DNA of 64,000 nucleotides from an uncultured Verrucomicrobiales bacterium (lineage in GTDB: Bacteria > Verrucomicrobiota > Verrucomicrobiia > Verrucomicrobiales > Akkermansiaceae), in assembly GCA_937928735.1 (NCBI GenBank), contig CALFVF010000011.1:62001-126000 (forward strand), written 5' to 3'. The notes under the pieces were generated by a model. It worked only from the letters and a program-made list of their open reading frames with translations, did not search any database and was not told the origin of the DNA. This document shows positions 1 to 64,000 of this stretch, piece by piece (position 1 is the stretch's first letter; each line of letters begins with the position of its first letter). A program made the position numbers and the translations under genes.

Positions 1-389
1 GTTACAATATGGCCTTCCTTAGTGACGATCACACCAGAGCCTTCTCCTGAAGTGTTTCTCTGGCGAATAAAGGTACGTCCAAAGATATCTCGGACTTGTT
101 CATTGGCAATACCTGCTGTGTTGATGCTTACAACAGAAGGTAAGACAGCTTGTGTTAAATTGGAGGACTCTTTACTAATTCTCTCTAGAGCAGAGAGGGA
201 ATTATCACCTGAGAAGAGAGCTTCCTTGGGTAAAGTATAGATTTCGGGGCGGTGCTGAGCTGTATTATCACCGCGTAGGAAATGAAATAAACCTTTGTCA
301 CCTGTGTATGCACGGATGGCGTATACGGTGAGAAAGGCAACAGTGAATACTATAGTGAGAGCTATGAATCTACGATAGAGATCGTTCAT
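1..389 (-). CDS. HtrA/DegP-like trypsin-type serine protease, N-terminal part (runs off the window)
   Basis: The minus strand reads open from an ATG at 389 down to base 1, giving the first 129 residues. Residues 9-26 are a hydrophobic signal anchor. The segment around residues 78-92 (SNLTQAVLPSVVSINT) and the end (GEGSGVIVTKEGHIVT) match the start of the protease domain in the DegP/HtrA family of envelope quality-control proteases. The catalytic His, Asp and Ser and any PDZ domain lie beyond the left edge, so activity cannot be judged. It is divergent from mnmG, and two parS-like palindromes sit in the shared intergenic region. The family assignment is fairly safe; the member (DegP, DegQ or DegS type) is not. 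Confidence 0.75.
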   Translation of the reverse strand, partial: MNDLYRRFIALTIVFTVAFLTVYAIRAYTGDKGLFHFLRGDNTAQHRPEIYTLPKEALFSGDNSLSALERISKESSNLTQAVLPSVVSINTAGIANEQVRDIFGRTFIRQRNTSGEGSGVIVTKEGHIV

Positions 390-476
390 GATTGGTGCGG
401 AGTGTGTGATAGTAGTAGCGGAGTAGCAAGTTGGATGTGTTTGTAATTCGCTATTTGATTTAGTGTAGGGTAGTAA

Positions 477-490
477 GTTCCACGTGGAAC
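477..490. other. parS-like centromere palindrome 1
   Basis: GTTCCACGTGGAAC is a perfect 14-base palindrome. It matches the core of the bacterial parS site (consensus TGTTNCACGTGAAACA), which is bound by the chromosome-partition protein ParB. It lies between the HtrA-like gene and mnmG. No parA or parB is inside the window. Confidence 0.8.
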
Positions 491-511
491 AGTGATATTG
501 TCGACTGAAAA

Positions 512-527
512 TGTTTCACGTGGAACA
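512..527. other. parS-like centromere palindrome 2
   Basis: TGTTTCACGTGGAACA fits the 16-base parS consensus at every strongly conserved position. It is 35 bases from palindrome 1 and about 70 bases ahead of the mnmG start. Such sites typically cluster near the replication origin, often beside gidA/mnmG. Confidence 0.85.
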
Positions 528-598
528 AATTCAAGAGAATCTATCCTTGCTAGTCACTATCGCTTAGGTAAGTGTTTAGCTCTTTCAGAGTTTTCACA

Positions 599-2467
599 AT
601 GTTTTGTTATCCAAAAGAATATGACGTATTGGTAATTGGTGCAGGCCATGCAGGTGTAGAAGCTGCTATGGCTGCTGCCCGTATGGGTTGCAAGACAGCA
701 ATGCTGACACAAAATCTTGATACTATAGGTGCGATGTCGTGTAATCCAGCGATTGGAGGTCTCGCAAAGGGTCATATGGTCAGAGAGATTGATGCCCTCG
801 GGGGTGCTATGGCGCTCAATACCGATGCTACGGGTATTCAATTCCGGATGTTGAATCAGAAAAAAGGCCCTAGCGTGAGAGCTCCTAGAGCACAATGTGA
901 TAAAAAAGCCTACCAATTTCGCATGAAGTGGATGGTGGAAAATCAGGAGAATTTAGACCTCCACCAAGGCAATGTAGCTGAAATTTTGGTAGATTCTAAT
1001 GACACTGTTTACGGTATTCGGACGAGTTTGCAGATGGAAATTCGTGCGAAAACTGTCATTTTATCCGCAGGTACATTCATGAGGGGTCTTATGCATGTGG
1101 GCTTAAAGAATGAAAAGGGGGGGCGTATGGGAGATGCGATTTCCACAGTTTCAGACAGCCTCAAGGAACTAGGATTTGAGGTAGAGCGCTTTAAGACAGG
1201 GACGCCGTGCCGAATTAATGGTCGATCGATTGACTTTAGTCAATGTGAACGCCAAAACGGTGATACTCCGGCACCTCTATTTTCTTATATGTCAGACACT
1301 ATAGAATATAATAGAGATGATATATTTACATTAAATCATTGGGGTTCAGAAAAGTTCCACGTGGAACAAGCGCCATGCTGGATTACTTGGACGAATCCAC
1401 AGACACATGAAATTATCTCTGATAATCTGCATCAATCGCCGATGTACTCAGGTAAAATCGAGTCTGTAGGCCCTAGGTACTGCCCCTCCATTGAGGATAA
1501 GGTGGTTAAATTTGCAGAGAAAGAACGCCACCAGATTTTCCTAGAACCAGAAGGTAGACAAACACTGGAGTACTATATTAACGGTGTTTCGACATCCTTG
1601 CCCTATGAGGTGCAGCTGGATTTCTTGCACTCTATTTCTGGTTTAGAGAATGCTGAGATCATCCGTCCGGGCTATGCGGTCGAATATGATTACTGTCCTC
1701 CCACACAGCTGTATCCGACTCTCGAGACTAAGCGCGTCTCTCACCTCTATTTTGCAGGTCAGATTAATGGAACCTCAGGCTATGAGGAAGCTGCGGCACA
1801 GGGGCTGATGGCTGGGGTGAATGCCGCCCTAAAGGTGAAGGGAGAAGAGCCATTTTATCTCGGTAGAGATGAGGCCTATATCGGTGTGATGATTGATGAT
1901 CTAGTGACTAAGGGCTGTACGGAGCCCTACCGTATGTTCACTTCCAGAGCGGAGTATCGCCTACTACTGCGTCAGGATAATGCGGATTTACGCCTGACAA
2001 TGAAGGCGGCAGCTCGTGGCATAGTTGGTGAGGAGCGGCAGCTTCGTACTATGGATAAGCAGCAGCAGATCGAGGAAGCATCGAAGATGATACGCGCGAA
2101 GGCCTATGAAGGTGTGAAGCTGGATCACTGGTTTCGCAGAAATGATAATTCCTATCTTTCTCTACCAGAAGAAATACGCGCTCAGTATCGTGAGGATATC
2201 TGGGAAATCTTGGAGACGAACTTCAAGTATGAGGGTCATCTAGAGAGGCAGCGTAAGCAGGTGGATCGATTGTCAAAGATGGATCATAAAAAATTACCCC
2301 AAGACTTCGATTATCAGGCGATTCATGGGCTGAAGAGGGAAGCGAAACAAAGGTTTTCTGACATACGTCCACAGACGATTGGCCAAGCAAGTCGAATTGC
2401 AGGTATTACTCCCGCCGATATTGCTTTGCTCTCTATTTGGTTAGAAAAAATCCAAGGGAAAAGATAA
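599..2467 (+). CDS. mnmG: tRNA uridine-5-carboxymethylaminomethyl modification enzyme MnmG (GidA)
   Basis: This FAD enzyme works with MnmE to modify the wobble uridine of certain tRNAs. The N-terminus holds the FAD dinucleotide-binding motif GAGHAG, followed by the family signatures [21 protein letters not shown] and GYAVEYDY, and later [18 protein letters not shown]. The length of 622 residues is normal. I chose ATG 599 over the in-frame GTG at 572 because family members begin with a short Met-Phe-x-x-Pro segment directly before the FAD motif. In many bacteria mnmG lies near the origin beside rsmG and parAB. Here none of these is in view, but three parS-like sites are, one of them inside the gene. 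Confidence 0.97.
1353..1368. other. parS-like centromere palindrome 3, inside mnmG
   Basis: AGTTCCACGTGGAACA is the same 14-base palindrome as site 1. It is embedded in the mnmG reading frame, where it encodes K-F-H-V-E-Q. Its presence in coding sequence, together with two intergenic copies within 900 bases, argues against chance. Confidence 0.8.
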
Positions 2468-2511
2468 TTAACTCAGTGGTAGTTTAGCTTGCTGGAGGTA
2501 CCCTGAATGAA

Positions 2512-2919
2512 TTATGACCACTTCTCGACCCATGATTTGGGTAATCGAGTGGGTCTTGCCTCTGGCATTTTAATGAGTGCTAAGGATTGCTGGCAGGAGA
2601 CAAGAAGTGTGTCATCTGATTGTCGTCTAACTTCGGAGCAAATCCAGAATTTCACCTTTTCTAGCCGATCTAGTGTTGAAGTCACTCGCAGTGTGTCTCC
2701 TAGGGTGCCGGGGCGCCTGTAGTCAGCCTCTGTACGCAGCAGTACTGGGTAGATACCTGTGTCAGCCATGGCTGTGAGATCCATGTCCATCGTTTCGACG
2801 CAGAGGAGCGTGCGAGCTTTTTCGATCATTCGCAGATAGGCGAGATTATGAATGACTCCACCGATGTCGGTATCAAAGAACATGACTTCTTCTAGTAAAG
2901 TGTGGCTGGCTCGTGGCAT
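2512..2919 (-). CDS. Acyl-CoA thioesterase, hotdog fold (4HBT/YbgC-like)
   Basis: A 135-residue single hotdog domain, the usual size for the 4-hydroxybenzoyl-CoA/YbgC thioesterase family, which hydrolyses acyl-CoA thioesters in the cytoplasm. The signature is at residues 15-30: FDTDIGGVIHNLAYLR, with the acidic DTD segment where the family places its catalytic Asp, followed by the helix starting at GGV. The rest (YRRPGTLGDTLRVTS, then VSCQQSLALIKM) follows the family beta-strand pattern. It converges on mnmG, with 44 bases between the stop codons. The acyl substrate cannot be told. It is not next to tol-pal genes, so a Tol-Pal role is not indicated. Confidence 0.85.
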   Translation of the reverse strand: MPRASHTLLEEVMFFDTDIGGVIHNLAYLRMIEKARTLLCVETMDMDLTAMADTGIYPVLLRTEADYRRPGTLGDTLRVTSTLDRLEKVKFWICSEVRRQSDDTLLVSCQQSLALIKMPEARPTRLPKSWVEKWS

Positions 2920-3047
2920 GACTCCTCTATAATTGCTAGTAATGGAGCCTGCCCATAAAAAAGAAGAAATTTGTAATCTTGCGATCTTGCTAGGACATAG
3001 TTTACAAATGAAATGTATGGTTTAAGAATCAGTTTAGTTGGTGAATT

Positions 3048-4919
3048 ATGAAGCGCATATTTAGCATAGTCGTTCTACTCTCTGGCTGCACACAGCAGCT
3101 CTGGGCGGATCAATATGTTGCACCTTTTGAAGATGCGCAGATCCTTCGGGTGGATCGCCTGCCACTAGATGCTCCCACTATGGTGATGCTCTCGCAGGCA
3201 CTGACGACCTTGGCTCAGAGGCAGCAGGAGCCTATAGCTGAGCAACTACGCTGCAATGCTCAGTTATTGGCGCTGGCACTGAGGCTAGATGCGAATAATG
3301 AACAAGCTAAGAAACTCAATAAGATGCTTCAGAGGGGGCGCTTAAGGCGCTTCGCTGAGCCGGAAGACATAGAACTTGCCACGCGCCGAATCAGGGAGAT
3401 TCTCCAATATATCGGGAAAGAGTCTGCGGGCAGAGAGGCGAATTTACTCGCAGAAATGACAAAGGATACGCTCCTTGTGGTGGGTGGTTTAGATGAGGCT
3501 GTGGCAGAGCATGAGGAGAAGCGGCAGCGCTGGGCGGGGGGTGTGGCGAATCTAAGTGCTTATAGAGCGCAGGAGACTGCTAAGGAGCCAGTGGTTAGCG
3601 ACTCAGGTGATGAGCCAGTTGGTGATGCATTGGTGTCGAGTAATGAGAAGCTTCAACCAGAGCTAGGCACTACAGCTGTAGTGGCTGAGGAGGCCACACA
3701 GCCAGTCCTCACGGCCGGTAGAGATGCCATAGACGAAGTAGCTGATGAGAGAGCGTCTTATCCTGAGCAGTATCTTCTGGAGGTATCGAACTTCCAGTGT
3801 ACGTCTCTTTATCGGGAGAGAAAGGAGTATGCTGGTTCTGAAGATAGACGGTATTCCCAATCTGAAGCCCAAGTCGGCGTTATAGCGTTGAGTATTCGGG
3901 TTCTTTCTGCCGATGAGCCAAGTTTACGCATAGTGCAGTCAGGAGTAGCTGGTTCGCAGTTGTTAGAGAAAGATGTTAGTGAGTCCACAAAGGCTGCTCT
4001 AGAAACTCGCTGGAAGGGTGACTTGCCCAACGGGCTTTTAGAGATTCGAGTTGCAGAAGGGTTTGCTAATTTGAGTCGTTCCTCAATGGCTGCGTCAGCG
4101 ACTATGGCTGCGGAGTCTATGCTCAGAGCGGAGGGACTCTCTGAGAAATTAGTGGTAGGGTTTGGCCTGTCTCAAAACGGACGAATGATTCGACCATCGA
4201 GCTTTTGGCCCGTTCTACAGAGACTCTGCGAGCTGAGTGGGCCACACCGTGTTCTTGTGGTTCCGGATAGTGAGGAGGATTTTATGCAGTTAATCTCTCT
4301 TGATCGCTGGGAGTGTTTGTTAAGCCATGAGGTCGTGGGTGTTGTCGATTTTGATGAAGCGCTCCTCTGGGGCTCTGCGACTACTAAGAATGAGTCATTG
4401 GCTCAAGCTTCTATGATGTTTGAGGAAATTCGCAAAACAGCACCTGAGCATTCATCAAAGAAGGTGTTTTTAAAAAATCCCTTTGTTAGAGAAAAACTCA
4501 CCCGTATTCTAGAACTCTGGCCTCAGCATATTTCCGCAAAAGTTCTGTTAGCTGTGGGTGCCAGTGAGAGCCCACAAGAGTATGAGGATCGTTATTTTGC
4601 GATGGAAATGATGCACCTGACCCGTGAGTTTCAGCGCATTTCGCGTGTGCAGGCGTATAGTTCACTCTCGAGTGTATGGGCATACGAGTTGAATGAGTCC
4701 CTTGAGCAGCAGCTTGCCGAGATGGAGCCTTTTGTGTCTGCGGCTCAACAAGAACTCTATGAGAAAGTCATAAAGATGAATGCTGAGCTCCGCTCTCTGG
4801 CGAGATCGTTACGCGAAAAGGATGTGAGTTTTCATCAGCGGCAGGCGATAGAGTCCATGGAAGACATTAAAGCGATGTATTTGTCATTGCAGGATCGTTT
4901 TCGGGAGATGCAGGGTTGA
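3048..4919 (+). CDS. Exported protein with a Lon (S16)-like domain lacking the catalytic Lys
   Basis: 623 residues with an N-terminal export signal. LLSGC (residues 10-14) would serve as a lipobox, although the signal is short; cleavage after LWA at 20 is the alternative. Residues 150-240 are low-complexity and acidic. Residues 330-442 resemble the Lon protease proteolytic domain: LEIRVAEGF, then SRSSMAAS (Ser346 at the position of the catalytic Ser), VGFGLSQNGRMI, RVLVVPDSEEDF and VGVVDFDEALLW. The catalytic Lys position (GGxKEK in Lon) reads PSSFWP, so the Ser-Lys dyad looks broken. The C-terminal 100 residues are Glu/Gln-rich and probably coiled coil. It stands alone between a thioesterase and galE. 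Function unknown; the S16 resemblance is my own alignment by eye. Confidence 0.6.
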   Translation: MKRIFSIVVLLSGCTQQLWADQYVAPFEDAQILRVDRLPLDAPTMVMLSQALTTLAQRQQEPIAEQLRCNAQLLALALRLDANNEQAKKLNKMLQRGRLRRFAEPEDIELATRRIREILQYIGKESAGREANLLAEMTKDTLLVVGGLDEAVAEHEEKRQRWAGGVANLSAYRAQETAKEPVVSDSGDEPVGDALVSSNEKLQPELGTTAVVAEEATQPVLTAGRDAIDEVADERASYPEQYLLEVSNFQCTSLYRERKEYAGSEDRRYSQSEAQVGVIALSIRVLSADEPSLRIVQSGVAGSQLLEKDVSESTKAALETRWKGDLPNGLLEIRVAEGFANLSRSSMAASATMAAESMLRAEGLSEKLVVGFGLSQNGRMIRPSSFWPVLQRLCELSGPHRVLVVPDSEEDFMQLISLDRWECLLSHEVVGVVDFDEALLWGSATTKNESLAQASMMFEEIRKTAPEHSSKKVFLKNPFVREKLTRILELWPQHISAKVLLAVGASESPQEYEDRYFAMEMMHLTREFQRISRVQAYSSLSSVWAYELNESLEQQLAEMEPFVSAAQQELYEKVIKMNAELRSLARSLREKDVSFHQRQAIESMEDIKAMYLSLQDRFREMQG

Positions 4920-5016
4920 GAAGCTGAATGCTACGCAAGACTAGACAAAATTTCGCTATTGTCCTTAATGGCATAGTGAAAGAATCGATTAGAAACAGAA
5001 GCGAAACCAAGAAAGA

Positions 5017-6057
5017 ATGGCAAAAATTTTAGTAACAGGTGGAGCCGGCTATATTGGCTCACATACATGCCTAGAACTGCTTGAGCAGGGCTATGATGTC
5101 GTAGTGGTGGATGATCTTTCCAATGCCTCCTTAGAGTCTCTGCGGCGCGTAGAGCAGCTTTCAGGGAAGTCACTCGTATTTCATGAGGTGAGTCTGCTGG
5201 ATCGAGATGCCTTGCGCGCTGTTTTTAAGAAAGAGGGAGAGCTTGATGCTGTGATCCATTTTGCTGCGAAGAAATCCGTGAAAGAGTCTGTGGAGAACCC
5301 TCTCTTGTATTACCAGAATAACATCACAGGGTCTTTAGTACTCTGTGAGGTCATGCAGGAATTTGGTCTATCACGCATTGTATTTAGCTCCTCAGCCACT
5401 GTGTATGGGACAAATGGGGAAATGCCACTGCGTGAGGGGGCTCAGACAGGCGCTGTCAATCCCTATGGCCAGACAAAGCTGATGATGGAGCAGATTCTCA
5501 AGGACGTGGGAGGAGTGAATGCTTGGGATGTGGTCTTATTGCGCTACTTTAATCCCGTGGGCGCGCATGCTTCTGGACAGATCGGTGAGGATCCAGAGTA
5601 TCCGTTTAATCTCTTGCCCTTCGTCAGTCAGGTGGCTGCTGGTCTGCGTGAGGAGGTTTCTATTTTCGGTGATGATTATGACACTGAGGACGGGACTGGG
5701 GTTCGGGATTACATTCACGTTGTCGATCTTGCGAAAGCGCATGTTCAGGCGATTGCCAATATTTTGACCAAGGAATTTGAGGGTAAATCTGGGTCGAAAG
5801 GCGAGACGCTGACGTACAATTTAGGTACGGGTAGGGGCTATTCTGTGAAGGAAATGATCGAGGCATTTCGGCGTATTTCTGGAAAAGAGGTGAAAGCTGT
5901 GGTGCAACCACGTCGAGAGGGTGATGTGGCTGTGAGTATTGCCGATCCGACATACTCGAATGAGCATTTAGGCTGGAAGGCAGAGCTTGGACTCGATGAG
6001 ATGGTGCGCTCTGCCTGGAAGTGGCAGACCCAGCATCCTAAAGGTTACCGTTCTTAG
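5017..6057 (+). CDS. galE: UDP-glucose 4-epimerase GalE
   Basis: Interconverts UDP-glucose and UDP-galactose in the cytoplasm. It is a short-chain dehydrogenase/reductase-fold protein of 346 residues, normal for GalE. The NAD-binding motif GGAGYIGSH is at residues 8-16, the DDLSN segment at 32-36, the catalytic region SSSATVYG at 124-131, and YGQTK carries the active-site Tyr and Lys. The late motif YNLGTGRGYSV is also present. It is monocistronic by layout. Its product could feed UDP-galactopyranose mutase (glf), whose start is at the right end of the window. Confidence 0.95.
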   Translation: MAKILVTGGAGYIGSHTCLELLEQGYDVVVVDDLSNASLESLRRVEQLSGKSLVFHEVSLLDRDALRAVFKKEGELDAVIHFAAKKSVKESVENPLLYYQNNITGSLVLCEVMQEFGLSRIVFSSSATVYGTNGEMPLREGAQTGAVNPYGQTKLMMEQILKDVGGVNAWDVVLLRYFNPVGAHASGQIGEDPEYPFNLLPFVSQVAAGLREEVSIFGDDYDTEDGTGVRDYIHVVDLAKAHVQAIANILTKEFEGKSGSKGETLTYNLGTGRGYSVKEMIEAFRRISGKEVKAVVQPRREGDVAVSIADPTYSNEHLGWKAELGLDEMVRSAWKWQTQHPKGYRS

Positions 6058-6093
6058 GGCTTACCACTCATTTGCTCTTTCTCTATTCTCCAG

Positions 6094-6993
6094 CTAGGTC
6101 TTTTTCTGAAGATCTGGCTCTGGTAGAGGGACTTCGGGGCGGTCACTGGGTGGTGTCGTTGTCTGCTGTTGACGACTTAGTTTTGTGCAGCGTGTGATCG
6201 CGGCCTTAGTGGTGGGGTTGAGTTTGACGCGTATAGCGTGAGATGGATTCTTGTGAGTTTCAGTACTCTGGGGAGGGGTTTGTGGAGGTGTCGCCTTGTC
6301 TTTGTAGGTGCTTAGCACTGGTGAGGCGGTAGAAATGGTCTGGCTGCGCTGTTTTTTGGGCTTCAGGGAGTAATCTTGCCCTGGTGAAGGGGGCGGGACG
6401 TGGGGCTTGCTCTGACTGGAAGCCTCATGCGGTTGATGGGCTAGTTGCTCTGTCTGGATATTTTCTATGAATGATCTACTACGCTGGATGATTTGTTCTT
6501 GTAGAGCCTCTGTGTACTCTGCGTGTTGAAGCATTTCTTTCTGGTAGAGGTGTCGAGCGAGCAGGGCAGCGGGGAGAAAGAGAATGGGAAGGGTGATCGC
6601 TAGTCCCCAGAGCGGGCTGATATCTGTATTGAGCTCACAGAGTGCTGTGATGGCTCCCCAGCTGGCGATGAGGCAGAAGTTTTGCACCACGCGGCTATTG
6701 GTGGAGTGCGTGAGTAAGAGAATACCAAAGAAGCAGATAGGGGCTAGTATGAGTCCCCACATCGTGGTGAAGACCACTTGGGGGGCCCAGAGAATATCTA
6801 AGAGAACAGATTTCCAGTCTGGTGTGGCATGCTGTAACCAGAGGCTAGAACAGACCTCTGTTACCTGCACGGTCAGCATACCGAGGTAGCAGCCTAAAAT
6901 GACCAAAAAGACACCAAGCGGAATCCGTAGGAGAGTATCCAGAATACTATCATAGATGGTGTCGACGAGGTCGATGCCGCTATTTGTCTTCAT
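6094..6993 (-). CDS. Unrecognised multi-pass membrane protein with a Pro-rich cytoplasmic tail
   Basis: 299 residues, no family recognised. Four hydrophobic segments are visible at about residues 22-46, 70-95, 100-118 and 126-148. A short helical linker and a Pro/Ser/Lys/Gln-rich, low-complexity tail of some 120 residues follow. It lies 28 bases downstream of the equally unrecognised 7022-8059 gene on the same strand, so the two are probably co-transcribed and may act together. The tail suggests a protein-interaction or wall-spanning role, but nothing in the sequence fixes this. Confidence 0.65.
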   Translation of the reverse strand: MKTNSGIDLVDTIYDSILDTLLRIPLGVFLVILGCYLGMLTVQVTEVCSSLWLQHATPDWKSVLLDILWAPQVVFTTMWGLILAPICFFGILLLTHSTNSRVVQNFCLIASWGAITALCELNTDISPLWGLAITLPILFLPAALLARHLYQKEMLQHAEYTEALQEQIIQRSRSFIENIQTEQLAHQPHEASSQSKPHVPPPSPGQDYSLKPKKQRSQTISTASPVLSTYKDKATPPQTPPQSTETHKNPSHAIRVKLNPTTKAAITRCTKLSRQQQTTTPPSDRPEVPLPEPDLQKKT

Positions 6994-7021
6994 GGCGGTG
7001 GGTGTTCATGACAGTGGGCTA

Positions 7022-8059
7022 TTATGATTTTGAGGGTCGCTGGAGTTTGATATTGAGCATGAATTCTATGTGAGCAGCAGTGAGCTCACCCATAGTTTTA
7101 CATTGGATAAAGGTCGTGGTTTTATGCATTTTGTCCAGAGCGGTAGCGAGTTCTTGGACATTTTCTTCTGGAGAGGTCTCGTCGCGCTTCATGATGGAGA
7201 GCAGACCTCTGAGGCGGCGTAGTTCCACATTAGCTCTTCTGGCCATTTGTGAGCGCTCCTCGGCAGCGTATTGGGCAATGGTTGCGCGATTGAGCTGGCG
7301 AAAGCTCAGCGAGGTGACGGGCTTATTTGAGTCAAAGTGGTAGGAGAGGTAGACTTTCCCCTTGCCCTCATAGGACTGCTGATCGAAGTCAATGGGACGC
7401 ACAGTGTACTGGACTTCCTCGAAGTCTGGGGTGATATCCACCACATAGTTAATGGAGCGCATATCACCGAGTAGGCGAATAAAGCAGCGTTCATTGAACT
7501 TCGTGAATTCCTTAGCGATTCGGATACGGTTGAGATCTGGTCTTGGCAGGTACTCGTCCATAAAGACATTCCCGGGGACTCCAGCGATGTGGTCTTCGAT
7601 CAGCGTATTACCATTGACTAGATAGTTCATTCGCTTGGGTGAGAGAATGTGCTCGAGCTCGAGGCCATAAATGCGGGAAGCGTCTGCGACTTTTACATAG
7701 TAGTAGTCTGAGTTATCATTATAGAGGTTCGTGATTCGGATCCGAAATGGGCGGGAATTACCGAATTCTCCAAAGTCGATACGATCCACAGCGAGGTGGT
7801 CTTGGTGCTCTTCGCCACCGATTTTGAGACTCGTGTAGATGCTAATGAGCTTTTTGCGTAGAGACTGCATCACCTCTGGAGGATACATGACAGTGAGCCA
7901 GAGAGTTTCCTCCCCAGAGGGATCTTCATAGGGAATCGCACCCGTGAAGCGGTGAAGCTCATCGTAAACCATGGGAATGTTAGAAAATCTCCCGTAGTGA
8001 TAGAGATAGTGATGGAGCCTAGGACTAATCGGGTAGCATTGCTTACGACGTGAAATCAT
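7022..8059 (-). CDS. Conserved-looking cytoplasmic protein of unknown function
   Basis: 345 residues, no signal peptide or membrane segment. The composition is that of a globular soluble protein. The middle has strongly patterned segments: NYLVNGNTLIEDHIAGVPGNVF at about 145-166, then FIRLLGDMRSINYVVDITPDF and VRPIDFDQQSYEGKGKVYL at about 190-240. The IDFDQ segment resembles the metal-binding strand of kinase-like folds, but I cannot align it to a named kinase family and make no functional call. It forms a likely two-gene operon with the membrane protein at 6094-6993. Confidence 0.7.
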   Translation of the reverse strand: MISRRKQCYPISPRLHHYLYHYGRFSNIPMVYDELHRFTGAIPYEDPSGEETLWLTVMYPPEVMQSLRKKLISIYTSLKIGGEEHQDHLAVDRIDFGEFGNSRPFRIRITNLYNDNSDYYYVKVADASRIYGLELEHILSPKRMNYLVNGNTLIEDHIAGVPGNVFMDEYLPRPDLNRIRIAKEFTKFNERCFIRLLGDMRSINYVVDITPDFEEVQYTVRPIDFDQQSYEGKGKVYLSYHFDSNKPVTSLSFRQLNRATIAQYAAEERSQMARRANVELRRLRGLLSIMKRDETSPEENVQELATALDKMHKTTTFIQCKTMGELTAAHIEFMLNIKLQRPSKS

Positions 8060-8120
8060 AGAGCACTAGTCTGGGAAGATTAGTTAGGTAGGGAAAGAGA
8101 AAGTTTAGGCTATTTCTATT

Positions 8121-8146
8121 ACCAATCAAAAAAAACTAACTGGTTT
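8121..8146 (-). repeat. 25-bp interspersed repeat, copy 1 (diverged)
   Basis: Starts TACCAATC, has a run of eight A, and ends CTAACTGGTT. It is the most diverged of four copies, with two extra A and changes at both ends. It lies between the 7022-8059 gene and the DUF1552 gene. On the minus strand it shows the T-run, downstream of the DUF1552 stop. Confidence 0.7.
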
Positions 8147-8239
8147 AGAAGCCTAGTATTGCTAGTGCTCTACAGGGTGGAAATTGTGTGGCAAAGAGCC
8201 TGGGAAGTTGTGGGAGAGAGAGTAAGTAAGGGAGAGTGG

Positions 8240-9571
8240 CTAGACCCCTTTGATGACACCAGTACTGTCCGCGAAGCGCTCTGAGCTGTAGCCGAACTTC
8301 TTGGCTTGGGTGAGCCAGAGATTGGCGAGAGGTGTGGCACTGGGCATGGCGAGGTGTCTGCCTTCTTGGCCGTGGCCAGCAACAATAATAGGGAGATCAT
8401 TGTACTGGTGGGTGGAACCATCCCCGAGTCCTGATCCATAGGTGAAGATGGTGTTGTCTAGTAATGAGGAGCCGTCAGCCTCGGTGATGGATTTCATCTT
8501 TTCAACAAGTCGGGCGTACTGAGCCACATGGAATTGATCCAGCTTGAGTAGATCATTTTCATATTCCTCAGGCTTGTGAGACATACCGTGGTGACTGCGC
8601 GGGCCATCAAAGAGAGACTCAAAGAGAAAGGGCGTGTCCCAGCGCTCAGGTCCCGCCATAAAGGTCGCCACGCGTGTGAGGCCTGTCTGGAGGGCAGCGA
8701 TCATCAAGTCACCCATCAGAGAAATGTATTCTCCTCTTGGCAGATAGGCACCGGTGGGGGCGGCGAGTGGGATATTGGTGAGGCTGCCTTTGAGAGCCTG
8801 CATCTTGCCGATTCGGCGCTCAATTTCGCGGACAGATTCGTAGTATTCCTCGAACTTGTTTTTATCTTCTTGGCCGAGTTTTCGCTGGAGGCTTTTTGCA
8901 TCGGCGAGCACGAGATCAGTGATATCGAGCTCGTTTTGACTATTGCCCATAGAGAACATGGTATTGTAGGCCTTGAGCGGGTCACGCAGCGAGGGGGCGA
9001 CATGCCCTGTGCCAAACCATGAGATATTATCAAAGTAAATGGATTCTTTATTATCCTTGTGAGAATTCGCGCTAAATTCGAGAGTCCGGAAAGGGGTGAC
9101 TCCACCGATCTGATCGGCAATAATGTGGTCTAGAGTACGCTTGAGCGGCCATGCAGAGCCCTCCACCTCGTAGGGGGAGGCACTAGAGAGGAAGCAAGAG
9201 CCACACTGAGCGTGCACGTCTGTGCCATTTTGAAACGTACGATCAAGTCCTGTGATGAGAGTGATCGAGTCACGGACTTCATGGAGGGGCTCCAAGCTAG
9301 GAGTGAGTTCTAATGGGTGGAATCCTGGGGTGAACTCCGCGCCCTCAATAGAGTGAACCTCCATGCCACGGAACTTGCGGACTGCGACGTCACTCTCACC
9401 GGGGAAAAAGCCTTTTCTCACCACCCCGATAGGACTGTAAAAGAGCGCGAATCGAGTAGGGGCTTTGGTCTCTAGGCGCGAGTTATTGGCTAAGCTAGGC
9501 AGCCAAGGGAGTGAAAGCGCGGCTCCAGTAGCGGATCGCAGGAAGTGTCTTCTGCTGTGAGATGAGTGCAT
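8240..9571 (-). CDS. DUF1552 domain protein, Tat-exported
   Basis: 443 residues. The N-terminus carries a twin-arginine signal (SRRHFLRSATG) followed by a hydrophobic stretch ending near LPSLA, so it is predicted to be exported folded. The rest matches the DUF1552 family: FALFYSPIGV, the ITGLDR segment, DVHAQCGSCFLS, and RSHHGMSHKPEEYENDLLKLDQFHVAQ, with late TYGSGLGDGSTH. DUF1552 proteins are characteristically encoded beside DUF1592-type cytochromes in planctomycetes and verrucomicrobia, as here: the cytochrome gene ends 24 bases upstream. The biochemical role is not established for the family. Fairly sure of family, not of function. Confidence 0.85.
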   Translation of the reverse strand: MHSSHSRRHFLRSATGAALSLPWLPSLANNSRLETKAPTRFALFYSPIGVVRKGFFPGESDVAVRKFRGMEVHSIEGAEFTPGFHPLELTPSLEPLHEVRDSITLITGLDRTFQNGTDVHAQCGSCFLSSASPYEVEGSAWPLKRTLDHIIADQIGGVTPFRTLEFSANSHKDNKESIYFDNISWFGTGHVAPSLRDPLKAYNTMFSMGNSQNELDITDLVLADAKSLQRKLGQEDKNKFEEYYESVREIERRIGKMQALKGSLTNIPLAAPTGAYLPRGEYISLMGDLMIAALQTGLTRVATFMAGPERWDTPFLFESLFDGPRSHHGMSHKPEEYENDLLKLDQFHVAQYARLVEKMKSITEADGSSLLDNTIFTYGSGLGDGSTHQYNDLPIIVAGHGQEGRHLAMPSATPLANLWLTQAKKFGYSSERFADSTGVIKGV

Positions 9572-9595
9572 GGTATGGATGAGCTTGGAGAATGG

Positions 9596-11674
9596 TTAAA
9601 AGGTGTGAGACCCACGGAAGGCGGGGCTGAGAATGAGGTGCTTAAGGAGAGTGCGGAAGCGGTAGTTATCTTTGGCACTTTGCTGGACAATGGTGTCAAT
9701 GGAGGCCTGGTCGAGGGCGGTGAGGTCTCGGCTGAGTGCGTAGGTGAAGAGGTGGGCAGTGAAGGCTTTGGCGAAGCGTTCTGGTTCGGCCACTAGGCCT
9801 TCTTTGAATTCTTTGATATTACTAAATGGGTATTTACGGAAGAGAACACCACTAGAGTCCACTGGGCGGCCATTGGCGTAGGTGTCTCTCCAGCGGCCAA
9901 TGACATCGTAGTTTTCTAGGGCAAACCCTAGTGGGTCGATGGTCTTGTGGCATTCCGCACAGTCCTTGCGTTCACGGTGAATGGCGAAGACTTCACGAAT
10001 TGTCTTATCTTTGAGACTAGCATGAGAATCATCCTCTGGCAAGGTAGGGACATCTGCTGGTGGTGGCTCTGGAGGGTCATTGAGAATCGTGCCTAGTAGC
10101 CAAGCACCACGCGTGATCGGGTGGGTTCTCTCCGTACCTGAGGTCATGGAGAGAGTGGCGGCATTGGTGATGATGCCACCGACTTGGGGATCATCGAGAG
10201 CGACTCTGTAGAACTCTGTGGCGCCAATTTTTGGGCGTTTTGGCAGTTTGCCTGTCTGGTAGAAGGAATCGAGCTCTTTACTTCGGTAGGTGAAATCAGG
10301 CTGGATGAAGTCAAAGATACTGCGGTTTTCAATCAATATAGTCTCAAAGAGCAAGAGGGGCTCAGACTGCATCCACATACTGGTGCGGAACTGACCGTGG
10401 TAGAAGCCGGGGAATTTCTCCCGATTAGGCTGAGAAGAAATCAGGCGGTCGAGCTGCAGCCACTGGGAACCGAAGGCATCACAGAAGCGCTTCATTTTCT
10501 TGTCATTGAGCAGACGCTCGACCTCCTTGGAGAGAATGTCAGGATTGAGTAGGGAGCCATCTTTGGCGAGCTTTCTTAAAGTGGAATCAGGAACGCTACC
10601 GTGGAGAAAGAAGGAGATCTTACTTGCGAGGTTCTGGGCAGCGAGTTGTTGGCTCTCTTCTTGGGAATTTGTCTCTGGTTGATTCTCCGAGGTCGTCTCG
10701 GAGCTAAGCTCTTCGCTCTGGTGATAGAGGTAGAGGAATTTGGGGGAAACTAGGGCAGCGGCACAGACTGCTTTCATCGCTGTGGTGTGATCGTCTCCAG
10801 CATCGCGTTTGTCCCAGTAATAGCTGGTGTATCTCTGCAGTGTTTCCTCACTCACATCACCTCGGAAGGCTGCTGTGAGAAAGGGTCGTAAGCGTTTCTT
10901 GAGATTCGTCTTTTGCTGTGCGAGTTCACGGTGAGGTTCTTTGGGTGGGGTAAAGAGCTGATTCCAGACACCCACGGTCTTTTTGTTAAAATTACTACTA
11001 TTGACGATAGAATTCGCCAGCGTGAAGAAGGAGCGCATCAGCAGGGGGGAGAGAGAAAGGTGGTCTCCACGGTTATCGTAGCCGTGCTCGGCGCGTAGAT
11101 CCTGTGGGTAGGCGCTCACGCCGATGAGGCGGCGCTCAGAGAGCTGATCTTTACCGAGTGGGCGGCTTCCTACTTTGAGGGTATCGGGCATTTTACCCGT
11201 ACTTGGGTCAAAATACTTAGAATGGTCTCGCATCATGCGCTCGGGCAGGGAGTAGACCATGACCTTGAGTCCAAAAATATCCTTCACCGCATTAGCGTAC
11301 TGGAATCTCGTCATACGCCGAATTGGCGCAGGTGGTGAGCTCGCGGCACTCTTGGACTCAAGCGCGCTATCGAGAATAGATTGAAGGCTTGTGATGAGCT
11401 GGCTTCTCTCCTCGGGCGTGGGCTGAGGCTCATCCTCTGGGGGCATATCCTCGTACTCTAGTGCCTCGATCACTTGGTCGAGTAGATCAGGATGGTTCTT
11501 CATGTCTGCGAGTGAGCGTATGTCGCGCAGATCCACTTTCCCTTTCACTTTGTCATTCTCCCCATGGCAGGAGAGGCAGTGCGTCTGCAGGAGCTCTAGT
11601 GTGGGTTCAGCCACCACTGGGAAAGATCCCATAAAGTAGAGTAAGAGCAGGAAGAGCGAAAATGAATGGTTCAT
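9596..11674 (-). CDS. Exported c-type cytochrome-like protein of the DUF1587/1595/1592/1588/1585 family
   Basis: 692 residues with a signal peptide (hydrophobic 7-20, cut after VVA). A haem-binding motif CLSCH is at 33-37, in the planctomycete-type cytochrome region. A second CxxCH (CAECH) lies in the DUF1588 region, followed by IDPLGFALENYDVIGRWRD. The order and length fit the large family that pairs with DUF1552. The N-terminal half includes RMTRFQYANAVKDIFGL (DUF1587-like) and the C-terminal 75 residues (FRKYPFSNIKEFKEGL onward) are DUF1585-like. It is the first gene of a two-gene operon with DUF1552 and diverges from an AraC regulator, which may control it. The substrate is unknown; a role in periplasmic oxidation of carbohydrate is commonly assumed. 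Confidence 0.88.
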   Translation of the reverse strand: MNHSFSLFLLLLYFMGSFPVVAEPTLELLQTHCLSCHGENDKVKGKVDLRDIRSLADMKNHPDLLDQVIEALEYEDMPPEDEPQPTPEERSQLITSLQSILDSALESKSAASSPPAPIRRMTRFQYANAVKDIFGLKVMVYSLPERMMRDHSKYFDPSTGKMPDTLKVGSRPLGKDQLSERRLIGVSAYPQDLRAEHGYDNRGDHLSLSPLLMRSFFTLANSIVNSSNFNKKTVGVWNQLFTPPKEPHRELAQQKTNLKKRLRPFLTAAFRGDVSEETLQRYTSYYWDKRDAGDDHTTAMKAVCAAALVSPKFLYLYHQSEELSSETTSENQPETNSQEESQQLAAQNLASKISFFLHGSVPDSTLRKLAKDGSLLNPDILSKEVERLLNDKKMKRFCDAFGSQWLQLDRLISSQPNREKFPGFYHGQFRTSMWMQSEPLLLFETILIENRSIFDFIQPDFTYRSKELDSFYQTGKLPKRPKIGATEFYRVALDDPQVGGIITNAATLSMTSGTERTHPITRGAWLLGTILNDPPEPPPADVPTLPEDDSHASLKDKTIREVFAIHRERKDCAECHKTIDPLGFALENYDVIGRWRDTYANGRPVDSSGVLFRKYPFSNIKEFKEGLVAEPERFAKAFTAHLFTYALSRDLTALDQASIDTIVQQSAKDNYRFRTLLKHLILSPAFRGSHTF

Positions 11675-11907
11675 AATAGTGAGAGAATCATCTGAGAGTT
11701 GAGATAAGAGAGATATAGCTTTAGATGAAAAAGTGATGTCTTCTTTGTCTCGTAGATTAGAATAATTCGGAATGGTAAAATAACTGTGGATTTTTGATAA
11801 TCATGTATTTAGGGATAATATAAAAACGTTTGAGAGTCTAAGATACTATCACAGAAAAGAATACCATTTCTTGACATGAAGATGGATATTTTTGACCATG
11901 TGGGAGA
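11675..11907. promoter_or_regulatory. Divergent AT-rich control region between the DUF1592 operon and the AraC gene
   Basis: 233 bases separate the two divergent starts. The stretch from about 11740 to 11880 is much more AT-rich than the flanking genes and must hold both promoters. A TTGACA hexamer begins at 11873, but I see no convincing -10 partner and no clear operator repeat. Regulation of the cytochrome pair by the AraC protein is inference from layout. Confidence 0.4.
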
Positions 11908-12795
11908 ATGAAAAGACAGCTAGGCAAGAAGCTTCCACCCTTTGTGTCTCGCCAAGTGATTGTTGGGAGTTATTATTTCCCCAAGCAAGAACCAGCAGGT
12001 GAAGGAGTGCAAATTATTGGAGCCGGCAGAGAAGATTGCGCTCGAAACTATCGTGTATACAGAGAGAGAGGCTTTGAGATGTGTGCGTTTGAACTTGTGG
12101 AATCAGGGGAGTTCTTACTTAAGATAAATGGCCAGAAGAGGGTGCTGGGACCGGGGAGCATCTTTGTGTACACAGAGGACACGGTGTATGAGATGTTAGC
12201 ACTCAGTGGGGATCCGATTCGGAAGTATTTCACCTGTTTTAGGGGGTCAGAGGTTCTCGAATATTTGCGCCAATTTGACCTGCGAGGTGGCACCATTAAG
12301 CGTGTGTCGCGCCCCCAGTTACTCGTTGGTCTCTTCGATCAGCTCGTCGAGTGTGCGAATCTCCCAGACGACACAGCAAAGCCGCTATCGCGTGATATAC
12401 TCAATCTCATCATGAGGAGATCCTACACGGATAACTACCTCATGCAGGAACCCATGAGGCAATCCGAGCAGACCTACCAGAAGATCTGCCATGTGATATC
12501 CCACCACTACATTCAGATCTCAAATATTGCCCAGTTAGCGGAAATTTGTGGCATCTCAACAGCCTACCTCTCCCGTATTTTTAAGAAATTTGCGAATCAA
12601 ACACCCCTACAGTACCTCACAAAACGACGCATGAACTATGCCGCGCAGACCCTCCTAGAGAGCGGCATGGATGCGAAACAAGTCGCCATCATGCTCGGCT
12701 ATGATGACGTGTTTCACTTTTCTCGGGTCTTTAAGAGAGTGCACGGTGTCTCCCCCAGGAACTATGTGTTAGCAAAAGATGCTGAGGAGAGCTGA
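11908..12795 (+). CDS. AraC-family transcriptional regulator with an N-terminal cupin-like sensor
   Basis: 295 residues. The N-terminal half (about 20-150) has the beta-rich pattern of an AraC sugar-sensing cupin, with FLLKINGQKRVLGPGSIFVY as its clearest segment. The C-terminal 100 residues are a double helix-turn-helix: ISNIAQLAEICGISTAYLSRIFKKF for the first and DAKQVAIMLGYDDVFHFSRVFKRVHG for the second, ending in SPRNYV as usual. It is divergent from the DUF1592/DUF1552 operon, the likely target. The ligand is unknown. A copy of the 25-bp repeat begins 15 bases after its stop codon. Confidence 0.92.
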   Translation: MKRQLGKKLPPFVSRQVIVGSYYFPKQEPAGEGVQIIGAGREDCARNYRVYRERGFEMCAFELVESGEFLLKINGQKRVLGPGSIFVYTEDTVYEMLALSGDPIRKYFTCFRGSEVLEYLRQFDLRGGTIKRVSRPQLLVGLFDQLVECANLPDDTAKPLSRDILNLIMRRSYTDNYLMQEPMRQSEQTYQKICHVISHHYIQISNIAQLAEICGISTAYLSRIFKKFANQTPLQYLTKRRMNYAAQTLLESGMDAKQVAIMLGYDDVFHFSRVFKRVHGVSPRNYVLAKDAEES

Positions 12796-12809
12796 GAGAT
12801 TCTCACTTA

Positions 12810-12834
12810 TACCAGTTAGTTTTTTGAGTTGGTA
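12810..12834 (+). repeat. 25-bp interspersed repeat, copy 2
   Basis: Starts TACCAGTTAG, has six T, and ends GAGTTGGTA. It is the exact reverse complement of copies 3 and 4. It sits in the gap between the AraC gene and the convergent DUF4956 gene. Confidence 0.85.
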
Positions 12835-12878
12835 TTAGCCTCGGATACCTCTCTTTTTTAACCTTCTTTTCATGTTCT

Positions 12879-13565
12879 CTACTGCTGCTTAGTGAGAGAG
12901 ATCCAGTTATTACCATTGCACACTTGCAATGCCTTTAGAAAATCCGAACTCGAGCTCTTTGGCTTAGTCACGACGGTGTAGGTGAGCTCTAGAAGAGTGC
13001 CTGCCTGGACAGATTCGATTTTCTCCATCTCATGAGAGAGTAAAAACTGCTCAAATAAGGTCTCGAATTCGACTTGATAGTCCGTATCTCTGGTGACACG
13101 TAGGCGTAGAGTATGGGTGTCTTGCTTGGAAGAAAAGGCATCAAAGCGTGCTAAGCATAGTACAGCGACTGCGAGCAGGGCGACAATGATGGCCGCTATT
13201 TCGTAGTGCCTAGCACCCACAATCATACCTGTGGCCATCGCATAGAAGATGAAGGCGAGATCGCGCGCTTGGAATAAATTCCTGCGGAAACGTATTAGGG
13301 AAAAGGCCGCAAACATCCCAAAGGCAATGGCAGAATTCCCCGCAATCACCAGAATGAGAGCAGTGGTGACAGTGCCGATGATGATAAGAGTGTGGACGTA
13401 GTCCTGGGAGTAGCCAGGGCCCTTGTGGGTCTTTTTATAAATTTGGGCGACGATGAGATTCAACACCAGGCTCTCCAGCATCGCAAGCACCACCTCGAGG
13501 CTAGCGAAGTCATGATTTGGGAGCTCAGAGAAGAAGGCGAGAGACTGTGCGTGGAGTGTTGACAT
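12879..13565 (-). CDS. DUF4956 membrane protein
   Basis: 228 residues. Three or four membrane segments are visible in the first 140 residues, with the family core HTLIIIGTVTTALILVIAGNSAIAFGMFAAFSLIRFRRN and RDLAFIFYAMATGMIVGA. The C-terminal 85 residues are soluble. DUF4956 genes are regularly found next to VTC-domain genes, as here, where the VTC-like gene ends 75 bases upstream. A role in polyphosphate or exopolymer handling has been suggested from such pairing and is not proven. Confident of the family. Confidence 0.85.
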   Translation of the reverse strand: MSTLHAQSLAFFSELPNHDFASLEVVLAMLESLVLNLIVAQIYKKTHKGPGYSQDYVHTLIIIGTVTTALILVIAGNSAIAFGMFAAFSLIRFRRNLFQARDLAFIFYAMATGMIVGARHYEIAAIIVALLAVAVLCLARFDAFSSKQDTHTLRLRVTRDTDYQVEFETLFEQFLLSHEMEKIESVQAGTLLELTYTVVTKPKSSSSDFLKALQVCNGNNWISLTKQQ

Positions 13566-13640
13566 AATGAAATAAGAATAGGAAACGGGCGTAAGGGGAA
13601 CGCAAAAACTGGAAATTTGAGAGAAGAGAGAAAAAATCGC

Positions 13641-14498
13641 CTAGAGAAGAGGTGGAGTGCTCTGCTCAATGGCGGCACAGTATTTACTAAATTTGGCCTT
13701 AGTGAGGTGAAAGTGATCGAGGATGTCTACAAGCCAGAGAGGGACACTATTTTGAATCTTAATTTCTAAAATAACGGTGTCTTTATCGACAAATCGTGAC
13801 GTGGGAGCGGTACTGTAGGGAGAGAATTCTTGCTGAGTTTGGCAGCAGAGATTGGAATCAAAGGTGACTCTCACATCGGATTTTGCGAGAAAAGCTTGGC
13901 GCTCATAGACCATCAGAATAGTTGGCTTGTAGCCCTTTTGAGCCAGCAGATGCTGGATTTCCTCATGGAGAATGGCTGAGGGGGACTTTGAGCCCTCTGG
14001 GGGTGTTGAGGGGTGAGTGAGAGAGTTGTAGAACTCCTGAGTGTGCTGGGTCGCCACAGAGAGTCTGCGTTTTGAGACGAGGCCGGTGATTTTTTGTTTG
14101 AGCTCAAAAAACCACTCATCTTGATCAGAGTCTAAGTATTTGCGCAGCCTCAGGCGACTGCGAGTCTTCACGCCTTCTTGCCTTTGCCAGTAGCTGCGGA
14201 GATCTTTTGTGTCAAAATAGTGAGTGAGAATGGAGTAACTCGCATGACTTGCTGTATTTTCATCCATTCTCACATAGGGAAGAAGAGCAGAAATTAGCTG
14301 CTGACTCGTCTCTCTAGATAGGAGAAATTTCAACTCTTGGCGAGGTAGGGAGTATTCTTCTTTAAGGATAGGTGGCACAAATAGGCGTGAAGTTAGTGGA
14401 GGGAGTGTGGGTAAAAATGTAGAGGGATTCTGTGATTCGTGAAGTTCGCGTTTAGTGAGTAAATTGTGGAGCTTGGCGGCCGCCCTATGGCATAACAC
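13641..14498 (-). CDS. VTC domain polyphosphate polymerase-like protein
   Basis: 285 residues. From about residue 50 the protein follows the VTC domain (the triphosphate-tunnel fold of yeast Vtc4, which makes polyphosphate from ATP): RQELKFLLS, the basic strand KTRSRLRLRKY, the acidic/basic strand FFELKQKI, then MVYERQAFL, VRVTFDSNL and the late ILEIKIQ strand. The charged residues expected to line the tunnel are present. The N-terminal 45 residues are poorly patterned. The start overlaps the upstream gene by 14 bases and no later Met is plausible, so the true start may be a non-ATG codon further in. It is probably co-transcribed with the DUF4956 gene. Confidence 0.82.
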   Translation of the reverse strand: MLCHRAAAKLHNLLTKRELHESQNPSTFLPTLPPLTSRLFVPPILKEEYSLPRQELKFLLSRETSQQLISALLPYVRMDENTASHASYSILTHYFDTKDLRSYWQRQEGVKTRSRLRLRKYLDSDQDEWFFELKQKITGLVSKRRLSVATQHTQEFYNSLTHPSTPPEGSKSPSAILHEEIQHLLAQKGYKPTILMVYERQAFLAKSDVRVTFDSNLCCQTQQEFSPYSTAPTSRFVDKDTVILEIKIQNSVPLWLVDILDHFHLTKAKFSKYCAAIEQSTPPLL

Positions 14499-14952
14499 TC
14501 AGCAACCAGCTCTGGACAAGAGTGTAGAATTCATAGCGGTACTTTGCGGAGCGTACGAGACTATCGAGTTCTTCTTCTGCTAGACAAGAGAGTTGGTATT
14601 GATTCTCAAGGTTAAGGCGCGCTTGATTAAGGGTGCCATACCAAGTGTCCACCTGCTCGCGCTTGATGAGTAGGGAGCTGGCTTCCTCGAGCTGTTGATT
14701 GGCCGCACTAATCTGGGCGGCGACATCGCGTATTTGTTTGGCAAAAGTGTCGTGGAGATCAGGAATCACATAGTCTTTCCAGTCCTCGTTTTCCGACAAG
14801 GGGTGGCTCGAGCTCAGCTGGCTGAGCTGCTCGGCGAGACAGTGGTCTTCTGGCCCTTTGGCATCGATACAGATTAGGCTTAGAATCGCCCAGTCAGACT
14901 TCCTTTCGATATCGATTCGGAGGCCGCCTTCTAGCGTGGGAGCTGCTTTCAT
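14485..14952 (-). CDS. DUF2017-like protein downstream of clpS
   Basis: 155 residues, soluble and helical, without signal peptide. Its start overlaps the clpS stop in an ATGA arrangement (14949-14952), showing translational coupling. The position directly after clpS is that of DUF2017 family proteins, known chiefly from Actinobacteria, and the acidic, Leu-rich pattern with a C-terminal helix (EEELDSLVRSAKYRYEFYTLVQSWL) is compatible. The similarity is partly contextual, so I give the family with reserve. Function unknown; a role linked to Clp-dependent proteolysis is an inference from the coupling. Confidence 0.65.
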   Translation of the reverse strand: MKAAPTLEGGLRIDIERKSDWAILSLICIDAKGPEDHCLAEQLSQLSSSHPLSENEDWKDYVIPDLHDTFAKQIRDVAAQISAANQQLEEASSLLIKREQVDTWYGTLNQARLNLENQYQLSCLAEEELDSLVRSAKYRYEFYTLVQSWLLSVMP

Positions 14953-15224
14953 GAGACTTGTTCTAAGGTGGCTTTGAGTTGGAATCCATGCAGCTGGGCG
15001 ACATAGTGCTCCGCCTTTTCTCGCTCGCCACTCCAGACAAGTGATTTCCCCTTTTGGTGGACTTCGAGCATCATTCGCTCGGCCTTTTGCTCTGAGTAGC
15101 CGAAGACACGCTGTATGGTGCGCGTCACATATTCCATTAAGTTCACGGGATCATCGTGAATGAGGACATTCCAGGGCGGAGCTGTTTTGGTCTGCTCTTT
15201 CAGGGCTGTGTCAGGGCTATTCAT
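14949..15224 (-). CDS. clpS: ATP-dependent Clp protease adaptor ClpS
   Basis: ClpS delivers N-degron substrates to the ClpA/ClpC unfoldase. Starting at ATG 15224 gives 91 residues with the typical short disordered N-terminus, then WNVLIHDDPVNLMEYV (the conserved N-x-x-x-x-DD region at the substrate pocket), VFGYSEQKAERMMLEVHQKG and a basic/acidic end (EREKAEHYVAQLHGFQLKATLE). The frame is open for 31 more codons upstream, but that stretch looks like non-coding sequence. It heads a compact minus-strand run of four genes: clpS, DUF2017-like, VTC and DUF4956. Confidence 0.92.
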   Translation of the reverse strand: MNSPDTALKEQTKTAPPWNVLIHDDPVNLMEYVTRTIQRVFGYSEQKAERMMLEVHQKGKSLVWSGEREKAEHYVAQLHGFQLKATLEQVS

Positions 15225-15409
15225 AGTTACTGTAGAGTCTCTCAGAGAGTGAGTGGGAGGGCTGCTTCTGGTTAGATGATGAGGGAAATTCGCCAGACTG
15301 ACAAGAATGGATGCCACTGGGTGAGTTTATCCATTGGCATGGGCTTGTATTTCGGAGAAAAGTTCTCTCTGGCCATTGAATCTAAGTCGAATTCGAGTAG
15401 TGTGGCCGC

Positions 15410-16276
15410 ATGCCAACGATCTTACTCGTCGATAATGGATCTCATAGAGCTCAGTCTACATTGAGCCTGAGGAAATTAGCCACAGCTGTGACAGAGTCCA
15501 GCGGTCACACAGTGAATGCTGTGTCACTGCTCCACTCGACGAGAGTGGACCCCGCAGAGCTCGGTGGAGTGCCCGCAGAGATTTTTGAGCCGTACCTAAA
15601 AAAAATGAGACAAGAGGGGGAGAATTCCTTTGTGATCTTACCTCTGTTTTTTGGGCATAGTGCGGCGATTTATGAGTATCTCCCCCAGCGAGTACTCGCA
15701 CTGCGAGAGGGCTGGCCAGAACTCGAAGTCAGAGTGGCACCCTGCATGGTGGATCTGACCAATCCCGAAGACACCTATGTTGCTGAGATCCTCGCAACCC
15801 TTGTGCGCAAGAAAGCGAAGGAAGAAGGACTCCAGCAGCCCGCAGTCACCCTCGTGGATCATGGTACACCCAGAATCGCTGTGAATGAGGTCAGAAATCA
15901 CCTAGCTGCTCAGCTCGCGGTACTGCTCAAGGGTGAAGTCTCCGCTCTAGAAGCCTCCTCCATGGAGCGCCGAGAGGGTGAAGAATATGCCTTTAATGAG
16001 CCGCTTTTGGAGAATCTGCTGGGGTCTGTGGGTTTCCAGAAAGATGTGATTTTATCCATGCTCTTTCTCTCACCAGGCCGACATGCGGGGCCGGGCGGGG
16101 ACATTGCTGAAATCTGTGAAGCCGCAGAGCAGCAGCACACAGAGCTAAAGACCCATATGGCGGATCTCTTTGCGACACACGAGGGCATTATCCCGCTACT
16201 CACGTATCGCCTAGGGCAAGGACTTGTGGCAGCACCCATAGAGGGTGAAATCGCACCCTCACACCACACAGCTTAA
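15410..16276 (+). CDS. CbiX/SirB-type sirohydrochlorin chelatase-like protein (two modules)
   Basis: 288 residues made of two CbiX-type halves. The first starts PTILLVDNGSHR and has VILPLFFGHS (His83); the second has VTLVDHGTPR (His151) and MLFLSPGRHAGPGGDI (His225). CbiX/SirB enzymes insert Co or Fe into sirohydrochlorin, using His residues of which one normally lies in a GHGS motif near the N-terminus. Here that place reads DNGS, so Asn replaces His in the first module, while the second module keeps its His. No other tetrapyrrole genes are in view. Chelatase activity is likely but the metal is not decided. Confidence 0.75.
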   Translation: MPTILLVDNGSHRAQSTLSLRKLATAVTESSGHTVNAVSLLHSTRVDPAELGGVPAEIFEPYLKKMRQEGENSFVILPLFFGHSAAIYEYLPQRVLALREGWPELEVRVAPCMVDLTNPEDTYVAEILATLVRKKAKEEGLQQPAVTLVDHGTPRIAVNEVRNHLAAQLAVLLKGEVSALEASSMERREGEEYAFNEPLLENLLGSVGFQKDVILSMLFLSPGRHAGPGGDIAEICEAAEQQHTELKTHMADLFATHEGIIPLLTYRLGQGLVAAPIEGEIAPSHHTA

Positions 16277-16400
16277 GCTATTTCTCAAATAACGAAGAAA
16301 TAGTAAAAACTAGTCAATAAATGGCGAAAGCAGAACGTGTCCAGACGATCTGTGAGAAAAGTAACTTGAAATTTCTCCCGCCCTCAAAGACTCTTTCAAC

Positions 16401-17444
16401 ATGGCGCATACTCAAAAACGTTCTGAAGCTCTCGTCGGTGTCTTTGTTCTAACAGGGCTCTTAGTGATTGCAGGCTTGATCGTGCAATTTGGGCGCCTAG
16501 GGGATAAATTTGGTGATCATTACACGGTCTATGTCGAATTTGAGGATGCAGCGGGTCTCATCAAGGGCAGTGAGGTGCGCCTGGGTGGAGCTCGCGTGGG
16601 GGAAGTGGTGAACACACCGACCTTGACGGAGGAGCTCACTGTAATGGTGGAGCTCAGAATGGATGAGCGCGTGAAGCTCTATGAGGAATCTGTGTTTCAG
16701 ATCACTTCCGTGAGTATTCTCGGGGATAAGATGATCATGGTTGTGCCCCCTGAGGAGAAGCTTGGTCTGATCGCAGATGGGGCAGAGCTCATGGGAGGGG
16801 GAGCTGGCGGGCTTGATGAACTCCAGTCCAATGCCGCCTCCATCACCCGCGATGCGAGTGTGCTCATGAAGGACGCCCAAGTCACCTTACAAAAGGTCGA
16901 TGGCGCGCTAGATAGTATCCGTATCGTGGCTGAAAAATTAGCTCAGAGTATCGAAACAGTGAACACGGGCTTACTAGCAGAGAGTAATGTCCAGAGCCTC
17001 CAGACCTCCATAGTGAACTTCGAGAAAACAACGGAGAATTTTCAGCAATTTAGCACAGAAATGAAACCGGCTTTTGAGGAAGTCAAAGCGGCACTCACCC
17101 AGATCAAAGCCGCTGCTGCGGCTGCTGAGGAGACCTTTGCTAGTGCCGATCAGCAGATTCTCCAGCTAGAGCCTTCTCTAGCCGAACTCCCTGAGACTCT
17201 AAAGAACTTCAGCTCTGCGGCGAAGTCGGCGGATCAAGTCATGCAGCGTATGGATACAGTGCTCGCGAGTCTCGATCGTAGCGAAGGCCTACTGGGTAAA
17301 ATCACCAATGACCAAGAAGTGGGCGAAGACGCCAAGACCTTTGTGAAAAATCTCAAGCACTACGGGATCTTGAGGTACAAGGACGATTCCACCTACGATC
17401 AGCAGGATCCCCGAGGCGAGCGCTTCCGTGGGAAACGCAGATAA
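16401..17444 (+). CDS. MlaD/MCE-family lipid-transport protein
   Basis: 347 residues. A single membrane anchor at 11-27 is followed by the MCE domain at about 38-120, with YTVYVEFEDAAGLIKGSEVRLGGARVGEV as its hallmark. A long helical and coiled region (140-320) then follows. MCE proteins bind phospholipid between inner and outer membranes as the substrate-binding part of an Mla-type ABC transporter. An MlaF-type ATPase lies 1.4 kb downstream with two genes between, but no MlaE permease is present in the window. The ATG at 16401 is supported by the basic residues directly before the membrane anchor. Confidence 0.88.
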   Translation: MAHTQKRSEALVGVFVLTGLLVIAGLIVQFGRLGDKFGDHYTVYVEFEDAAGLIKGSEVRLGGARVGEVVNTPTLTEELTVMVELRMDERVKLYEESVFQITSVSILGDKMIMVVPPEEKLGLIADGAELMGGGAGGLDELQSNAASITRDASVLMKDAQVTLQKVDGALDSIRIVAEKLAQSIETVNTGLLAESNVQSLQTSIVNFEKTTENFQQFSTEMKPAFEEVKAALTQIKAAAAAAEETFASADQQILQLEPSLAELPETLKNFSSAAKSADQVMQRMDTVLASLDRSEGLLGKITNDQEVGEDAKTFVKNLKHYGILRYKDDSTYDQQDPRGERFRGKRR

Positions 17445-17451
17445 ATCAGCA

Positions 17452-17724
17452 CTAGATGACCTTGTAGCCGTCTTTGACTCTACGAATGATGAAGTCAGAT
17501 TTCTTCTCCATAGGCGTCCAGCCATTCTCAAGAGCATATTCGAGAATGTCATCGAGCCATCTGAGGTCGAGCACCTTTGGTAATTGAGCAATCAGCATCT
17601 GACCGTCAATGACTTCATTGGACTCGGCGATGATTTCTGAACCTTTGTCTGTAGAACGTGATTTCCAACGGTATTGGACATCACAAAAACAGGTTACTTT
17701 ACTTCCGTGGCGAGGTACTGGCAT
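17452..17724 (-). CDS. Small protein of unknown function
   Basis: 90 residues, soluble, no family recognised. Residue use is that of a real protein: CFCDVQYRWKSRS near residues 12-24, then a charged helix-like region with two Trp (LRWLDDILEYALENGWTPMEK) and a basic end. It converges on the MlaD-like gene with 7 bases between stops, and its start faces the TIGR01777 gene. The tight fit into the gap and lack of a better frame support it as real. It could alternatively be a chance frame. Confidence 0.55.
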   Translation of the reverse strand: MPVPRHGSKVTCFCDVQYRWKSRSTDKGSEIIAESNEVIDGQMLIAQLPKVLDLRWLDDILEYALENGWTPMEKKSDFIIRRVKDGYKVI

Positions 17725-17901
17725 GAGAATGGTGTGTGGTGGTGGACTCCAGAGAAGGAGTTTCTATAAAGGGCATAGTGCCTCCAAAGCACAGAAGCAA
17801 TCGTATTTGGCAATAGCTTGTTTTTGAGAACCAATAGAGCTCAAAGAACTTTAGGGAAGCTCGTTTGTAGAAAAAACAAAAGCCAGTGCTATACTGCCAC
17901 C

Positions 17902-18783
17902 ATGGAGATAGCAGTGATCGGAGCGTCAGGTTCAATTGGCAAGGTACTCGTGGATCGACTCGAAGCCGCAGGGCACCAGGTGATTGGCGTGAGTCGCTCG
18001 CCCAGAGAAGGCTGGCGAGAGCTGGGGCCTGAGTGTCTGGCAGGGGCTGAGGCTGTGGTGAATCTCGCGGGGGATCGTATCGATAAACGCTGGAATGAGA
18101 GCAATAAAAAAGCATTCTGGCAGAGCCGAGTGGGGCTCGCCCAAGACATCAGCCGGTGGATCGAAGCTATGGACACCCCTCCCAGAGTCTGGGTGAATGC
18201 CTCAGCGATTGGCATTTATGGAGATGGTGGGGATCAAGTACTGGATGAAGATTCTCCCGTAGGTGAGGGGTATTTAGCGGAGCTCTGTGAAGCGTGGGAA
18301 GAGGCTGCTAGCATACCAGCGAGTTCTGGTAAAAATGTAGAAGAAAATACTGTGACACGTATAGTGCATGCGCGCATAGGGGTGGTACTCGGGAAGAGCA
18401 CGATGGCGTGGCAGCGCATGGCGAAGGTATTCTCTCTGGGTCTAGGTGGGCGCTTAGGCTCTGGGGCTCAGTGGTTTCCTTGGGTGCATATGGATGATGT
18501 GGTCGGTGGTCTGATTCACGCTCTAGAGTGCGGCGAGATCCACGGAGCACTCAATCTCGTGGCTCCCGAGCCACTTCGAAATCGCGATTTCACCCAGAAG
18601 GTCGCCCGTGCTTACGCAAAGCCCGCGCTCTTCCATGCACCAGCCTTTGGTCTAAAGCTCGCTCTGGGTGGATTTGCCACAGCCTTGCTAGCGAGTCACC
18701 GTGTGGAACCGACCCGACTCATAGAAGCGGACTACCCCTTTGCCTATCCCACACTGGAGGAAGCACTAGAAAAGCTCATTTAG
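17902..18783 (+). CDS. TIGR01777-family NAD(P)-binding epimerase-like protein (YfcH type)
   Basis: 293 residues from ATG 17902. Upstream in-frame codons (from 17818) do not fit the family, whose members begin directly at the nucleotide-binding motif, here EIAVIGASGSIGKVLVDRL. Other family segments are VVNLAGDRID, KAFWQSRVG, VNASAIGIYGDGGD, VHARIGVVLG and the late PFAYPTLEEAL. The fold is the extended short-chain dehydrogenase type; the substrate is unknown for the family. It sits between the MlaD-like gene and the MlaF-like gene on the same strand, with only 48 bases before the latter, so it may be co-transcribed with it. Confidence 0.88.
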   Translation: MEIAVIGASGSIGKVLVDRLEAAGHQVIGVSRSPREGWRELGPECLAGAEAVVNLAGDRIDKRWNESNKKAFWQSRVGLAQDISRWIEAMDTPPRVWVNASAIGIYGDGGDQVLDEDSPVGEGYLAELCEAWEEAASIPASSGKNVEENTVTRIVHARIGVVLGKSTMAWQRMAKVFSLGLGGRLGSGAQWFPWVHMDDVVGGLIHALECGEIHGALNLVAPEPLRNRDFTQKVARAYAKPALFHAPAFGLKLALGGFATALLASHRVEPTRLIEADYPFAYPTLEEALEKLI

Positions 18784-18831
18784 TGCCTTGCTAGTTACTG
18801 GGAAAGGCTCTAACCCTACTCCACTAGAGTA

Positions 18832-19593
18832 ATGAAGAAAGATGTCTTTATCACGGTGAGAGGTCTTCACCAGAGATTCGGTGAGAACCACGTGCTACGC
18901 GGAGTCGATATGGAAGTGTACAAGGGAGAGACCCTTGTGCTTCTGGGTGGCTCTGGTGGTGGCAAGAGTGTCCTGGTGAAGCATTTCTTAGGTCTCCTGC
19001 AGCCACTAGAGGGCACTGTGGAAGTTGAGGGGGAGGATATCTCTACACTCAATGAGCGCCAGATAGGCCCCGTGCGGCGAAAAATCGGCATGATGTTTCA
19101 GAATGGTGCGCTCTTTGACTCGATGACAGTGGGAGAAAACGTCGCTTTCTCCCTTAGACAAGCTGGAGAGAAGGATGAAGCGAAGGTGAAGCAGAGAGTG
19201 CAGGATGTTCTCGATATTGTCCGCCTGCCCAATGAGGCAGGAAAAATGCCCGCAGATCTCTCCGGGGGTATGCGCAAGAGAGTGGCATTGGCACGAGCGA
19301 TTATCGATCACCCAGCCTGCGTGCTCTATGATGAGCCACACGCAGGTCTCGACCCAATTACCGCGGACTCGATTGATCGACTCATGAAGCACCTACAGCG
19401 TGATTATGAAATGACCAATGTCATCATTACTCATGAGATGCGCTCTGTCTTTCGTATCGCAGATCGAGCTATATTTCTCAAGCAAGGTCAGATCTACTGG
19501 CAAGGCACACCCGAGGAGCTTAAGTGTAGCCAAGACCCCGAGCTCAAGCACTTCATAGAGGGGAATTCTCGCCCAGATGAGGGCTGGTCCTAA
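18832..19593 (+). CDS. ABC transporter ATP-binding protein, MlaF type
   Basis: 253 residues, one ABC ATPase domain. The Walker A is GGSGGGKS at 39-46, the Q-loop MMFQNGALFDSMTVGENVAF, the signature LSGGMRKRVALARAI, the Walker B and D-loop VLYDEPHAGLDPI, and the switch His is in IITHEM. The NGALFDSMTV and GGMRKRVALARA segments are typical of MlaF, the ATPase for MCE-dependent phospholipid transport. His replaces the Thr usually found in DEPTAGLDP. The MlaD-like partner is nearby; the permease must be elsewhere. Confidence 0.9.
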   Translation: MKKDVFITVRGLHQRFGENHVLRGVDMEVYKGETLVLLGGSGGGKSVLVKHFLGLLQPLEGTVEVEGEDISTLNERQIGPVRRKIGMMFQNGALFDSMTVGENVAFSLRQAGEKDEAKVKQRVQDVLDIVRLPNEAGKMPADLSGGMRKRVALARAIIDHPACVLYDEPHAGLDPITADSIDRLMKHLQRDYEMTNVIITHEMRSVFRIADRAIFLKQGQIYWQGTPEELKCSQDPELKHFIEGNSRPDEGWS

Positions 19594-19645
19594 TCCTAGA
19601 CGCAGAGAAGGTTCTGGAGAAATAAACTCCACAAGCTAGCGTCTT

Positions 19646-21061
19646 ATGCTCGTGGGCGCTCTACTTCACATCATTCGCAGCTCAGCAAAGGATCTTGTCT
19701 CGAGAGATCATCTGGCCATTCATCTGACTGGAGCTGTCTCACTATTCGCCTATGGCTGGCTCGCGGTTCTTAGTCGAGAGAGCACTCAGGGGGTAGAAGG
19801 GGCATCGTTCTCCGTATGGCTGGTGCTCAGTTTAGTCTTTGTCCCTTGGGTGGCTCTGGCTGTGTATGGGTTTTTCCACGCTCGAAGGCCATGGCGTGGA
19901 GAGAAGAATGATCGAGTGGGTAAGCGTGTGAGTTGGCTCCCTATTGTGCTCTGGGCGGTTTTGTTTCGGCTCGTGGGCGTCTCGGCACTGCCGATGTACG
20001 AAGATGACTATTTCCGCTTCCTCTGGGATGGCTATGTGTTTGCGCACTATGGTGATCCTTATGGCGTGGCGCCGACATCCTTTTATTTTCCAGAAGAAGA
20101 CCTAGGGGTCTTTCAGGGGATTGTGTGGCAGATTAACCATCCCGAGTTACCTACGATCTATGGCCCTGTGATGGAGTGGGTGTTTCTGCTGAGTTACTGG
20201 CTAAAGCCTGCGAGCTTAGTTGTTCTCAAGTGCCTGTTTCTTCTCTTTGAGGCAATCGCTCTTTTCTATCTCTGCCGCATGGTGGCTCCTCGCTATTGGC
20301 TCTATGTGGCATGGTGCCCTTTACTGGTATTTGAAACTTCATTTCAGGCGCATCCCGATGTCATTGGCGTGGCCTTTATGGTGATGGCCATGTACTTTGT
20401 GCTGCAAAAGGAGGAATATGCGCGTCCTCTAGTGGCAGCGGCATTACTTGGGCTAGCGATGGCCACAAAGGTCTTTGCTCTGCTCGCTCTGCCATTTATT
20501 TTGCGCCGTAGTGTCTGGGGAAAACAGCTTCTTTTCTTCTCCGGTGTGATCGTTCTCGCCTATCTGTACTTTATTCTCAAAGGCAGTGATCTCGGTGGAA
20601 AGAGCCTAGGGGCGATGGCGAGTGAGTGGGAGTTTAACTCTTCTCTGTATGCGATATTGGCCCCATGGTTTACACCCCCAGTGGCGAGAATCCTCTGTCT
20701 TACGGCCTTTGCCCTGATATTTGGTGTGTTCACACTACGCTATTGGCTGGATAGACTGCTCGACCCAGATGTGAAGCCTCCGCTCGACATCATTTATGCG
20801 GTGTTTTTACTCACTTCTCCCGTGGTGAATCCCTGGTACTTACTCTGGCTCTTCCCGTGCGTAGTGTATCGCTTCTCTGGCTGGGGCTGGGTGGCACTTG
20901 CCGCTGTGAGCTTAAGCTATGCCACTGGGCAGAACCTAGGAAGAGAGGAGCTCGCGGACTTCGCGATTCCTTTGTGGGTGAAGGTCATCGAGTACGGAGC
21001 CGTATTTTTGGCTGTCTATTTGATCAAACAAAGACAGCGGCATCGTCTTTCGCTTAGGTAG
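19646..21061 (+). CDS. Multi-pass GT-C/GT87-like mannosyl- or hexosyltransferase
   Basis: 471 residues with about 11-13 hydrophobic segments. The first periplasmic loop contains the acidic motif MYEDDYFRFLWDGYVFAHYGDPY, matching the polyprenyl-phosphate-dependent GT-C glycosyltransferases (MptB, GT87, DUF2029 type) that use a lipid-linked sugar. The second loop has NHPELPTIYGP, common in this group. The C-terminal SPVVNPWYLLWLFP is also typical. The acceptor is unknown. It begins 52 bases after the MlaF-like gene, so the two may share a transcript. It ends before a convergent gene, with a repeat copy in the gap. Confidence 0.78.
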   Translation: MLVGALLHIIRSSAKDLVSRDHLAIHLTGAVSLFAYGWLAVLSRESTQGVEGASFSVWLVLSLVFVPWVALAVYGFFHARRPWRGEKNDRVGKRVSWLPIVLWAVLFRLVGVSALPMYEDDYFRFLWDGYVFAHYGDPYGVAPTSFYFPEEDLGVFQGIVWQINHPELPTIYGPVMEWVFLLSYWLKPASLVVLKCLFLLFEAIALFYLCRMVAPRYWLYVAWCPLLVFETSFQAHPDVIGVAFMVMAMYFVLQKEEYARPLVAAALLGLAMATKVFALLALPFILRRSVWGKQLLFFSGVIVLAYLYFILKGSDLGGKSLGAMASEWEFNSSLYAILAPWFTPPVARILCLTAFALIFGVFTLRYWLDRLLDPDVKPPLDIIYAVFLLTSPVVNPWYLLWLFPCVVYRFSGWGWVALAAVSLSYATGQNLGREELADFAIPLWVKVIEYGAVFLAVYLIKQRQRHRLSLR

Positions 21062-21132
21062 CGATGATGTCACTGTCTCTCAATAGCGATGTCTATCCAT
21101 GTAGGTATCGCTGAAAGTGGCGGCTGAGCTTA

Positions 21133-21157
21133 TACCAACTCAAAAAACTAACTGGTA
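21133..21157 (-). repeat. 25-bp interspersed repeat, copy 3
   Basis: Starts TACCAACTC, has six A and ends CTAACTGGTA. Identical to copy 4 and to the reverse of copy 2. It abuts the stop codon of the Gly-rich exported protein gene at 21158. Confidence 0.85.
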
Positions 21158-21541
21158 TTACTTCCTTCTGCCGTAGTGAGTGCGGACGTAGTACTTGAGC
21201 GCATTCATCTGCTTTTGGGTCATCTTACCGACAATCTCGCGTGCTGGTAGACGCTTAGCCTCCTCAACAGAGTGTTTTTTGGCGATGTAGCTGATGAGTG
21301 ACTTGAGAGATGTTGTTTGAGTCTGGTAGGCGGCTTTTGAGATGACTTTTGACCCCACTCCTCTGCCAGAGAAGACCTGCCGACCAAGAGTGAGTTTCTC
21401 ACTATCAATACCGCGTTTAGTGCTACCACCACCACCTCCTCCAAAACCGCCACCGCCACCACCTCCGCTACTACCAGAGGCGTGAATATTGGTGCTAAAT
21501 GCAACGAAAAGGGAAAACGTGAGAAGGAATAGTTGTTTCAT
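21158..21541 (-). CDS. Small Gly-rich exported protein
   Basis: 127 residues from ATG 21541. This start gives a clean signal peptide (KQLFLLTFSLFVAFSTNIHA) directly at the N-terminus; an in-frame ATG at 21592 would bury it. After the signal comes a Gly/Ser run (SGSSGGGG...) of about 20 residues, then a basic, helical domain ending in HYGRRK. No known family recognised. The Gly-rich part is likely a flexible linker and the C-terminal part may bind something acidic. It is monocistronic. Confidence 0.65.
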   Translation of the reverse strand: MKQLFLLTFSLFVAFSTNIHASGSSGGGGGGGFGGGGGGSTKRGIDSEKLTLGRQVFSGRGVGSKVISKAAYQTQTTSLKSLISYIAKKHSVEEAKRLPAREIVGKMTQKQMNALKYYVRTHYGRRK

Positions 21542-21687
21542 AATTGTATGGCTATTGTAATGACTATAGGTAAGACAAATGTTACGAATCACTTATTCCT
21601 ATTTCTTTTTTAAACAGTGAAAAAGGAGCTGAGGACTCATCTGAAAACACCGACAGGATTGGATAATTCGTGCGAATCCAGAGCATG

Positions 21688-21723
21688 AAAAAGCGCTCAG
21701 ATGAGACATCTCGAGCGCTTTTT
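21688..21723 (-). terminator. Rho-independent terminator of the porin gene
   Basis: A perfect 11-bp outer stem (AAAAAGCGCTC at 21688-21698 with GAGCGCTTTTT at 21713-21723) encloses a 5-bp inner stem. Both strands carry a T-run, so it could act in both directions. It lies 32 bases after the porin stop codon. Confidence 0.9.
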
Positions 21724-21754
21724 GCTACGATGCTGAATTATGGATCAGTGTTTG

Positions 21755-23029
21755 TTAGAAGCTGTAATCTAGCTGGACGGATACCTGAGAGATGTCATTG
21801 GCGGTAAAGGCGCTATCGGCGCCACTGTCACCAAAGTAGAAGCTTGCTTTACCAAGAAGAGTGAGATTCTCGGTGAGCTTCTTAGCGGCCACGGCATCAA
21901 TTTCCCAGCCGTAGAATTCACTAAAACTATCATCCCAGAAACCATGGACGATGGTGGAGAGCTTCACACCTTTCCACTGGGTGCCGGCACTGAGGTAGAC
22001 ATCTGAGAGTCCCTCAAAGGTGGCTGGCCCAGCATTGAGTCTTGCAAGGAGAAAGCGATCTGCCCATCCACCAAAGGCGTGTGCAGTGGAGAGGGGTGCG
22101 CGGAAGCCTTCTTCGAGGTATTCGACACCGAGTGTGTATTTCCAGTCATTGACGGGCTTTGTCCATTTTACATGGGAGTAGAGGGCATCGCTATTTTTGC
22201 GTGTGTCATGGCCTGATTGAGTTGCGATTTCGGCGTAGATAGTGCCGAAGTCGCCCTTGAAATCTGCAGAGATACCATACGTGTCTGAGTTGGCGAAGGC
22301 TCCTTGATCAAAGTCCAGAATGTAGGCGTAGGCTCCAAGAGTTAGGGAGTCGTCAACTTTGTACTTGAGGTTCACTAGGTGGGCGCCATCTCCGTCCTCA
22401 AAGGAGCCAAGAGCTCCGTTGGCATCTGAGCCAAAAATACGCTCAACACGATCGACATAGCTGTAGTGAGCAGAGAAAGAATCGCTCTTGTAGGTGAGAG
22501 TGGCTGCGTCATAGGTTTGTTCGTTTTGGCGCCAGCCGACATTACCGATGTGAGCGGCATTATCCAGAATGATGCGCTGGCGACCGACTCGGACTTGGAA
22601 GTTGTTGTACTTATAGTTTAAGTAAAATTGATTGAGATCATTACTCTCTGGGTCTGCAATGACTGTATTACCAGCTACATTCGGGTCACTATCAGCACCG
22701 GCACCGCCATTAAAGTCTTCGATAAATGCGTAGGTGTGCTCAGTTTCCACAAAGGCACTGAAGCCGTGGACTTCTCCAATGGTGAAGCCTGGTCTGACGC
22801 GGAGAGTGCCCGCGAGTGATCCATCAAGACCTTGTTCATTTCTAGCTTCGATTCTGGCGCGTGCACTGAGGGAGAATTTTAGCCAGTCACCACTGGAGCC
22901 AAATGTAGGAATAGTCGGGGTAGTCGAGGTACTGGGGAGTGTGGCAGGGGTTTCTGGAGAACCAGCGAGTGCTGTATTGGCCGTGCAGGCAGAAATGAGA
23001 GCGAGTAATAAATGTGTATTGTATTTCAT
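21755..23029 (-). CDS. Outer-membrane beta-barrel porin (alginate-export-like)
   Basis: 424 residues with a signal peptide cut after ALA near residue 22. The rest alternates hydrophobic and polar residues in short strands typical of a beta barrel, and ends in Phe (QLDYSF), the usual outer-membrane sorting residue. Segments such as NQFYLNYKYNNFQVRVGRQRIILDNAAHIGNVGWRQNEQTYDA are characteristic of the alginate-export/Porin-4-like barrels, which pass sugars or anions. A Pro/Thr-rich linker follows the signal. It is monocistronic with a strong terminator. The substrate cannot be read from sequence. Confidence 0.85.
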   Translation of the reverse strand: MKYNTHLLLALISACTANTALAGSPETPATLPSTSTTPTIPTFGSSGDWLKFSLSARARIEARNEQGLDGSLAGTLRVRPGFTIGEVHGFSAFVETEHTYAFIEDFNGGAGADSDPNVAGNTVIADPESNDLNQFYLNYKYNNFQVRVGRQRIILDNAAHIGNVGWRQNEQTYDAATLTYKSDSFSAHYSYVDRVERIFGSDANGALGSFEDGDGAHLVNLKYKVDDSLTLGAYAYILDFDQGAFANSDTYGISADFKGDFGTIYAEIATQSGHDTRKNSDALYSHVKWTKPVNDWKYTLGVEYLEEGFRAPLSTAHAFGGWADRFLLARLNAGPATFEGLSDVYLSAGTQWKGVKLSTIVHGFWDDSFSEFYGWEIDAVAAKKLTENLTLLGKASFYFGDSGADSAFTANDISQVSVQLDYSF

Positions 23030-23163
23030 AGTGGTTGGAATGCTACAGCACTCGATATGCCAAATTAAGTGCTAGAAGCCTCAGAAAGTTTGATAGTTCT
23101 AATGAATATGATTCATTACACCATGAAAACGAGTGTATTGGAGAGGTCGTTCCTAGATCGCCG

Positions 23164-24600
23164 CTAGGGTAGGGTCTTTGGTAGGGCCGCTAGGGTATCT
23201 AGTGCTGTTAGAGCGAGTGCGCTCTCTGTGGCAATTTCACTGGCACGGCCACAATGGTAACTAGCTTGTTTCGCAGATTCTAGCGGGCTGATACCTTGGG
23301 CGCAGAGCCCACCAATGGCGCCGGCTAGCACATCACCCTGTCCAGCACTCGCCATGCCTGGGCCACCTGTGGCATTGATCCAGAGTGATTGGTCCTTAGA
23401 ACTTACAATAGTGCGTGCTCCTTTATAGAGAAGTACGCTAGGATAACTCGTACAGAACTGCTGGACAATGTCGCGGCGCGTCATGGACTCAGCACCTTTG
23501 AGTAAACGCCGCATTTCTCCTGGGTGGGGTGTGAGGATATGGTGGCTTTTGATTAAGTGCTGCTTTGCGTGCTTCGCAATGCAGTTGAGTGCATCAGCAT
23601 CGAGCACGGTGGGTGCTGTGATATTCTCTAACATATCCCAGAGTACGGGAGGCTCTATGTCTGAGCCGAGTCCAGGCCCTATGACATAGGCATCGTGTTT
23701 TGTCTCTAGAATTTCCCTCTGGTGACTCAGAGGCTTCACCATGATGGGTGTTGGGGCTTTGGTCGCTAGTATGGGGTAGTGTTTCGCATTCGTATAGAGT
23801 GTGACAAGGCCAGCGCCTGCTCTCAGTGCTGCTTCTGCGCATAAGCAGGCTGCCCCTAACATGCCCGTGGAGCCTGCCCAGATACCAACACTACCAGCCT
23901 GACCCTTATGAAAGTCAAAGGGGCGCTTATGTTGGTGCAGGGAGTTTTCAATGAGGGCTATGTCGGAGTGTGCTGGTGGGGGGAGTTCTTTCACAGGGAT
24001 TCTCTGGATCGTGCCGACATGGTTGACTGCGCAGTGTTCGAGCAGGCCTTGTTTGAGTACGGCAATAGAGAGTGTGTGATCGGCGCGAATGGTATGCGGG
24101 GATGGTATTCCGGTGTCCGCATCGAGCCCTGTGGGAATATCTATAGCGATGCATTGGCTCTGGCTGCTTGCACTTAGAGTGTTGATTTCCTCACACAGAG
24201 TGGCGATGGCAGCTCGCGGTTCACCATTGGTTCCTAGACCAAGGAGTCCATCGAGAATGAGGCCTTTTACTTGGAGGGGTGCTTCAGATAAGACTCTCGC
24301 GCCATTTTGGAGAGCACTCTCGTATGCTTTGTGTGTTAGAGGGCGGAGTTGCTCTGGTGGGTAGGCGAGGCGTAGTTGCACTCTCCAGTCTTGGGCCGCG
24401 AGTAGGCTCGCCGTGACTAGAGCGTCAGCCGCATTGTGGCCTTTACCAATATAGGCTATGAGCTCTCTCTGTGAAGTGCGAGTGATGAGCTCTGAGGCAA
24501 TACCCTTGCCGACAGTTTTGATCAAATCTTCAGCTAGAATACCCTGTGAGAAAGCAGTTTCTTCGATGCGCTGCATATCTGCAGATGTGACAGCAAACAT
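23164..24600 (-). CDS. nnr: Bifunctional NAD(P)H-hydrate epimerase/dehydratase
   Basis: Repairs hydrated NAD(P)H. The N-terminal half (about 1-205) is the YjeF_N epimerase, with IAYIGKGHNAADALVTASLL and LDGLLGLGTNG. The C-terminal half (about 220-478) is the ribokinase-like dehydratase: WAGSTGMLGAACLCAEAALRAGAG, VIGPGLG, VLDADALN, LTPHPGEM, LYKGARTIV and GGPGMASAGQGDVLAGAIGGL. The length of 478 is normal for the fused form. Two motifs deviate: NNGGDG of the epimerase reads HNAADA, and TGDVL of the dehydratase reads QGDVL. These may be lineage traits, or may lower epimerase activity. It is followed by a DinB-like gene on the same strand. Confidence 0.93.
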   Translation of the reverse strand: MFAVTSADMQRIEETAFSQGILAEDLIKTVGKGIASELITRTSQRELIAYIGKGHNAADALVTASLLAAQDWRVQLRLAYPPEQLRPLTHKAYESALQNGARVLSEAPLQVKGLILDGLLGLGTNGEPRAAIATLCEEINTLSASSQSQCIAIDIPTGLDADTGIPSPHTIRADHTLSIAVLKQGLLEHCAVNHVGTIQRIPVKELPPPAHSDIALIENSLHQHKRPFDFHKGQAGSVGIWAGSTGMLGAACLCAEAALRAGAGLVTLYTNAKHYPILATKAPTPIMVKPLSHQREILETKHDAYVIGPGLGSDIEPPVLWDMLENITAPTVLDADALNCIAKHAKQHLIKSHHILTPHPGEMRRLLKGAESMTRRDIVQQFCTSYPSVLLYKGARTIVSSKDQSLWINATGGPGMASAGQGDVLAGAIGGLCAQGISPLESAKQASYHCGRASEIATESALALTALDTLAALPKTLP

Positions 24601-24650
24601 TTCTGTAGGCTTAATAAGGGTCTTTTAGAAGGCTCTCGAAGCTGTAAGAA

Positions 24651-25163
24651 TTAGGAGGCCGCAGCTTGGTGGGCAATGGTGGAAGGAGCTACGCCGAAGT
24701 CTGAGGGCATGGTGTGTCCCATGCTCTTTAGCATAGCAGCAACAATGGCAAAGTGGTGCACTGTGTGACTGACAAGAAACTGGAGCTCACGGCTAATGGA
24801 GGAGGGCACCCACGGCTCAGTGGCCTCGACACCACAGTCCATTTTGACCAGTAATTCGCCTTTGAGGGAGTCTAGATGAACCTCCTTGAGACCAGCCTGC
24901 AAGGCATGGAGTCGCTCGAGAGCGGTCTGGGTGTTGATTTCGGTGGCTGCATTTCTAGGGCGTGCGTCATAGTCGATTTGGCCAGTACTGAGTCCTTTGA
25001 GAAAAGAATCATAGTGATCAAGGCAGTGGCGAATGTGTGCACCAACACAAGCGCCGTGGAAGTCCTCAATCTTTTTTGCATAGCAGACATCATTGAGCCC
25101 CTCGATGAGTGAAGTGGCTTGAGCAAGGTAGCTTAAGTTAGCTTTGAGAAAAGTATTCGGCAT
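24651..25163 (-). CDS. DinB-like four-helix protein
   Basis: 170 residues, mostly helical and soluble. His residues are placed as in the DinB/YfiT fold: GAHIRHCLDHYDSF near 40-53 and SHTVHHFAIVAAML near 132-145, which in that superfamily bind a divalent metal. Members include thiol-dependent transferases and damage-inducible proteins; the reaction here is unknown. It is immediately upstream of nnr (50 bases), so they may be co-transcribed. Confidence 0.75.
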   Translation of the reverse strand: MPNTFLKANLSYLAQATSLIEGLNDVCYAKKIEDFHGACVGAHIRHCLDHYDSFLKGLSTGQIDYDARPRNAATEINTQTALERLHALQAGLKEVHLDSLKGELLVKMDCGVEATEPWVPSSISRELQFLVSHTVHHFAIVAAMLKSMGHTMPSDFGVAPSTIAHQAAAS

Positions 25164-25375
25164 AATCTTGGATGAGAGAACTCAGTGACAGAACTATTTC
25201 GGAGAAACTAGGCACTATCAATTGTAAACTCAAGGCACGAGTGTCAAATTCAAAAAAAAATTGGCGTGAAGGGAAAATAGAGATGTCGCAATTATGGTTA
25301 TGAGGCAGTGTGTTGGCACTGTAGTAAAATAAACTACTATTTGGTCTCCTACTTTTTTACAGTTATTTATTATTT

Positions 25376-28309
25376 ATGAAATTCACTTGGAAAGCCTGCT
25401 ATGTGCTACCAACAGTCATTCTTTTCGCTACGAGTTGCGGGCAAGAGAAGGACTCGCAGGCTCAGAGTGAGCGCGAGAGGTCAGAAGAGCTGGCTCTCGA
25501 AACTTCATTCGAGTTACCTGAGCAAGTTTCTTTTAATGAGCATATTCGGCCAATATTTAATGCGAACTGCACGTCGTGTCATGGAGGTGTGCAGAAGGCG
25601 GGTGGTTTATCGTTGATATACAGGCATTTAGCTCTAGGAGAAACGAAGTCTGGGGAGCGTGCCATTGTGGCAGGAGATAGGGCAAGTTCACATATTCTGG
25701 AGCGAATCCAGAGTGATGATGAGGATGATTTGATGCCGCCACCAGATCATGGGCCTAGACTCGGTGAGTACGATGTCGCTCTGATTAAGCGCTGGATTGA
25801 TCAAGGTGCAGAGTGGGAGGTGCACTGGGCATTTGAGCCACCTGCTGTGACCTTGCTAGAGGAAGATATAGATAGGAAGAAGAAAGCTTCTGGCATTGAT
25901 ACTTATATTGCCGCAGAATGGGCAAAGCGAGGACTCGAGCCCACAGAGAGGGCCTCACCAGAGGAGCTTTTACGGAGAATGCATTTTGATATCATTGGCC
26001 TGCCGCCGACCATAGAGGATCTTGATACATTCATAAAGGCATACAGCAAGGATAGCCAGCAAGCTGTGTCTGATGCACTCGACACGTTATTAGAGTCACC
26101 CCATTATGGAGAGCGCTGGGCTTCGGTGTGGATGGATCTGGCACGCTACGCAGATAGTGAAGGGCTCGGCGTGGATCGCCGCTGGACGGTCTGGCCATAC
26201 AGAGACTGGCTCATTCGGGCTTATGATAGTGATATGCCATTTGATGCATTCACTCGCAAGCAGCTTGCAGGGGACTTGCTGGAGGAGCCTCAGCTTGATG
26301 ATCTCTTGGCGACGACATTCCACAGGCTCACTCCTTCCAATAACGAGGGAGGCACAGATGATGAAGAGTTCCGGGTGACTGCCGTCATGGATAGAGTGAG
26401 TACGACGTGGGAGGCTTGGCAAGGGCAGACCTTTAGCTGTGTCCAGTGTCATTCTCACCCTTATGACACCTTTGATCACGAGGAGTATTATAAGTTTTAC
26501 GCCTTCTTTAATCATACCGCAGACGCGGATAAGGGCAATCACCACCCGACACTAGCTGTTCCCAAGAACTATACACACTATAAGGACTCGTCGGCTCTCC
26601 TCCCTAAGCACCGTAAAACTCTCAGCGAGCTACTCCAATTAGGCCAGCATCTGGATCAAACAGCCATTTGGAAACCACTCACCGATTCTCACCTAACAAC
26701 AAAAGGCACAAAGGCCAGTATCGTTATAAAGCCAACGGGGGATGAGGTGCAGGCTGATGGTGTTCTTCGTAAGCGTACATTGTATAAAGTCAGGTGGCAG
26801 CCTAAGGACACGACTATCGATGCCCTAAAGCTGGAGATCTTTCCCAAGAACGCGGATGAGGCGCGAGTGTTTGGCGAGAATGGATTTATATTAGGCTCCG
26901 TGGAGCTGGTGCACATAAAGTCCGATGGGGAGAAGGAAGTTATCGCGCTCACTCGTATTTTACCAGATAGAGAGCCTGAGCTGGGAGCTTGGGATGATAG
27001 TCTGAAGCCTAAGAACAAGTCTGGCTGGGGTGCTTACGCAAAGCTCTATGGCAAGCGCCGTGTGATTTTAGTACCTAAGGAGAGTATTGAGCTGAAAGCA
27101 GGGGAGGAACTTGAGCTCGGAATGAATTTCCCACAGGTCTATCTCTCAAGTTTTGCTTTGGTTCCTTCCAAATTAAAGCTTTCCCATTCTCATGGAGAAC
27201 TCTGGCAAAGTGCTCGCAAGAACTATGATGACTTGGTCAAAGACTATCATAAGACAAAACAAAGCCTAGCGAAGTTAGGGAGTCAGAAGGTTCCTGTGAT
27301 TCATCAGCTGCCAGAGGGAGTGGAGCGACCAACAGCTGTATTTGTTCGCGGAAATTGGCGAGACCACGGCAAGGAAATTACCCAGCCAGGCGTGCCTGCG
27401 AGCTTGCCCCCTCTGGAGGTCGAAGGAGAAGTGCCAACTCGCCTCGATATGGCGAATTGGCTCGTGAGTGGTGCGAATCCTCTGACCTCTCGTGTGTTTG
27501 TGAATCGCATTTGGCAGCAGTTGTTTGGTCGAGGTATTGTGGAGACTCTAGAGGACTTTGGTAGCTCAGGAATCGCCCCCACGCACCCAGAGTTACTTGA
27601 TTATTTGGCCATCCAGTTTCAGGATACATATGGCTGGAGTCAGAAGAAGTTACTGCGTGAGATCGTACTTTCCCAAGTCTATCAACTCAGTGCGACAGTG
27701 TCTGATGGGAAGCGTGCACTAGATACCTCGAATCAATACTACAGCTATGGGTCTCGCAGGAGGCTACGAGGAGAGGCGATTCGTGATATGTCGCTGAGTG
27801 TTTCGGGATTACTATCCGCTAAAAAATTCGGCCCCCCAGTGTTCCCACCACTCCCCGCAGGAGTGTGGAAGCCATTTGATAAAAAAGATAAATGGAGCAC
27901 GCCAGAGCCAGGGCATGAAGACCGCTACCGAAGAGCACTCTACACCTACTGGAAGCGCAGTATTCCCTATCCATCACTCCTCGCCTTTGATGCGCCCACG
28001 CGCGAGGTCTGCTCAAAGCGACGACTTGTGAGTAATACACCGATTGCAGCTCTAACAACATTGAATGATCCAGCATTTGAGGAATTCACAGAAGCCTTTG
28101 CGCAGAGGATGCTGAAGCACTCTGATCGAGAAGTGAGAGATAAAATCTCTTATGGATACCGCCTGGCTACCTCCCAAACACCGAGCTCAGAGACTCTCGA
28201 TGATCTAGTGGCACTCTACCAAATCAATCATAACTCCCAATCTGAGAATCTCGCGATGAACCTAGTGGCCTCAGTGATTCTTAACCTTGATCTCACTCTA
28301 ACCAAATAA
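25376..28309 (+). CDS. Planctomycete-type cytochrome c protein with DUF1549 and DUF1553
   Basis: 977 residues. The export signal ends in ATSCGQ (Cys21), a possible lipobox. The haem motif CTSCH is at 65-69 in the planctomycete cytochrome domain, which continues through DDLMPPPDHGPRLGEYDVALIKRWIDQGAEW. DUF1549 follows (about 170-380), with DTYIAAEWAKRGLEPTERASPEELLRRMHFDIIGLPP and a second CxxCH (CVQCH), then an intervening region and DUF1553 (about 690-960), with RLDMANWLVSGANPLTSRVFVNRIWQQLFGRGIVET. The downstream DUF1501 gene starts right after the stop codon. The pair is a PVC-bacterial hallmark, often linked to sulfated polysaccharide use, but the reaction is unknown. Confidence 0.92.
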   Translation: MKFTWKACYVLPTVILFATSCGQEKDSQAQSERERSEELALETSFELPEQVSFNEHIRPIFNANCTSCHGGVQKAGGLSLIYRHLALGETKSGERAIVAGDRASSHILERIQSDDEDDLMPPPDHGPRLGEYDVALIKRWIDQGAEWEVHWAFEPPAVTLLEEDIDRKKKASGIDTYIAAEWAKRGLEPTERASPEELLRRMHFDIIGLPPTIEDLDTFIKAYSKDSQQAVSDALDTLLESPHYGERWASVWMDLARYADSEGLGVDRRWTVWPYRDWLIRAYDSDMPFDAFTRKQLAGDLLEEPQLDDLLATTFHRLTPSNNEGGTDDEEFRVTAVMDRVSTTWEAWQGQTFSCVQCHSHPYDTFDHEEYYKFYAFFNHTADADKGNHHPTLAVPKNYTHYKDSSALLPKHRKTLSELLQLGQHLDQTAIWKPLTDSHLTTKGTKASIVIKPTGDEVQADGVLRKRTLYKVRWQPKDTTIDALKLEIFPKNADEARVFGENGFILGSVELVHIKSDGEKEVIALTRILPDREPELGAWDDSLKPKNKSGWGAYAKLYGKRRVILVPKESIELKAGEELELGMNFPQVYLSSFALVPSKLKLSHSHGELWQSARKNYDDLVKDYHKTKQSLAKLGSQKVPVIHQLPEGVERPTAVFVRGNWRDHGKEITQPGVPASLPPLEVEGEVPTRLDMANWLVSGANPLTSRVFVNRIWQQLFGRGIVETLEDFGSSGIAPTHPELLDYLAIQFQDTYGWSQKKLLREIVLSQVYQLSATVSDGKRALDTSNQYYSYGSRRRLRGEAIRDMSLSVSGLLSAKKFGPPVFPPLPAGVWKPFDKKDKWSTPEPGHEDRYRRALYTYWKRSIPYPSLLAFDAPTREVCSKRRLVSNTPIAALTTLNDPAFEEFTEAFAQRMLKHSDREVRDKISYGYRLATSQTPSSETLDDLVALYQINHNSQSENLAMNLVASVILNLDLTLTK

Positions 28310-29800
28310 ATGATGCTCGATATTTTCCAGAAAGCCCAAGCAGAGAGTTTACAGCACACCACTAGGCGTCATTTTCTCAAACAATGCGCCACAGGACTTG
28401 GTGGCCTATGGATGGGACTGGAAGGGCAGCAGCTCATGGGAGCCTCAGGATTGATAGACATCGACCATGGAAGAGGCACACCCTTCTCACCTCTGGCACC
28501 ATCTTATAGGGCGCGGGCGAAGCGAGTCATCTTTATTCATCTCATTGGGGCTCCGAGTCAGTATGAACTCTTTGCGCACAAACCAGAGTTAGTGAAGTAT
28601 GATGGCAAAACGTGTCCAGACGCATACCTAGAGGGGCAGAGATTTGCCTTCATATCAGGGAAGCCCAAGATCATGGGGCCAATTTATCCAATGAAGCAGC
28701 ATGGTGAATCAGGGGCATATTTTTCTGACCGACTCCCACATCTCTCGAAGCACGCAGATGATCTCTGCTTTATACATTCCATGCAGACTGATCAGTTTAA
28801 CCATGGCCCCGCCCAGCTCATGATACAGACTGGTAATGCGAACTTGGGCCACCCCTCCATTGGCTCATGGGTCAGCTATGGACTAGGGTCTGAGAATAGT
28901 AACTTACCAGGCTTTATGGTATTGCTCTCAGGAGGTCGATTACCTCGTGTAGGGAAGAGTCTCTGGGGCTCTGGCTATTTACCGAGTGTGTACCAAGGTG
29001 TGCAGTGTCAGTCAGGGCCAAGTCCGATCTTAAACGTGCAGAACCCAAAGACCGTGAGTTCCTCCATGCGCCAACAAGCCCTTGACACACTAAAAACAAT
29101 CAACCAGCGATCTTACAAAGAGTACGGGGATCCTGAAATTCTCACAAGAATCGCGCAGTATGAAATGGCATTTCGGATGCAAAGCTCAGTGCCAGAAGTC
29201 ATGGATATCACCAGTGAAGACCCAAAGACCCTAGAGCTCTACGGCGCAAATCCCGGGAAAGAATCACTGGCCAATAATTGCTTGTTAGCGAGAAAACTCG
29301 TGGAGAATGGAGTCCGCTTTGTCCAACTCTATGACTGGGGCTGGGACTCACATGGTTCGAGTCAGAGTGAGGCGCTGAATGGAGGATTTAAGAATAAGTG
29401 CCGACAGATGGATCAGCCAGTTTCTGCGCTACTCACAGATTTAAAACAAAGAGGTCTGTTAGAAGATACGCTCGTGGTCTGGGGTGGTGAATTTGGTCGA
29501 ACTCCTATGCAAGAGAATCGTGGTGGAGGTGAAATGGCATTCCAAGGAAGAGACCATAACCCTAACTCATTTAGCATGTGGATGGCAGGTGCTGGCGTGA
29601 AGCCCGGACTAAGCTACGGTGAGACAGACCCTCTAGGCTATCATGTAGAGAAGAACCCAGTGCACGTGCGCGACTTACATGCCACAATGGTACATATGTT
29701 AGGGTATGATCACGAGCGTCTAGCAGTTCCCTTCCAAGGGCTGAATCAGAAACTGACTGGTGTGAAAAAAGCGAAGGTCATCCACGAACTCTTCATGTAA
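28310..29800 (+). CDS. DUF1501 protein, Tat-exported
   Basis: 496 residues. A twin-arginine signal (TTRRHFLKQCATGLGG) begins at about residue 17. The family core follows: RVIFIHLIGAPSQYELFAHKPELVKYDGK, HGPAQLMIQTGN, HPSIGSWVSYGLG, then FVQLYDWGWDSHG, LVVWGGEFGRTPM, GRDHNPNSFSMWMAGAGVKPG and VHVRDLHATMVHMLG. DUF1501 resembles sulfatase/alkaline phosphatase folds but lacks a proven reaction. Its ATG directly follows the stop of the DUF1549/DUF1553 gene (no gap), indicating one transcript and coupled translation. Confidence 0.92.
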   Translation: MMLDIFQKAQAESLQHTTRRHFLKQCATGLGGLWMGLEGQQLMGASGLIDIDHGRGTPFSPLAPSYRARAKRVIFIHLIGAPSQYELFAHKPELVKYDGKTCPDAYLEGQRFAFISGKPKIMGPIYPMKQHGESGAYFSDRLPHLSKHADDLCFIHSMQTDQFNHGPAQLMIQTGNANLGHPSIGSWVSYGLGSENSNLPGFMVLLSGGRLPRVGKSLWGSGYLPSVYQGVQCQSGPSPILNVQNPKTVSSSMRQQALDTLKTINQRSYKEYGDPEILTRIAQYEMAFRMQSSVPEVMDITSEDPKTLELYGANPGKESLANNCLLARKLVENGVRFVQLYDWGWDSHGSSQSEALNGGFKNKCRQMDQPVSALLTDLKQRGLLEDTLVVWGGEFGRTPMQENRGGGEMAFQGRDHNPNSFSMWMAGAGVKPGLSYGETDPLGYHVEKNPVHVRDLHATMVHMLGYDHERLAVPFQGLNQKLTGVKKAKVIHELFM

Positions 29801-29878
29801 CCATCCAGAGGGAATAAATTATCGGTATTCATGCTTTCATGAGTATGTTTCTCTTGTTAAGGTGGCGCACTCTTAATC

Positions 29879-31702
29879 ATGGAAGAAAATCGATATGAAA
29901 CAAAGCAGCTAATCGGCAAAGGTCGCACGGGTGGTGTCTATGAAGCTGAAGATAAGGTTTTAAGTAGAAAAGTTGCTCTACGGCGTTTCTATGATGTGAA
30001 TGAGAACTCCTCAGAATACACAGAGGAGTTTATCGCATTGACCCAGCAGCTTGGTGCCATTCAACACCCAGAGTTACTTTCCATTTTTGATGCAGGTGTC
30101 GATGAGGAAGGCCCATACATGGTGGGACAATTTATTGAGGGGACTCGATTTTATGATGTTGTGTTAGAAAAGCAGAGACTAGACCCCTACGATCTCTGTG
30201 ACTTCGCGCGCCAGATTCTAGAAGCACTAGCAACAGCCCATGATGCGGGGGTCTATCACGGTGCTCTCAATCCTAATTCTATTCTCTGTATTGAGCGCCC
30301 TCGGGGTGGCTATCAATACGTCATCATGGACTTAGGCTTAGCACGCCTAGAGCCTTTGATTCTTGGAGAAGACTCAGCAGAGTCAACGATGGCGGATCCC
30401 TCCTTCATGGCGCCAGAGATGTTTGAGTCTGGGGTAACCAATGCAAAATCTGATCTCTACATGGTAGGACAACTTTGCTTCTACGCGTTTGTTGGAGGTC
30501 ATCCTTATGCGGGTAAAAACTATGAAGAATCTCGTCAAGCACACCAAGAAGCCGTGCCGCCCTTGAGCCAATTTCGTGAAGACACTCCCCCTGAGCTCGA
30601 GGCATGGGTGAGCCAACTAACAGATTTAGATCCGAATGCGAGACCAGACTCACTACTAGATGCCGTGAAGAGTATGCCAGCGTTTGAGCGGCCACAGCAT
30701 CAGACAACAGCCTACATTCAGAATGCCCCAGCTCAGCTGACTTCCATGGTGGCGCAGACCCCTGCTGCAGCTGTGCAAACAGGTGCTGTGCAGGCGAGTG
30801 TGGTGGCAGGAGGAGTGGCACAATTAGAGAGTCAGAAGGAAAAGAACTATTTACCATGGATTGTTGGAGTTATCATAGTGTCCTTTATTGTCCTCATATG
30901 GATGGTGTTTGGCAAAGATCGTGAACGCTCCTCAGAAATTGTTCTACGAGAAAGCACACAGCAAGAAACCGGAGAAGAGAGAGAGGAGTCGCTAGCTAAG
31001 AGAGAAAAAGAAACACCAACTCCAGAGCCAAAGGAGAAGCAGAGTGCGAAGGTGGAGACCCCGCCTGCCGCGCAGGAAGAGCCCGAGCGCGCACGGGCAG
31101 AACTTGCTGAGGGCGAGAGTCGTCTGGTATGGACTGGTGAGGCTGATTCTAATTTATACAATGTGAGAAACTGGAAGCTCGAGGGTGCTAAAATGAGCGA
31201 GCATCACCTTATTGCCAAGAACGCATTGTGTGAGTACAATATTCTGATAGATCAGGTAGTCACGATAGACCCTCTCCCAGAGAATGTATTGTTAAAGCCA
31301 AATACCTCTCACCTCTTTCGAGCAGTGACTGTGGCTTTTGGGGAAAACTCTGGCTTTCAGACCAATTACAGCAAACAAGCAAAGAAAGGAGAGAAAAGTC
31401 ATGTGCTTTTTGGCAAAGACTCGACTCTTAAATGTGGCAGCCTTAGGCGAGTACACTTAACGCTAGAAGATAACAGTATTGTCATCTTTCCTTTTACACC
31501 TCATGCGATACATGACAGCCAGATTCACCTAACAGAGGGATGGAGAGGATCTATCACATTTGAGCAGCAAGGTAGCTGGCGAGTAGCGAAGCATTATATT
31601 GATAAATTATACATCAATGGCAAGAAAGCGATCGAAGGGAAAGATTTTGTCGTGAAGGGAATTACAAAGAAGAGCTGCCAAATTCTTCCTGCGCGCAAGT
31701 AG
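29879..31702 (+). CDS. Membrane-anchored serine/threonine pseudokinase
   Basis: 607 residues. Residues 6-270 are a protein kinase fold: Gly-rich loop IGKGRTGGVYEAED, DLGLAR (Asp151), FMAPE and the usual C-lobe SDLYMVGQLCFYAFVGGHPYAG. Key residues are lost: the VAxK Lys is Arg35 in VALRR, HRDLKPxN reads HGALNPNS (Asp to Ala129, Lys to Asn131, Asn to Ser134). So phosphotransfer is unlikely. A membrane helix at 325-345 follows, then a Glu/Lys/Pro linker and an external domain (about 395-607) of unknown family, strand-rich. It probably senses something outside and acts by binding. The gene is monocistronic. Confidence 0.85.
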   Translation: MEENRYETKQLIGKGRTGGVYEAEDKVLSRKVALRRFYDVNENSSEYTEEFIALTQQLGAIQHPELLSIFDAGVDEEGPYMVGQFIEGTRFYDVVLEKQRLDPYDLCDFARQILEALATAHDAGVYHGALNPNSILCIERPRGGYQYVIMDLGLARLEPLILGEDSAESTMADPSFMAPEMFESGVTNAKSDLYMVGQLCFYAFVGGHPYAGKNYEESRQAHQEAVPPLSQFREDTPPELEAWVSQLTDLDPNARPDSLLDAVKSMPAFERPQHQTTAYIQNAPAQLTSMVAQTPAAAVQTGAVQASVVAGGVAQLESQKEKNYLPWIVGVIIVSFIVLIWMVFGKDRERSSEIVLRESTQQETGEEREESLAKREKETPTPEPKEKQSAKVETPPAAQEEPERARAELAEGESRLVWTGEADSNLYNVRNWKLEGAKMSEHHLIAKNALCEYNILIDQVVTIDPLPENVLLKPNTSHLFRAVTVAFGENSGFQTNYSKQAKKGEKSHVLFGKDSTLKCGSLRRVHLTLEDNSIVIFPFTPHAIHDSQIHLTEGWRGSITFEQQGSWRVAKHYIDKLYINGKKAIEGKDFVVKGITKKSCQILPARK

Positions 31703-31718
31703 GTGATACTGGAGAGTC

Positions 31719-31743
31719 CCAGAGTGCCAGTGACGCACTCTGG
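31719..31743 (+). terminator. Perfect 9-bp hairpin after the pseudokinase gene
   Basis: CCAGAGTGC (31719-31727) pairs with GCACTCTGG (31735-31743) around a 7-base loop, 16 bases after the stop codon. No T-run follows, so it may be a 3' stabilising hairpin or a weak terminator. Confidence 0.45.
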
Positions 31744-31829
31744 AGATTGTTATGGCTTGTGATGAGGAAACACAAAATAACATTCACCCTTGCAATGTGG
31801 AAAAGAACCAGAGAAGTACTTACACTGTA

Positions 31830-33260
31830 ATGCGAATTTTTCTTCTCTACTTAGCCCTAGTGTCTGGATGTTTAGCGCAGGCTTATCGACCCAGTAAGGA
31901 GGTGCCGCCCACTTTCCCACGGGAATTTCGAGCGGCATGGGTGGCATGTGTGTATAATATTGATTGGCCCAGTAAGGCGGGGTTAGGGCAGGCGAGTCAA
32001 AAGGCAGAGCTCCTCCGACTACTCAATCAAGCACAGAAGCTAAAGCTTAATGCGATTATCTTTCAGGTGCGGCCGAATGCAGATGCTGTGTATTCCTCAA
32101 GTATCGAGCCTTGGTCACCCTGGGTTAGTGGCACGATGGGGCGCTCCCCTGGCTATGACCCGCTTGGCTTTTGTATTCAAGAAGCGCATCGACGAGGAAT
32201 TGAGGTGCACGCATGGTTTAATCCATTTCGAGCTCTGCCCAATAAAAATATGCCCACAGCGGCGAACCACGTAGCACGGACACACCCTCGCTCTGTGAAA
32301 ACCTACCGTAACCATAAGTGGCTCGACCCATCCCATTCCTTTGCCCAGGACCGAGCACTACAGGTGATCCGAGATGTTGTGCGTCGCTACGATATTGATG
32401 GCGTGCATATCGATGATTACTTCTATCCCTATCCTCAGGTTGTTGGGGGGAAGGTCGCTGAGCAGTTTCCCGATGGGAAGTCAGCATCTCAGCGCCGTGC
32501 CGCTGTGGATAAATTTGTCCAGCGGATGTACAAAGACGTGAAGAAGGTGAAGCCATGGGTGCGTGTTGGTATTAGTCCCTTCGGTATTTGGCGCCCGGGA
32601 GTTCCCCGTGGTATAGAGGCGGGGATAGATGCCTATGAGCACTTAGCGGCAGACTCTCGGAAGTGGTTGGCAAAGGGCTGGTGCGACTACCTCTCGCCAC
32701 AGCTCTACTGGCGAATCTCCCCTCAGAAGCAGTCCTTTGTGAGCTTATTGCAGTGGTGGCGCGCGCAGGGAGATCGACCAGTGTGGCCGGGAATTGCCAC
32801 TTCAAGAATCCAGAGCTCCGAGGATCCTGGAAGACGCGCCTCAGAGATATTAAAACAACTCAATTACTCCCGCACCATAGGTCAGAACTGGGTGGGCCAT
32901 ATTCACTGGAGCATGAAGGCACTGATGCAGAATCGAGACGGCATCTCCTCGAGCCTCACCAAGCAAACCTACGCACTACCCGCGCTAGTACCACCAATGC
33001 CGTGGTTGAGCCGAGCGACTCCTCCTGCCACTCAGGTACAAGTGACGCACTCAGGTGCTGGCAGTACCGTGAGCTGGAGTGCTGTGGGCGCAGCAAAGAG
33101 CTACGCGATCCAGGCGCGTTATAGAAATCAGTGGCAGAGTGTCGCCGTGGTTCCTAGAGGCCAACACACGATGACGCTCAGAGGTTCTCCAGATGCTGTG
33201 GCGCTCACTGTAGTGGATCGTTTTGGAAATACGAGCAAGCCGACAGTGATCTCCAGATAA
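31830..33260 (+). CDS. Glycosyl hydrolase-like 10 (GHL10/DUF187) exported protein
   Basis: 476 residues from ATG 31830, chosen because it places an export signal (RIFLLYLALVSGC, with a lipobox at VSGC) at the N-terminus; an open frame extends to 31752 but is unlikely to be used. The domain at about 30-340 follows the GHL10 barrel: FRAAWVACVYNIDWPS, LKLNAIIFQVRPNADAVYSS, RGIEVHAWFNPFRA, RYDIDGVHIDDYFYPYP, VRVGISPFGIWRPG and WCDYLSPQLYW. GHL10 proteins are thought to cut glycans, possibly cell-wall or polysaccharide. The C-terminal 80 residues look like a fibronectin-III-type beta domain. Not next to other glycan genes. Confidence 0.85.
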   Translation: MRIFLLYLALVSGCLAQAYRPSKEVPPTFPREFRAAWVACVYNIDWPSKAGLGQASQKAELLRLLNQAQKLKLNAIIFQVRPNADAVYSSSIEPWSPWVSGTMGRSPGYDPLGFCIQEAHRRGIEVHAWFNPFRALPNKNMPTAANHVARTHPRSVKTYRNHKWLDPSHSFAQDRALQVIRDVVRRYDIDGVHIDDYFYPYPQVVGGKVAEQFPDGKSASQRRAAVDKFVQRMYKDVKKVKPWVRVGISPFGIWRPGVPRGIEAGIDAYEHLAADSRKWLAKGWCDYLSPQLYWRISPQKQSFVSLLQWWRAQGDRPVWPGIATSRIQSSEDPGRRASEILKQLNYSRTIGQNWVGHIHWSMKALMQNRDGISSSLTKQTYALPALVPPMPWLSRATPPATQVQVTHSGAGSTVSWSAVGAAKSYAIQARYRNQWQSVAVVPRGQHTMTLRGSPDAVALTVVDRFGNTSKPTVISR

Positions 33261-33351
33261 CTATGTGGGCGAAAGATTGGGATCTTTTCCAATCAGAAAA
33301 TTTTAAATCAGAAAACGAGAATTTGGCGCTCGAGCAGTAGGTGAAGAACAG

Positions 33352-34002
33352 ATGAGAAAGGCAGAACGAGTTCAATACATTATCGAGACCTTAGAGTCCC
33401 ATTACCCTGAGACGCCGATCCCACTCGACCATAGAGATCCCTACACGCTACTAATCGCAGTTCTACTCTCCGCGCAGTGTACTGATGAGAGGGTGAATCA
33501 GATCACACCCGCGCTCTTTGAGCTAGCAGATCATCCAGCCGCCATGGCGCAAGTGGCTGTGAGTGAGATTAAGGCAATTATCCGCCCCTGTGGACTCTCG
33601 CCGAGAAAGTCAGTCGCTATATCAGAACTCAGTAAGATCCTCATTGAGCAGCACGGTGGGGAAGTTCCCGAAGACTTTGCCCAGCTAGAGGCACTCCCTG
33701 GAGTCGGCCACAAGACAGCCAGTGTGGTGATGGCGCAGGCTTTTGGGGTGCCCGCATTTCCCGTAGACACACACATTCACCGCCTAGCCCAGCGCTGGAA
33801 GCTGACGAGTGGCAAGAATGTCACTGAGACAGAAAGAGATCTCAAAAAGCTCTTTCCTAGCGCGCTCTGGAATAAACTCCATTTACAGATTATTTTTTAT
33901 GGCAGGGAGTTTTGCTCGGCTCGTGGCTGTGATGGCACGGTGTGTCCGATGTGCCGTGAGATGTTCCCGCGCAGGAAAAGCCCTGTACTGCATAAGAAAT
34001 AA
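33352..34002 (+). CDS. nth: Endonuclease III (DNA glycosylase/AP lyase)
   Basis: Removes oxidised pyrimidines and cuts at abasic sites. 216 residues, normal length. The helix-hairpin-helix is LPGVGHKTASVV with catalytic Lys121, and Asp139 is in FPVDTHIHR. The C-terminus binds a 4Fe-4S cluster in known homologs, usually with C-x6-C-x2-C-x5-C. Here the four Cys are 188, 193, 198 and 201, so the spacing is C-x4-C-x4-C-x2-C. The cluster may still form but the loop geometry differs. The gene stands alone. Confidence 0.94.
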   Translation: MRKAERVQYIIETLESHYPETPIPLDHRDPYTLLIAVLLSAQCTDERVNQITPALFELADHPAAMAQVAVSEIKAIIRPCGLSPRKSVAISELSKILIEQHGGEVPEDFAQLEALPGVGHKTASVVMAQAFGVPAFPVDTHIHRLAQRWKLTSGKNVTETERDLKKLFPSALWNKLHLQIIFYGREFCSARGCDGTVCPMCREMFPRRKSPVLHKK

Positions 34003-34244
34003 GTATTTTAGGTGTAGCTACGGGAATTGACGGCATAGAGGGGCTCTCTTAAAAGAAGTTTTATTGAAAAATAGCTCTAAGAAATCAGGTGTTAAGTCGT
34101 TGAATCAAAGAGTATTTGAGGGGCTCAGGAGACGTTAGAAATATTGGAAGACAAGATTTCTAAAAATGCTCCTTTACGAACCGCATTTGATTCGCAAAAT
34201 GTCGTTCCTCATTTACCGATAAGATCGAATTATACTATCAAACC

Positions 34245-35030
34245 ATGAAACACTCCGCGATTACTCCGCTCAAAACAGTTGGTGCGTCTCTCGCCACATC
34301 ACTTCTCATGACCTCCTCCCTGCTCGCCCAAGAAGAGGGTGCGGTAAAAGCTAGTGCTTTGCAGACATACCTGACCGATGGTGGTGGACTCACAATCTTC
34401 ATCGTCGCTATCGGGATGCTCTCCCTCATTGGCCTTAGTGTGTATAATGCGATTAACCTCACAAAAACCAAGTTCTGTCCAGATGACCTTAAGGCCGCTA
34501 TGATGGATCACATGGTGAACTGCCGTGTGCGCTCAGCCATCGAGCTAGCTGCCTCACACCCATCCTACCTTGGCCGTATGATGGCGTATTCACTACCAAA
34601 TATCGATGCTTCTCGCCCAACTGACCTTGGTCGCGAGACAGTGGAGAATGCGATTGCTGATTTCTCCATTAATGAGGCTCGCAAGCAGATGACTTGGGTG
34701 AACCTCATCTCTCTTGTCGCTCAGTCCGCACCGATGCTTGGACTCTTCGGAACAGTGTTTGGTATGATTGGCGCTTTCCGTGTTCTTAAGTCTTCTGGTT
34801 CTGCGGATCCCGCTGTTCTTGCTGGTGAAATTTCCGTGGCACTTCTCACGACAATGTGGGGTCTTGTGGTAGCGATCTTAGCGGTTTGTGCGTACTTCTT
34901 CTTTAAAGGTAAGTTCACGACTCTTGTGGCTGAGTGCCACCAGACATCTGAGGAGCTCATCAATGCTTCCGTGCAGACTGTGAATGGTGATGCACAATTA
35001 GCTAAGATTCCAGAAGGTATCGCCGTTTAA
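34245..35030 (+). CDS. MotA/TolQ/ExbB proton channel family protein
   Basis: 261 residues, the inner-membrane channel part of a proton-motive-force energising complex. The N-terminus has a signal-like segment ending near LLAQEEG, then a first membrane helix (about 47-70). The conserved core is LISLVAQSAPMLGLFGTVFGMIGAFRVL, with the second helix, and LAGEISVALLTTMWGLVVAILAVCAYFFF, with the third. It is the first gene of an operon with two ExbD-like genes. It probably energises an outer-membrane system (for example a TonB-like or Tol-like function), but no TonB is in the window. Confidence 0.92.
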   Translation: MKHSAITPLKTVGASLATSLLMTSSLLAQEEGAVKASALQTYLTDGGGLTIFIVAIGMLSLIGLSVYNAINLTKTKFCPDDLKAAMMDHMVNCRVRSAIELAASHPSYLGRMMAYSLPNIDASRPTDLGRETVENAIADFSINEARKQMTWVNLISLVAQSAPMLGLFGTVFGMIGAFRVLKSSGSADPAVLAGEISVALLTTMWGLVVAILAVCAYFFFKGKFTTLVAECHQTSEELINASVQTVNGDAQLAKIPEGIAV

Positions 35031-35097
35031 GTGGTAAGTAGGTAGTAGAACGAGGGTGATCAGCACCCTCGGAGAAACACGAATAGAGAGAATTCAT

Positions 35098-35559
35098 ATG
35101 GCATCAGATCGATTAAGAGAAGCATCACGAGATTCTGGCGAAGAGGCAGAAATGGACATGTCGCCGATGATTGACATGGTGTTTCTTCTCCTCATCTTCT
35201 TCATTGTTGTCTCCACGCCATTGGTGGTGAAGATGGACAAAGCTGTAGATGTGCCGATCGCTAAGCACGCAAAGAAGTCTGAGGACAAGCACGGACGTAT
35301 TGTTCTTAATGTCTACGATGATGGGCGCTTCGCCAATGAGAATGGTATCACAGAGGGAGGAGAGCTCCTCGATGAAGGTGAGATCGCTCGCTATGTGCGT
35401 GAGCAGGCAGAAGCTCATAAGGACTTGCAGCGTACACCGCGGCTACACCTTCGTGGTGATCAGGAGGCTGTGTTTAAGCATTCTCGCACAGCGATTCGTG
35501 CAGCCGCTGAGGTGGGTGTAGACCAAGTTGTCTTCTCCTGTTTTCCCTTTAAAAAATAA
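35098..35559 (+). CDS. ExbD/TolR-family biopolymer transport protein, first copy
   Basis: 153 residues from ATG 35098; the frame extends upstream to 35056 but the family starts near MASDRLREASR. A single membrane helix at about 26-43 carries the conserved Asp in MSPMIDMVFLLLIFFIV, the proton-relay residue of ExbD/TolR. The periplasmic part ends in RAAAEVGVDQVVFSCF, the usual ExbD end. It lies 67 bases after the ExbB gene and 11 bases before a second ExbD gene. The pair of ExbD paralogs could form a hetero-dimer. Confidence 0.92.
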   Translation: MASDRLREASRDSGEEAEMDMSPMIDMVFLLLIFFIVVSTPLVVKMDKAVDVPIAKHAKKSEDKHGRIVLNVYDDGRFANENGITEGGELLDEGEIARYVREQAEAHKDLQRTPRLHLRGDQEAVFKHSRTAIRAAAEVGVDQVVFSCFPFKK

Positions 35560-35570
35560 CACACACGACT

Positions 35571-36029
35571 ATGTCTAGAAGACAACAGCAAATGCTCGAA
35601 GAAGATGAACCAGGCTTGGACATCTCGTCACTCATTGACGTGTGTTTCCTCCTGCTGATTTATTTCTTGGTGACCACGACCATTCAGCCATCGGAGTCTG
35701 ATTTGCAGATGCAGCTGCCAGCCTCAGCACCTAGTGAGAGTGTGCCTGACATTGACCCTATGTTTATCCGCGTGGACTCTGCGGGTGCCATTTACCAAGG
35801 TTCTGGAACAGATGCAGAGAAACTCGATGACGACCCTACGGTTCGTGAACTACCACGTCTCGCGGAGCGCCTCAGTGTCTACAAGAGCACAGCTGGCTTA
35901 GACAATGAACCACTGGTACAAATCTGGGTGGATGCAGAGGCCAAGCAGCAGCGCGTGATTGATGTGCTCAACGCCCTCGCAGCAGAAGAGATCACCAAGG
36001 TGACCTTTACAAACCTCATTGATAGTTAA
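35571..36029 (+). CDS. ExbD/TolR-family biopolymer transport protein, second copy
   Basis: 152 residues. The membrane helix contains the conserved Asp in LDISSLIDVCFLLLIYFLV, and a periplasmic domain ends with RVIDVLNALAAEEITKVTF. It differs clearly from the first copy, so the two are not recent duplicates. It ends the channel part of the operon; two hairpins follow before the TPR gene. Confidence 0.92.
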   Translation: MSRRQQQMLEEDEPGLDISSLIDVCFLLLIYFLVTTTIQPSESDLQMQLPASAPSESVPDIDPMFIRVDSAGAIYQGSGTDAEKLDDDPTVRELPRLAERLSVYKSTAGLDNEPLVQIWVDAEAKQQRVIDVLNALAAEEITKVTFTNLIDS

Positions 36030-36076
36030 CATTAGGACACAGACTATGCTTCCTCGCAGTAGTGGGGTAGCCAGCT

Positions 36077-36174
36077 AGAAGGGCGTCTTTCTTTAAGAAG
36101 CGTCCTTCTGTTAGTCACAAACAGGACAGAAATAGAATGAAAAAATAGTGGAGTAAAACTACTTTTTCATTCTT
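36077..36174 (+). terminator. Tandem hairpins after the exbB-exbD-exbD genes
   Basis: First hairpin 36077-36109: AGAAGGGCG pairs with CGTCCTTCT, with one G-T wobble. Second hairpin 36135-36174: AGAATGAAAAA pairs perfectly with TTTTTCATTCT around TAGT/ACTA. They lie 50-145 bases after the second exbD and 100 bases before the TPR gene. They may terminate part of the transcript so that the TPR genes are made in lower amount, or act as RNA stabilisers. The rest of the 246-base gap holds no gene I can see. Confidence 0.5.
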
Positions 36175-36275
36175 CTAAGAAAAGGACAAACAAGACCGTT
36201 TTCAACATAGAGAGTAATACATAGAGTCGCCGCAAAGTCGCCAACTCACTGAACAATTTAATACTTCGATACACC

Positions 36276-39200
36276 ATGATTCCCAAGCAGCGAATAATCG
36301 CCACAGCACTGACATTGGCGGCATGTGCCACCCTCCCTAAGCTCTCTGCACAAGATGAAGAAGAGGACTTCCTCTTACCTGGAGATGGAGTGCCTCTAGC
36401 ATTTGCGGCGATGAAAGAGAGCAAGTGGGCAGAAGCCCAGCGTGTCCTTGATATTGTCTTTAAGAGCTCTCCAGAGGGATCGGAAGAATTTGGCGGTAAG
36501 TGGGGATCTCTCTACTACAATAAAGGATACTGTGAGCGCAATCTCGGTAAAGAGGCGGAGGCCGCTGGAGATGCCGCGAAAGCCGCGGAATTCTACGCAA
36601 AAGCCATAGAGTCCTTCCAGACTTGCTACAGTCTACCCACAGATGACATTTCCTCGAATCCATACGAGAAGAAATGCTTACTCTACCTAGGGCAGGTGAA
36701 GCAGTTCTCAGGAGACTACGCGGGAGCGATTGAGAGTTATAAGAAATTTGTCGCAGAACTCGATAAAGAGCGCCCTCAGGATAAATTTGATGCAGGTGAG
36801 TACTATGTGAACCTTACGATTAGTCACCTTCGCCTCGATGAGCCAGAGATTGAAAAAGGGACAGAATTTTTCCAAAATGCTCTAAGCTACAGAACTCAGG
36901 GGAATGTACCAGACAAGGCTGTGGTGTCTTGTTTCCAAGCACTGGCGGAAGCGTGCATCAAGGTGAAGAACGAATCAGCTCTGCTGGACTTCTTGAGAGA
37001 TAATCGAGGGGCACTGACACTAGATCCATTCATGATGTATCAGTTCACACCATTCTTCCAGAACTTGGCGAGCCAGGCGAAGAAGAACGACATGGTACAG
37101 GCCATGCTGGCGATCTACACATTGATTCCAGGCTCTCAGATCACTCAAGATGATATCCAAGCACGCCAGAGCTTGCTCAAAGACTACCCCGCTGAGGGCA
37201 TTAAGGATGGGCAGAATGTCATTGCTAAGAAACAACTCGAAGTGGACTTAGGCAGAGTGCGTAAGAAACTCAGCAGTGGAACACCTCACGAGGTATATGG
37301 CCTATTAACAATGGCCTCAATTCACGAACAAGCTGGTAATGTGCGTGGTGCCTTTAATGTCTACGAGCAACTAGAGCAATATTACAACAAGAGCCAGTTC
37401 CGTGAAGCCAGTCTCTTCAATCTTGTGAGAACGTCCTCGATCCTTGGAGATGTAGCTGTGACAGAGCGCTATGGGCGCTTATTTTCTGACACATTCCCTC
37501 AGAGTGAGCAGCTACCAGAAGTGCAGAAGATGATGCTCACGGCCTTGTTCTTTGAGGGGAAATACGAGGACTGCGAAGTAATTGCCTCCTCAGTGCTTTC
37601 CAGCGCGAAGAAGCCGAGCGAATACCACGATATGGCCCTGCACGTACTCGGGGGCTCTAAGTTCTATCTTGCGAAATTTAAGGAAGCAAAGCCTTTGCTT
37701 GAAGAACACGTAAAAGCTTACCCAGATAGTTTATTTAAAGTCTCCGCACGCTACATGGAGGCGTCCTGTCTAGGGCGACTCTACTTGTTGAGCGCCTCAG
37801 CTTCTAAGCTGGATTCATTTACAAAGGATTACCCGAATGATTCTGATAATCCATTCCTCGCCAATGCACTCTATGATCGTGCTTCTATCCATGTGACAGA
37901 AGAAAACTATGAGCCAGCACTCGCTCTCATTGAGCGGATAGAAACTGAGTTTTCGAGCTCATCCATGGCAGAACTTGCGATGAATTTGAGAGGTAATATC
38001 CAGCTCACTCAGCAAAAAGAGGCGGAAGCTGAAGAGTCATTTAAGCAAGCTCTTGCTCGCGCCACAGAGCGTGGTAATGACAGTGTGGCCGCAGAGGCTC
38101 TCTTCTATCTCGTCTCTATTATAGGGCCTGAGAAGGTGGGCAAGGAAGAGAACCCTCGTCTCACAGAGGCGGTTCCGTACTATGATCAGTTCTGGAAGAA
38201 CCACCAGAACTCTGGCTATAAGACCCAGCTCGCCGTTGTGGGGATTCCCGCGCTCACTAAGGTAGGCCGCAGTGGTGAGGCTCTGGAGAATCTCCAGTCT
38301 GTGATCTCTGAGATGGCGCAGCAGAAGAATGCCCCAGGCTTAGAGCGTGCGATTAATTCATACACCAAATACTACCTCCAATCAGGCAAGTCTGTGGAAG
38401 AGCTACAGAGGCACTATCAGGACTTCCCAAATATTGACCGTGATGATCGCCGTACTAAGGCACTACTGAGAATCGCTGTGATCGGAGCCTTTGAATCCGC
38501 TCTTGCAGTTGCCGAGGAAGCAAAAGTGCCAGCCGATGTGAATCGCTACTCAGCAGCGATAGAGGTTTCCTTCCAAAAGCTACGAAAGGAATTCGAGCCT
38601 GCGGAACTCTCAAACTTCATTCTCTTGAGAATGGGTGAGTACATCCGAACCAGCACAAGTAATCCAGAATTTGCAGAAGCCTATTACGAGCAGATTCTAG
38701 AGAATACGGATCGATTTGGCCGTGAGGCAGCTCAGTTTGGCCTCGCAGATATCTGGGGACAATCTTCAGATGGCACGAAAGTCGCGAAGGCTGTGACGAT
38801 TCTTAAGGAAGTGTATGCCACTCAGCTAGAGGATCAGTCTCTCTGTGAGCAGGCGCTCTACCGCCTTGTAGAAATTGCGGTGGGTAAAGAAGATTGGGCA
38901 GAAGTTCAGGAACTCTCCCGCCAGTATCTGAAGCCAGCAAATCGCTCCAATGAAGCGCACAAGAAGATGTCCTTTAGTAAGAATAAACCGAAGATGAGTT
39001 TCCTCTTTGCGACTTCCTTTGACAAGCAAGGTCAGGTGGAAGACGCGATTGCGAATTACAAACAAATCTTTGGGGCTTACCCGAATAAGTTCTCTATATC
39101 CGCGCCTTCTTGCTTACGCGGTATGGAGCTTACTTGGAAGCGTAACCGTCCCGCACCTAAGCTCGGAGCCCCGAGTGACAAGCAAGCGGCCTACGAATGG

Positions 39201-39392
39201 GGAGCTTACTTCATTAAGTGGACCAAAGACACAGTGGATCAGAATAAGCAAAAGATCCCTGATGATGTGCTAGCGCATTGGGAAGCTGTTCGCGCGCTCT
39301 CAGAGCAATACGAGAAAGACCCGAATGTCGTGGACTTGGCGACAGTGGAACAACGTAAACGTGAAGGTAAGCCACTTTACGCTGCCCAGTAG
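36276..39392 (+). CDS. Large exported TPR protein of the ExbBD operon
   Basis: 1038 residues. The signal peptide is at 1-25; LAAC (14-17) would serve as a lipobox, or cleavage follows LSAQ. The rest is a chain of helical TPR-like repeats, e.g. AFAAMKESKWAEAQRVLDIVF, AAEFYAKAIESFQTCYS, YAGAIESYKKFVAELDK, ALYDRASIHVTEENYEPALALIERIETEF and QGQVEDAIANYKQIFGAYP. It likely works as a periplasmic scaffold. A large TPR protein after ExbB-ExbD-ExbD is a recurrent arrangement, and the scaffold may couple the proton channel to an outer-membrane partner that is not encoded here. Confidence 0.88.
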   Translation: MIPKQRIIATALTLAACATLPKLSAQDEEEDFLLPGDGVPLAFAAMKESKWAEAQRVLDIVFKSSPEGSEEFGGKWGSLYYNKGYCERNLGKEAEAAGDAAKAAEFYAKAIESFQTCYSLPTDDISSNPYEKKCLLYLGQVKQFSGDYAGAIESYKKFVAELDKERPQDKFDAGEYYVNLTISHLRLDEPEIEKGTEFFQNALSYRTQGNVPDKAVVSCFQALAEACIKVKNESALLDFLRDNRGALTLDPFMMYQFTPFFQNLASQAKKNDMVQAMLAIYTLIPGSQITQDDIQARQSLLKDYPAEGIKDGQNVIAKKQLEVDLGRVRKKLSSGTPHEVYGLLTMASIHEQAGNVRGAFNVYEQLEQYYNKSQFREASLFNLVRTSSILGDVAVTERYGRLFSDTFPQSEQLPEVQKMMLTALFFEGKYEDCEVIASSVLSSAKKPSEYHDMALHVLGGSKFYLAKFKEAKPLLEEHVKAYPDSLFKVSARYMEASCLGRLYLLSASASKLDSFTKDYPNDSDNPFLANALYDRASIHVTEENYEPALALIERIETEFSSSSMAELAMNLRGNIQLTQQKEAEAEESFKQALARATERGNDSVAAEALFYLVSIIGPEKVGKEENPRLTEAVPYYDQFWKNHQNSGYKTQLAVVGIPALTKVGRSGEALENLQSVISEMAQQKNAPGLERAINSYTKYYLQSGKSVEELQRHYQDFPNIDRDDRRTKALLRIAVIGAFESALAVAEEAKVPADVNRYSAAIEVSFQKLRKEFEPAELSNFILLRMGEYIRTSTSNPEFAEAYYEQILENTDRFGREAAQFGLADIWGQSSDGTKVAKAVTILKEVYATQLEDQSLCEQALYRLVEIAVGKEDWAEVQELSRQYLKPANRSNEAHKKMSFSKNKPKMSFLFATSFDKQGQVEDAIANYKQIFGAYPNKFSISAPSCLRGMELTWKRNRPAPKLGAPSDKQAAYEWGAYFIKWTKDTVDQNKQKIPDDVLAHWEAVRALSEQYEKDPNVVDLATVEQRKREGKPLYAAQ

Positions 39393-39427
39393 GTACTATT
39401 TTTTACAAACGAATCTCATTATTAGTT

Positions 39428-40441
39428 ATGAAATTAACTCAACTCATCGTTTCACTCTTTGCCATGATGACTCTTGGTGCCTCAGCTCAAACTGAGGCAA
39501 AGCGCCAGATCGCGAGAGCAGCCCTCACCACAGATGGATCGACTGATCAAATTTATCTCGTGGAGGCCACAAAGGGCTCTATCCAGTATATTTCTTCTCG
39601 GATCACCTTTGAGCGCGCTGCCACCATGGATAGTCCAAAGATCAATAAGCTCTCACGCGTGAAGGTCGACCACCTCTACCTCTACGAGCCAAAAGGCTAC
39701 GCGCAGGCCATGGATCTCTTCCAAGCCAGAAAGTATAAAGAAGCGCTCAAAGCCTTTGAAAAAGTCACTGAGCGCCAGTCCAATACAGCAGTGCTAGAAA
39801 ACAATTACGCGACTCTAGCACAGTACTATCAGGTTGAGTGCTGCCGCAGAATGCTCGATCTCGAGGGGATGAAGAAAAAAATCGCAAAGCTCGATTCTAA
39901 ACCACTCACCAGGCAGATACAGATCGCCCAGTTGGAGCTCTTTGCTTTTTGGGAAGCAGTCCTAAATAAAGAGTGGCAGCGTCTGGATACTCTCTGCAAG
40001 CAGTGGAGCAAGCGCAAGCTACCAGTGAGCCACCGCGCACAGATCGAGTTCTGCCACGCCCAAGCTCTAGAAGGCCTCAAGCAGTGGAAGCCAGCACTCA
40101 ATGCCTATGCGCGTGCGATGACAGCAGATTTCACCACCTCACACGAAATCGTGAAACAATCTGCTCTCAATGCCCTCGCAATCTATGCACAGATGGATGG
40201 AGTAAAGCGTGAAATGAAAAACTGGGGTAAGCCCGCTGCTAATTCAAATTCTGAGGGCTATCAGTTCTTAGGAGAAGCCTATGGACTCGCCTCGATTTAC
40301 GAAAAAGCGAAACTTGGTGGAGAAACCTCATTGCCTGCAGAGTACAAAGCATTCCTAAAATTCCAGCCACCGCACTTAGCTAAGGCCAAGGAGAAAGCTA
40401 AAGCCAAGGAGAAAGCGAAAAAAGAAGCCGCTGCGAACTAG
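39428..40441 (+). CDS. Exported TPR-like protein with an Ala/Lys-rich tail
   Basis: 337 residues with a signal peptide cut after ASA near residue 20. Central parts (AMDLFQARKYKEALKAFEKVTE and LKQWKPALNAYARAMTADF) are TPR-like. The C-terminal 20 residues are a repeat of Ala-Lys-Glu units (AKEKAKAKEKAKKEA), probably a charged helix. It starts 35 bases after the large TPR gene and ends in a terminator, so it closes the operon. Its role is presumably in the same assembly. No specific family recognised. Confidence 0.8.
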   Translation: MKLTQLIVSLFAMMTLGASAQTEAKRQIARAALTTDGSTDQIYLVEATKGSIQYISSRITFERAATMDSPKINKLSRVKVDHLYLYEPKGYAQAMDLFQARKYKEALKAFEKVTERQSNTAVLENNYATLAQYYQVECCRRMLDLEGMKKKIAKLDSKPLTRQIQIAQLELFAFWEAVLNKEWQRLDTLCKQWSKRKLPVSHRAQIEFCHAQALEGLKQWKPALNAYARAMTADFTTSHEIVKQSALNALAIYAQMDGVKREMKNWGKPAANSNSEGYQFLGEAYGLASIYEKAKLGGETSLPAEYKAFLKFQPPHLAKAKEKAKAKEKAKKEAAAN

Positions 40442-40468
40442 CAGAGCATTCTCTAGAGAATTGATTTT

Positions 40469-40507
40469 AAACCCTGTTTGGAGATGATTCAGACAGGGTT
40501 TCTTTTT
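40469..40507 (+). terminator. Rho-independent terminator of the exbBD-TPR operon
   Basis: AAACCCTGT (40469-40477) pairs with ACAGGGTTT (40493-40501), followed by CTTTTTG. It lies 27 bases after the last TPR stop codon. Confidence 0.85.
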
Positions 40508-40632
40508 GCATCTATCTATGGGCTTTGGTTCTGTGATAGAGGAACTCGCACCCATATACCCAAGACGAAGTACGACATGGGAAAGAAGTCCTTCTCTCTT
40601 GACCAAGTGGTGTTTCTAGCGATTCTGTAAGA

Positions 40633-42099
40633 ATGCGAAATACACTCTTTCTCGTTAGCTTGATACTCGCAGCCATACCTTGTCAGGCGAAGTCCCCCAA
40701 CGTTCTCTTTATCGCTGTCGATGATCTGGGGAGTCAGATACGCTGCTTTGGTGACCAGCGCGCGATCACGCCCAATATTGATGCTCTCTCAGCCTCAGGA
40801 GTGCGCTTTGACTCAGCGTATAATCAGATCCCTTTGTGTAACCCATCACGCGCCTCTGTGATGACAGGTCTTCGACCAGATCAAATTGGTGTTTACGATC
40901 TCGATCGGTATTTCCGAGATGATTATCCAGATGCAGACACACTCTCTCAGTTATTTATAAAGGAGGGCTATTGGACAGCTCGAGTTGGTAAAATTTATCA
41001 CTACAATGTCCCAGCCTCCATCGGCACAGATGGTTTTGATGATCCAGCCTCTTGGATGGAAACGGTGAACCCCTACGGAAGGGATAAGGTGGAGGAGGCA
41101 CTTGTCTTTAATGCCGAGCCTCACCGAAAGATTAGCGGCGCACTTAGCTGGCACGCGGCTGAGGGCACGGATGAGGAGCAGACAGATGGTATGATCGCTA
41201 CCGAAGCGATTCGTTTGATGAAAGAGCATAAAGAGAAGCGTAAGGATCAGTCTTTTTTCCTCGGAGTTGGATTTTTTCGCCCGCACACACCCTTTGTCGC
41301 TCCAAAGGCGTACTTTGATCTCTATCCACTCGAAGAGATCGCTTTACCAGAAGTACCGAAGGGAGATCGGGAAGACATACCCACCGCGGCCTTTGCCCAT
41401 AATTGCCCAGTGCCTCACTACAGTCTCGATGAGTTGACACTGCGTAAGGCTACTCAGGCTTACTATGCCTGTGTGTCTTTTATCGATGCTCAGGTCGGGC
41501 GGATGATGCAGGCACTAGAGGAGGAGGGTCTCGCCGAGAATACCATTGTGGTATTCTGGAGTGACCATGGCTACCATCTCGGTGAGCACGGAGGAGTCTG
41601 GCAGAAGAGAACACTCTTTGAGGAGAGTGCCGCAGCGCCATTGATTATTCGAGCGCCCGACTTGGCAGGGAATGGGCAGGCCTCCCCGCGAGTTGTCGAA
41701 TTTGTTGATATTTACCCGACACTAGTCGAACTCGCAGAATTAACTCAAAAGCCTTCTCAGGCCCTTGCGGGGCAGAGTTTAGTCCCGTTACTTGAAAAAC
41801 CAAATGCTCCATGGGACTCTTATGCGATTACCCAGATACTGCGCCCAGCAGATGACCGCTTAGAGACTCAAGTCATGGGTTGTAGTATCAGGACAGAGCG
41901 CTGGCGCTACACCGAGTGGGCAGAAGGCCAGTACGGGGTAGAGCTCTATGATCACAAGCAGGATAAGAAGGAATATCAGAACCGCGCGATTAGCCCAGAC
42001 GCAGAAGCCTCAGAGGCCATCAAGAAGCTCAAGCCACTCCTCAGGGCGAAGGCCAGTGGCACGATTCCTAAGGTGCCAGTGAATCCCGCAAGGCTATGA
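40633..42099 (+). CDS. Exported sulfatase, iduronate-2-sulfatase-like
   Basis: 488 residues with a signal peptide (cut after CQA near 18). [13 protein letters not shown] binds the Ca ion, and the formylglycine site is [14 protein letters not shown], a C-x-P-S-R core. Other motifs are [35 protein letters not shown] and [24 protein letters not shown]. This matches the S1_7-type sulfatases that act on sulfated glycans or iduronate. Cys is matured to formylglycine by an anaerobic or FGE enzyme not in view. It is closely paralogous to the protein at 53110-54588 along its whole length. Monocistronic. Confidence 0.93.
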
Positions 42100-42277
42100 T
42101 TTTGTGGAATAGTGAGACAGAGCCCAGGTCACCAGAGAGTTTGGTGGAAACTGCTTTACAGAGGAGGCTTCGTAAAGTGGTAGGATCTCAGTAGAGTTTT
42201 ATCAATCATCCGAATTGTGCCCGCTGGATTGGCCGATCAATCATTGACAGTGTCTAGGAGGTCACAAATGTAGGCAC

Positions 42278-42311
42278 AAAAAAGCTTCTGATACGAATAC
42301 CAGAAGCTTTT
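42278..42311 (-). terminator. Rho-independent terminator of the PEP-CTERM gene
   Basis: AAAAGCTTCTG (42280-42290) pairs perfectly with CAGAAGCTTTT (42301-42311) around a 10-base loop. On the minus strand the stem is followed by a T-run of six. It begins 31 bases after the stop codon. Confidence 0.88.
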
Positions 42312-42342
42312 GAAATTATGTAAACTGACTAAGCTTAGAAAA

Positions 42343-43152
42343 CTAGCGTCTGCGACGTATCGCAAAAGCCATACCTGCAAAGCCAAGTAGCAGTGTTGAG
42401 CTAGGCTCGGGAATAGCAGAAATAGTGAGGCTGTTTAACTGAGTGCCGTCCGCTCCGTTAGAACCATTGTCGTTTAAGAAGAGAGTCACTGTATCTCCAG
42501 CGACAAGACCTGTGGCATCGAAAGTGAAGGATTCTGTTACTGCTGCACCATCGGAGATAGCTCCGACATCAACAGCAACATCATTCACAAATCCAATGAA
42601 GTTAACGCCATTTCCGTTCACATTAGTATTGTTAATTGCATAGTCTACTTGAAAAGCAGCAGCTCCGAGAGCGATGTCGCTAGCATCAAATGTATAAGTG
42701 ATGAACGGGCCGGCATTCATAGCTCCCGGATGGACGAAGTTTGTACGAACTTGTAAAAAGTTGAACACTGGTCCTTGTGCATCAAATGCTGCTCCAGTGG
42801 TGTCTGCGATAAGATTGGCCCCTTCCTGTCCTTGTAATAAAAATAGATTTCCTCGGTTTAAAGTATCACCAACCATCGGATCAAAAGCTGGACCGTTTGG
42901 GTCGGGAGTAGCGCCTGTCCCTGCCACTGTTAAGAAAGTGGATACAGTTCCCGAGCCAGGAGAAGCTTCTTGTGCTGCCGAAAAAGAAAAGCTGCCCTGT
43001 GCACCTGTATTAGTAGCAGGTGTGATCGAGTCCGCAGCTGTTGCGACACCTGCTGCGGCAGGGCCAGTAGGATTGAAATCAGCAATAACAATTGCCTGAG
43101 CTGGTATAGCACTAGCTGCGGCTATGGTGCATAGGATGGGAAATAATTTCAT
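42343..43152 (-). CDS. PEP-CTERM sorting-signal protein
   Basis: 269 residues from ATG 43152; the frame is open further upstream to 43269 but ATG 43152 gives the signal peptide KLFPILCTIAAASAIPAQA at the N-terminus. The C-terminus is a PEP-CTERM signal: PEPSSTLLLGFAGMAFAI followed by RRRR, the target of an EpsH/exosortase system. The protein body is Gly/Ala/Asp/Thr-rich and beta-like, with one Cys only in the signal. Exosortase and its partners are not in the window. Such proteins are usually exported and linked to exopolysaccharide surfaces. Confidence 0.88.
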   Translation of the reverse strand: MKLFPILCTIAAASAIPAQAIVIADFNPTGPAAAGVATAADSITPATNTGAQGSFSFSAAQEASPGSGTVSTFLTVAGTGATPDPNGPAFDPMVGDTLNRGNLFLLQGQEGANLIADTTGAAFDAQGPVFNFLQVRTNFVHPGAMNAGPFITYTFDASDIALGAAAFQVDYAINNTNVNGNGVNFIGFVNDVAVDVGAISDGAAVTESFTFDATGLVAGDTVTLFLNDNGSNGADGTQLNSLTISAIPEPSSTLLLGFAGMAFAIRRRR

Positions 43153-43493
43153 AGATTTCGTAGTAATTATTGAATAAGATATTTCGGTTAGTGGAAAAGC
43201 GTATGGCAGAATGCGTGATGTTAGAAGAGTAAAAAGCTTGAAAAGTCTAATTTGCGAAGTAAATCGCATGTTTTTTTAGTAAATAGTCAGCAGATCTTCG
43301 TCTTTTTACAGCTAAAACATGGAGTCCTAATACCAACTCAAAAAACTAACTGGTAGAATTCCTCATTGGTATAAGAAATAGCCTTATCGTCCAAAAGTAA
43401 CACATTCAGTGTGTTTCGGTTATGTGGAAGTTGGTGATCAAGCTTGTCGTGAGCCTTTTTCTCTCATGACATGGTTCGATATCGGAGGGGATT
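43153..43493. other. 341-base gap between the PEP-CTERM and NtrC-type genes
   Basis: No gene is supported. The region holds repeat copy 4 (43331-43355) and, near 43160-43330, an AT-rich stretch that presumably contains the PEP-CTERM promoter on the minus strand. No operator is visible. Confidence 0.6.
43331..43355 (-). repeat. 25-bp interspersed repeat, copy 4
   Basis: Starts TACCAACTC, has six A and ends CTAACTGGTA. Identical over all 25 bases to copy 3. It lies about 140 bases after the stop of the NtrC-type gene. Confidence 0.85.
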
Positions 43494-44891
43494 TTATGGG
43501 TTTGCGCTGTGAGTGAGTTCCTCTGTGGTGGTGTTGAGTAGCTGGGCGGCGCGCTGTTTGTCTCCGTCGTTTTGTTCGAGGACTTGTTGGGCGAGGCGCT
43601 GGGGGAGCCATTGGAGTAGATTGGTGTCACCAGGGGCTATGGCGATGAGTTTATTGAGCGTTTCCTCGAGTTCTTTTGAGCGCAGGATAGGGGTGGCGAT
43701 AGGGATGTCTTCTGCGAGTAGAACGTCTGATGAGGCGAGAGCGCAGGAGCGAGCTATAGTGTTCTCTAGTTCACGGACATTGCCCGGCCAGCGGTGCTCT
43801 TGGAGGGCAGAGATGGCTTCACCTGATAGGCGAATGCGTGCCATGCCGTTTTTGCGGGTGATTTTATGCAGGAAAAATTCAGCGAGTAGTGGGATGTCCT
43901 CGGAGCGTTCGCGCAGTGGGGGAAGCTTGAGCTCGACAACATTGAGCCGGTAGTAGAGGTCTTCGCGGAAGCGGCCTTGGGCGACTTCCTCAGCGAGGTC
44001 TTTATTGGTGGCGGCAACAATTCTTACATCACTAGTAAGGGCTTCATTGCCGCCGACTCTGGAGAAACTGCCGTCTTGGAGCACGCGCAGGAGTTTGACC
44101 TGTACGGGCAGGGGCATGTCCCCGATTTCATCCAGAAAGAGGGTGCCATTGTCACATTGCTCAAAGCGCCCCGCTCTACGCGCTGCTGCCCCTGTGAAGG
44201 AGCCTTTTTCATGGCCAAAGAGCTCGCTCTCAAGCAAGTTATCGGGAATGGCGCCGCAGTTGATGGGGACAAAGGTGTTTTTCTGCCGAGGGCTGTAGTC
44301 GTGGATGGCGGTGGCGACGAGTTCTTTCCCGGTGCCACTCTCTCCGGTGACGAGTACCGGGGCGTCTGTACGTGCGACACGACCGACGAGCTTAAAGACA
44401 TCTTGGAAGGCTCGTGAGGCGCCGATGACCTTAAGCTGGCCTCCACTGCTTCCGCTTGATTGTTGGGGTGTGCTGCGTTTCTGCTGGTTGGCGCTGCGGC
44501 GGCTCTCGATGGTCTGCCAGGCTGTTTCTACGGCAGTGCGGAGTTCAAAGGTGAGGCTTTCTTTCCGCAGGATATCGTGGGCACCGTGTTGAGTGGCTTT
44601 GATGATCTGGGCTGTTCCCGGGAAGCCTGCGGTGAGAATAATCAGGAGATCAGGCTGAGTCGCGCGCAGCTTAGTGATGAGCTCTAGGCCATCAAAGGGC
44701 TCGAGTACGATGTCGGCGATGACGAGCTCTACTGTGGTGCGCTCACAGACTTTGAGCGCATTTTGGGCATTATCACAGCGCAGGATTCTGACATCGGGTG
44801 CTTCGAGGTGCTTGCTGGCCCAGTCGAGGTAGTCATGGTCTGGATCGACAAGTAATAGTGTGCGCTCAGTGGATTGGTCTTTCTGTCTCAT
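43494..44891 (-). CDS. Sigma-54-dependent response regulator, NtrC family
   Basis: 465 residues from ATG 44891, which sits 13 bases after the uppS stop and places the receiver domain at the N-terminus; the frame runs further upstream into uppS and is not used. The receiver (1-120) has Asp60 in VIADIVLEPFDG as phosphoacceptor. The AAA+ domain (about 150-380) has Walker A GESGTGKE, the sigma-54 contact loop GSFTGA (usually GAFTGA) and FLDEIGDMPLPVQVKLLRVLQD. The C-terminal Fis-like helix-turn-helix starts GDKQRAAQLLNT but stops soon after, so it is short. It is probably co-transcribed with uppS. No partner kinase is in view. Confidence 0.92.
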   Translation of the reverse strand: MRQKDQSTERTLLLVDPDHDYLDWASKHLEAPDVRILRCDNAQNALKVCERTTVELVIADIVLEPFDGLELITKLRATQPDLLIILTAGFPGTAQIIKATQHGAHDILRKESLTFELRTAVETAWQTIESRRSANQQKRSTPQQSSGSSGGQLKVIGASRAFQDVFKLVGRVARTDAPVLVTGESGTGKELVATAIHDYSPRQKNTFVPINCGAIPDNLLESELFGHEKGSFTGAAARRAGRFEQCDNGTLFLDEIGDMPLPVQVKLLRVLQDGSFSRVGGNEALTSDVRIVAATNKDLAEEVAQGRFREDLYYRLNVVELKLPPLRERSEDIPLLAEFFLHKITRKNGMARIRLSGEAISALQEHRWPGNVRELENTIARSCALASSDVLLAEDIPIATPILRSKELEETLNKLIAIAPGDTNLLQWLPQRLAQQVLEQNDGDKQRAAQLLNTTTEELTHSANP

Positions 44892-44904
44892 AGCAATATC
44901 AGGA

Positions 44905-45669
44905 TTAGAGTGCTCCGAAGCGGCGGTGGCGTGAACGATAGGTGTCGAGGGCTTGGTGGAATTCGGCTTTGCGAAATTCTGGCCAGTATTTCTCTGAAAT
45001 GACGATTTCCGCATAGCTGATCTGCCAGAGCATGAAGTTGGAGAGGCGGAGCTCTCCCGAGGTGCGAATCAGTAAATCAGGGTCTGGGGTGCCTGCTGTG
45101 TAGAGGTGAGCAGAGATGGTGTTATTGTCGATGTCTTCTGGTTGGATACGGCCTTCTGCGGCCTTTTGCGCTATTTGGCGTGCGGCATCGACGATTTCTT
45201 CTCGGGAGCCATAGGAGAGGGCGAGATTAAGGGTGAGTTTGGTATTATTGGCTGTCTTTTCTTCCGCGAGGTGGAGTTGTTTTCTTGTTTTTTTTGGGAG
45301 CATGTCTGTTCTCCCTATGGAGGTGAGTTTGACATTGCGCTGCATCATTTCGTGTGTTTTCTCCTTCAGAAAGTGCTCAAGAAGCGACATGAGGGCTTTG
45401 ATTTCTTCTGGAGGGCGATTCCAGTTTTCTGAAGAAAAGGCATAGACAGTGAGATGAGAGACACCTGTTTCGATGCATGCCTCGAGGATTTCTCGCAGTG
45501 ATTCAGCTCCTGCACGGTGACCATCTCGGCGTGGGAGGCCTCTTTCTCGTGCCCAGCGGCCGTTACCATCCATGATGATGGCGATATGTTGGGGCGCCAG
45601 AGTTAGTGGCTCTGTGGGTTCTTTGAGTGAGGTGTCAGGCAGAGCCGAGTTGGACGTGGTAGAACGCAT
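44905..45669 (-). CDS. uppS: Isoprenyl (undecaprenyl) diphosphate synthase
   Basis: Makes the C55 lipid carrier for wall and polysaccharide synthesis. 254 residues. The active-site start is IAIIMDGNGRWARERGLPRRDGHRAG (with catalytic Asp34), followed by LTVYAFSSENWNRP, ALSYGSREEIVDAAR, DPDLLIRTSGELRLSNFMLWQ and SEKYWPEF. The length is normal. The response regulator gene starts 13 bases after it on the same strand. Confidence 0.96.
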   Translation of the reverse strand: MRSTTSNSALPDTSLKEPTEPLTLAPQHIAIIMDGNGRWARERGLPRRDGHRAGAESLREILEACIETGVSHLTVYAFSSENWNRPPEEIKALMSLLEHFLKEKTHEMMQRNVKLTSIGRTDMLPKKTRKQLHLAEEKTANNTKLTLNLALSYGSREEIVDAARQIAQKAAEGRIQPEDIDNNTISAHLYTAGTPDPDLLIRTSGELRLSNFMLWQISYAEIVISEKYWPEFRKAEFHQALDTYRSRHRRFGAL

Positions 45670-45806
45670 GAGTGGGGAGTAGTCATGGCCAGAAAATAAT
45701 CTTTAGGCAAGTCTCCTTGTGTAAATCCTTGTAGGATTCACTCCTACCTCACCATCTATGACATAGAGAAGATAAGTGGAGGCAGAGAGCGTGACTCATT
45801 GTGGCA

Positions 45807-46703
45807 TTACTTACCCTCTGAGGCTTGCTTGAGTTTGTCCTTTTCTGCTTGAGTCAGGCTCTGGAATCCGTGGGCGGAAATTTTATCAAGAATAGAGTCT
45901 AGTTCCGAGCTGGTGTGGGAGGCGAGCTGGCTGCGAGGTCTGATTTTCGCTTGTGAAGAGGGGCGTTTCTTTGAAGAGCGTTTTTTGGAGGGGTGGGCGC
46001 GGTAGTTTTTAGATTTGGCTCTCCCTGTGGGCTTGAGCTGGAAGTCAGAAGCGGAGAAGCCGAAGTGTCTGTAGGCGAGGCCCTGCTGAACCATGTAGTA
46101 GAGTGCTGTACCGACACCTGTGAGCACCATAATGGCTCCTAGCCAAAAAGAAGCCGTGATGAGCTGGAGCGTGGAGATGCAGAGGAAGGCGAGGGCGAGC
46201 CACTTGAGTGGTATGGATAAGAGCGCGGTACTTTGATTCGGCATCATGGCTACAGCGGCACAGAATACAGAGAGGCTAAGTACCTGATTTCCTAGAAATC
46301 CACTAGAGATCTGGAAGAGAGAAAGGGGGAGTTGGGCGAGGCAGAGCGCGAAAATGGCAGGAAGGAGGATGCAGCTGAGGACGAGTTTTATGTAGCCTTT
46401 CTGTCCTAGTGCTGCCTCGACTTGGCGGCCAAAACTAAAGAAGAAAAAGAGCCCAAGAGCCCAAAATAGAGAAGGAGGGGAGACTAAACTATAGGTGATG
46501 ACACGCCAGAGCTCACCGGAGAGAATCGCTGTGGCTGAGAATCCAGAGTGGTGCAGAGCGCTTTCTGGGGAGAAGACAACGCAGAGCATCCCTACAATCT
46601 GGATGATGATGATGATTTCTGTGACTGCTATGGGGAGCTTTCCAAGGTAGAAGTACGCAGGTCTGTGATCGTAGGGTCGCATAGATTGTGAGAAGTGGGT
46701 CAA
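45807..46703 (-). CDS. Rhomboid-like membrane protein without the catalytic residues
   Basis: 298 residues with six hydrophobic segments, and the rhomboid-like start of ELWRVITYSLVSPPSLFWALGLFFFFSFGRQVEAALG. The active-site GxSG reads SSGFLGNQ and no His appears in the last helix, so the Ser-His dyad is absent. A basic Lys/Arg/Ser linker is followed by a C-terminal helical domain (SELDSILDKISAHGFQSLTQAEKDKL) like those in rhomboid-family proteins with a DUF6576-type tail. An alternative start is at Met8. It sits beside an active rhomboid on the same strand and may modulate it. Confidence 0.78.
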   Translation of the reverse strand: MTHFSQSMRPYDHRPAYFYLGKLPIAVTEIIIIIQIVGMLCVVFSPESALHHSGFSATAILSGELWRVITYSLVSPPSLFWALGLFFFFSFGRQVEAALGQKGYIKLVLSCILLPAIFALCLAQLPLSLFQISSGFLGNQVLSLSVFCAAVAMMPNQSTALLSIPLKWLALAFLCISTLQLITASFWLGAIMVLTGVGTALYYMVQQGLAYRHFGFSASDFQLKPTGRAKSKNYRAHPSKKRSSKKRPSSQAKIRPRSQLASHTSSELDSILDKISAHGFQSLTQAEKDKLKQASEGK

Positions 46704-46745
46704 CTCAGAAACTCAGAGTAAGCGTTCAGTGGTGATTCTACTCTA

Positions 46746-47381
46746 TTAGCGTCTCAGAGTCAGAGAATTTTTCATCAAAAGATAGCCGATGAGCGCACCT
46801 CCGAGGTGGGCGGCCTCACCTCCTGCATTAAAGCCGTCACTCAAGATAACAAGAGCCCCGACACCAATAAGAATGAGGGCGAAGGTCTTGAGTGGCATCG
46901 GCTGGCTCAGAAACATAGGCCGCACGTAGGCATTTGGGGCGAGCACTGTCACAGCTGCCAGAATCGCATAAATCGAGCCAGAGGCGCCAACGAGCGGAGT
47001 CCAGGGACTTCCAGAGAGAATGCCAAGATGTAGGAGTGTCATATAGGCGATAGCGCCCGCGCAGCCAGAGACTAGGTAGAAAAGGAGGAACTTCCACCAG
47101 CTTCGCCAATAAGCTTCCACGTAGTGGCCAAAGGCCCAGAGAGCGTACATATTAAAGGCCAAGTGGACAAAATCGCCGTGCAGGAACTGGTAGGTGATGA
47201 GTCTCCAGTACTGGCCAAGCTCAATGATCGTGCCATAGCTGGCGTGGCCGTATTCAAGATACAGATCGTCTTTTAGTGGGTTAAAAAGATGAACCGCGAT
47301 ATTAATGACAAGTAGGGAGAGGCATACTGGGGGGAGGTGCTGCCCCTGTGAGGCTTGTTGTTGATTCCACTGCATGCGCAT
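46746..47381 (-). CDS. Rhomboid-family intramembrane serine protease
   Basis: 211 residues with six membrane segments, cleaving membrane proteins within the bilayer. The catalytic Ser134 lies in PLVGASGSIYAILA and the catalytic His192 in GGEAAHLGGALIGYLL. The loop WRLITYQFLHGDFVHLAFNMYALW contains the conserved HxxxHxxxN-type elements of rhomboids. It is 42 bases upstream of the inactive rhomboid-like gene, so the two probably share a transcript. The substrate is unknown. Confidence 0.93.
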   Translation of the reverse strand: MRMQWNQQQASQGQHLPPVCLSLLVINIAVHLFNPLKDDLYLEYGHASYGTIIELGQYWRLITYQFLHGDFVHLAFNMYALWAFGHYVEAYWRSWWKFLLFYLVSGCAGAIAYMTLLHLGILSGSPWTPLVGASGSIYAILAAVTVLAPNAYVRPMFLSQPMPLKTFALILIGVGALVILSDGFNAGGEAAHLGGALIGYLLMKNSLTLRR

Positions 47382-47444
47382 GGGGAGAGAGAAGCACGAA
47401 CTCAGAGGTTCTGCAAGTGAGGGCTCAGGAGGAAATCAGAGAAG

Positions 47445-47522
47445 TGAGGGCACCTCTGATAACCTTATTTCTGAAATCTGAAGGCTTTTTTTATCGAAAG
47501 TAGGTTACTGGAGGTACTCTCG
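47445..47522. repeat. Short copy of a palindromic MITE-like element
   Basis: The left end GAGGGCACCTCTGATAACC and right end GGTTACTGGAGGTACTCTC are inverted and imperfect. The centre shares ATCTGAAGGC, a T-run and CGAAAG with the longer copy at 52912-53088, but lacks its middle. It lies between rpmG and the rhomboid gene. Confidence 0.7.
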
Positions 47523-47532
47523 GAGGTAAAAA

Positions 47533-47546
47533 GTTTTTTAAAAAAC
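47533..47546. promoter_or_regulatory. 14-base perfect palindrome upstream of rpmG
   Basis: GTTTTTTAAAAAAC is palindromic and lies 12 bases ahead of a TTGACC hexamer (47559-47564) that has a TAGCTT hexamer 16 bases further on. It could be an operator or UP element of the rpmG promoter. The AT-rich composition allows chance. Confidence 0.35.
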
Positions 47547-47620
47547 GTGCAGTTTTACTTGACCTATCGCCTGCATTGATTAGCTTCCGCCTCCCGATTT
47601 TTTTAACATTTAGCAAAACT

Positions 47621-47794
47621 ATGCCACGCGATATCATCATTCTCGAATGCACAGAAGCGAGAGCTCTTGGTAAATCACCATCACGCTACGTCTCTACCCG
47701 CAATAAGAAGAGCCTGAACACACCAGGCCGCTTAGAAAAAGTAAAATACAATCCTAATCTTAAGCGCCGCACTCTGCATCGCGAACTTCGCTAA
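47621..47794 (+). CDS. rpmG: Ribosomal protein L33 (Cys-less form)
   Basis: 57 residues from ATG 47621; the frame is open upstream but L33 starts at [13 protein letters not shown]. It contains a single Cys (residue 10) and no CxxC pairs, so it is the zinc-free form. The start of rpsR is 18 bases after its stop. A TTGACC/TAGCTT promoter candidate is at 47559-47586. Confidence 0.93.
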
Positions 47795-47812
47795 TTTAGC
47801 TTTTTAACTACC

Positions 47813-48055
47813 ATGTCTGAACCAAAGACCATTGAGCGCCGTATCGCCTTCCGTAAGGCGAATCGCCAGATGACGCGCCGCCGCATCGACCTTCCTCTTG
47901 AACTAGTGGATTACAAAAATGCGGATCTACTGAGCAAATTTACGACAGAAACTGGTAAGATTCTACCACGTCGTGTGACAGGTGTTTCTGCAAAAATGCA
48001 CCGCCGTATCACACGTGAGATCAAGCGCGCACGCGCTGTAAACATTCTCCCATAA
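47813..48055 (+). CDS. rpsR: Ribosomal protein S18
   Basis: 80 residues, small-subunit protein. Hallmarks are [49 protein letters not shown]. It has no Cys, so this is a zinc-free S18. It lies 18 bases after rpmG and is followed by a terminator, so rpmG-rpsR is a two-gene operon. Confidence 0.96.
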
Positions 48056-48099
48056 CCTTGCAGGAAGCAGGGTCGGGAATAAAAAAGACATAGTTTTTA

Positions 48100-48138
48100 G
48101 AGCTTGCTTAGGAATACTGAGCAAGCTCATTTTATTTT
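48100..48138 (+). terminator. Rho-independent terminator of rpmG-rpsR
   Basis: GAGCTTGCT (48100-48108) pairs perfectly with AGCAAGCTC (48120-48128), followed by ATTTTATTTTC. Confidence 0.88.
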
Positions 48139-48173
48139 CAAAATCTCTCTAGAGAGCACCTCCCCATAAGCCA

Positions 48174-48995
48174 ATGAGAGAAGAAGTATCACGCAAAAAC
48201 GAACACATGCAGGAACTCAAAGACACGCAAAATGAGCTAGATGATCGCAATATCGCGATCGATCGAGTAGGAGTCAAAGCGCTTCGATTTCCCATAGAAG
48301 TGAGAGAAAAGGCAGGTTCGACCCAGCGCACTGTGGCTGTGACAGCCCTTGCTGTGGACTTGCCCCATCATTTTAAGGGGACGCACATGAGCCGCTTTGT
48401 GGAAGTCCTCAGTGCCCACGGGAACTGCTTGGATGTGCGTGATGTGAAAAAACTTCCCACAGAGATGCTCGGTGTGCTCTCCGCGAGTCGAGCGCATGTC
48501 GAATTCAAGTTCCCCTTTTTCCGCTCAAAGGCGGCACCGGTCACCGGAAAAGAAGGACTCGTGGACTACGAGGTGAAATTTGAAGTGGAGGCCAATAAAG
48601 ATGGGCCCACAGACTTTATCCTTACGATTTATGTGCCAGTGGCGACACTCTGCCCGTGCTCGAAGGCCATTAGTGACTATGGCGCGCACAATCAGCGTGG
48701 ACTTGTCACTTATTCTGTCCGTTTCCAGGATCCGATTTGGATCGAGGATCTGATTGATTTAGTCGAGCAGTCTGCGAGCTGCGAGCTCTATAGCCTGCTG
48801 AAGCGCCCTGATGAAAAAGCGGTGACAGAGCGTGCCTATGAGAATCCTGTCTTTGTCGAAGATCTCGTGCGCAATATCGCTGCGCGCTCGAATGCCCAAG
48901 ACAATATCCTATGGTATAAAGTGGAGGCCGAAAACTTCGAGTCAATCCACAATCACAATGCCTACGCGATGATTGAGAAGCCCATGTCTCGCTAA
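48174..48995 (+). CDS. folE2: GTP cyclohydrolase FolE2 (type IB)
   Basis: Makes dihydroneopterin triphosphate from GTP, the first step of folate (and queuosine) synthesis. 273 residues. Family motifs: VGVKALRFPIEV, DLPHHFKGTHMSRFVEVL (the catalytic loop), TLCPCSKAISDYGAHNQRG with the metal/active-site Cys, and LVEQSASCELYSLLKRPDEK. FolE2 does not need zinc, unlike FolE1, and is often made when zinc is low. Here it follows Zn-free L33 and S18 genes, but a terminator separates them. Confidence 0.95.
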   Translation: MREEVSRKNEHMQELKDTQNELDDRNIAIDRVGVKALRFPIEVREKAGSTQRTVAVTALAVDLPHHFKGTHMSRFVEVLSAHGNCLDVRDVKKLPTEMLGVLSASRAHVEFKFPFFRSKAAPVTGKEGLVDYEVKFEVEANKDGPTDFILTIYVPVATLCPCSKAISDYGAHNQRGLVTYSVRFQDPIWIEDLIDLVEQSASCELYSLLKRPDEKAVTERAYENPVFVEDLVRNIAARSNAQDNILWYKVEAENFESIHNHNAYAMIEKPMSR

Positions 48996-49039
48996 ATTAC
49001 GGGAGTTATTCGCGATTATTTATTGAGCTGCCAAACACT

Positions 49040-49696
49040 ATGAATCACCTCACGAGCTTTCTTTCTCAGCAAACAACGAGTCTTAAGGTCTGTGGCGTGA
49101 CGACACTCGCAGATGCTCGCACACTCTGTGAGATGGGCGTGCCGGCACTAGGAGTGAACTATTGGCCAAATTCAAAGCGCTATGTAGAGCAGCAGAAGGC
49201 CAGTGAGTTCCTCCAAGAAGTGGGCGGGCAGATCCTTCGTGTCGGGGTCTTTGTGAATGCGGAGCCGCAGCTGCCCCTCTCGCTAGTAGAGCGGGGGGAT
49301 CTTGATCTCGTGCAGTTCCATGGAGATGAGACTGAGGCGTACTGTAAGATATTTCAGCAAGAGGGAGTGCCCTATATTCGTGCGTTTGGGGTGAAAAATA
49401 GAGAATCTCTTAAGCATTTTAAGGATGGAGGTGCGGCAGCAGCTCTTCTAGATACCCATGCCCCTGGTCTCTACGGGGGGACGGGAGATTGTTTTGACTG
49501 GGACTTGGCGAAAGCCTTTCAGTCTGATCATTCTACATTACCGATCTTGCTAGCTGGTGGTATCACTGCGGAGAATGCCGCAGAGGCCACGAAGGTGGTG
49601 CGGCCAGCGGCTCTGGATGTTGCCACAGGGGCGGAAAGTCGCCCCGGTGTGAAGGATTTTTCCAAAGTCGCTCGTTTGCTTGAGGCGATTCGATAA
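49040..49696 (+). CDS. trpF: Phosphoribosylanthranilate isomerase
   Basis: Third enzyme of tryptophan synthesis. 218 residues forming a TIM barrel. The catalytic Cys is in LKVCGVTT; the general-acid Asp region is ALLDTHAPG. Other segments are GVFVNA, VQFHGDE and LAGGITAENA. It is not near other trp genes. It starts 44 bases after folE2 on the same strand. Confidence 0.94.
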   Translation: MNHLTSFLSQQTTSLKVCGVTTLADARTLCEMGVPALGVNYWPNSKRYVEQQKASEFLQEVGGQILRVGVFVNAEPQLPLSLVERGDLDLVQFHGDETEAYCKIFQQEGVPYIRAFGVKNRESLKHFKDGGAAAALLDTHAPGLYGGTGDCFDWDLAKAFQSDHSTLPILLAGGITAENAAEATKVVRPAALDVATGAESRPGVKDFSKVARLLEAIR

Positions 49697-49856
49697 TCTG
49701 GGGGGAAGTCGCTAGATGAAAGTGTTTCTCAAAAAAGAGTTCGTGGAAACACATCCTAAGCTTGTCAGCTGTCATTTTCCCCTTACCATCCGCGCCGACG
49801 TGGCTTTGACTCGGGATACGGGTGCTGGGTCCGACTAACTTACTACACACAAATCT

Positions 49857-51257
49857 ATGTTTCGTAAAACAAGTATCATCTCCACTTTGGGGCCAGCGAT
49901 TTTCCCTTCAGAGCAGATCAGCAAAATGATCGACGCCGGAGTGAATGTATTTCGCTTCAACATGAGTCATGCTCACTATGATGAGTGCCGTCAAGTTGCC
50001 AAGCACATCCGCCAGCACGCGGAGGAAAAGAATAAGAATGTCGCTCTTCTCTTTGACTTGCAGGGGCCTTCTATCCGTACAGGTGATTTGGATGAGCCAT
50101 TTATTCTTAAGGTGGGTGATAAAGTAGAATTTCGTAAAGCGAGTGCTGAGGCTAAGCTCCCTTTCTCTACAACTGTGAACTACGAGGGCATGATGGATGA
50201 TGTCGAAGCTGGTTCAGAGCTAGTGGTGGATAATGGCACGATGCTCATGCATATCGAGGAAAAGCATGGTGATCGCATCATCTGTACTGTGAAGACCGAA
50301 GGTAAGATCGGAAATCGCCGCCACATTAATCTCCCAGGAACTCGTCTTAACCTTCCTGCGATGACAGAGAAGGATCATAATGACCTCGCTCTCGCTGTAG
50401 AGCTCGGTGCTGACTTTGTCGCTGGATCATTTGTCCGTGATGCTGCGCATGTGAATGAAATTCGCAGCACGATGGAAAAGCTTGGCGGTCAGGCCAATAT
50501 AGTTTCTAAAATTGAGGATCAAGAAGCGGTGAAGAATATCGATGATATCATCAAAGCTTCCGATGTTATCATGATCGCACGTGGTGATCTCGGTATCGAA
50601 GTCGGTGTGGAAGATCTCCCACTGATCCAGCGCCAGATTAATAAGCGCTGCCATGCTCTTGGAACTCGCGTGATTGTGGCCACTCACATGCTGGAGTCCA
50701 TGATCACTAATCCGACTCCGACTCGTGCAGAAGCCATGGATGTCTCTACAGCTGTGTATGAAGAGGCGGATGCTATTATGCTCTCAGGAGAATCTTCTGT
50801 CGGTGAGTACCCAGTGCGCTGTGTGGAAACCATGGATCGTATCGCTCGCCGTATCGAGAATAGTGGCACGATGGGCAATGGCGCTCTCGTGGAGCTTTCT
50901 GAGGATAAAGAGCAGGTTGTGAAAGCGGCGATTGGTCTCGCGAACAATGTGGAGGACTCCCAGATTGTTGTCTTCACTAAGCGCGGTCTCATGGCTGTGC
51001 AGGCAGCGATGTTCCGCCCAAGTGCGATGATTCACGCCTTTGCAGACACTGAGGAAACATGCCGCAAGCTCGCTCTCTGCCGCGGTGTTGAGCCCAATGT
51101 CGTACCTTTTGATGAAGATCCCGTGTCGACCATTAACCACGCAGTGGATTTCCTAAAGGAAAAAGGCACTGTCAAAGAAGGCACACCACTAGTGATTATT
51201 TCTGATGTGCTACGCCGCAATAAGACAGTGGACTCCATTCTCCTCGTCTACGCGTAA
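49857..51257 (+). CDS. pyk: Pyruvate kinase
   Basis: Converts phosphoenolpyruvate and ADP to pyruvate and ATP. 466 residues, normal length. Segments include TSIISTLGPA and FRFNMSHAHYDEC (N-terminal barrel), LLFDLQGPSIRTGD, the barrel Lys in VSKIEDQEAVKN, IMIARGDLGIEVG, IVATHMLESMI and IMLSGESSVGEYP. It ends in a terminator. The 160-base gap before it holds no gene. Confidence 0.96.
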   Translation: MFRKTSIISTLGPAIFPSEQISKMIDAGVNVFRFNMSHAHYDECRQVAKHIRQHAEEKNKNVALLFDLQGPSIRTGDLDEPFILKVGDKVEFRKASAEAKLPFSTTVNYEGMMDDVEAGSELVVDNGTMLMHIEEKHGDRIICTVKTEGKIGNRRHINLPGTRLNLPAMTEKDHNDLALAVELGADFVAGSFVRDAAHVNEIRSTMEKLGGQANIVSKIEDQEAVKNIDDIIKASDVIMIARGDLGIEVGVEDLPLIQRQINKRCHALGTRVIVATHMLESMITNPTPTRAEAMDVSTAVYEEADAIMLSGESSVGEYPVRCVETMDRIARRIENSGTMGNGALVELSEDKEQVVKAAIGLANNVEDSQIVVFTKRGLMAVQAAMFRPSAMIHAFADTEETCRKLALCRGVEPNVVPFDEDPVSTINHAVDFLKEKGTVKEGTPLVIISDVLRRNKTVDSILLVYA

Positions 51258-51281
51258 GCCTCAGACATTTATTTTTGAGAG

Positions 51282-51321
51282 AAAAGCTTCTGAGGCCGAT
51301 TGGAGTTTCAGAGGCTTTTTT
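51282..51321 (+). terminator. Rho-independent terminator of pyk
   Basis: AAAAGCTTCTGA (51282-51293) pairs with TCAGAGGCTTTT (51308-51319, one G-T wobble) and is followed by T-run. It ends 15 bases before the next start codon. Confidence 0.85.
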
Positions 51322-51336
51322 ATGGATTGCAGACGA

Positions 51337-51597
51337 ATGAATGAAGCCAATTCACCTTCTAAGGAAACCGTGTCACTGGAGCGTGGCATTTATGAGCACT
51401 TTAAGGGTAATCGCTACGAAGTGCTCGACATAGCACTGTGTAGTGAGACAGAGACTTCTCACGTGGTCTACAGGGCGCTCTATGGAGCCCAGAAACTCTG
51501 GATTCGCCCGCTGGCGATGTTTATTGAGCAAGTCGAGAAAGAGCACTACAAGGGCCCACGCTTCCGACTGGTGGAAGCATCTGACGAAAATATCTGA
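51337..51597 (+). CDS. DUF1653 protein
   Basis: 86 residues from ATG 51337 (an in-frame ATG at 51322 is right at the end of the terminator and unlikely). The DUF1653 pattern is clear: RGIYEHFKGNRYEVLDIALCSETETSHVVYRALYGAQKLWIRPLAMFIEQV. The family is a small beta barrel of unknown function. It lies directly behind the pyk terminator, so it is either expressed by read-through or has a promoter within the pyk end. Confidence 0.88.
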   Translation: MNEANSPSKETVSLERGIYEHFKGNRYEVLDIALCSETETSHVVYRALYGAQKLWIRPLAMFIEQVEKEHYKGPRFRLVEASDENI

Positions 51598-51657
51598 GAG
51601 AGCTTCTGAGAGAGCACCTAGTGTACAGTAGCTCGCGCCAGTGGATATAGGGGTGTC

Positions 51658-52797
51658 CTAGAAGCTGACGTTGATACCATGGCGACTCCACGCCTTTGAG
51701 AAGGCGACTTCGATATCTTCGTAGCTTCTGTCCTTAAGTAGGTGCTTCTGGGCGGAAGATTCTTTCTCTCCTTTTTGTAGTGCCTTGAGGTAGTTCTTAA
51801 TCGCACTGCTGTCACCATCCATTTGGTAGAAGAAGTAAGTGAGCATGAGTGCGCGCGCATAGCTGTGGGCACCTCCTTGGGAAAACTGCCCGTAGGAGAG
51901 ATTCATGAAGTTCTGTAGCCTAGGAAATGTGATCTTGCGACCAAGAACGGAGGTTACGGTATTGTAGTATGGCTTGATACTTGAGCCCGGCTGGAAAGTC
52001 GCTGGATAGGTGTAGGGCGTCGCTGAGACATATTCCGCACTACCCTCAATGAACCAGGCTGCCTTGAGAACACCCTCCATGAGTTGGTGGGTGATCTCAT
52101 GGGAGAGAGTGCGGTAGTCGATCTCACCGCGTTCGACAAATTTAGAACCTTGTGGAATGACGCCGACACTACTTAGCGGGACATGAATCTCCTCTGTATT
52201 TGGAAAATAGACACCCCCTGAGTTAGGTGGGCCGCCAGCACGGGCGTAGTCTGTGCGTGTTTTATGCAAGTAGATACGGAACTTACGGTCTCCTGTGCGG
52301 CTGATACCTGGAAGATTGAGCGGTAATTTTTCATTGAAGGTGAATGTCGCCTCAAAGAGTGTGGCGCATTTGAGAATGAGGCCAGCATCGAGCTTTGCAT
52401 TGGTGATGAACTCATAGTTGGTGCTTTCGTAGACGAAGTGGTCTTTTTTCCACTGTTTGGTCATACGCTTGATCTCAGGTCTTGCCTTGCCTCGGACGTT
52501 TTTGGGCCAGGGTTGGGAGAAGGATCTTTCATTGCCCTTCATCCAGCTATAGTTGGCCAGTGTGCCTTTGTGCTTAGCGAGGTGCTTGTTCACACTGGCT
52601 TGGCTCTGAGTGTCGAGATTGGCGAATGGGACTCGCAGGTTTCGCCCACTGTGCGTCTTGATGGTTAAAGTGCCATTGCGGCTGAATTTGAGATCTCCGG
52701 TGATTTGCTTTTGAGTGGTGGTTTTTAACTCAAGAGCGAATAGCGAGCTCAGTGGGGTGGCACACAAGCAGGTGAGAAGAAATTGGTGAAAGCGCAT
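51658..52797 (-). CDS. Exported DUF1570-like metallopeptidase with an N-terminal SHD1-like domain
   Basis: 379 residues with a signal peptide (cut after LFA near 20). Residues 21-75 (KQITGDLKFSRNGTLTIKTHSGRNLRVPFANLD) resemble the SHD1 domain. The C-terminal part contains a zinc-metallopeptidase motif SHEITHQLME, with the His-Glu-x-x-His core, and the downstream Glu-rich WFIEGSAEYVS, as in gluzincins. The family matches DUF1570-like exported proteins common in planctomycetes and verrucomicrobia. It is likely to cut proteins or glycopeptides outside the cytoplasm. Monocistronic. Confidence 0.75.
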   Translation of the reverse strand: MRFHQFLLTCLCATPLSSLFALELKTTTQKQITGDLKFSRNGTLTIKTHSGRNLRVPFANLDTQSQASVNKHLAKHKGTLANYSWMKGNERSFSQPWPKNVRGKARPEIKRMTKQWKKDHFVYESTNYEFITNAKLDAGLILKCATLFEATFTFNEKLPLNLPGISRTGDRKFRIYLHKTRTDYARAGGPPNSGGVYFPNTEEIHVPLSSVGVIPQGSKFVERGEIDYRTLSHEITHQLMEGVLKAAWFIEGSAEYVSATPYTYPATFQPGSSIKPYYNTVTSVLGRKITFPRLQNFMNLSYGQFSQGGAHSYARALMLTYFFYQMDGDSSAIKNYLKALQKGEKESSAQKHLLKDRSYEDIEVAFSKAWSRHGINVSF

Positions 52798-52911
52798 AGA
52801 GTGAGATGAAAGTGTTTGATAAAATTCTAATCTCTAAGAAGAGAAATAGGATGTCATGTATTCTAACTTATGGCTATCTGTAGACTATGGAGTAGGCAAT
52901 GAAAATCAAAT

Positions 52912-53088
52912 TAGGCTAAAGGGCACCTCTGAAAACCTCATTTCTGAAAATACCATCAGATTGCTCCATCTCTGCGTTGTCCACAATCCTTATGAATACA
53001 TTCAAAAGTGATTGTGTTTGCCTTGATCTGAAACAATCTGAAGGCATTTTTTACTGAAAGCAGGTTTCCAGAGGTACCCTAAAGCCTA
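52912..53088. repeat. Palindromic MITE-like element, long copy
   Basis: About 177 bases with inverted ends: left TAGGCTAAAGGGCACCTCTG, right reads on the other strand TAGGCTTTAGGGTACCTCTG. Further inside, TCAGATTG/CAATCTGA and ACAATC/GATTGT are also paired, so the whole element can fold. It has no open frame. It fills most of the 312-base gap between the sulfatase at 53110 and the metallopeptidase gene. Confidence 0.75.
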
Positions 53089-53109
53089 TTTGCCAGCAAG
53101 TCATCCGAG

Positions 53110-54588
53110 CTAGAGTCTTTTTGGGTTGAAGGGGACTGTGGGTACTTTGCCGCTGGATTTTTGATACAGTGTTTTGCGAAGCATTTGGATGATAGTTTGG
53201 TGAGAGGGGCTTGGTTGGTGAGCGAGGTTATGAAATTCGCCGGGATCTTTCTGATGATCGTAGAGCTCGCGGCCGTGTTTTCCCTCACCCCATTCGGTGT
53301 ATCTCCAATGCTCGGTGCGTATACTACAGCCCATAATGGGTTCTTTAAATCGACTGTCAGGAGGTCTCAAGACTTGAGTGATGGCCGAGGAGTCCCACTG
53401 GCGGGTGGGCTGGTCAAGGAGAGGGACGAGGCTGGCTCCTTCTTGGCTTTGCTCCGTGGGATAGGTGAGACCTGCTAGCTCGATGAGAGTCGGGTAGATG
53501 TCGACGAATTCGACGACTCTCTGGCAGGCTTGGCCATTGCCTGCTCTGCCGGGGGCGCGTATTATGAGGGGAGCGGCTGCGCATTCTTCAAAGAGGGTGC
53601 GTTTCTGCCAAGCTCCACCATGCTCGCCTAGGTGATAGCCGTGGTCACTCCATACAATGACGATCGTGTTTTCACGTAGACCGAGTTCGTCGAGAGCGGT
53701 GAGCAAGCGGCCGATTTGGGCATCGACGAATGACACGCAGGCGTAGTAGGCTTGGATAGATTTCTTCAAAGTGAGTTCATCAAGACCGTAGTGAGGGACT
53801 GGGCAGTTGTGGGCGAAGGCAGCAGATGGGATGTCCTTACGGTCATTTTTGGGAGCATAGGGAACTTCTATCTGATCGAGTGGATAGAGCTCAAAGTAGG
53901 CTTTTGGTGCGATGAAAGGGCGGTGAGGTCGAAAGAAACCCGCTGCGATAAAGAAAGGTTCATCGCGGTGCTGCTTCATGAGCTGAATTGCTTCGGTGGC
54001 GATCATGCCGTCTGTTTGTTCTTCATCACGGCCATCTGCGGCGAGCCAATTGAGCGTGCCACCACCTTTGTGTGGTGGATCAGCCGTGAAGACGAGGTGC
54101 TCGTCTGTTTTATCCCGGCCGATGGGATTAATGGTCTGCTGCCAGGAGGGAGGATCATCCGCTCCATCAGTGCCGATCGATTTCGGGACATTATAGTGGT
54201 AGATTTTACCGACGCGCCCAGTCCAGTAGCCTTGATTTTTAAAGGCTTGGGGTAAGGTAGTGATGTCAGGGTGGCGTTCTCTGAAATGCGTATCTAAGTC
54301 ATAGACTCCCAGAGTGTCTGGTCTGAGGCCTGTCATCACGGAAGCTCTGGATGGATTGCAGAGGGGGATTTGATTGTAAGCGAAGTCAAATTGAACACCA
54401 GTCTGGGAGAGGCGGTCGAGATTTGGTGTGATGGCTATAGAATCGCCGAAGCACTTCACCTGACTGCCGAGGTCATCAATAGAGATGAAGAGCACGTTGG
54501 GTGGTTTTGGGGGCTGTGCGAAACAAGGTGTGTGGAGCCAGACTGTAGCGAGGTAGATGAGGCAGCTGATAGTTCGCAGAGAAAGCAT
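53110..54588 (-). CDS. Exported sulfatase, iduronate-2-sulfatase-like, second copy
   Basis: 492 residues from ATG 54588, chosen because it starts the signal peptide [16 protein letters not shown]; the frame extends 7 codons upstream. Motifs are [55 protein letters not shown] and [23 protein letters not shown]. It is closely related along its whole length to the sulfatase at 40633-42099. It lies alone, with a palindromic element after its stop codon. Confidence 0.93.
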
Positions 54589-54752
54589 ACTACTATTCTC
54601 AAGCGTCACTGGTTCTGGTCAAGACAGAAGGTTGCTGTGAGGGTTTCTAGGTAGTGAATACAGTGGATGAGTCAGGAGCTGGAAAGAATGTTTCTAGAGC
54701 TCCGATTTGGTGTTTCGTGGGGAAAGCGTTAAACTACCAATGACTTACGGAT

Positions 54753-54892
54753 TTGAAACAAACGTTCAAATGCTTTATTTATACAAATAAATATAATATT
54801 TGATTGCCATCTATGGACTTAGATAGCTAGTTTCAAACTTACATTTGGGGGATTAGGAAGTCGTAAGCGTGAGCTTGCGGCTTCCGTTTTTT
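54753..54892 (+). ncRNA. Candidate small RNA ending in an orphan terminator
   Basis: A TTGAAA hexamer (54753-54758) and a TATTTA hexamer 17 bases further on could be a promoter. A transcript from about 54788 would run about 105 bases to the terminator at 54892. There is no plus-strand gene upstream that this terminator could serve: the sulfatase points away. The promoter is weak and the RNA is inferred. Confidence 0.5.
54856..54892 (+). terminator. Orphan rho-independent terminator
   Basis: A 13-bp stem with two G-T pairs (54856-54868 with 54873-54885), a GTGA loop and then G followed by six T. The complementary strand has no T-run after the stem, so it works only on the plus strand. Confidence 0.88.
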
Positions 54893-55077
54893 AGGGGAGT
54901 AGGGATAGATGAGAATCTGTGGGTGGGTGTGAGTCAGTGCGAGGGTATGCGTTTTCGTATTTTGTAGATCTGTAGATCTGTAGATGATCGGCACATGATG
55001 GATATGCTTCTATCTACTACGTGAATGTTTCGGATTCTTTTCAAGAATAGTGGCATTTTTTATGCTATAGGCTTTCT

Positions 55078-55977
55078 ATGCCCACCGATGACGTAGAAAC
55101 ATTAGCTTGGTTAGATACTTTTATTGAGCGTGAAGCCCTTCCTCTTTCATTTAGAGAAGTAGCGATAAAATACTACCTTCCACTTGCCGATCAGGTGAAA
55201 ACTTGGAGCGAGTACACCAAGGGAACTTACTTTCTAGGACTCAATGGTGGTCAGGGGACAGGGAAGTCGACGCTGGCAGCATTACTAGCACTCATTCTGC
55301 GTGAACACCATGGTTTGAGCACGGTGGTGGTGTCTCTGGATGACCTTTATCTGCCGAAGGCCACGCGCGAAGAACTCGCCGAGCAGGTGCATCCTCTCTT
55401 GCAAACAAGAGGTGTGCCGGGCACGCATGATATGGAACTCGCTCTTGAGTTATTTGAACATGTGGCGCAGGGGCGTGCTGTGGAATTTCCAGTCTTTGAT
55501 AAGGCGGTGGATGATCGTAGCTCTCAGCTCACAAACCCTGTGGCGGCAGAGACAGATATTTTCCTCTTTGAGGGATGGTGTGTGGCAGCTTGTGCGGAAG
55601 ACTCAGTGAGTGAGCCAGTGAATGACTTTGAGGCTCAATATGATCCAGATGGCCTGTGGCGGCAGTATGTGAATGGACAGTTAGCGGGGCATTATCAGAC
55701 TCTATTTGGCTACCTAAATCACCTCGTGATGCTTAAGGCACCGAGTTTTGAGTGCATTTATACTTGGCGGGGCTTACAAGAGCAGAAGCTCGCCATGCGT
55801 GTGCAGAAGGAGGGGGGGGAGAGCTCGGGGGTGATGTCTGAGGAAGAACTCATTCATTTCATCAGTCACTATGAGCGCCTCACTCGGCATATGCTGGAAG
55901 AAATGCCCTTGCGAGCGGGCGTGGTCATCGAATTAGCAGAAGACCATTCTGTCTCTGGCGTGAAAGGAGTGCTGTGA
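55078..55977 (+). CDS. Glycerate kinase (D-glycerate 3-kinase type)
   Basis: 299 residues, P-loop kinase. Walker A is FLGLNGGQGTGKSTLA (residues 52-67), then VVVSLDDLYLPKA and HPLLQTRGVPGTHD, PVFDKAVDDRS and LFEGWCVA, matching the GLYK/YggC-type glycerate kinases related to phosphoribulokinase. It turns glycerate and ATP into 3-phosphoglycerate. Its place ahead of a phosphoglycerate-sugar phosphatase and the GT81-GH13_18 gene shows its role: recapture of the glycerate released when glucosylglycerate is broken down. Its stop overlaps the next start by four bases (GTGA at 55974). Confidence 0.88.
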   Translation: MPTDDVETLAWLDTFIEREALPLSFREVAIKYYLPLADQVKTWSEYTKGTYFLGLNGGQGTGKSTLAALLALILREHHGLSTVVVSLDDLYLPKATREELAEQVHPLLQTRGVPGTHDMELALELFEHVAQGRAVEFPVFDKAVDDRSSQLTNPVAAETDIFLFEGWCVAACAEDSVSEPVNDFEAQYDPDGLWRQYVNGQLAGHYQTLFGYLNHLVMLKAPSFECIYTWRGLQEQKLAMRVQKEGGESSGVMSEEELIHFISHYERLTRHMLEEMPLRAGVVIELAEDHSVSGVKGVL

Positions 55978-56867
55978 GAGAGCTTAAAACAGATCCGAAG
56001 AAGCCGACCAAGCTGCTGGTCATCACAGATCTTGATAGCACCCTCCTCAATGAAGACTACAGCTTCATGGAAGCGTGGGGAGTGATGCGTCAGCTGAAGC
56101 TGCAAGGATTCCCAATTGTCTTTAATTCGAGTAAAACGCTCGCAGAAATGGAAGTTTTAGCCCAAGAGATGGGGCTGCATGCCCCTATGGTGGCTGAGAA
56201 TGGTGGTGTCTTGTGTTTGCCTGTATCAGAGCAATGGCAAGACAGCATTCAGAGTGGGACTGTGAAGGAGGCCATGGAATATGAGGCGTGTGGAAATTAC
56301 TGGGTGCATACTCCTGGTCTTGATCGTGAGCGTATTTTAGCTGTGGCACACCAGCTGAGAGAGGCGCATGGCTACGACTTTGAGGGATACGGAGACTGGT
56401 CTGTAGAGGATGTGGTAGAACACACGGGCTTGGATCCTGTTTCTGCGCAGCAGTCTCTGCAGCGAGTGGCCACAGAGCCGATTCTCTGGCAGGATAGTGA
56501 AGAAGCTTGGGTGGTCTTTGAGAAGCAGCTCGTGAGTGAGGGCATCAGAGTGCTTAAGGGTGGGCGCTTCCTGCACTTGATGGGAGAGCCTGATAAGGCC
56601 GATGGCTTGCGCTCCATACAGGCGCTCTACGCGCACCAGGAGCCTGATGTGCAGTGGCTAACAGTGGTACTCGGGGATAGTGAAAATGACTTGGGAATGC
56701 TCAGTGCCGCGGATATAGCGGTCGTGATCCCCAGAGAGGATGGTGTGGAGATCGAACCGGTAGCCGTAGAGGTGATTCGACCCAAGGGGCTCGCATCAGC
56801 TGGCTGGGCAGAGGCCATGCGGTTGATCTTAGAGAGAGTGGAAAGAGTTAGGATTAGAGAAGTTTAG
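55974..56867 (+). CDS. Mannosyl/glucosyl-3-phosphoglycerate phosphatase (HAD family)
   Basis: 297 residues starting with GTG 55974. The HAD nucleophile motif is LVITDLDSTLLN, motif II/III cap segments are MVAENGGVLCLP and LKGGRFLHLMGEPDKADGL, and motif IV is VVLGDSENDLGML. This is the MpgP/GpgP pattern that removes phosphate from mannosyl- or glucosyl-3-phosphoglycerate. As the downstream synthase is GpgS-like, the glucosyl form is more likely. A 12-base direct repeat (TTTAGAAATATA at 56863 and 56880) spans its stop codon and the short gap to the next gene. Confidence 0.88.
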   Translation: MRELKTDPKKPTKLLVITDLDSTLLNEDYSFMEAWGVMRQLKLQGFPIVFNSSKTLAEMEVLAQEMGLHAPMVAENGGVLCLPVSEQWQDSIQSGTVKEAMEYEACGNYWVHTPGLDRERILAVAHQLREAHGYDFEGYGDWSVEDVVEHTGLDPVSAQQSLQRVATEPILWQDSEEAWVVFEKQLVSEGIRVLKGGRFLHLMGEPDKADGLRSIQALYAHQEPDVQWLTVVLGDSENDLGMLSAADIAVVIPREDGVEIEPVAVEVIRPKGLASAGWAEAMRLILERVERVRIREV

Positions 56868-56901
56868 AAATATAAAAAATTTAGAAATATAGAATTAAAT
56901 T

Positions 56902-59880
56902 ATGGGTGATTTTCATCAACATGGCGTTGTCACAACGCTGCATCAGCTAAAAAGCCGCTCTCTAGAGAGCCTGGAGAATGATCTTGTGGAGTTTCGCAAA
57001 AAGCGCCCCCTCGCCTTGATCTTGCCCTCCCTATACTCCGAACTAGAAGGGCCGGCTCTCTCAAGAATTGTGAATGAAATCGCAGCCGTGCCCTATCTAG
57101 ACCAGATTGTCGTGGGGCTTGATCGTGCGACGAAGGAAGAATACTGCAAGGCACTGGAATTCTTTAGTTTACTGCCTCAAGCACCGCAGATTCTCTGGAA
57201 TGATGGGCCGAGGCTGCGCCAGATCGACGCCTTGCTCAAGGCAAAGGGTCTGGCCCCTAAGGAGCCGGGTAAGGGCAGAAATGTCTGGTACATGTTTGGC
57301 TATGTGCTGGCGGCAGATAAGGCCGAGGCGGTAGCGATCCACGACTGTGATATCACGACATATAGCAGAGACCTTCTCGCACGGTTAATCTACCCCGTAG
57401 CACATCCGGGCTTCAGCTATAAGTTCTGTAAGGGCTATTACGCTCGTGTGGCGAACCAAACGATGAACGGGCGAGTGTGTCGCCTACTGGTGACACCCCT
57501 GCTGCGAGCGCTAAAGAAGGTCTGTGGAGAGAATAAGTACCTCGAATACCTCGATAGCTTTCGCTATCCCTTGGCAGGAGAATTCTCTCTCTCCAGAGAC
57601 GTGTTAGAGGATCTGCGTATTCCCTCAGACTGGGGGTTAGAAATGGGCATCCTCTCTGAGATGCAGCGCAACTATGCGACCAATCAGATCTGTCAGGTGG
57701 ATATTGCCGATACCTATGACCATAAGCACCAAGACCTATCACTAGATGATAAGCAAAAGGGTCTCTCAAAGATGAGCATGGATATCGTCAAGTCCCTTTA
57801 TCGTAAAATGGCCACACAGGGCGAGGTATTTTCCATGGAGAAAATCCGCACGCTCAAGGCCTCCTACTACAGAGTGGCACTGGATCTCGTGGATGCCTAC
57901 CATGATGACGCGGCAATGAATGGTCTGAGTTATGATCGACATAAGGAGGGGGCTGCGGTCGAGCTCTTTGCACAGAATATCATGGATGCTGGCTATGACT
58001 ATCTGGATCCTAAGAACTCCATGGAGGTGCCCTTTATGCCGAGCTGGAAGCGTGTTGTTTCCGCGGTGCCAGATGTGTTAGATCGGCTAGCAGAGGCTGT
58101 GCGTCTCGACATGGAGGAACATGGCAGTGGTCTAGTCTATGATATTAAGACTCACCCGAATGTTCTCCATCTCAAGCAGAAGCTCAAAAAACATATTTCG
58201 ATGATCTATGGAGTGGATGGCTCTGAGGAAATTGCGGAGGAGATCATCACTATAGCCAATATCGGCATCGAATCAGCAGCGACACTAGGCCAAGAGGATA
58301 AGTGGAATGAGCAAGATGTGATGCTCATTACTTACGGGAATTCGATCCAAGAAGAGGGGGAGATTCCACTGCAGACACTACGCCAGTTTCTAAACCAAGA
58401 GCTCGCGGATACGGTGAGTGCTGTGCACGTGCTGCCATTCTCGCCGTATAGTTCTGATGATGGGTTTTCAGTGATTGATTACCGCGCCGTAGATCCAAAC
58501 TTGGGAGAATGGCGTGATATTGCCGATCTCTGCTCAGAGTACGATGTGATGGGAGATCTAGTACTTAATCATTGCTCCGCGAAGTCTGAGTGGTTCCAGA
58601 ATTACTTGAGAGGGAAGAGCCCGGGGAAGGGCTACTTTGTGGAGGGGGCAGATTATGATGATCTCAGCCAAGTAGTGCGCCCGCGCAGCAGCCCACTGCT
58701 CCATAAGGTGCAGACAGTGAATGGGGAAAAGGAAGTCTGGTGTACCTTCAGTGAAGACCAGGTGGATCTGAACTTCGCCAATCCCCAAGTCCTTCTGGAG
58801 ATGCTGCGCATAATTAGACTCTACATGGATCATGGAGTTCGCTACTTCCGCCTCGATGCGGTGGCCTTTCTCTGGAAAGAATCAGGTACCAGCTGTGTGC
58901 ACCGACCACAAACACACGAGATCATTAAGCTCTTACGCCTAGTCATCGAGTCCATTGATCATACCGCAGTGGTGATCACAGAGACCAATGTTCCCAATAA
59001 AGAAAACCTGAGTTACTTCGGTGATCAGAATGGAGCGCACTTGATCTATAATTTCTCCCTGCCGCCGCTACTTCTCTACACCATGCTGAGTGGAGACTGT
59101 CAGCATCTGAACCGCTGGGTGATGTCGATGCCGCCAGCCAGACCAGGGAGAGCGTACCTTAACTTCATAGCCTCCCACGATGGTATCGGTCTGCGCCCAG
59201 CAGAAGACATTCTCTCAGAAGAGGAAATGGCCGCCCTTATGGGGCAAGTTCGCGACTTCGGAGGGGAAATTTCTATGCGAAGAGCACCCAATGGTGAGCT
59301 GAAGCCCTATGAGGCCAATATCGCACTCTTTGATGCCTTTAAGGGGACTATGGAGGGAGTCGATGAGCACCAGATAGCGCGCTACCTCTGCGCCCACACA
59401 ATCATGCTCGCACTGGAGGGACTACCTGCATTCTACATCCACAGTCTACTAGGTACGGAGAATCATATCTCAGGATTTGGGCAAACGGGTCAGCCGCGCA
59501 CAATTAATCGCTACCAGTGGAATAAGCAAGATCTCGAAGAAACTCTGGCTGACGGGCAGAAACATCATGGTGAGATTCTCTCCTCATTAAAGTCACTGAT
59601 TCAGCTGCGCAAGAAACAGCCCGCATTCCACCCGAATGCGACACAGTTCACCCTAAATCTCGGCCCATCATTCTTTGCCTTTTGGCGAGAGAGCATGGAT
59701 CGGACACAGAGCATCTTTGCGATTCATAATGTATCAAAGCATGAGCAAGAACTCAGTCTCAAAGACCTCAACTTGATCGAGACAGAACACTGGAAAGACT
59801 TGATATCGGGGCAAGTGTTTGAGAGCGAGCAGAAAGCACTCGTTCTACCAGCTTATGGTTGCTTATGGATTAGTAATTAA
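56902..59880 (+). CDS. Fused glucosyl-3-phosphoglycerate synthase (GT81) and glucosylglycerate phosphorylase (GH13_18)
   Basis: 992 residues in one unbroken frame. Residues 1-410 match GT81 GpgS: GKGRNVWYMFGYVLA, AVAIHDCDI (Asp148 and Asp150, the DxD metal site), YKFCKGYYARV, RYPLAGEFSLSRDVL and WGLEMGIL. Residues 460-992 match GH13_18: VHVLPFSPYSSDDGFSV, FRLDAVAFLWKESGTSC (nucleophile Asp652), VVITETNVPNKENLSYFG (acid/base Glu694) and NFIASHDGIG (Asp760). The RLDAVAFLWKE form fits glucosylglycerate phosphorylase better than sucrose phosphorylase. One protein would carry a synthesis step and a breakdown step; the phosphatase and the glycerate kinase upstream supply the others. Confidence 0.88.
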   Translation: MGDFHQHGVVTTLHQLKSRSLESLENDLVEFRKKRPLALILPSLYSELEGPALSRIVNEIAAVPYLDQIVVGLDRATKEEYCKALEFFSLLPQAPQILWNDGPRLRQIDALLKAKGLAPKEPGKGRNVWYMFGYVLAADKAEAVAIHDCDITTYSRDLLARLIYPVAHPGFSYKFCKGYYARVANQTMNGRVCRLLVTPLLRALKKVCGENKYLEYLDSFRYPLAGEFSLSRDVLEDLRIPSDWGLEMGILSEMQRNYATNQICQVDIADTYDHKHQDLSLDDKQKGLSKMSMDIVKSLYRKMATQGEVFSMEKIRTLKASYYRVALDLVDAYHDDAAMNGLSYDRHKEGAAVELFAQNIMDAGYDYLDPKNSMEVPFMPSWKRVVSAVPDVLDRLAEAVRLDMEEHGSGLVYDIKTHPNVLHLKQKLKKHISMIYGVDGSEEIAEEIITIANIGIESAATLGQEDKWNEQDVMLITYGNSIQEEGEIPLQTLRQFLNQELADTVSAVHVLPFSPYSSDDGFSVIDYRAVDPNLGEWRDIADLCSEYDVMGDLVLNHCSAKSEWFQNYLRGKSPGKGYFVEGADYDDLSQVVRPRSSPLLHKVQTVNGEKEVWCTFSEDQVDLNFANPQVLLEMLRIIRLYMDHGVRYFRLDAVAFLWKESGTSCVHRPQTHEIIKLLRLVIESIDHTAVVITETNVPNKENLSYFGDQNGAHLIYNFSLPPLLLYTMLSGDCQHLNRWVMSMPPARPGRAYLNFIASHDGIGLRPAEDILSEEEMAALMGQVRDFGGEISMRRAPNGELKPYEANIALFDAFKGTMEGVDEHQIARYLCAHTIMLALEGLPAFYIHSLLGTENHISGFGQTGQPRTINRYQWNKQDLEETLADGQKHHGEILSSLKSLIQLRKKQPAFHPNATQFTLNLGPSFFAFWRESMDRTQSIFAIHNVSKHEQELSLKDLNLIETEHWKDLISGQVFESEQKALVLPAYGCLWISN

Positions 59881-60315
59881 GGTAGCTCGCAGAGAACCTA
59901 GTCGCCAATAAGGGAAGCGCAAAGGGGAAGGCGCGCGCCCTATCACCCTCTATCACCTCTGGCGCTGGAGAAGCCAGAGGTGAATCATGACTTGGTGCAT
60001 TGTGGAAACTTGGGAGGAAAGTTCATTTTTTATTGAACTTTTTAACGGAGGGGTTGTCTTTGCTATAAGGTTCAACGTGAAACTTGTTCAAAAATTGGGA
60101 GAATAGGCTAGAATGGTGGCGTTTTTTTGCGTCTGACCAATGGCGGCAGCGTTTTGAGATTCTAGAAAATAGACAGATTTTCCAGGCATAGACAAAAGAT
60201 TGGACTTCTTGGTTCAGAAGAACTCTCAATACATTAGTAAACTACCTAGTTTAATAAAAATTAGTTGACATTCACTTTGGCGAGGGCTAAGTCAGCCTTA
60301 CGTCAGGGCAAGATA
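59881..60315. other. 435-base gap before the cys operon
   Basis: No protein gene is supported; the one open frame (60023-60229, minus) has no family features. The gap holds the hairpin at 59953-59983. From about 60020 it is AT-rich and should contain the cys promoter; TTGACA at 60265-60270 is a candidate -35 with TAAGTC 17 bases on. Confidence 0.5.
59953..59983 (+). terminator. Perfect 11-bp hairpin after the fused enzyme gene
   Basis: TCACCTCTGGC (59953-59963) pairs with GCCAGAGGTGA (59973-59983). No T-run follows. It is about 70 bases after the stop codon, a position where a weak or factor-assisted terminator is plausible. Confidence 0.55.
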
Positions 60316-60546
60316 ATGAATCAACAAGGCAAAAAATTGAGTAAAGAATCCAGAATGCGCAGTGTTTACAAAGGTCTCACATGGAGAGTTTTGGCGACAT
60401 TGACGACGTATTTATTAGCATGGATCTTTACTGGTGACCTCGAGCAAGCCAGCAAGATCGCAGGTTTCGAGTTTGTGCTAAAATTTTTCATTTACTACGC
60501 CCACGAGAGAGCTTGGCAGATTGTGCCAAGCACCTCAAAATCATAG
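60316..60546 (+). CDS. DUF2061 membrane protein
   Basis: 76 residues from ATG 60316, giving the DUF2061 start KLSKESRMRSVYKGLTWRVLATLTTYLLAWIFTGD. One membrane helix, then a second weak one (AGFEFVLKFFIYYAHERAW). DUF2061 genes recur at the start of sulfate-assimilation operons, as here, 47 bases before cysC. Function unknown; perhaps linked to sulfate or APS metabolism. An open stretch upstream to 60265 is not part of the family. Confidence 0.82.
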   Translation: MNQQGKKLSKESRMRSVYKGLTWRVLATLTTYLLAWIFTGDLEQASKIAGFEFVLKFFIYYAHERAWQIVPSTSKS

Positions 60547-60593
60547 GCCAAAATCATAGTTGAAATACTTTTAACCCGTTCATTCACAAATCA

Positions 60594-61196
60594 GTGAGTA
60601 CCACTTCCAATAATATCCACCCAGAATTTCAGCGCCAGCTCCCCACAAGTGCCAAGGAGGCCTTGCTCGGGCAGCGCGGAGTCGTCGTATGGATGGTAGG
60701 GCTCTCAGGTTCTGGGAAGTCGACGATCGCTAATGCCCTAGAAAAGGAATTACACGCAGCGGGGCGCCTCGTTGCCATGGTGGATGGTGATAATTTACGC
60801 AGTGGACTCAATGCAGGACTTGGCTTTAGTGATGAAGATCGCTCAGAGAATATCCGCCGAGCCGCCGAAGTGGCCAAGATCCTCAAGCACAATGGACTCA
60901 TTACTTTAGTCACCCTCATCACCCCACAGGAGACCTTCCGCCAGCAGGTGCGCGAGATTCTCGGAGACGATCTCGTGCAGGTGTATGTGAAAGCATCCTT
61001 TGAGGCCTGCCGCGCACGTGATGTCAAGGGCCTCTACGCGAAGGAAGCGGCTGGGGAGATCAAGAATTTCTCGGGGAAAACATCCTCTTTTGAAGAACCA
61101 GAGCACGCCGATCTCGTCCTCGATACCGAGCGCGAATCCCTCGAGACCTGTGTCTCCACACTAAAAGAATTTATTGCGAAGAAAATTTCAATCTAA
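60594..61196 (+). CDS. cysC: Adenylylsulfate kinase CysC
   Basis: Phosphorylates APS to PAPS. 200 residues from GTG 60594. Walker A is WMVGLSGSGKST, followed by VDGDNLRSGLNAGLGFSDEDRSENIRRAAEVAKI, the APS-binding segment, and RDVKGLYAKEAAGEIKNFSG. The length is normal. The segment usually reading FISPY has VTLITPQETF, a small deviation. cysD begins seven bases after its stop. Confidence 0.94.
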   Translation: MSTTSNNIHPEFQRQLPTSAKEALLGQRGVVVWMVGLSGSGKSTIANALEKELHAAGRLVAMVDGDNLRSGLNAGLGFSDEDRSENIRRAAEVAKILKHNGLITLVTLITPQETFRQQVREILGDDLVQVYVKASFEACRARDVKGLYAKEAAGEIKNFSGKTSSFEEPEHADLVLDTERESLETCVSTLKEFIAKKISI

Positions 61197-61203
61197 CACG
61201 AAT

Positions 61204-62109
61204 ATGGCATCTTATTCATTATCTCACCTCAAACAATTAGAAGCAGAAGCTATCTACATATTGCGCGAAACTGCCGCTCAGTTTGAAAATCCAGGTTTAC
61301 TATTCTCAGGCGGAAAGGACTCCATTGTCATGGCGCACCTCGCCTACAAGGCCTTTCACCCAGCGAAGCTACCCTTCCCACTTGTCCACGTCGATACAGG
61401 GCATAATTTCCCAGAAACCATGGATTTCCGAGATCGCTTTGTCGAGAAACTTGGAGCGCGTCTAGTTGTCGGCAGTGTGCAGCAGTCCATTGACGAAGGA
61501 AAAGTGCAGGAAGAAACTGGGCCAGACGCTAGTCGGAATGCCCTTCAAACTGTGACTTTACTAGAAACCATCGAGAAAAACGAATTTGACGCCTGCCTTG
61601 GAGGTGGCCGCCGTGATGAGGAAAAGGCACGCGCTAAGGAGCGTTTCTTCTCCCACAGAAATGACTTTGGCGAATGGGATCCTAAAAATCAGCGCCCAGA
61701 GCTCTGGAATCTCTTTAATGGGCGCAAGCACATCGGGGAGAACTTCCGCGTCTTCCCACTCTCTAACTGGACAGAAATGGACATCTGGCAGTACATCAAA
61801 GAAGAAGATATAGAGCTACCTAGCCTCTACTTCGCCGCCGAGCGTGAGTGTCTCACACGCAAGGGCACAATTCTTGCGATTTCTGAGTTTGTTCAGCCTC
61901 GTGAGGGTGAAGTTGTTGAGAAGAAGAGCATTCGCTTTCGCACCATGGGAGATGCCACCATCACAGGAGCCGTCGAGTCAGTGGCTGTCGACTATGATGC
62001 GATCATTGAGGAAGTCGCCGCTGCTCGCCAGACAGAGCGAGGGAACCGCGCCGATGACAAGCGCTCAGAGACCTCCATGGAAGACCGTAAGAAAGAAGGT
62101 TACTTTTAG
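61204..62109 (+). CDS. cysD: Sulfate adenylyltransferase subunit CysD
   Basis: Small subunit of ATP sulfurylase, which makes APS from ATP and sulfate. 301 residues from ATG 61204. The PP-loop motif is LLFSGGKDSIVM, followed by VHVDTGHNFPETMDFRD, CLGGGRRDEEKARAKERFFS, PLSNWTEMDIWQYI, and the end SMEDRKKEGYF, which is characteristic. It is in an operon with cysC and cysN; 96 bases separate it from cysN. Confidence 0.96.
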   Translation: MASYSLSHLKQLEAEAIYILRETAAQFENPGLLFSGGKDSIVMAHLAYKAFHPAKLPFPLVHVDTGHNFPETMDFRDRFVEKLGARLVVGSVQQSIDEGKVQEETGPDASRNALQTVTLLETIEKNEFDACLGGGRRDEEKARAKERFFSHRNDFGEWDPKNQRPELWNLFNGRKHIGENFRVFPLSNWTEMDIWQYIKEEDIELPSLYFAAERECLTRKGTILAISEFVQPREGEVVEKKSIRFRTMGDATITGAVESVAVDYDAIIEEVAAARQTERGNRADDKRSETSMEDRKKEGYF

Positions 62110-62205
62110 GCCAAAGCTAATTTTTAGATCAAAGCCAATCAAACTAACACTCTACTAAGTACCCTAAAAGTACCCGAATTTAAAAATTTACACTCATAGT
62201 TACAC

Positions 62206-63456
62206 ATGGATCTCTTAAGATTTACCACAGCAGGCTCCGTAGACGACGGCAAATCCACCCTCATCGGGCGTCTACTCTATGATTCAAAATCCATTTTCGA
62301 AGATCAGTTAGAAGCCGTGGAAGTAAGCTCAAAAAAACGCGGTGACGAAGAAGTTAATCTAGCTCTTCTAACAGATGGATTGAAAGCCGAGCGCGAACAA
62401 GGCATCACCATTGATGTCGCCTACCGCTATTTCGCCACACCGAAGCGCAAGTTCATCATCGCAGATACACCCGGACACATCCAGTACACACGCAACATGG
62501 TGACGGGTGCCTCCACAGCAGATCTCGCGATCATTCTCATTGATGCACGCCACGGCGTGATCGAGCAGACTAAGCGCCACACCTTTATTGCGAACCTACT
62601 ACGTATTCAGCACGTCGTAGTTGCTGTGAATAAAATGGATCTCGTCGACTTCTCAGAAGAGCGTTACAATGAAATTGTCGAAGAATACCGCGAGCTCGCG
62701 AGTCGCCTTGGTAATATCGTCAATATCGAGATGATTCCTATCTCAGCTCTGCGTGGAGATAATGTCGTCGATAAGTCAGAGAAAATGCCTTGGTATGAAG
62801 GCGGCACATTACTCTATCACCTAGAGAACGTCTATGTCGGAGGAACTGAAAACCACGTGGAAGCACGCTTCCCCGTGCAGTGGGTGATCCGCCCGCACTC
62901 GAATGAATGGCACGACTTCCGTGGCTTCGCGGGCCGAGTCGCTGGTGGCGTCTTTAAACCAGGAGATGAAGTGTTAGCCCTCCCATCAGGATTTAAATCT
63001 ACGATTAAAACCATCCACACAGCAGACGGAGATTTAGAAGAAGCCTTTGCGCCTCAATCGGTCACCATCACGCTTAATGACGAGATTGATATCTCCCGCG
63101 GAGACATGATCGTGAAAGGCAATAATCCGCCAAAGAGCACTCAAGATATCGAAGCGATGGTCTGCTGGTTCGGCGAGCAACCTTTACAGCCGCGCGGCAA
63201 GTACATCATCCGCCACACCGAGCAGGAGACCAAAGCCGTGATCCAGTCACTCGACTACCAAGTGGATATTAATAATTTCCACAAAGTCGAAGACGCCACC
63301 ACTCTTAGCATGAATGACATCGGCCGTATTAAACTACGCACGGCCAAGGCCCTTCACGCTGACCCCTACGCGAAGAACCGCCACACAGGTTCCTTCATCC
63401 TAGTCGACGCCAGCTCGAATGAGACAGTCGCCGCTGGAATGATCGTGCAGCCGTAG
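62206..63456 (+). CDS. cysN: Sulfate adenylyltransferase subunit CysN (GTPase)
   Basis: Large subunit of ATP sulfurylase, an EF-Tu-like GTPase that drives APS formation. 416 residues. Motifs: G1 AGSVDDGKSTLIGRLLYDSK, G3 DTPGHIQYTRNMVTGAS, G4 NKMD, and domain II starting at QWVIRPHSNEWHDFRGFAGRV. It is a stand-alone CysN without a fused APS kinase, consistent with the separate cysC upstream. It is on the short side for the family. Confidence 0.96.
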   Translation: MDLLRFTTAGSVDDGKSTLIGRLLYDSKSIFEDQLEAVEVSSKKRGDEEVNLALLTDGLKAEREQGITIDVAYRYFATPKRKFIIADTPGHIQYTRNMVTGASTADLAIILIDARHGVIEQTKRHTFIANLLRIQHVVVAVNKMDLVDFSEERYNEIVEEYRELASRLGNIVNIEMIPISALRGDNVVDKSEKMPWYEGGTLLYHLENVYVGGTENHVEARFPVQWVIRPHSNEWHDFRGFAGRVAGGVFKPGDEVLALPSGFKSTIKTIHTADGDLEEAFAPQSVTITLNDEIDISRGDMIVKGNNPPKSTQDIEAMVCWFGEQPLQPRGKYIIRHTEQETKAVIQSLDYQVDINNFHKVEDATTLSMNDIGRIKLRTAKALHADPYAKNRHTGSFILVDASSNETVAAGMIVQP

Positions 63457-63506
63457 GGCGCATGCGGGGTATATCTCCGCTTGTTTGTTCTCCACCAGCC
63501 AGAGTT

Positions 63507-64000
63507 ATGAGTGCTTGCGAGACACACACCACAGACGTTCTCATCGTCGGAGCGGGCTTTGCAGGTCTGGTCATGGCAGAGAGACTCAGCAATGAGTTAG
63601 GTCTGAGTTGTGTGGTTGTCGATAAGCGCGATCATATTGGAGGCAATGCCTACGACTACTATGATCACGCGGGAGTGCTCGTGCACAAGTACGGGCCTCA
63701 CTACTTTCGCAGTAACTCGAAAAAAGTCATAGATTATCTCAGCCAGTATACAGAATGGCGCCCCGTAGAGTATCGAGTCAGTAGTTACACAGAGGGTCAA
63801 TACTGGAGCTTTCCCATTAACTTAACAACTTATGAGCAACTCATAGGAAAGCCAGCGACAAGTGCAGAATTTGAAGCTTGGTTAGAGAGTGTACGTGAAG
63901 ATATTCCCACGCCACAAAACTCAGAAGAAGTCATCACTTCCCAAGTCGGCAGAGAGCTCTATGAAAAGTTCTTTAAGGGCTATACGCAGAAGCAGTGGAA
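63507..64000 (+). CDS. glf: UDP-galactopyranose mutase, N-terminal part (runs off the window)
   Basis: The plus strand reads open from ATG 63507 to the end, giving 164 residues. The FAD-binding motif VLIVGAGFAGLVMAERL is at 11-27, then VVDKRDHIGGNAYDYYD, VHKYGPHYFRSNS (a family signature) and YWSFPINLTTYEQL, and the end KFFKGYTQKQW is typical. The enzyme makes UDP-galactofuranose for surface glycans. GalE at 5017 could supply the precursor. It starts 50 bases after cysN. The rest is beyond the window. Confidence 0.9.
   Translation, partial: MSACETHTTDVLIVGAGFAGLVMAERLSNELGLSCVVVDKRDHIGGNAYDYYDHAGVLVHKYGPHYFRSNSKKVIDYLSQYTEWRPVEYRVSSYTEGQYWSFPINLTTYEQLIGKPATSAEFEAWLESVREDIPTPQNSEEVITSQVGRELYEKFFKGYTQKQW

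Follow-up and report, generated by a model that had tools for sequence, protein, structure and literature searches.

A candidate single-chain enzyme for glucosylglycerate synthesis and salvage in several groups of marine bacteria

Introduction

Why would one polypeptide hold both an enzyme that makes a compatible solute and an enzyme that breaks it down? This question is raised by a locus of an uncultured Verrucomicrobiales bacterium (contig CALFVF010000011.1), lying in a stretch of 64,000 nucleotides that was analyzed as a whole (the window). Here, one protein of 992 residues appears to join a half resembling glucosyl-3-phosphoglycerate synthase (GpgS) to a half resembling glucosylglycerate phosphorylase (GGaP). 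The pathway and its clustered genes are already known, with GGaP genes often lying near glycerate kinase, GpgS or GpgP genes, while the metabolic function of GGaP is described as lacking experimental confirmation and as possibly being the regulation of the solute level (both according to PMC7178133).

The locus and its reading frame

Positions 55078–59880 of the window contain three ORFs, all on the + strand, in the order kinase-like, phosphatase-like and fusion gene (Table 1), the first two overlapping by 4 bp. The frame of the fusion gene is uninterrupted, i.e., all 993 codons are open without internal stops, and the same fused frame was retrieved in 48 of 75 related loci from other assemblies, at 55–68% identity to the window protein. 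Because of these 48 loci, isolates among them, chance or a frame error between the domains is excluded, and the view that a sequencing, assembly or frame artefact joined two genes was rejected as having a negligible probability, with nothing found in its favour. The sequence-only reading had raised such an error and proposed a search for the same two-domain architecture, which turned out not to be peculiar to the source genome.

Table 1. Positions of the genes, protein parts and motifs of the fusion locus in the window
Feature	Position	Strand	Size or residues	Remarks
D-glycerate 3-kinase-like P-loop kinase gene	55078..55977	+	299 aa	putative role: glycerate to 3-phosphoglycerate
HAD-IIB phosphatase gene, MPGP family, likely GpgP	55974..56867	+	297 aa	GTG start
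Fusion gene, synthase and phosphorylase in one frame	56902..59880	+	992 aa	ATG start
Synthase half, GpgS-like (GT81 type)	56902..58119	+	1–406	NF040724 profile and Foldseek
DxD motif of the synthase half	57343..57351	+	D148-C149-D150	alignment to 4y6n; invariant in 34 fused proteins
Junction, variable	58120..58170	+	ca. 407–423	boundaries estimated
Phosphorylase half, GGaP-like (GH13_18)	58171..59880	+	424–992 and stop	
TETN motif	58978..58989	+	693–696	N696 predicted to bind glycerate (matched to MsGGaP Asn275 via the motif)
PYE of loop A	59305..59313	+	802–804	E804 predicted to bind glycerate (matched to MsGGaP Glu383 via the motif)

Searches for structured RNA near the operon yielded only two sub-threshold Rfam matches (E-values of 0.23 and 0.83), and neither promoter consensus sites (4 vs. 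a shuffled mean of 6.7) nor terminators (4 vs. 4.8) were in excess. Sulfate-activation genes are situated downstream of the operon in the window; a similar cluster was not seen when the first 60 residues of the neighbours at 13 loci were inspected by eye.

The two halves of the fusion protein

The synthase half matched the NCBIfam model GpgS_Meth (NF040724) with an E-value of 1e-106, from residue 3 to 406 and from profile position 2 to 401 of 402, scoring 357 bits against a curated equivalog cut-off of 700. A second NCBIfam GpgS model was matched with 75 bits (cut-off of 262), and the synthase of a split relative, in which both halves are separate genes, likewise remained under both cut-offs. 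The predicted fold of this half is nearest to that of Mycobacterium tuberculosis GpgS (E-value of 1.1e-12 via Foldseek, with GpgS entries at ranks 1–4), Rubrobacter MpgS following at rank 5, and its identity to solved enzymes is ca. 20%. As read from the alignment, K124, D148, D150, L224, E227, E247 and H274 align with K114, D134, D136, L209, E212, E232 and H258 of M. tuberculosis GpgS, and the Lys-Asp-Glu network, the DxD metal site and the His of GpgS are all present; a role of D134 and D136 in GpgS is described in PMC2581804. All seven residues are invariant in 34 fused proteins (alignment A1, built from the window and 33 of the 48 fused loci). The synthase loop reads PLAGEF, as in Rubrobacter MpgS, whereas mycobacterial GpgS has PLSGE. 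Sorting the 82 tree rows by simple pattern gave 61 with PLAGEF, 4 with PLSGEF and 17 with neither; going by sequence, the donor may carry either glucose or mannose.

In the C-terminal half, Pfam recognized a GH13 domain, and no further domain was detected in a Pfam scan of the 992-aa protein. Residues 424–468 correspond to the N-terminal region of relatives that occur as separate proteins. Among solved sequences, sucrose and glucosylglycerol phosphorylases came nearest. Identity to solved phosphorylases of these other kinds is 22–26% in structure alignments, vs. 39.7% over 516 columns for E. coli YcjM. By these values, GGaP is probably a nearer relative of the phosphorylase half than the sucrose and glucosylglycerol enzymes are. 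It scored 187 bits with the sucrose phosphorylase model (cut-off of 334), of which the annotated E. coli YcjM also falls short (212). When the model of the whole protein was submitted to Foldseek, amylosucrases and sucrose hydrolases occupied ranks 1–20 and glucosylglycerol phosphorylase rank 21. GGaP is marked by a (T/S)ETN motif and a loop-A Glu (PYE), according to PMC7178133 and PMC10608839. Among 87 aligned phosphorylase rows (including E. coli YcjM, and with loci L049 and L100 each counted twice), TETN is present in 86 and P802 in 85, while N696, E804, D652 and D760 are found in all 87; E694 is presumably the acid/base, as in GH13 enzymes generally. In these alignments, both halves retain their active-site residues. 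The domain calls of the sequence-only reading, a GT81 glucosyl-3-phosphoglycerate synthase joined to a GH13_18 glucosylglycerate phosphorylase, are supported.

The partner enzymes

The phosphatase scored 176.1 bits with TIGR01486, over the cut-off of 164.75, without reaching the equivalog models of the family, and its best PDB match was MPGP (3ztw, E-value of 9.3e-21). Its gene lies just upstream at the same locus in 47 of the 48 fused loci. No Pfam family was assigned to the kinase, for which the pantothenate- and uridine-kinase models stayed far under their cut-offs. Its best PDB matches were D-glycerate 3-kinase (6ckg, E-value of 2.5e-17) and GLYK (7xpc, E-value of 4.1e-11), in alignments that are partial (residues 37–168 of 299 and 52–266, respectively), and it is most likely a D-glycerate 3-kinase. 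The three-gene set proposed earlier, consisting of kinase, phosphatase and fusion gene, is likewise supported.

A local glycerate kinase is present in 16 of the 48 fused loci. Of 22 fused genomes lacking the local kinase, 18 have another glycerate kinase family, vs. 1 of the 16 in which the local kinase is present. This swap reflects few independent events, with one pair on supported branches; such other glycerate kinases are common, being found in 5 and 4 of 14 control genomes. Kinase and phosphatase form one chain in Pontiellaceae, Lentisphaera marina and Pseudoalteromonas donghaensis, and in some relatives the whole set is thus reduced to two proteins.

Spread and origin of the fusion

The fused loci belong mostly to Verrucomicrobiota, next to Lentisphaera and Pontiellaceae, and include the isolates Rubritalea profundi, R. 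marina and Lentisphaera marina; the fusion recurs across several groups of marine bacteria. By match coordinates, full-length fused loci span 987–1008 residues. The protein was not found in two near-complete genomes of the same genus (G002 and G004), nor was the fusion present in any of 369 sampled gammaproteobacterial genomes (51 of which had a match). In seven gammaproteobacterial genomes, the two halves share a reading frame that is interrupted by stops at the junction.

All 38 fused rows group in one clade of the phosphorylase tree (SH-aLRT of 97), which holds no split row. The synthase tree also unites the fused rows in one clade, with a single split row (L093) among them, and a pure fused clade was not rejected (p-AU of 0.563). 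Both trees left out 31 loci (duplicates, near-copies or truncated) as well as the short L055 and L096.

In many relatives, the halves are encoded by neighbouring or overlapping genes, and relatives with separate genes retain the gene set. Counting duplicates, 47 split loci have both genes on the same strand; in 44 of them, the phosphorylase frame has its first ATG between –50 and +142 bp relative to the synthase stop, and two of the three outliers have the other gene order. The junction of the fused proteins is short and variable, and split relatives show a stop and a new start at this place. The fusion most likely arose once, by loss of the stop between adjacent co-directional genes. Since such neighbouring or overlapping pairs are found in many relatives, stop loss explains the fusion without invoking a switch.

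A hidden internal start that would yield a separate phosphorylase was looked for in the window and in 47 of the 48 fused loci; four of these rows had no anchor motif and were dropped, leaving 44. An in-frame junction ATG was absent in 25 of these 44 genes and present in 19, one of which showed a Shine-Dalgarno-like stretch. The internal start was rejected, although the Shine-Dalgarno signal is weak in this group, as only 7 of the 44 show such a stretch ahead of the gene itself.

Proposed function and alternative readings

From the family assignments it follows that the gene set could run a full glucosylglycerate cycle. The N-terminal half would use a nucleotide sugar to glucosylate 3-phosphoglycerate, and the neighbouring HAD phosphatase would dephosphorylate the product, yielding glucosylglycerate, a compatible solute. 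The C-terminal half would then convert glucosylglycerate and phosphate to glucose 1-phosphate and glycerate, and the neighbouring kinase would return glycerate to 3-phosphoglycerate. We put a probability of roughly 0.7 on the 992-aa protein being a bifunctional glucosylglycerate turnover enzyme of fixed 1:1 dosage that resulted from stop loss. What the analysis shows directly is the gene anatomy, the domain families, the intact active-site residues, the conserved fusion, its clade and its stop-separated relatives; from these we infer that both halves are active, which substrates they use, which way they run in the cell and what purpose they serve in its physiology. The main effect of the fusion would be the fixed 1:1 dosage and the co-location of make and salvage enzymes. 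Which way the net flux runs would depend on substrate levels, with nucleotide sugar and 3-phosphoglycerate on one side and phosphate and accumulated solute on the other, and not necessarily on a built-in switch. More speculatively, and in our estimate unlikely, the fused chain and the kinase-phosphatase might form a two-protein machine for making, releasing, salvaging and re-arming, flipping direction with the phosphate and water status of the cell.

The sequence-only reading had taken the joining of opposed activities to imply tight switching. Under such reciprocal control, for which 6-phosphofructo-2-kinase/fructose-2,6-bisphosphatase is the model of a bifunctional enzyme, the halves would regulate each other in the chain, with salt, phosphate or nitrogen turning one on and the other off. 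The retention of the fusion over wide divergence, within the above length range, and the many fused genes that lack a junction start for a lone second half fit this idea. However, the model enzyme catalyzes opposite reactions on one metabolite pair, which, going by family assignments, would not be so here: the phosphatase acts in between and the halves are not directly opposed, as the synthase product of the known pathway is phosphorylated and is not the phosphorylase substrate. Since stop loss moreover suffices, tight switching found no support, and together with the absence of any extra Pfam domain, the short, variable junction and the unchanged gene set of relatives with separate genes, this makes reciprocal control improbable, at about one chance in five in our judgement. 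A neutral operon fusion, in which both halves are active and independent and their joining is merely tolerated, differs from the turnover enzyme only in lacking a dosage or proximity benefit. The close spacing of the split genes, the gammaproteobacterial in-frame neighbours parted by a stop, and the split row within the fused clade of the synthase tree all speak for it, whereas the phosphorylase tree has no split row among its fused ones; we regard it as a real contender of somewhat less than even odds.

Both halves might also make glucosylglycerate, with the phosphorylase running in reverse from glucose 1-phosphate and glycerate as a second, cheaper route. Phosphate normally exceeds glucose 1-phosphate in cells, which favours breakdown. 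GGaP phosphorolysis is nevertheless reversible (PMC11009771), and the local glycerate kinase, a would-be competitor for glycerate, is missing from most fused loci; most fused genomes without it, however, hold the other glycerate kinase family, and double synthesis seems quite improbable to us. A similarly low probability is given to a substrate other than glucosylglycerate, i.e., a mannosyl donor, or a product that feeds mannosylglucosylglycerate. The PLAGEF loop shared with Rubrobacter MpgS, a phosphatase family named after mannosyl-3-phosphoglycerate and the production of mannosylglucosylglycerate by R. baltica (PMC13342039) would suit such a substrate, but the partner phosphorylase carries GGaP motifs, and on the synthase side the NCBIfam matches are to GpgS models.

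Relation to known systems

GGaP clusters (GH13_18, EC 2.4.1.352; Meiothermus silvanus and E. coli YcjM) share the phosphorylase motifs and the kinds of neighbours with the present locus, where, in contrast, the synthase comes first and the phosphorylase makes up the C-terminal half of the same chain; the accessible part of PMC7178133 mentions no fusion. GpgS (M. tuberculosis, methanogen-type model) shares fold and key residues with the synthase half, which differs by its low identity, its fusion to a phosphorylase and its loop. In Marinobacter, GgpPS and a neighbouring GH13_18 phosphorylase (GGP) provide an analogous solute and a fusion within a make-and-salvage cluster (PMC10873239), but GgpPS joins two consecutive synthesis steps (phosphatase/synthase), whereas here synthesis would be joined to breakdown. 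The bifunctional mannosyl-3-phosphoglycerate synthase/phosphatase (NF011072) is likewise a fusion in a glycosylglycerate pathway, its phosphatase part matching the window phosphatase with an E-value of 1.3e-28; by its model name, it covers consecutive biosynthetic steps and no phosphorylase. In the split pairs of Paraferrimonas, Pseudoalteromonas, Desulfobacter and Bacteroidales, homologues of the two halves follow each other in the same order and share a strand, but as two genes. The component enzymes are known, and among the titles and abstract starts listed from an open-access library, which does not cover the original phosphorylase report, where a fusion may be mentioned, we found no description of their joining.

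Biological meaning

As one gene product kept over wide divergence, synthase and phosphorylase together would tie the phosphorylase to glucosylglycerate that is self-made rather than imported. The fusion may also offer a handle on solute turnover, with one gene, two separable active sites, natural split counterparts and isolates such as Rubritalea marina DSM 17716.

Gene layout

The three plus-strand ORFs that the sequence-only reading had assigned to a glucosylglycerate gene set were recovered in full, with its coordinates and gene set confirmed, and the frame of the 992-aa fusion gene, checked end to end, contains no internal stops. The phosphatase gene product belongs to the MPGP family and the kinase gene product is nearest to D-glycerate 3-kinase. 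The source genome assembly comprises 2.65 Mb in 40 contigs. The genes just downstream of the set look like a sulfate-activation cluster; the 311-aa gene and the EF-Tu type GTPase are probably CysD and CysN.

Features of the glucosylglycerate locus and other observations in the window
Feature	Position	Strand	Remark
Kinase gene, 299 aa	55078-55977	+	ORF
Phosphatase gene, 297 aa	55974-56867	+	ORF; 4 bp overlap with kinase gene
Synthase-phosphorylase fusion gene, 992 aa	56902-59880	+	ORF
Terminator-like hairpin	54856-54885		Upstream of kinase gene; 13 pairs, then a T run
DUF2061 protein, APS kinase, 311-aa gene, EF-Tu type GTPase	60316-63456		Just downstream
DUF1549/DUF1553 cytochrome protein adjoining DUF1501 protein	25376-29800
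DUF1588/DUF1592 protein	9596-11674

Architecture of the fused protein

Residues 3-406 match the NCBIfam model GpgS_Meth (E 1e-106, under the model's equivalog cut-off), and a PDB sequence search with this half returned only weak matches (E 1.3e-5 to 1e-4), to GpgS and to the MpgS of Rubrobacter. The predicted fold of the synthase half alone (pLDDT 88.9, pTM 0.87) is nearest to M. tuberculosis GpgS. When the PDB alignment was read by eye together with PMC2581804, K124, D148, D150, L224, E227, E247, and H274 aligned with GpgS K114, D134, D136, L209, E212, E232, and H258, respectively, and none of the seven varies in an alignment of 34 fused proteins.

The phosphorylase half was assigned to GH13 by Pfam scan. 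Its best PDB sequence matches are sucrose and glucosylglycerol phosphorylases; in a fold search with the whole model, ranks 1-20 were taken by amylosucrases and sucrose hydrolases, with phosphorylases from rank 21. According to PMC7178133, two features mark glucosylglycerate phosphorylases, a (T/S)ETN motif and a loop-A Glu; in the M. silvanus enzyme, glycerate is bound by Asn275 and Glu383. TETN was present in 86 of 87 aligned rows (two loci counted twice), and the motif Asn and loop-A Glu in all 87, E. coli YcjM among them; the M. silvanus enzyme lies outside this alignment and its two residues were equated via the motifs.

Since standalone synthases stop shortly past the position equivalent to residue 406, and standalone phosphorylases open with a stretch equivalent to residues from ~424, ~17 residues are left for the linker, and the segment 424-468 is part of the phosphorylase. 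No further domains were found in the chain by Pfam scan. The full-length model reached a pLDDT of 82.0 and a pTM of 0.63, and the spatial arrangement of the two halves is therefore not firmly predicted.

Distribution and origin of the fusion

A one-genome-per-species scan with patterns from the window protein yielded 75 loci, with synthase and phosphorylase in one frame (48), as two genes on the same strand (17) or on opposite strands (3), or with synthase only (6, some cut by contig ends) or phosphorylase only (1); because the patterns derive from the fusion itself, 48 of 75 is not a prevalence. In whole-genome samples, matches were counted from tables at E up to 1e-60, with only the best candidates per genome scored. 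Within the window's phylum, 14 of 387 genomes were fused (source genome included; G421, with a C-terminal piece only, left out) and 81 had any match. The Planctomycetota contained one fused genome, the one on which the sample was centred, among 294 (39 with a match), and none was fused among 369 Gammaproteobacteria (51 with a match), 218 genomes of the Desulfobacter phylum (75), or 296 Bacteroidota (15). Of 11 further genomes in the same genus as the source genome, six encode the complete fusion; in one the fused frame is truncated by the contig start, and in another the halves sit at two contig ends. The remaining three had no match, two of them being 98% and 94% complete. Possibly, other fusions exist in a window-phylum genome (G290:C170, phosphorylase match inside a 1122-codon open frame) and a Desulfobacter-phylum genome (G1204:C218, synthase match with one TGA inside, 1013-codon open frame).

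All 38 fused rows group in a single clade (SH-aLRT 97) in the phosphorylase tree, which has 92 rows. In the synthase tree (82 rows), the fused clade (97) encloses one split locus (L093); constraining this tree to a pure fused clade was not rejected (p-AU 0.563). Fused rows are mostly Verrucomicrobiota, interspersed with single rows titled Lentisphaera, Pontiellaceae, Planctomycetota, and Hydrogenedentota, some of them metagenome bins. Among the 47 split loci with both genes on one strand (duplicates counted), 44 have the earliest ATG of the phosphorylase frame at -50 to +142 bp relative to the synthase stop. In seven gammaproteobacterial genomes (loci L121-L127), a single match covers both halves with one or two internal stops, and the frames agree across the junction in all seven; G913 (L127) is partial (residues 219-931), with an extra stop inside the phosphorylase part. 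Stop readthrough could at times give a fused product at these loci. Stop loss between synthase and phosphorylase genes is the simplest origin of the fusion.

Three Pontiellaceae and Lentisphaera marina also have kinase and phosphatase in one frame, adjoining the synthase-phosphorylase fusion, so that the whole set is held in two proteins. Pseudoalteromonas donghaensis has the kinase-phosphatase fusion next to separate synthase and phosphorylase genes. These frames (L033, L034, L035, L036, and L099) span 576-597 codons, stop to stop; family assignments were checked for L034, L035, and L099, in which the kinase part scores weakly.

Glycerate kinase complement

Since the phosphorylase would yield glycerate, a kinase is expected somewhere in the genome. 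The local kinase type was found at 16 of 48 fused loci. Among 38 fused genomes compared (37 loci and the window), it was absent at the locus in 22, of which 18 contained a glycerate kinase from a different family (PF02595 in 16, PF13660 in 2), versus 1 of 16 with the local kinase (Fisher p 6.7e-6); the other four had none of the three kinase families. A genome-wide search in nine genomes lacking the local kinase at the locus found it in one. Such kinases are common, as control genomes indicate (PF02595 in 5 of 14, PF13660 in 4 of 14), and the association amounts to a hint of kinase swapping, because independent changes are few, with one pair on supported branches. At two Bacteroidota loci (L059 and L068), a PF02595 glycerate kinase directly follows the phosphorylase, and no match to the window's phosphatase is present.

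Proposed function of the fusion

According to PMC7178133, glucosylglycerate phosphorylase genes often occur with glycerate kinase, GpgS, or GpgP genes, and the gene set itself is thus already known. In Marinobacter, a phosphorylase adjoins another kind of fusion, in which the phosphatase and synthase for glucosylglycerol are joined (PMC10873239). We found no description of a synthase-phosphorylase fusion in the open-access literature searched.

As in the known pathway, net synthesis would consume nucleotide glucose and 3-phosphoglycerate, phosphate-driven breakdown would store the energy of the bond in glucose 1-phosphate, and 3-phosphoglycerate would be regenerated by the kinase. The sequence-only reading expected a switch, because simultaneous synthesis and breakdown would waste nucleotide triphosphate. 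The two fused activities share no metabolite directly, since the phosphatase step intervenes. A built-in switch between the halves is possible; fixed dosage and proximity suffice to explain the fusion.
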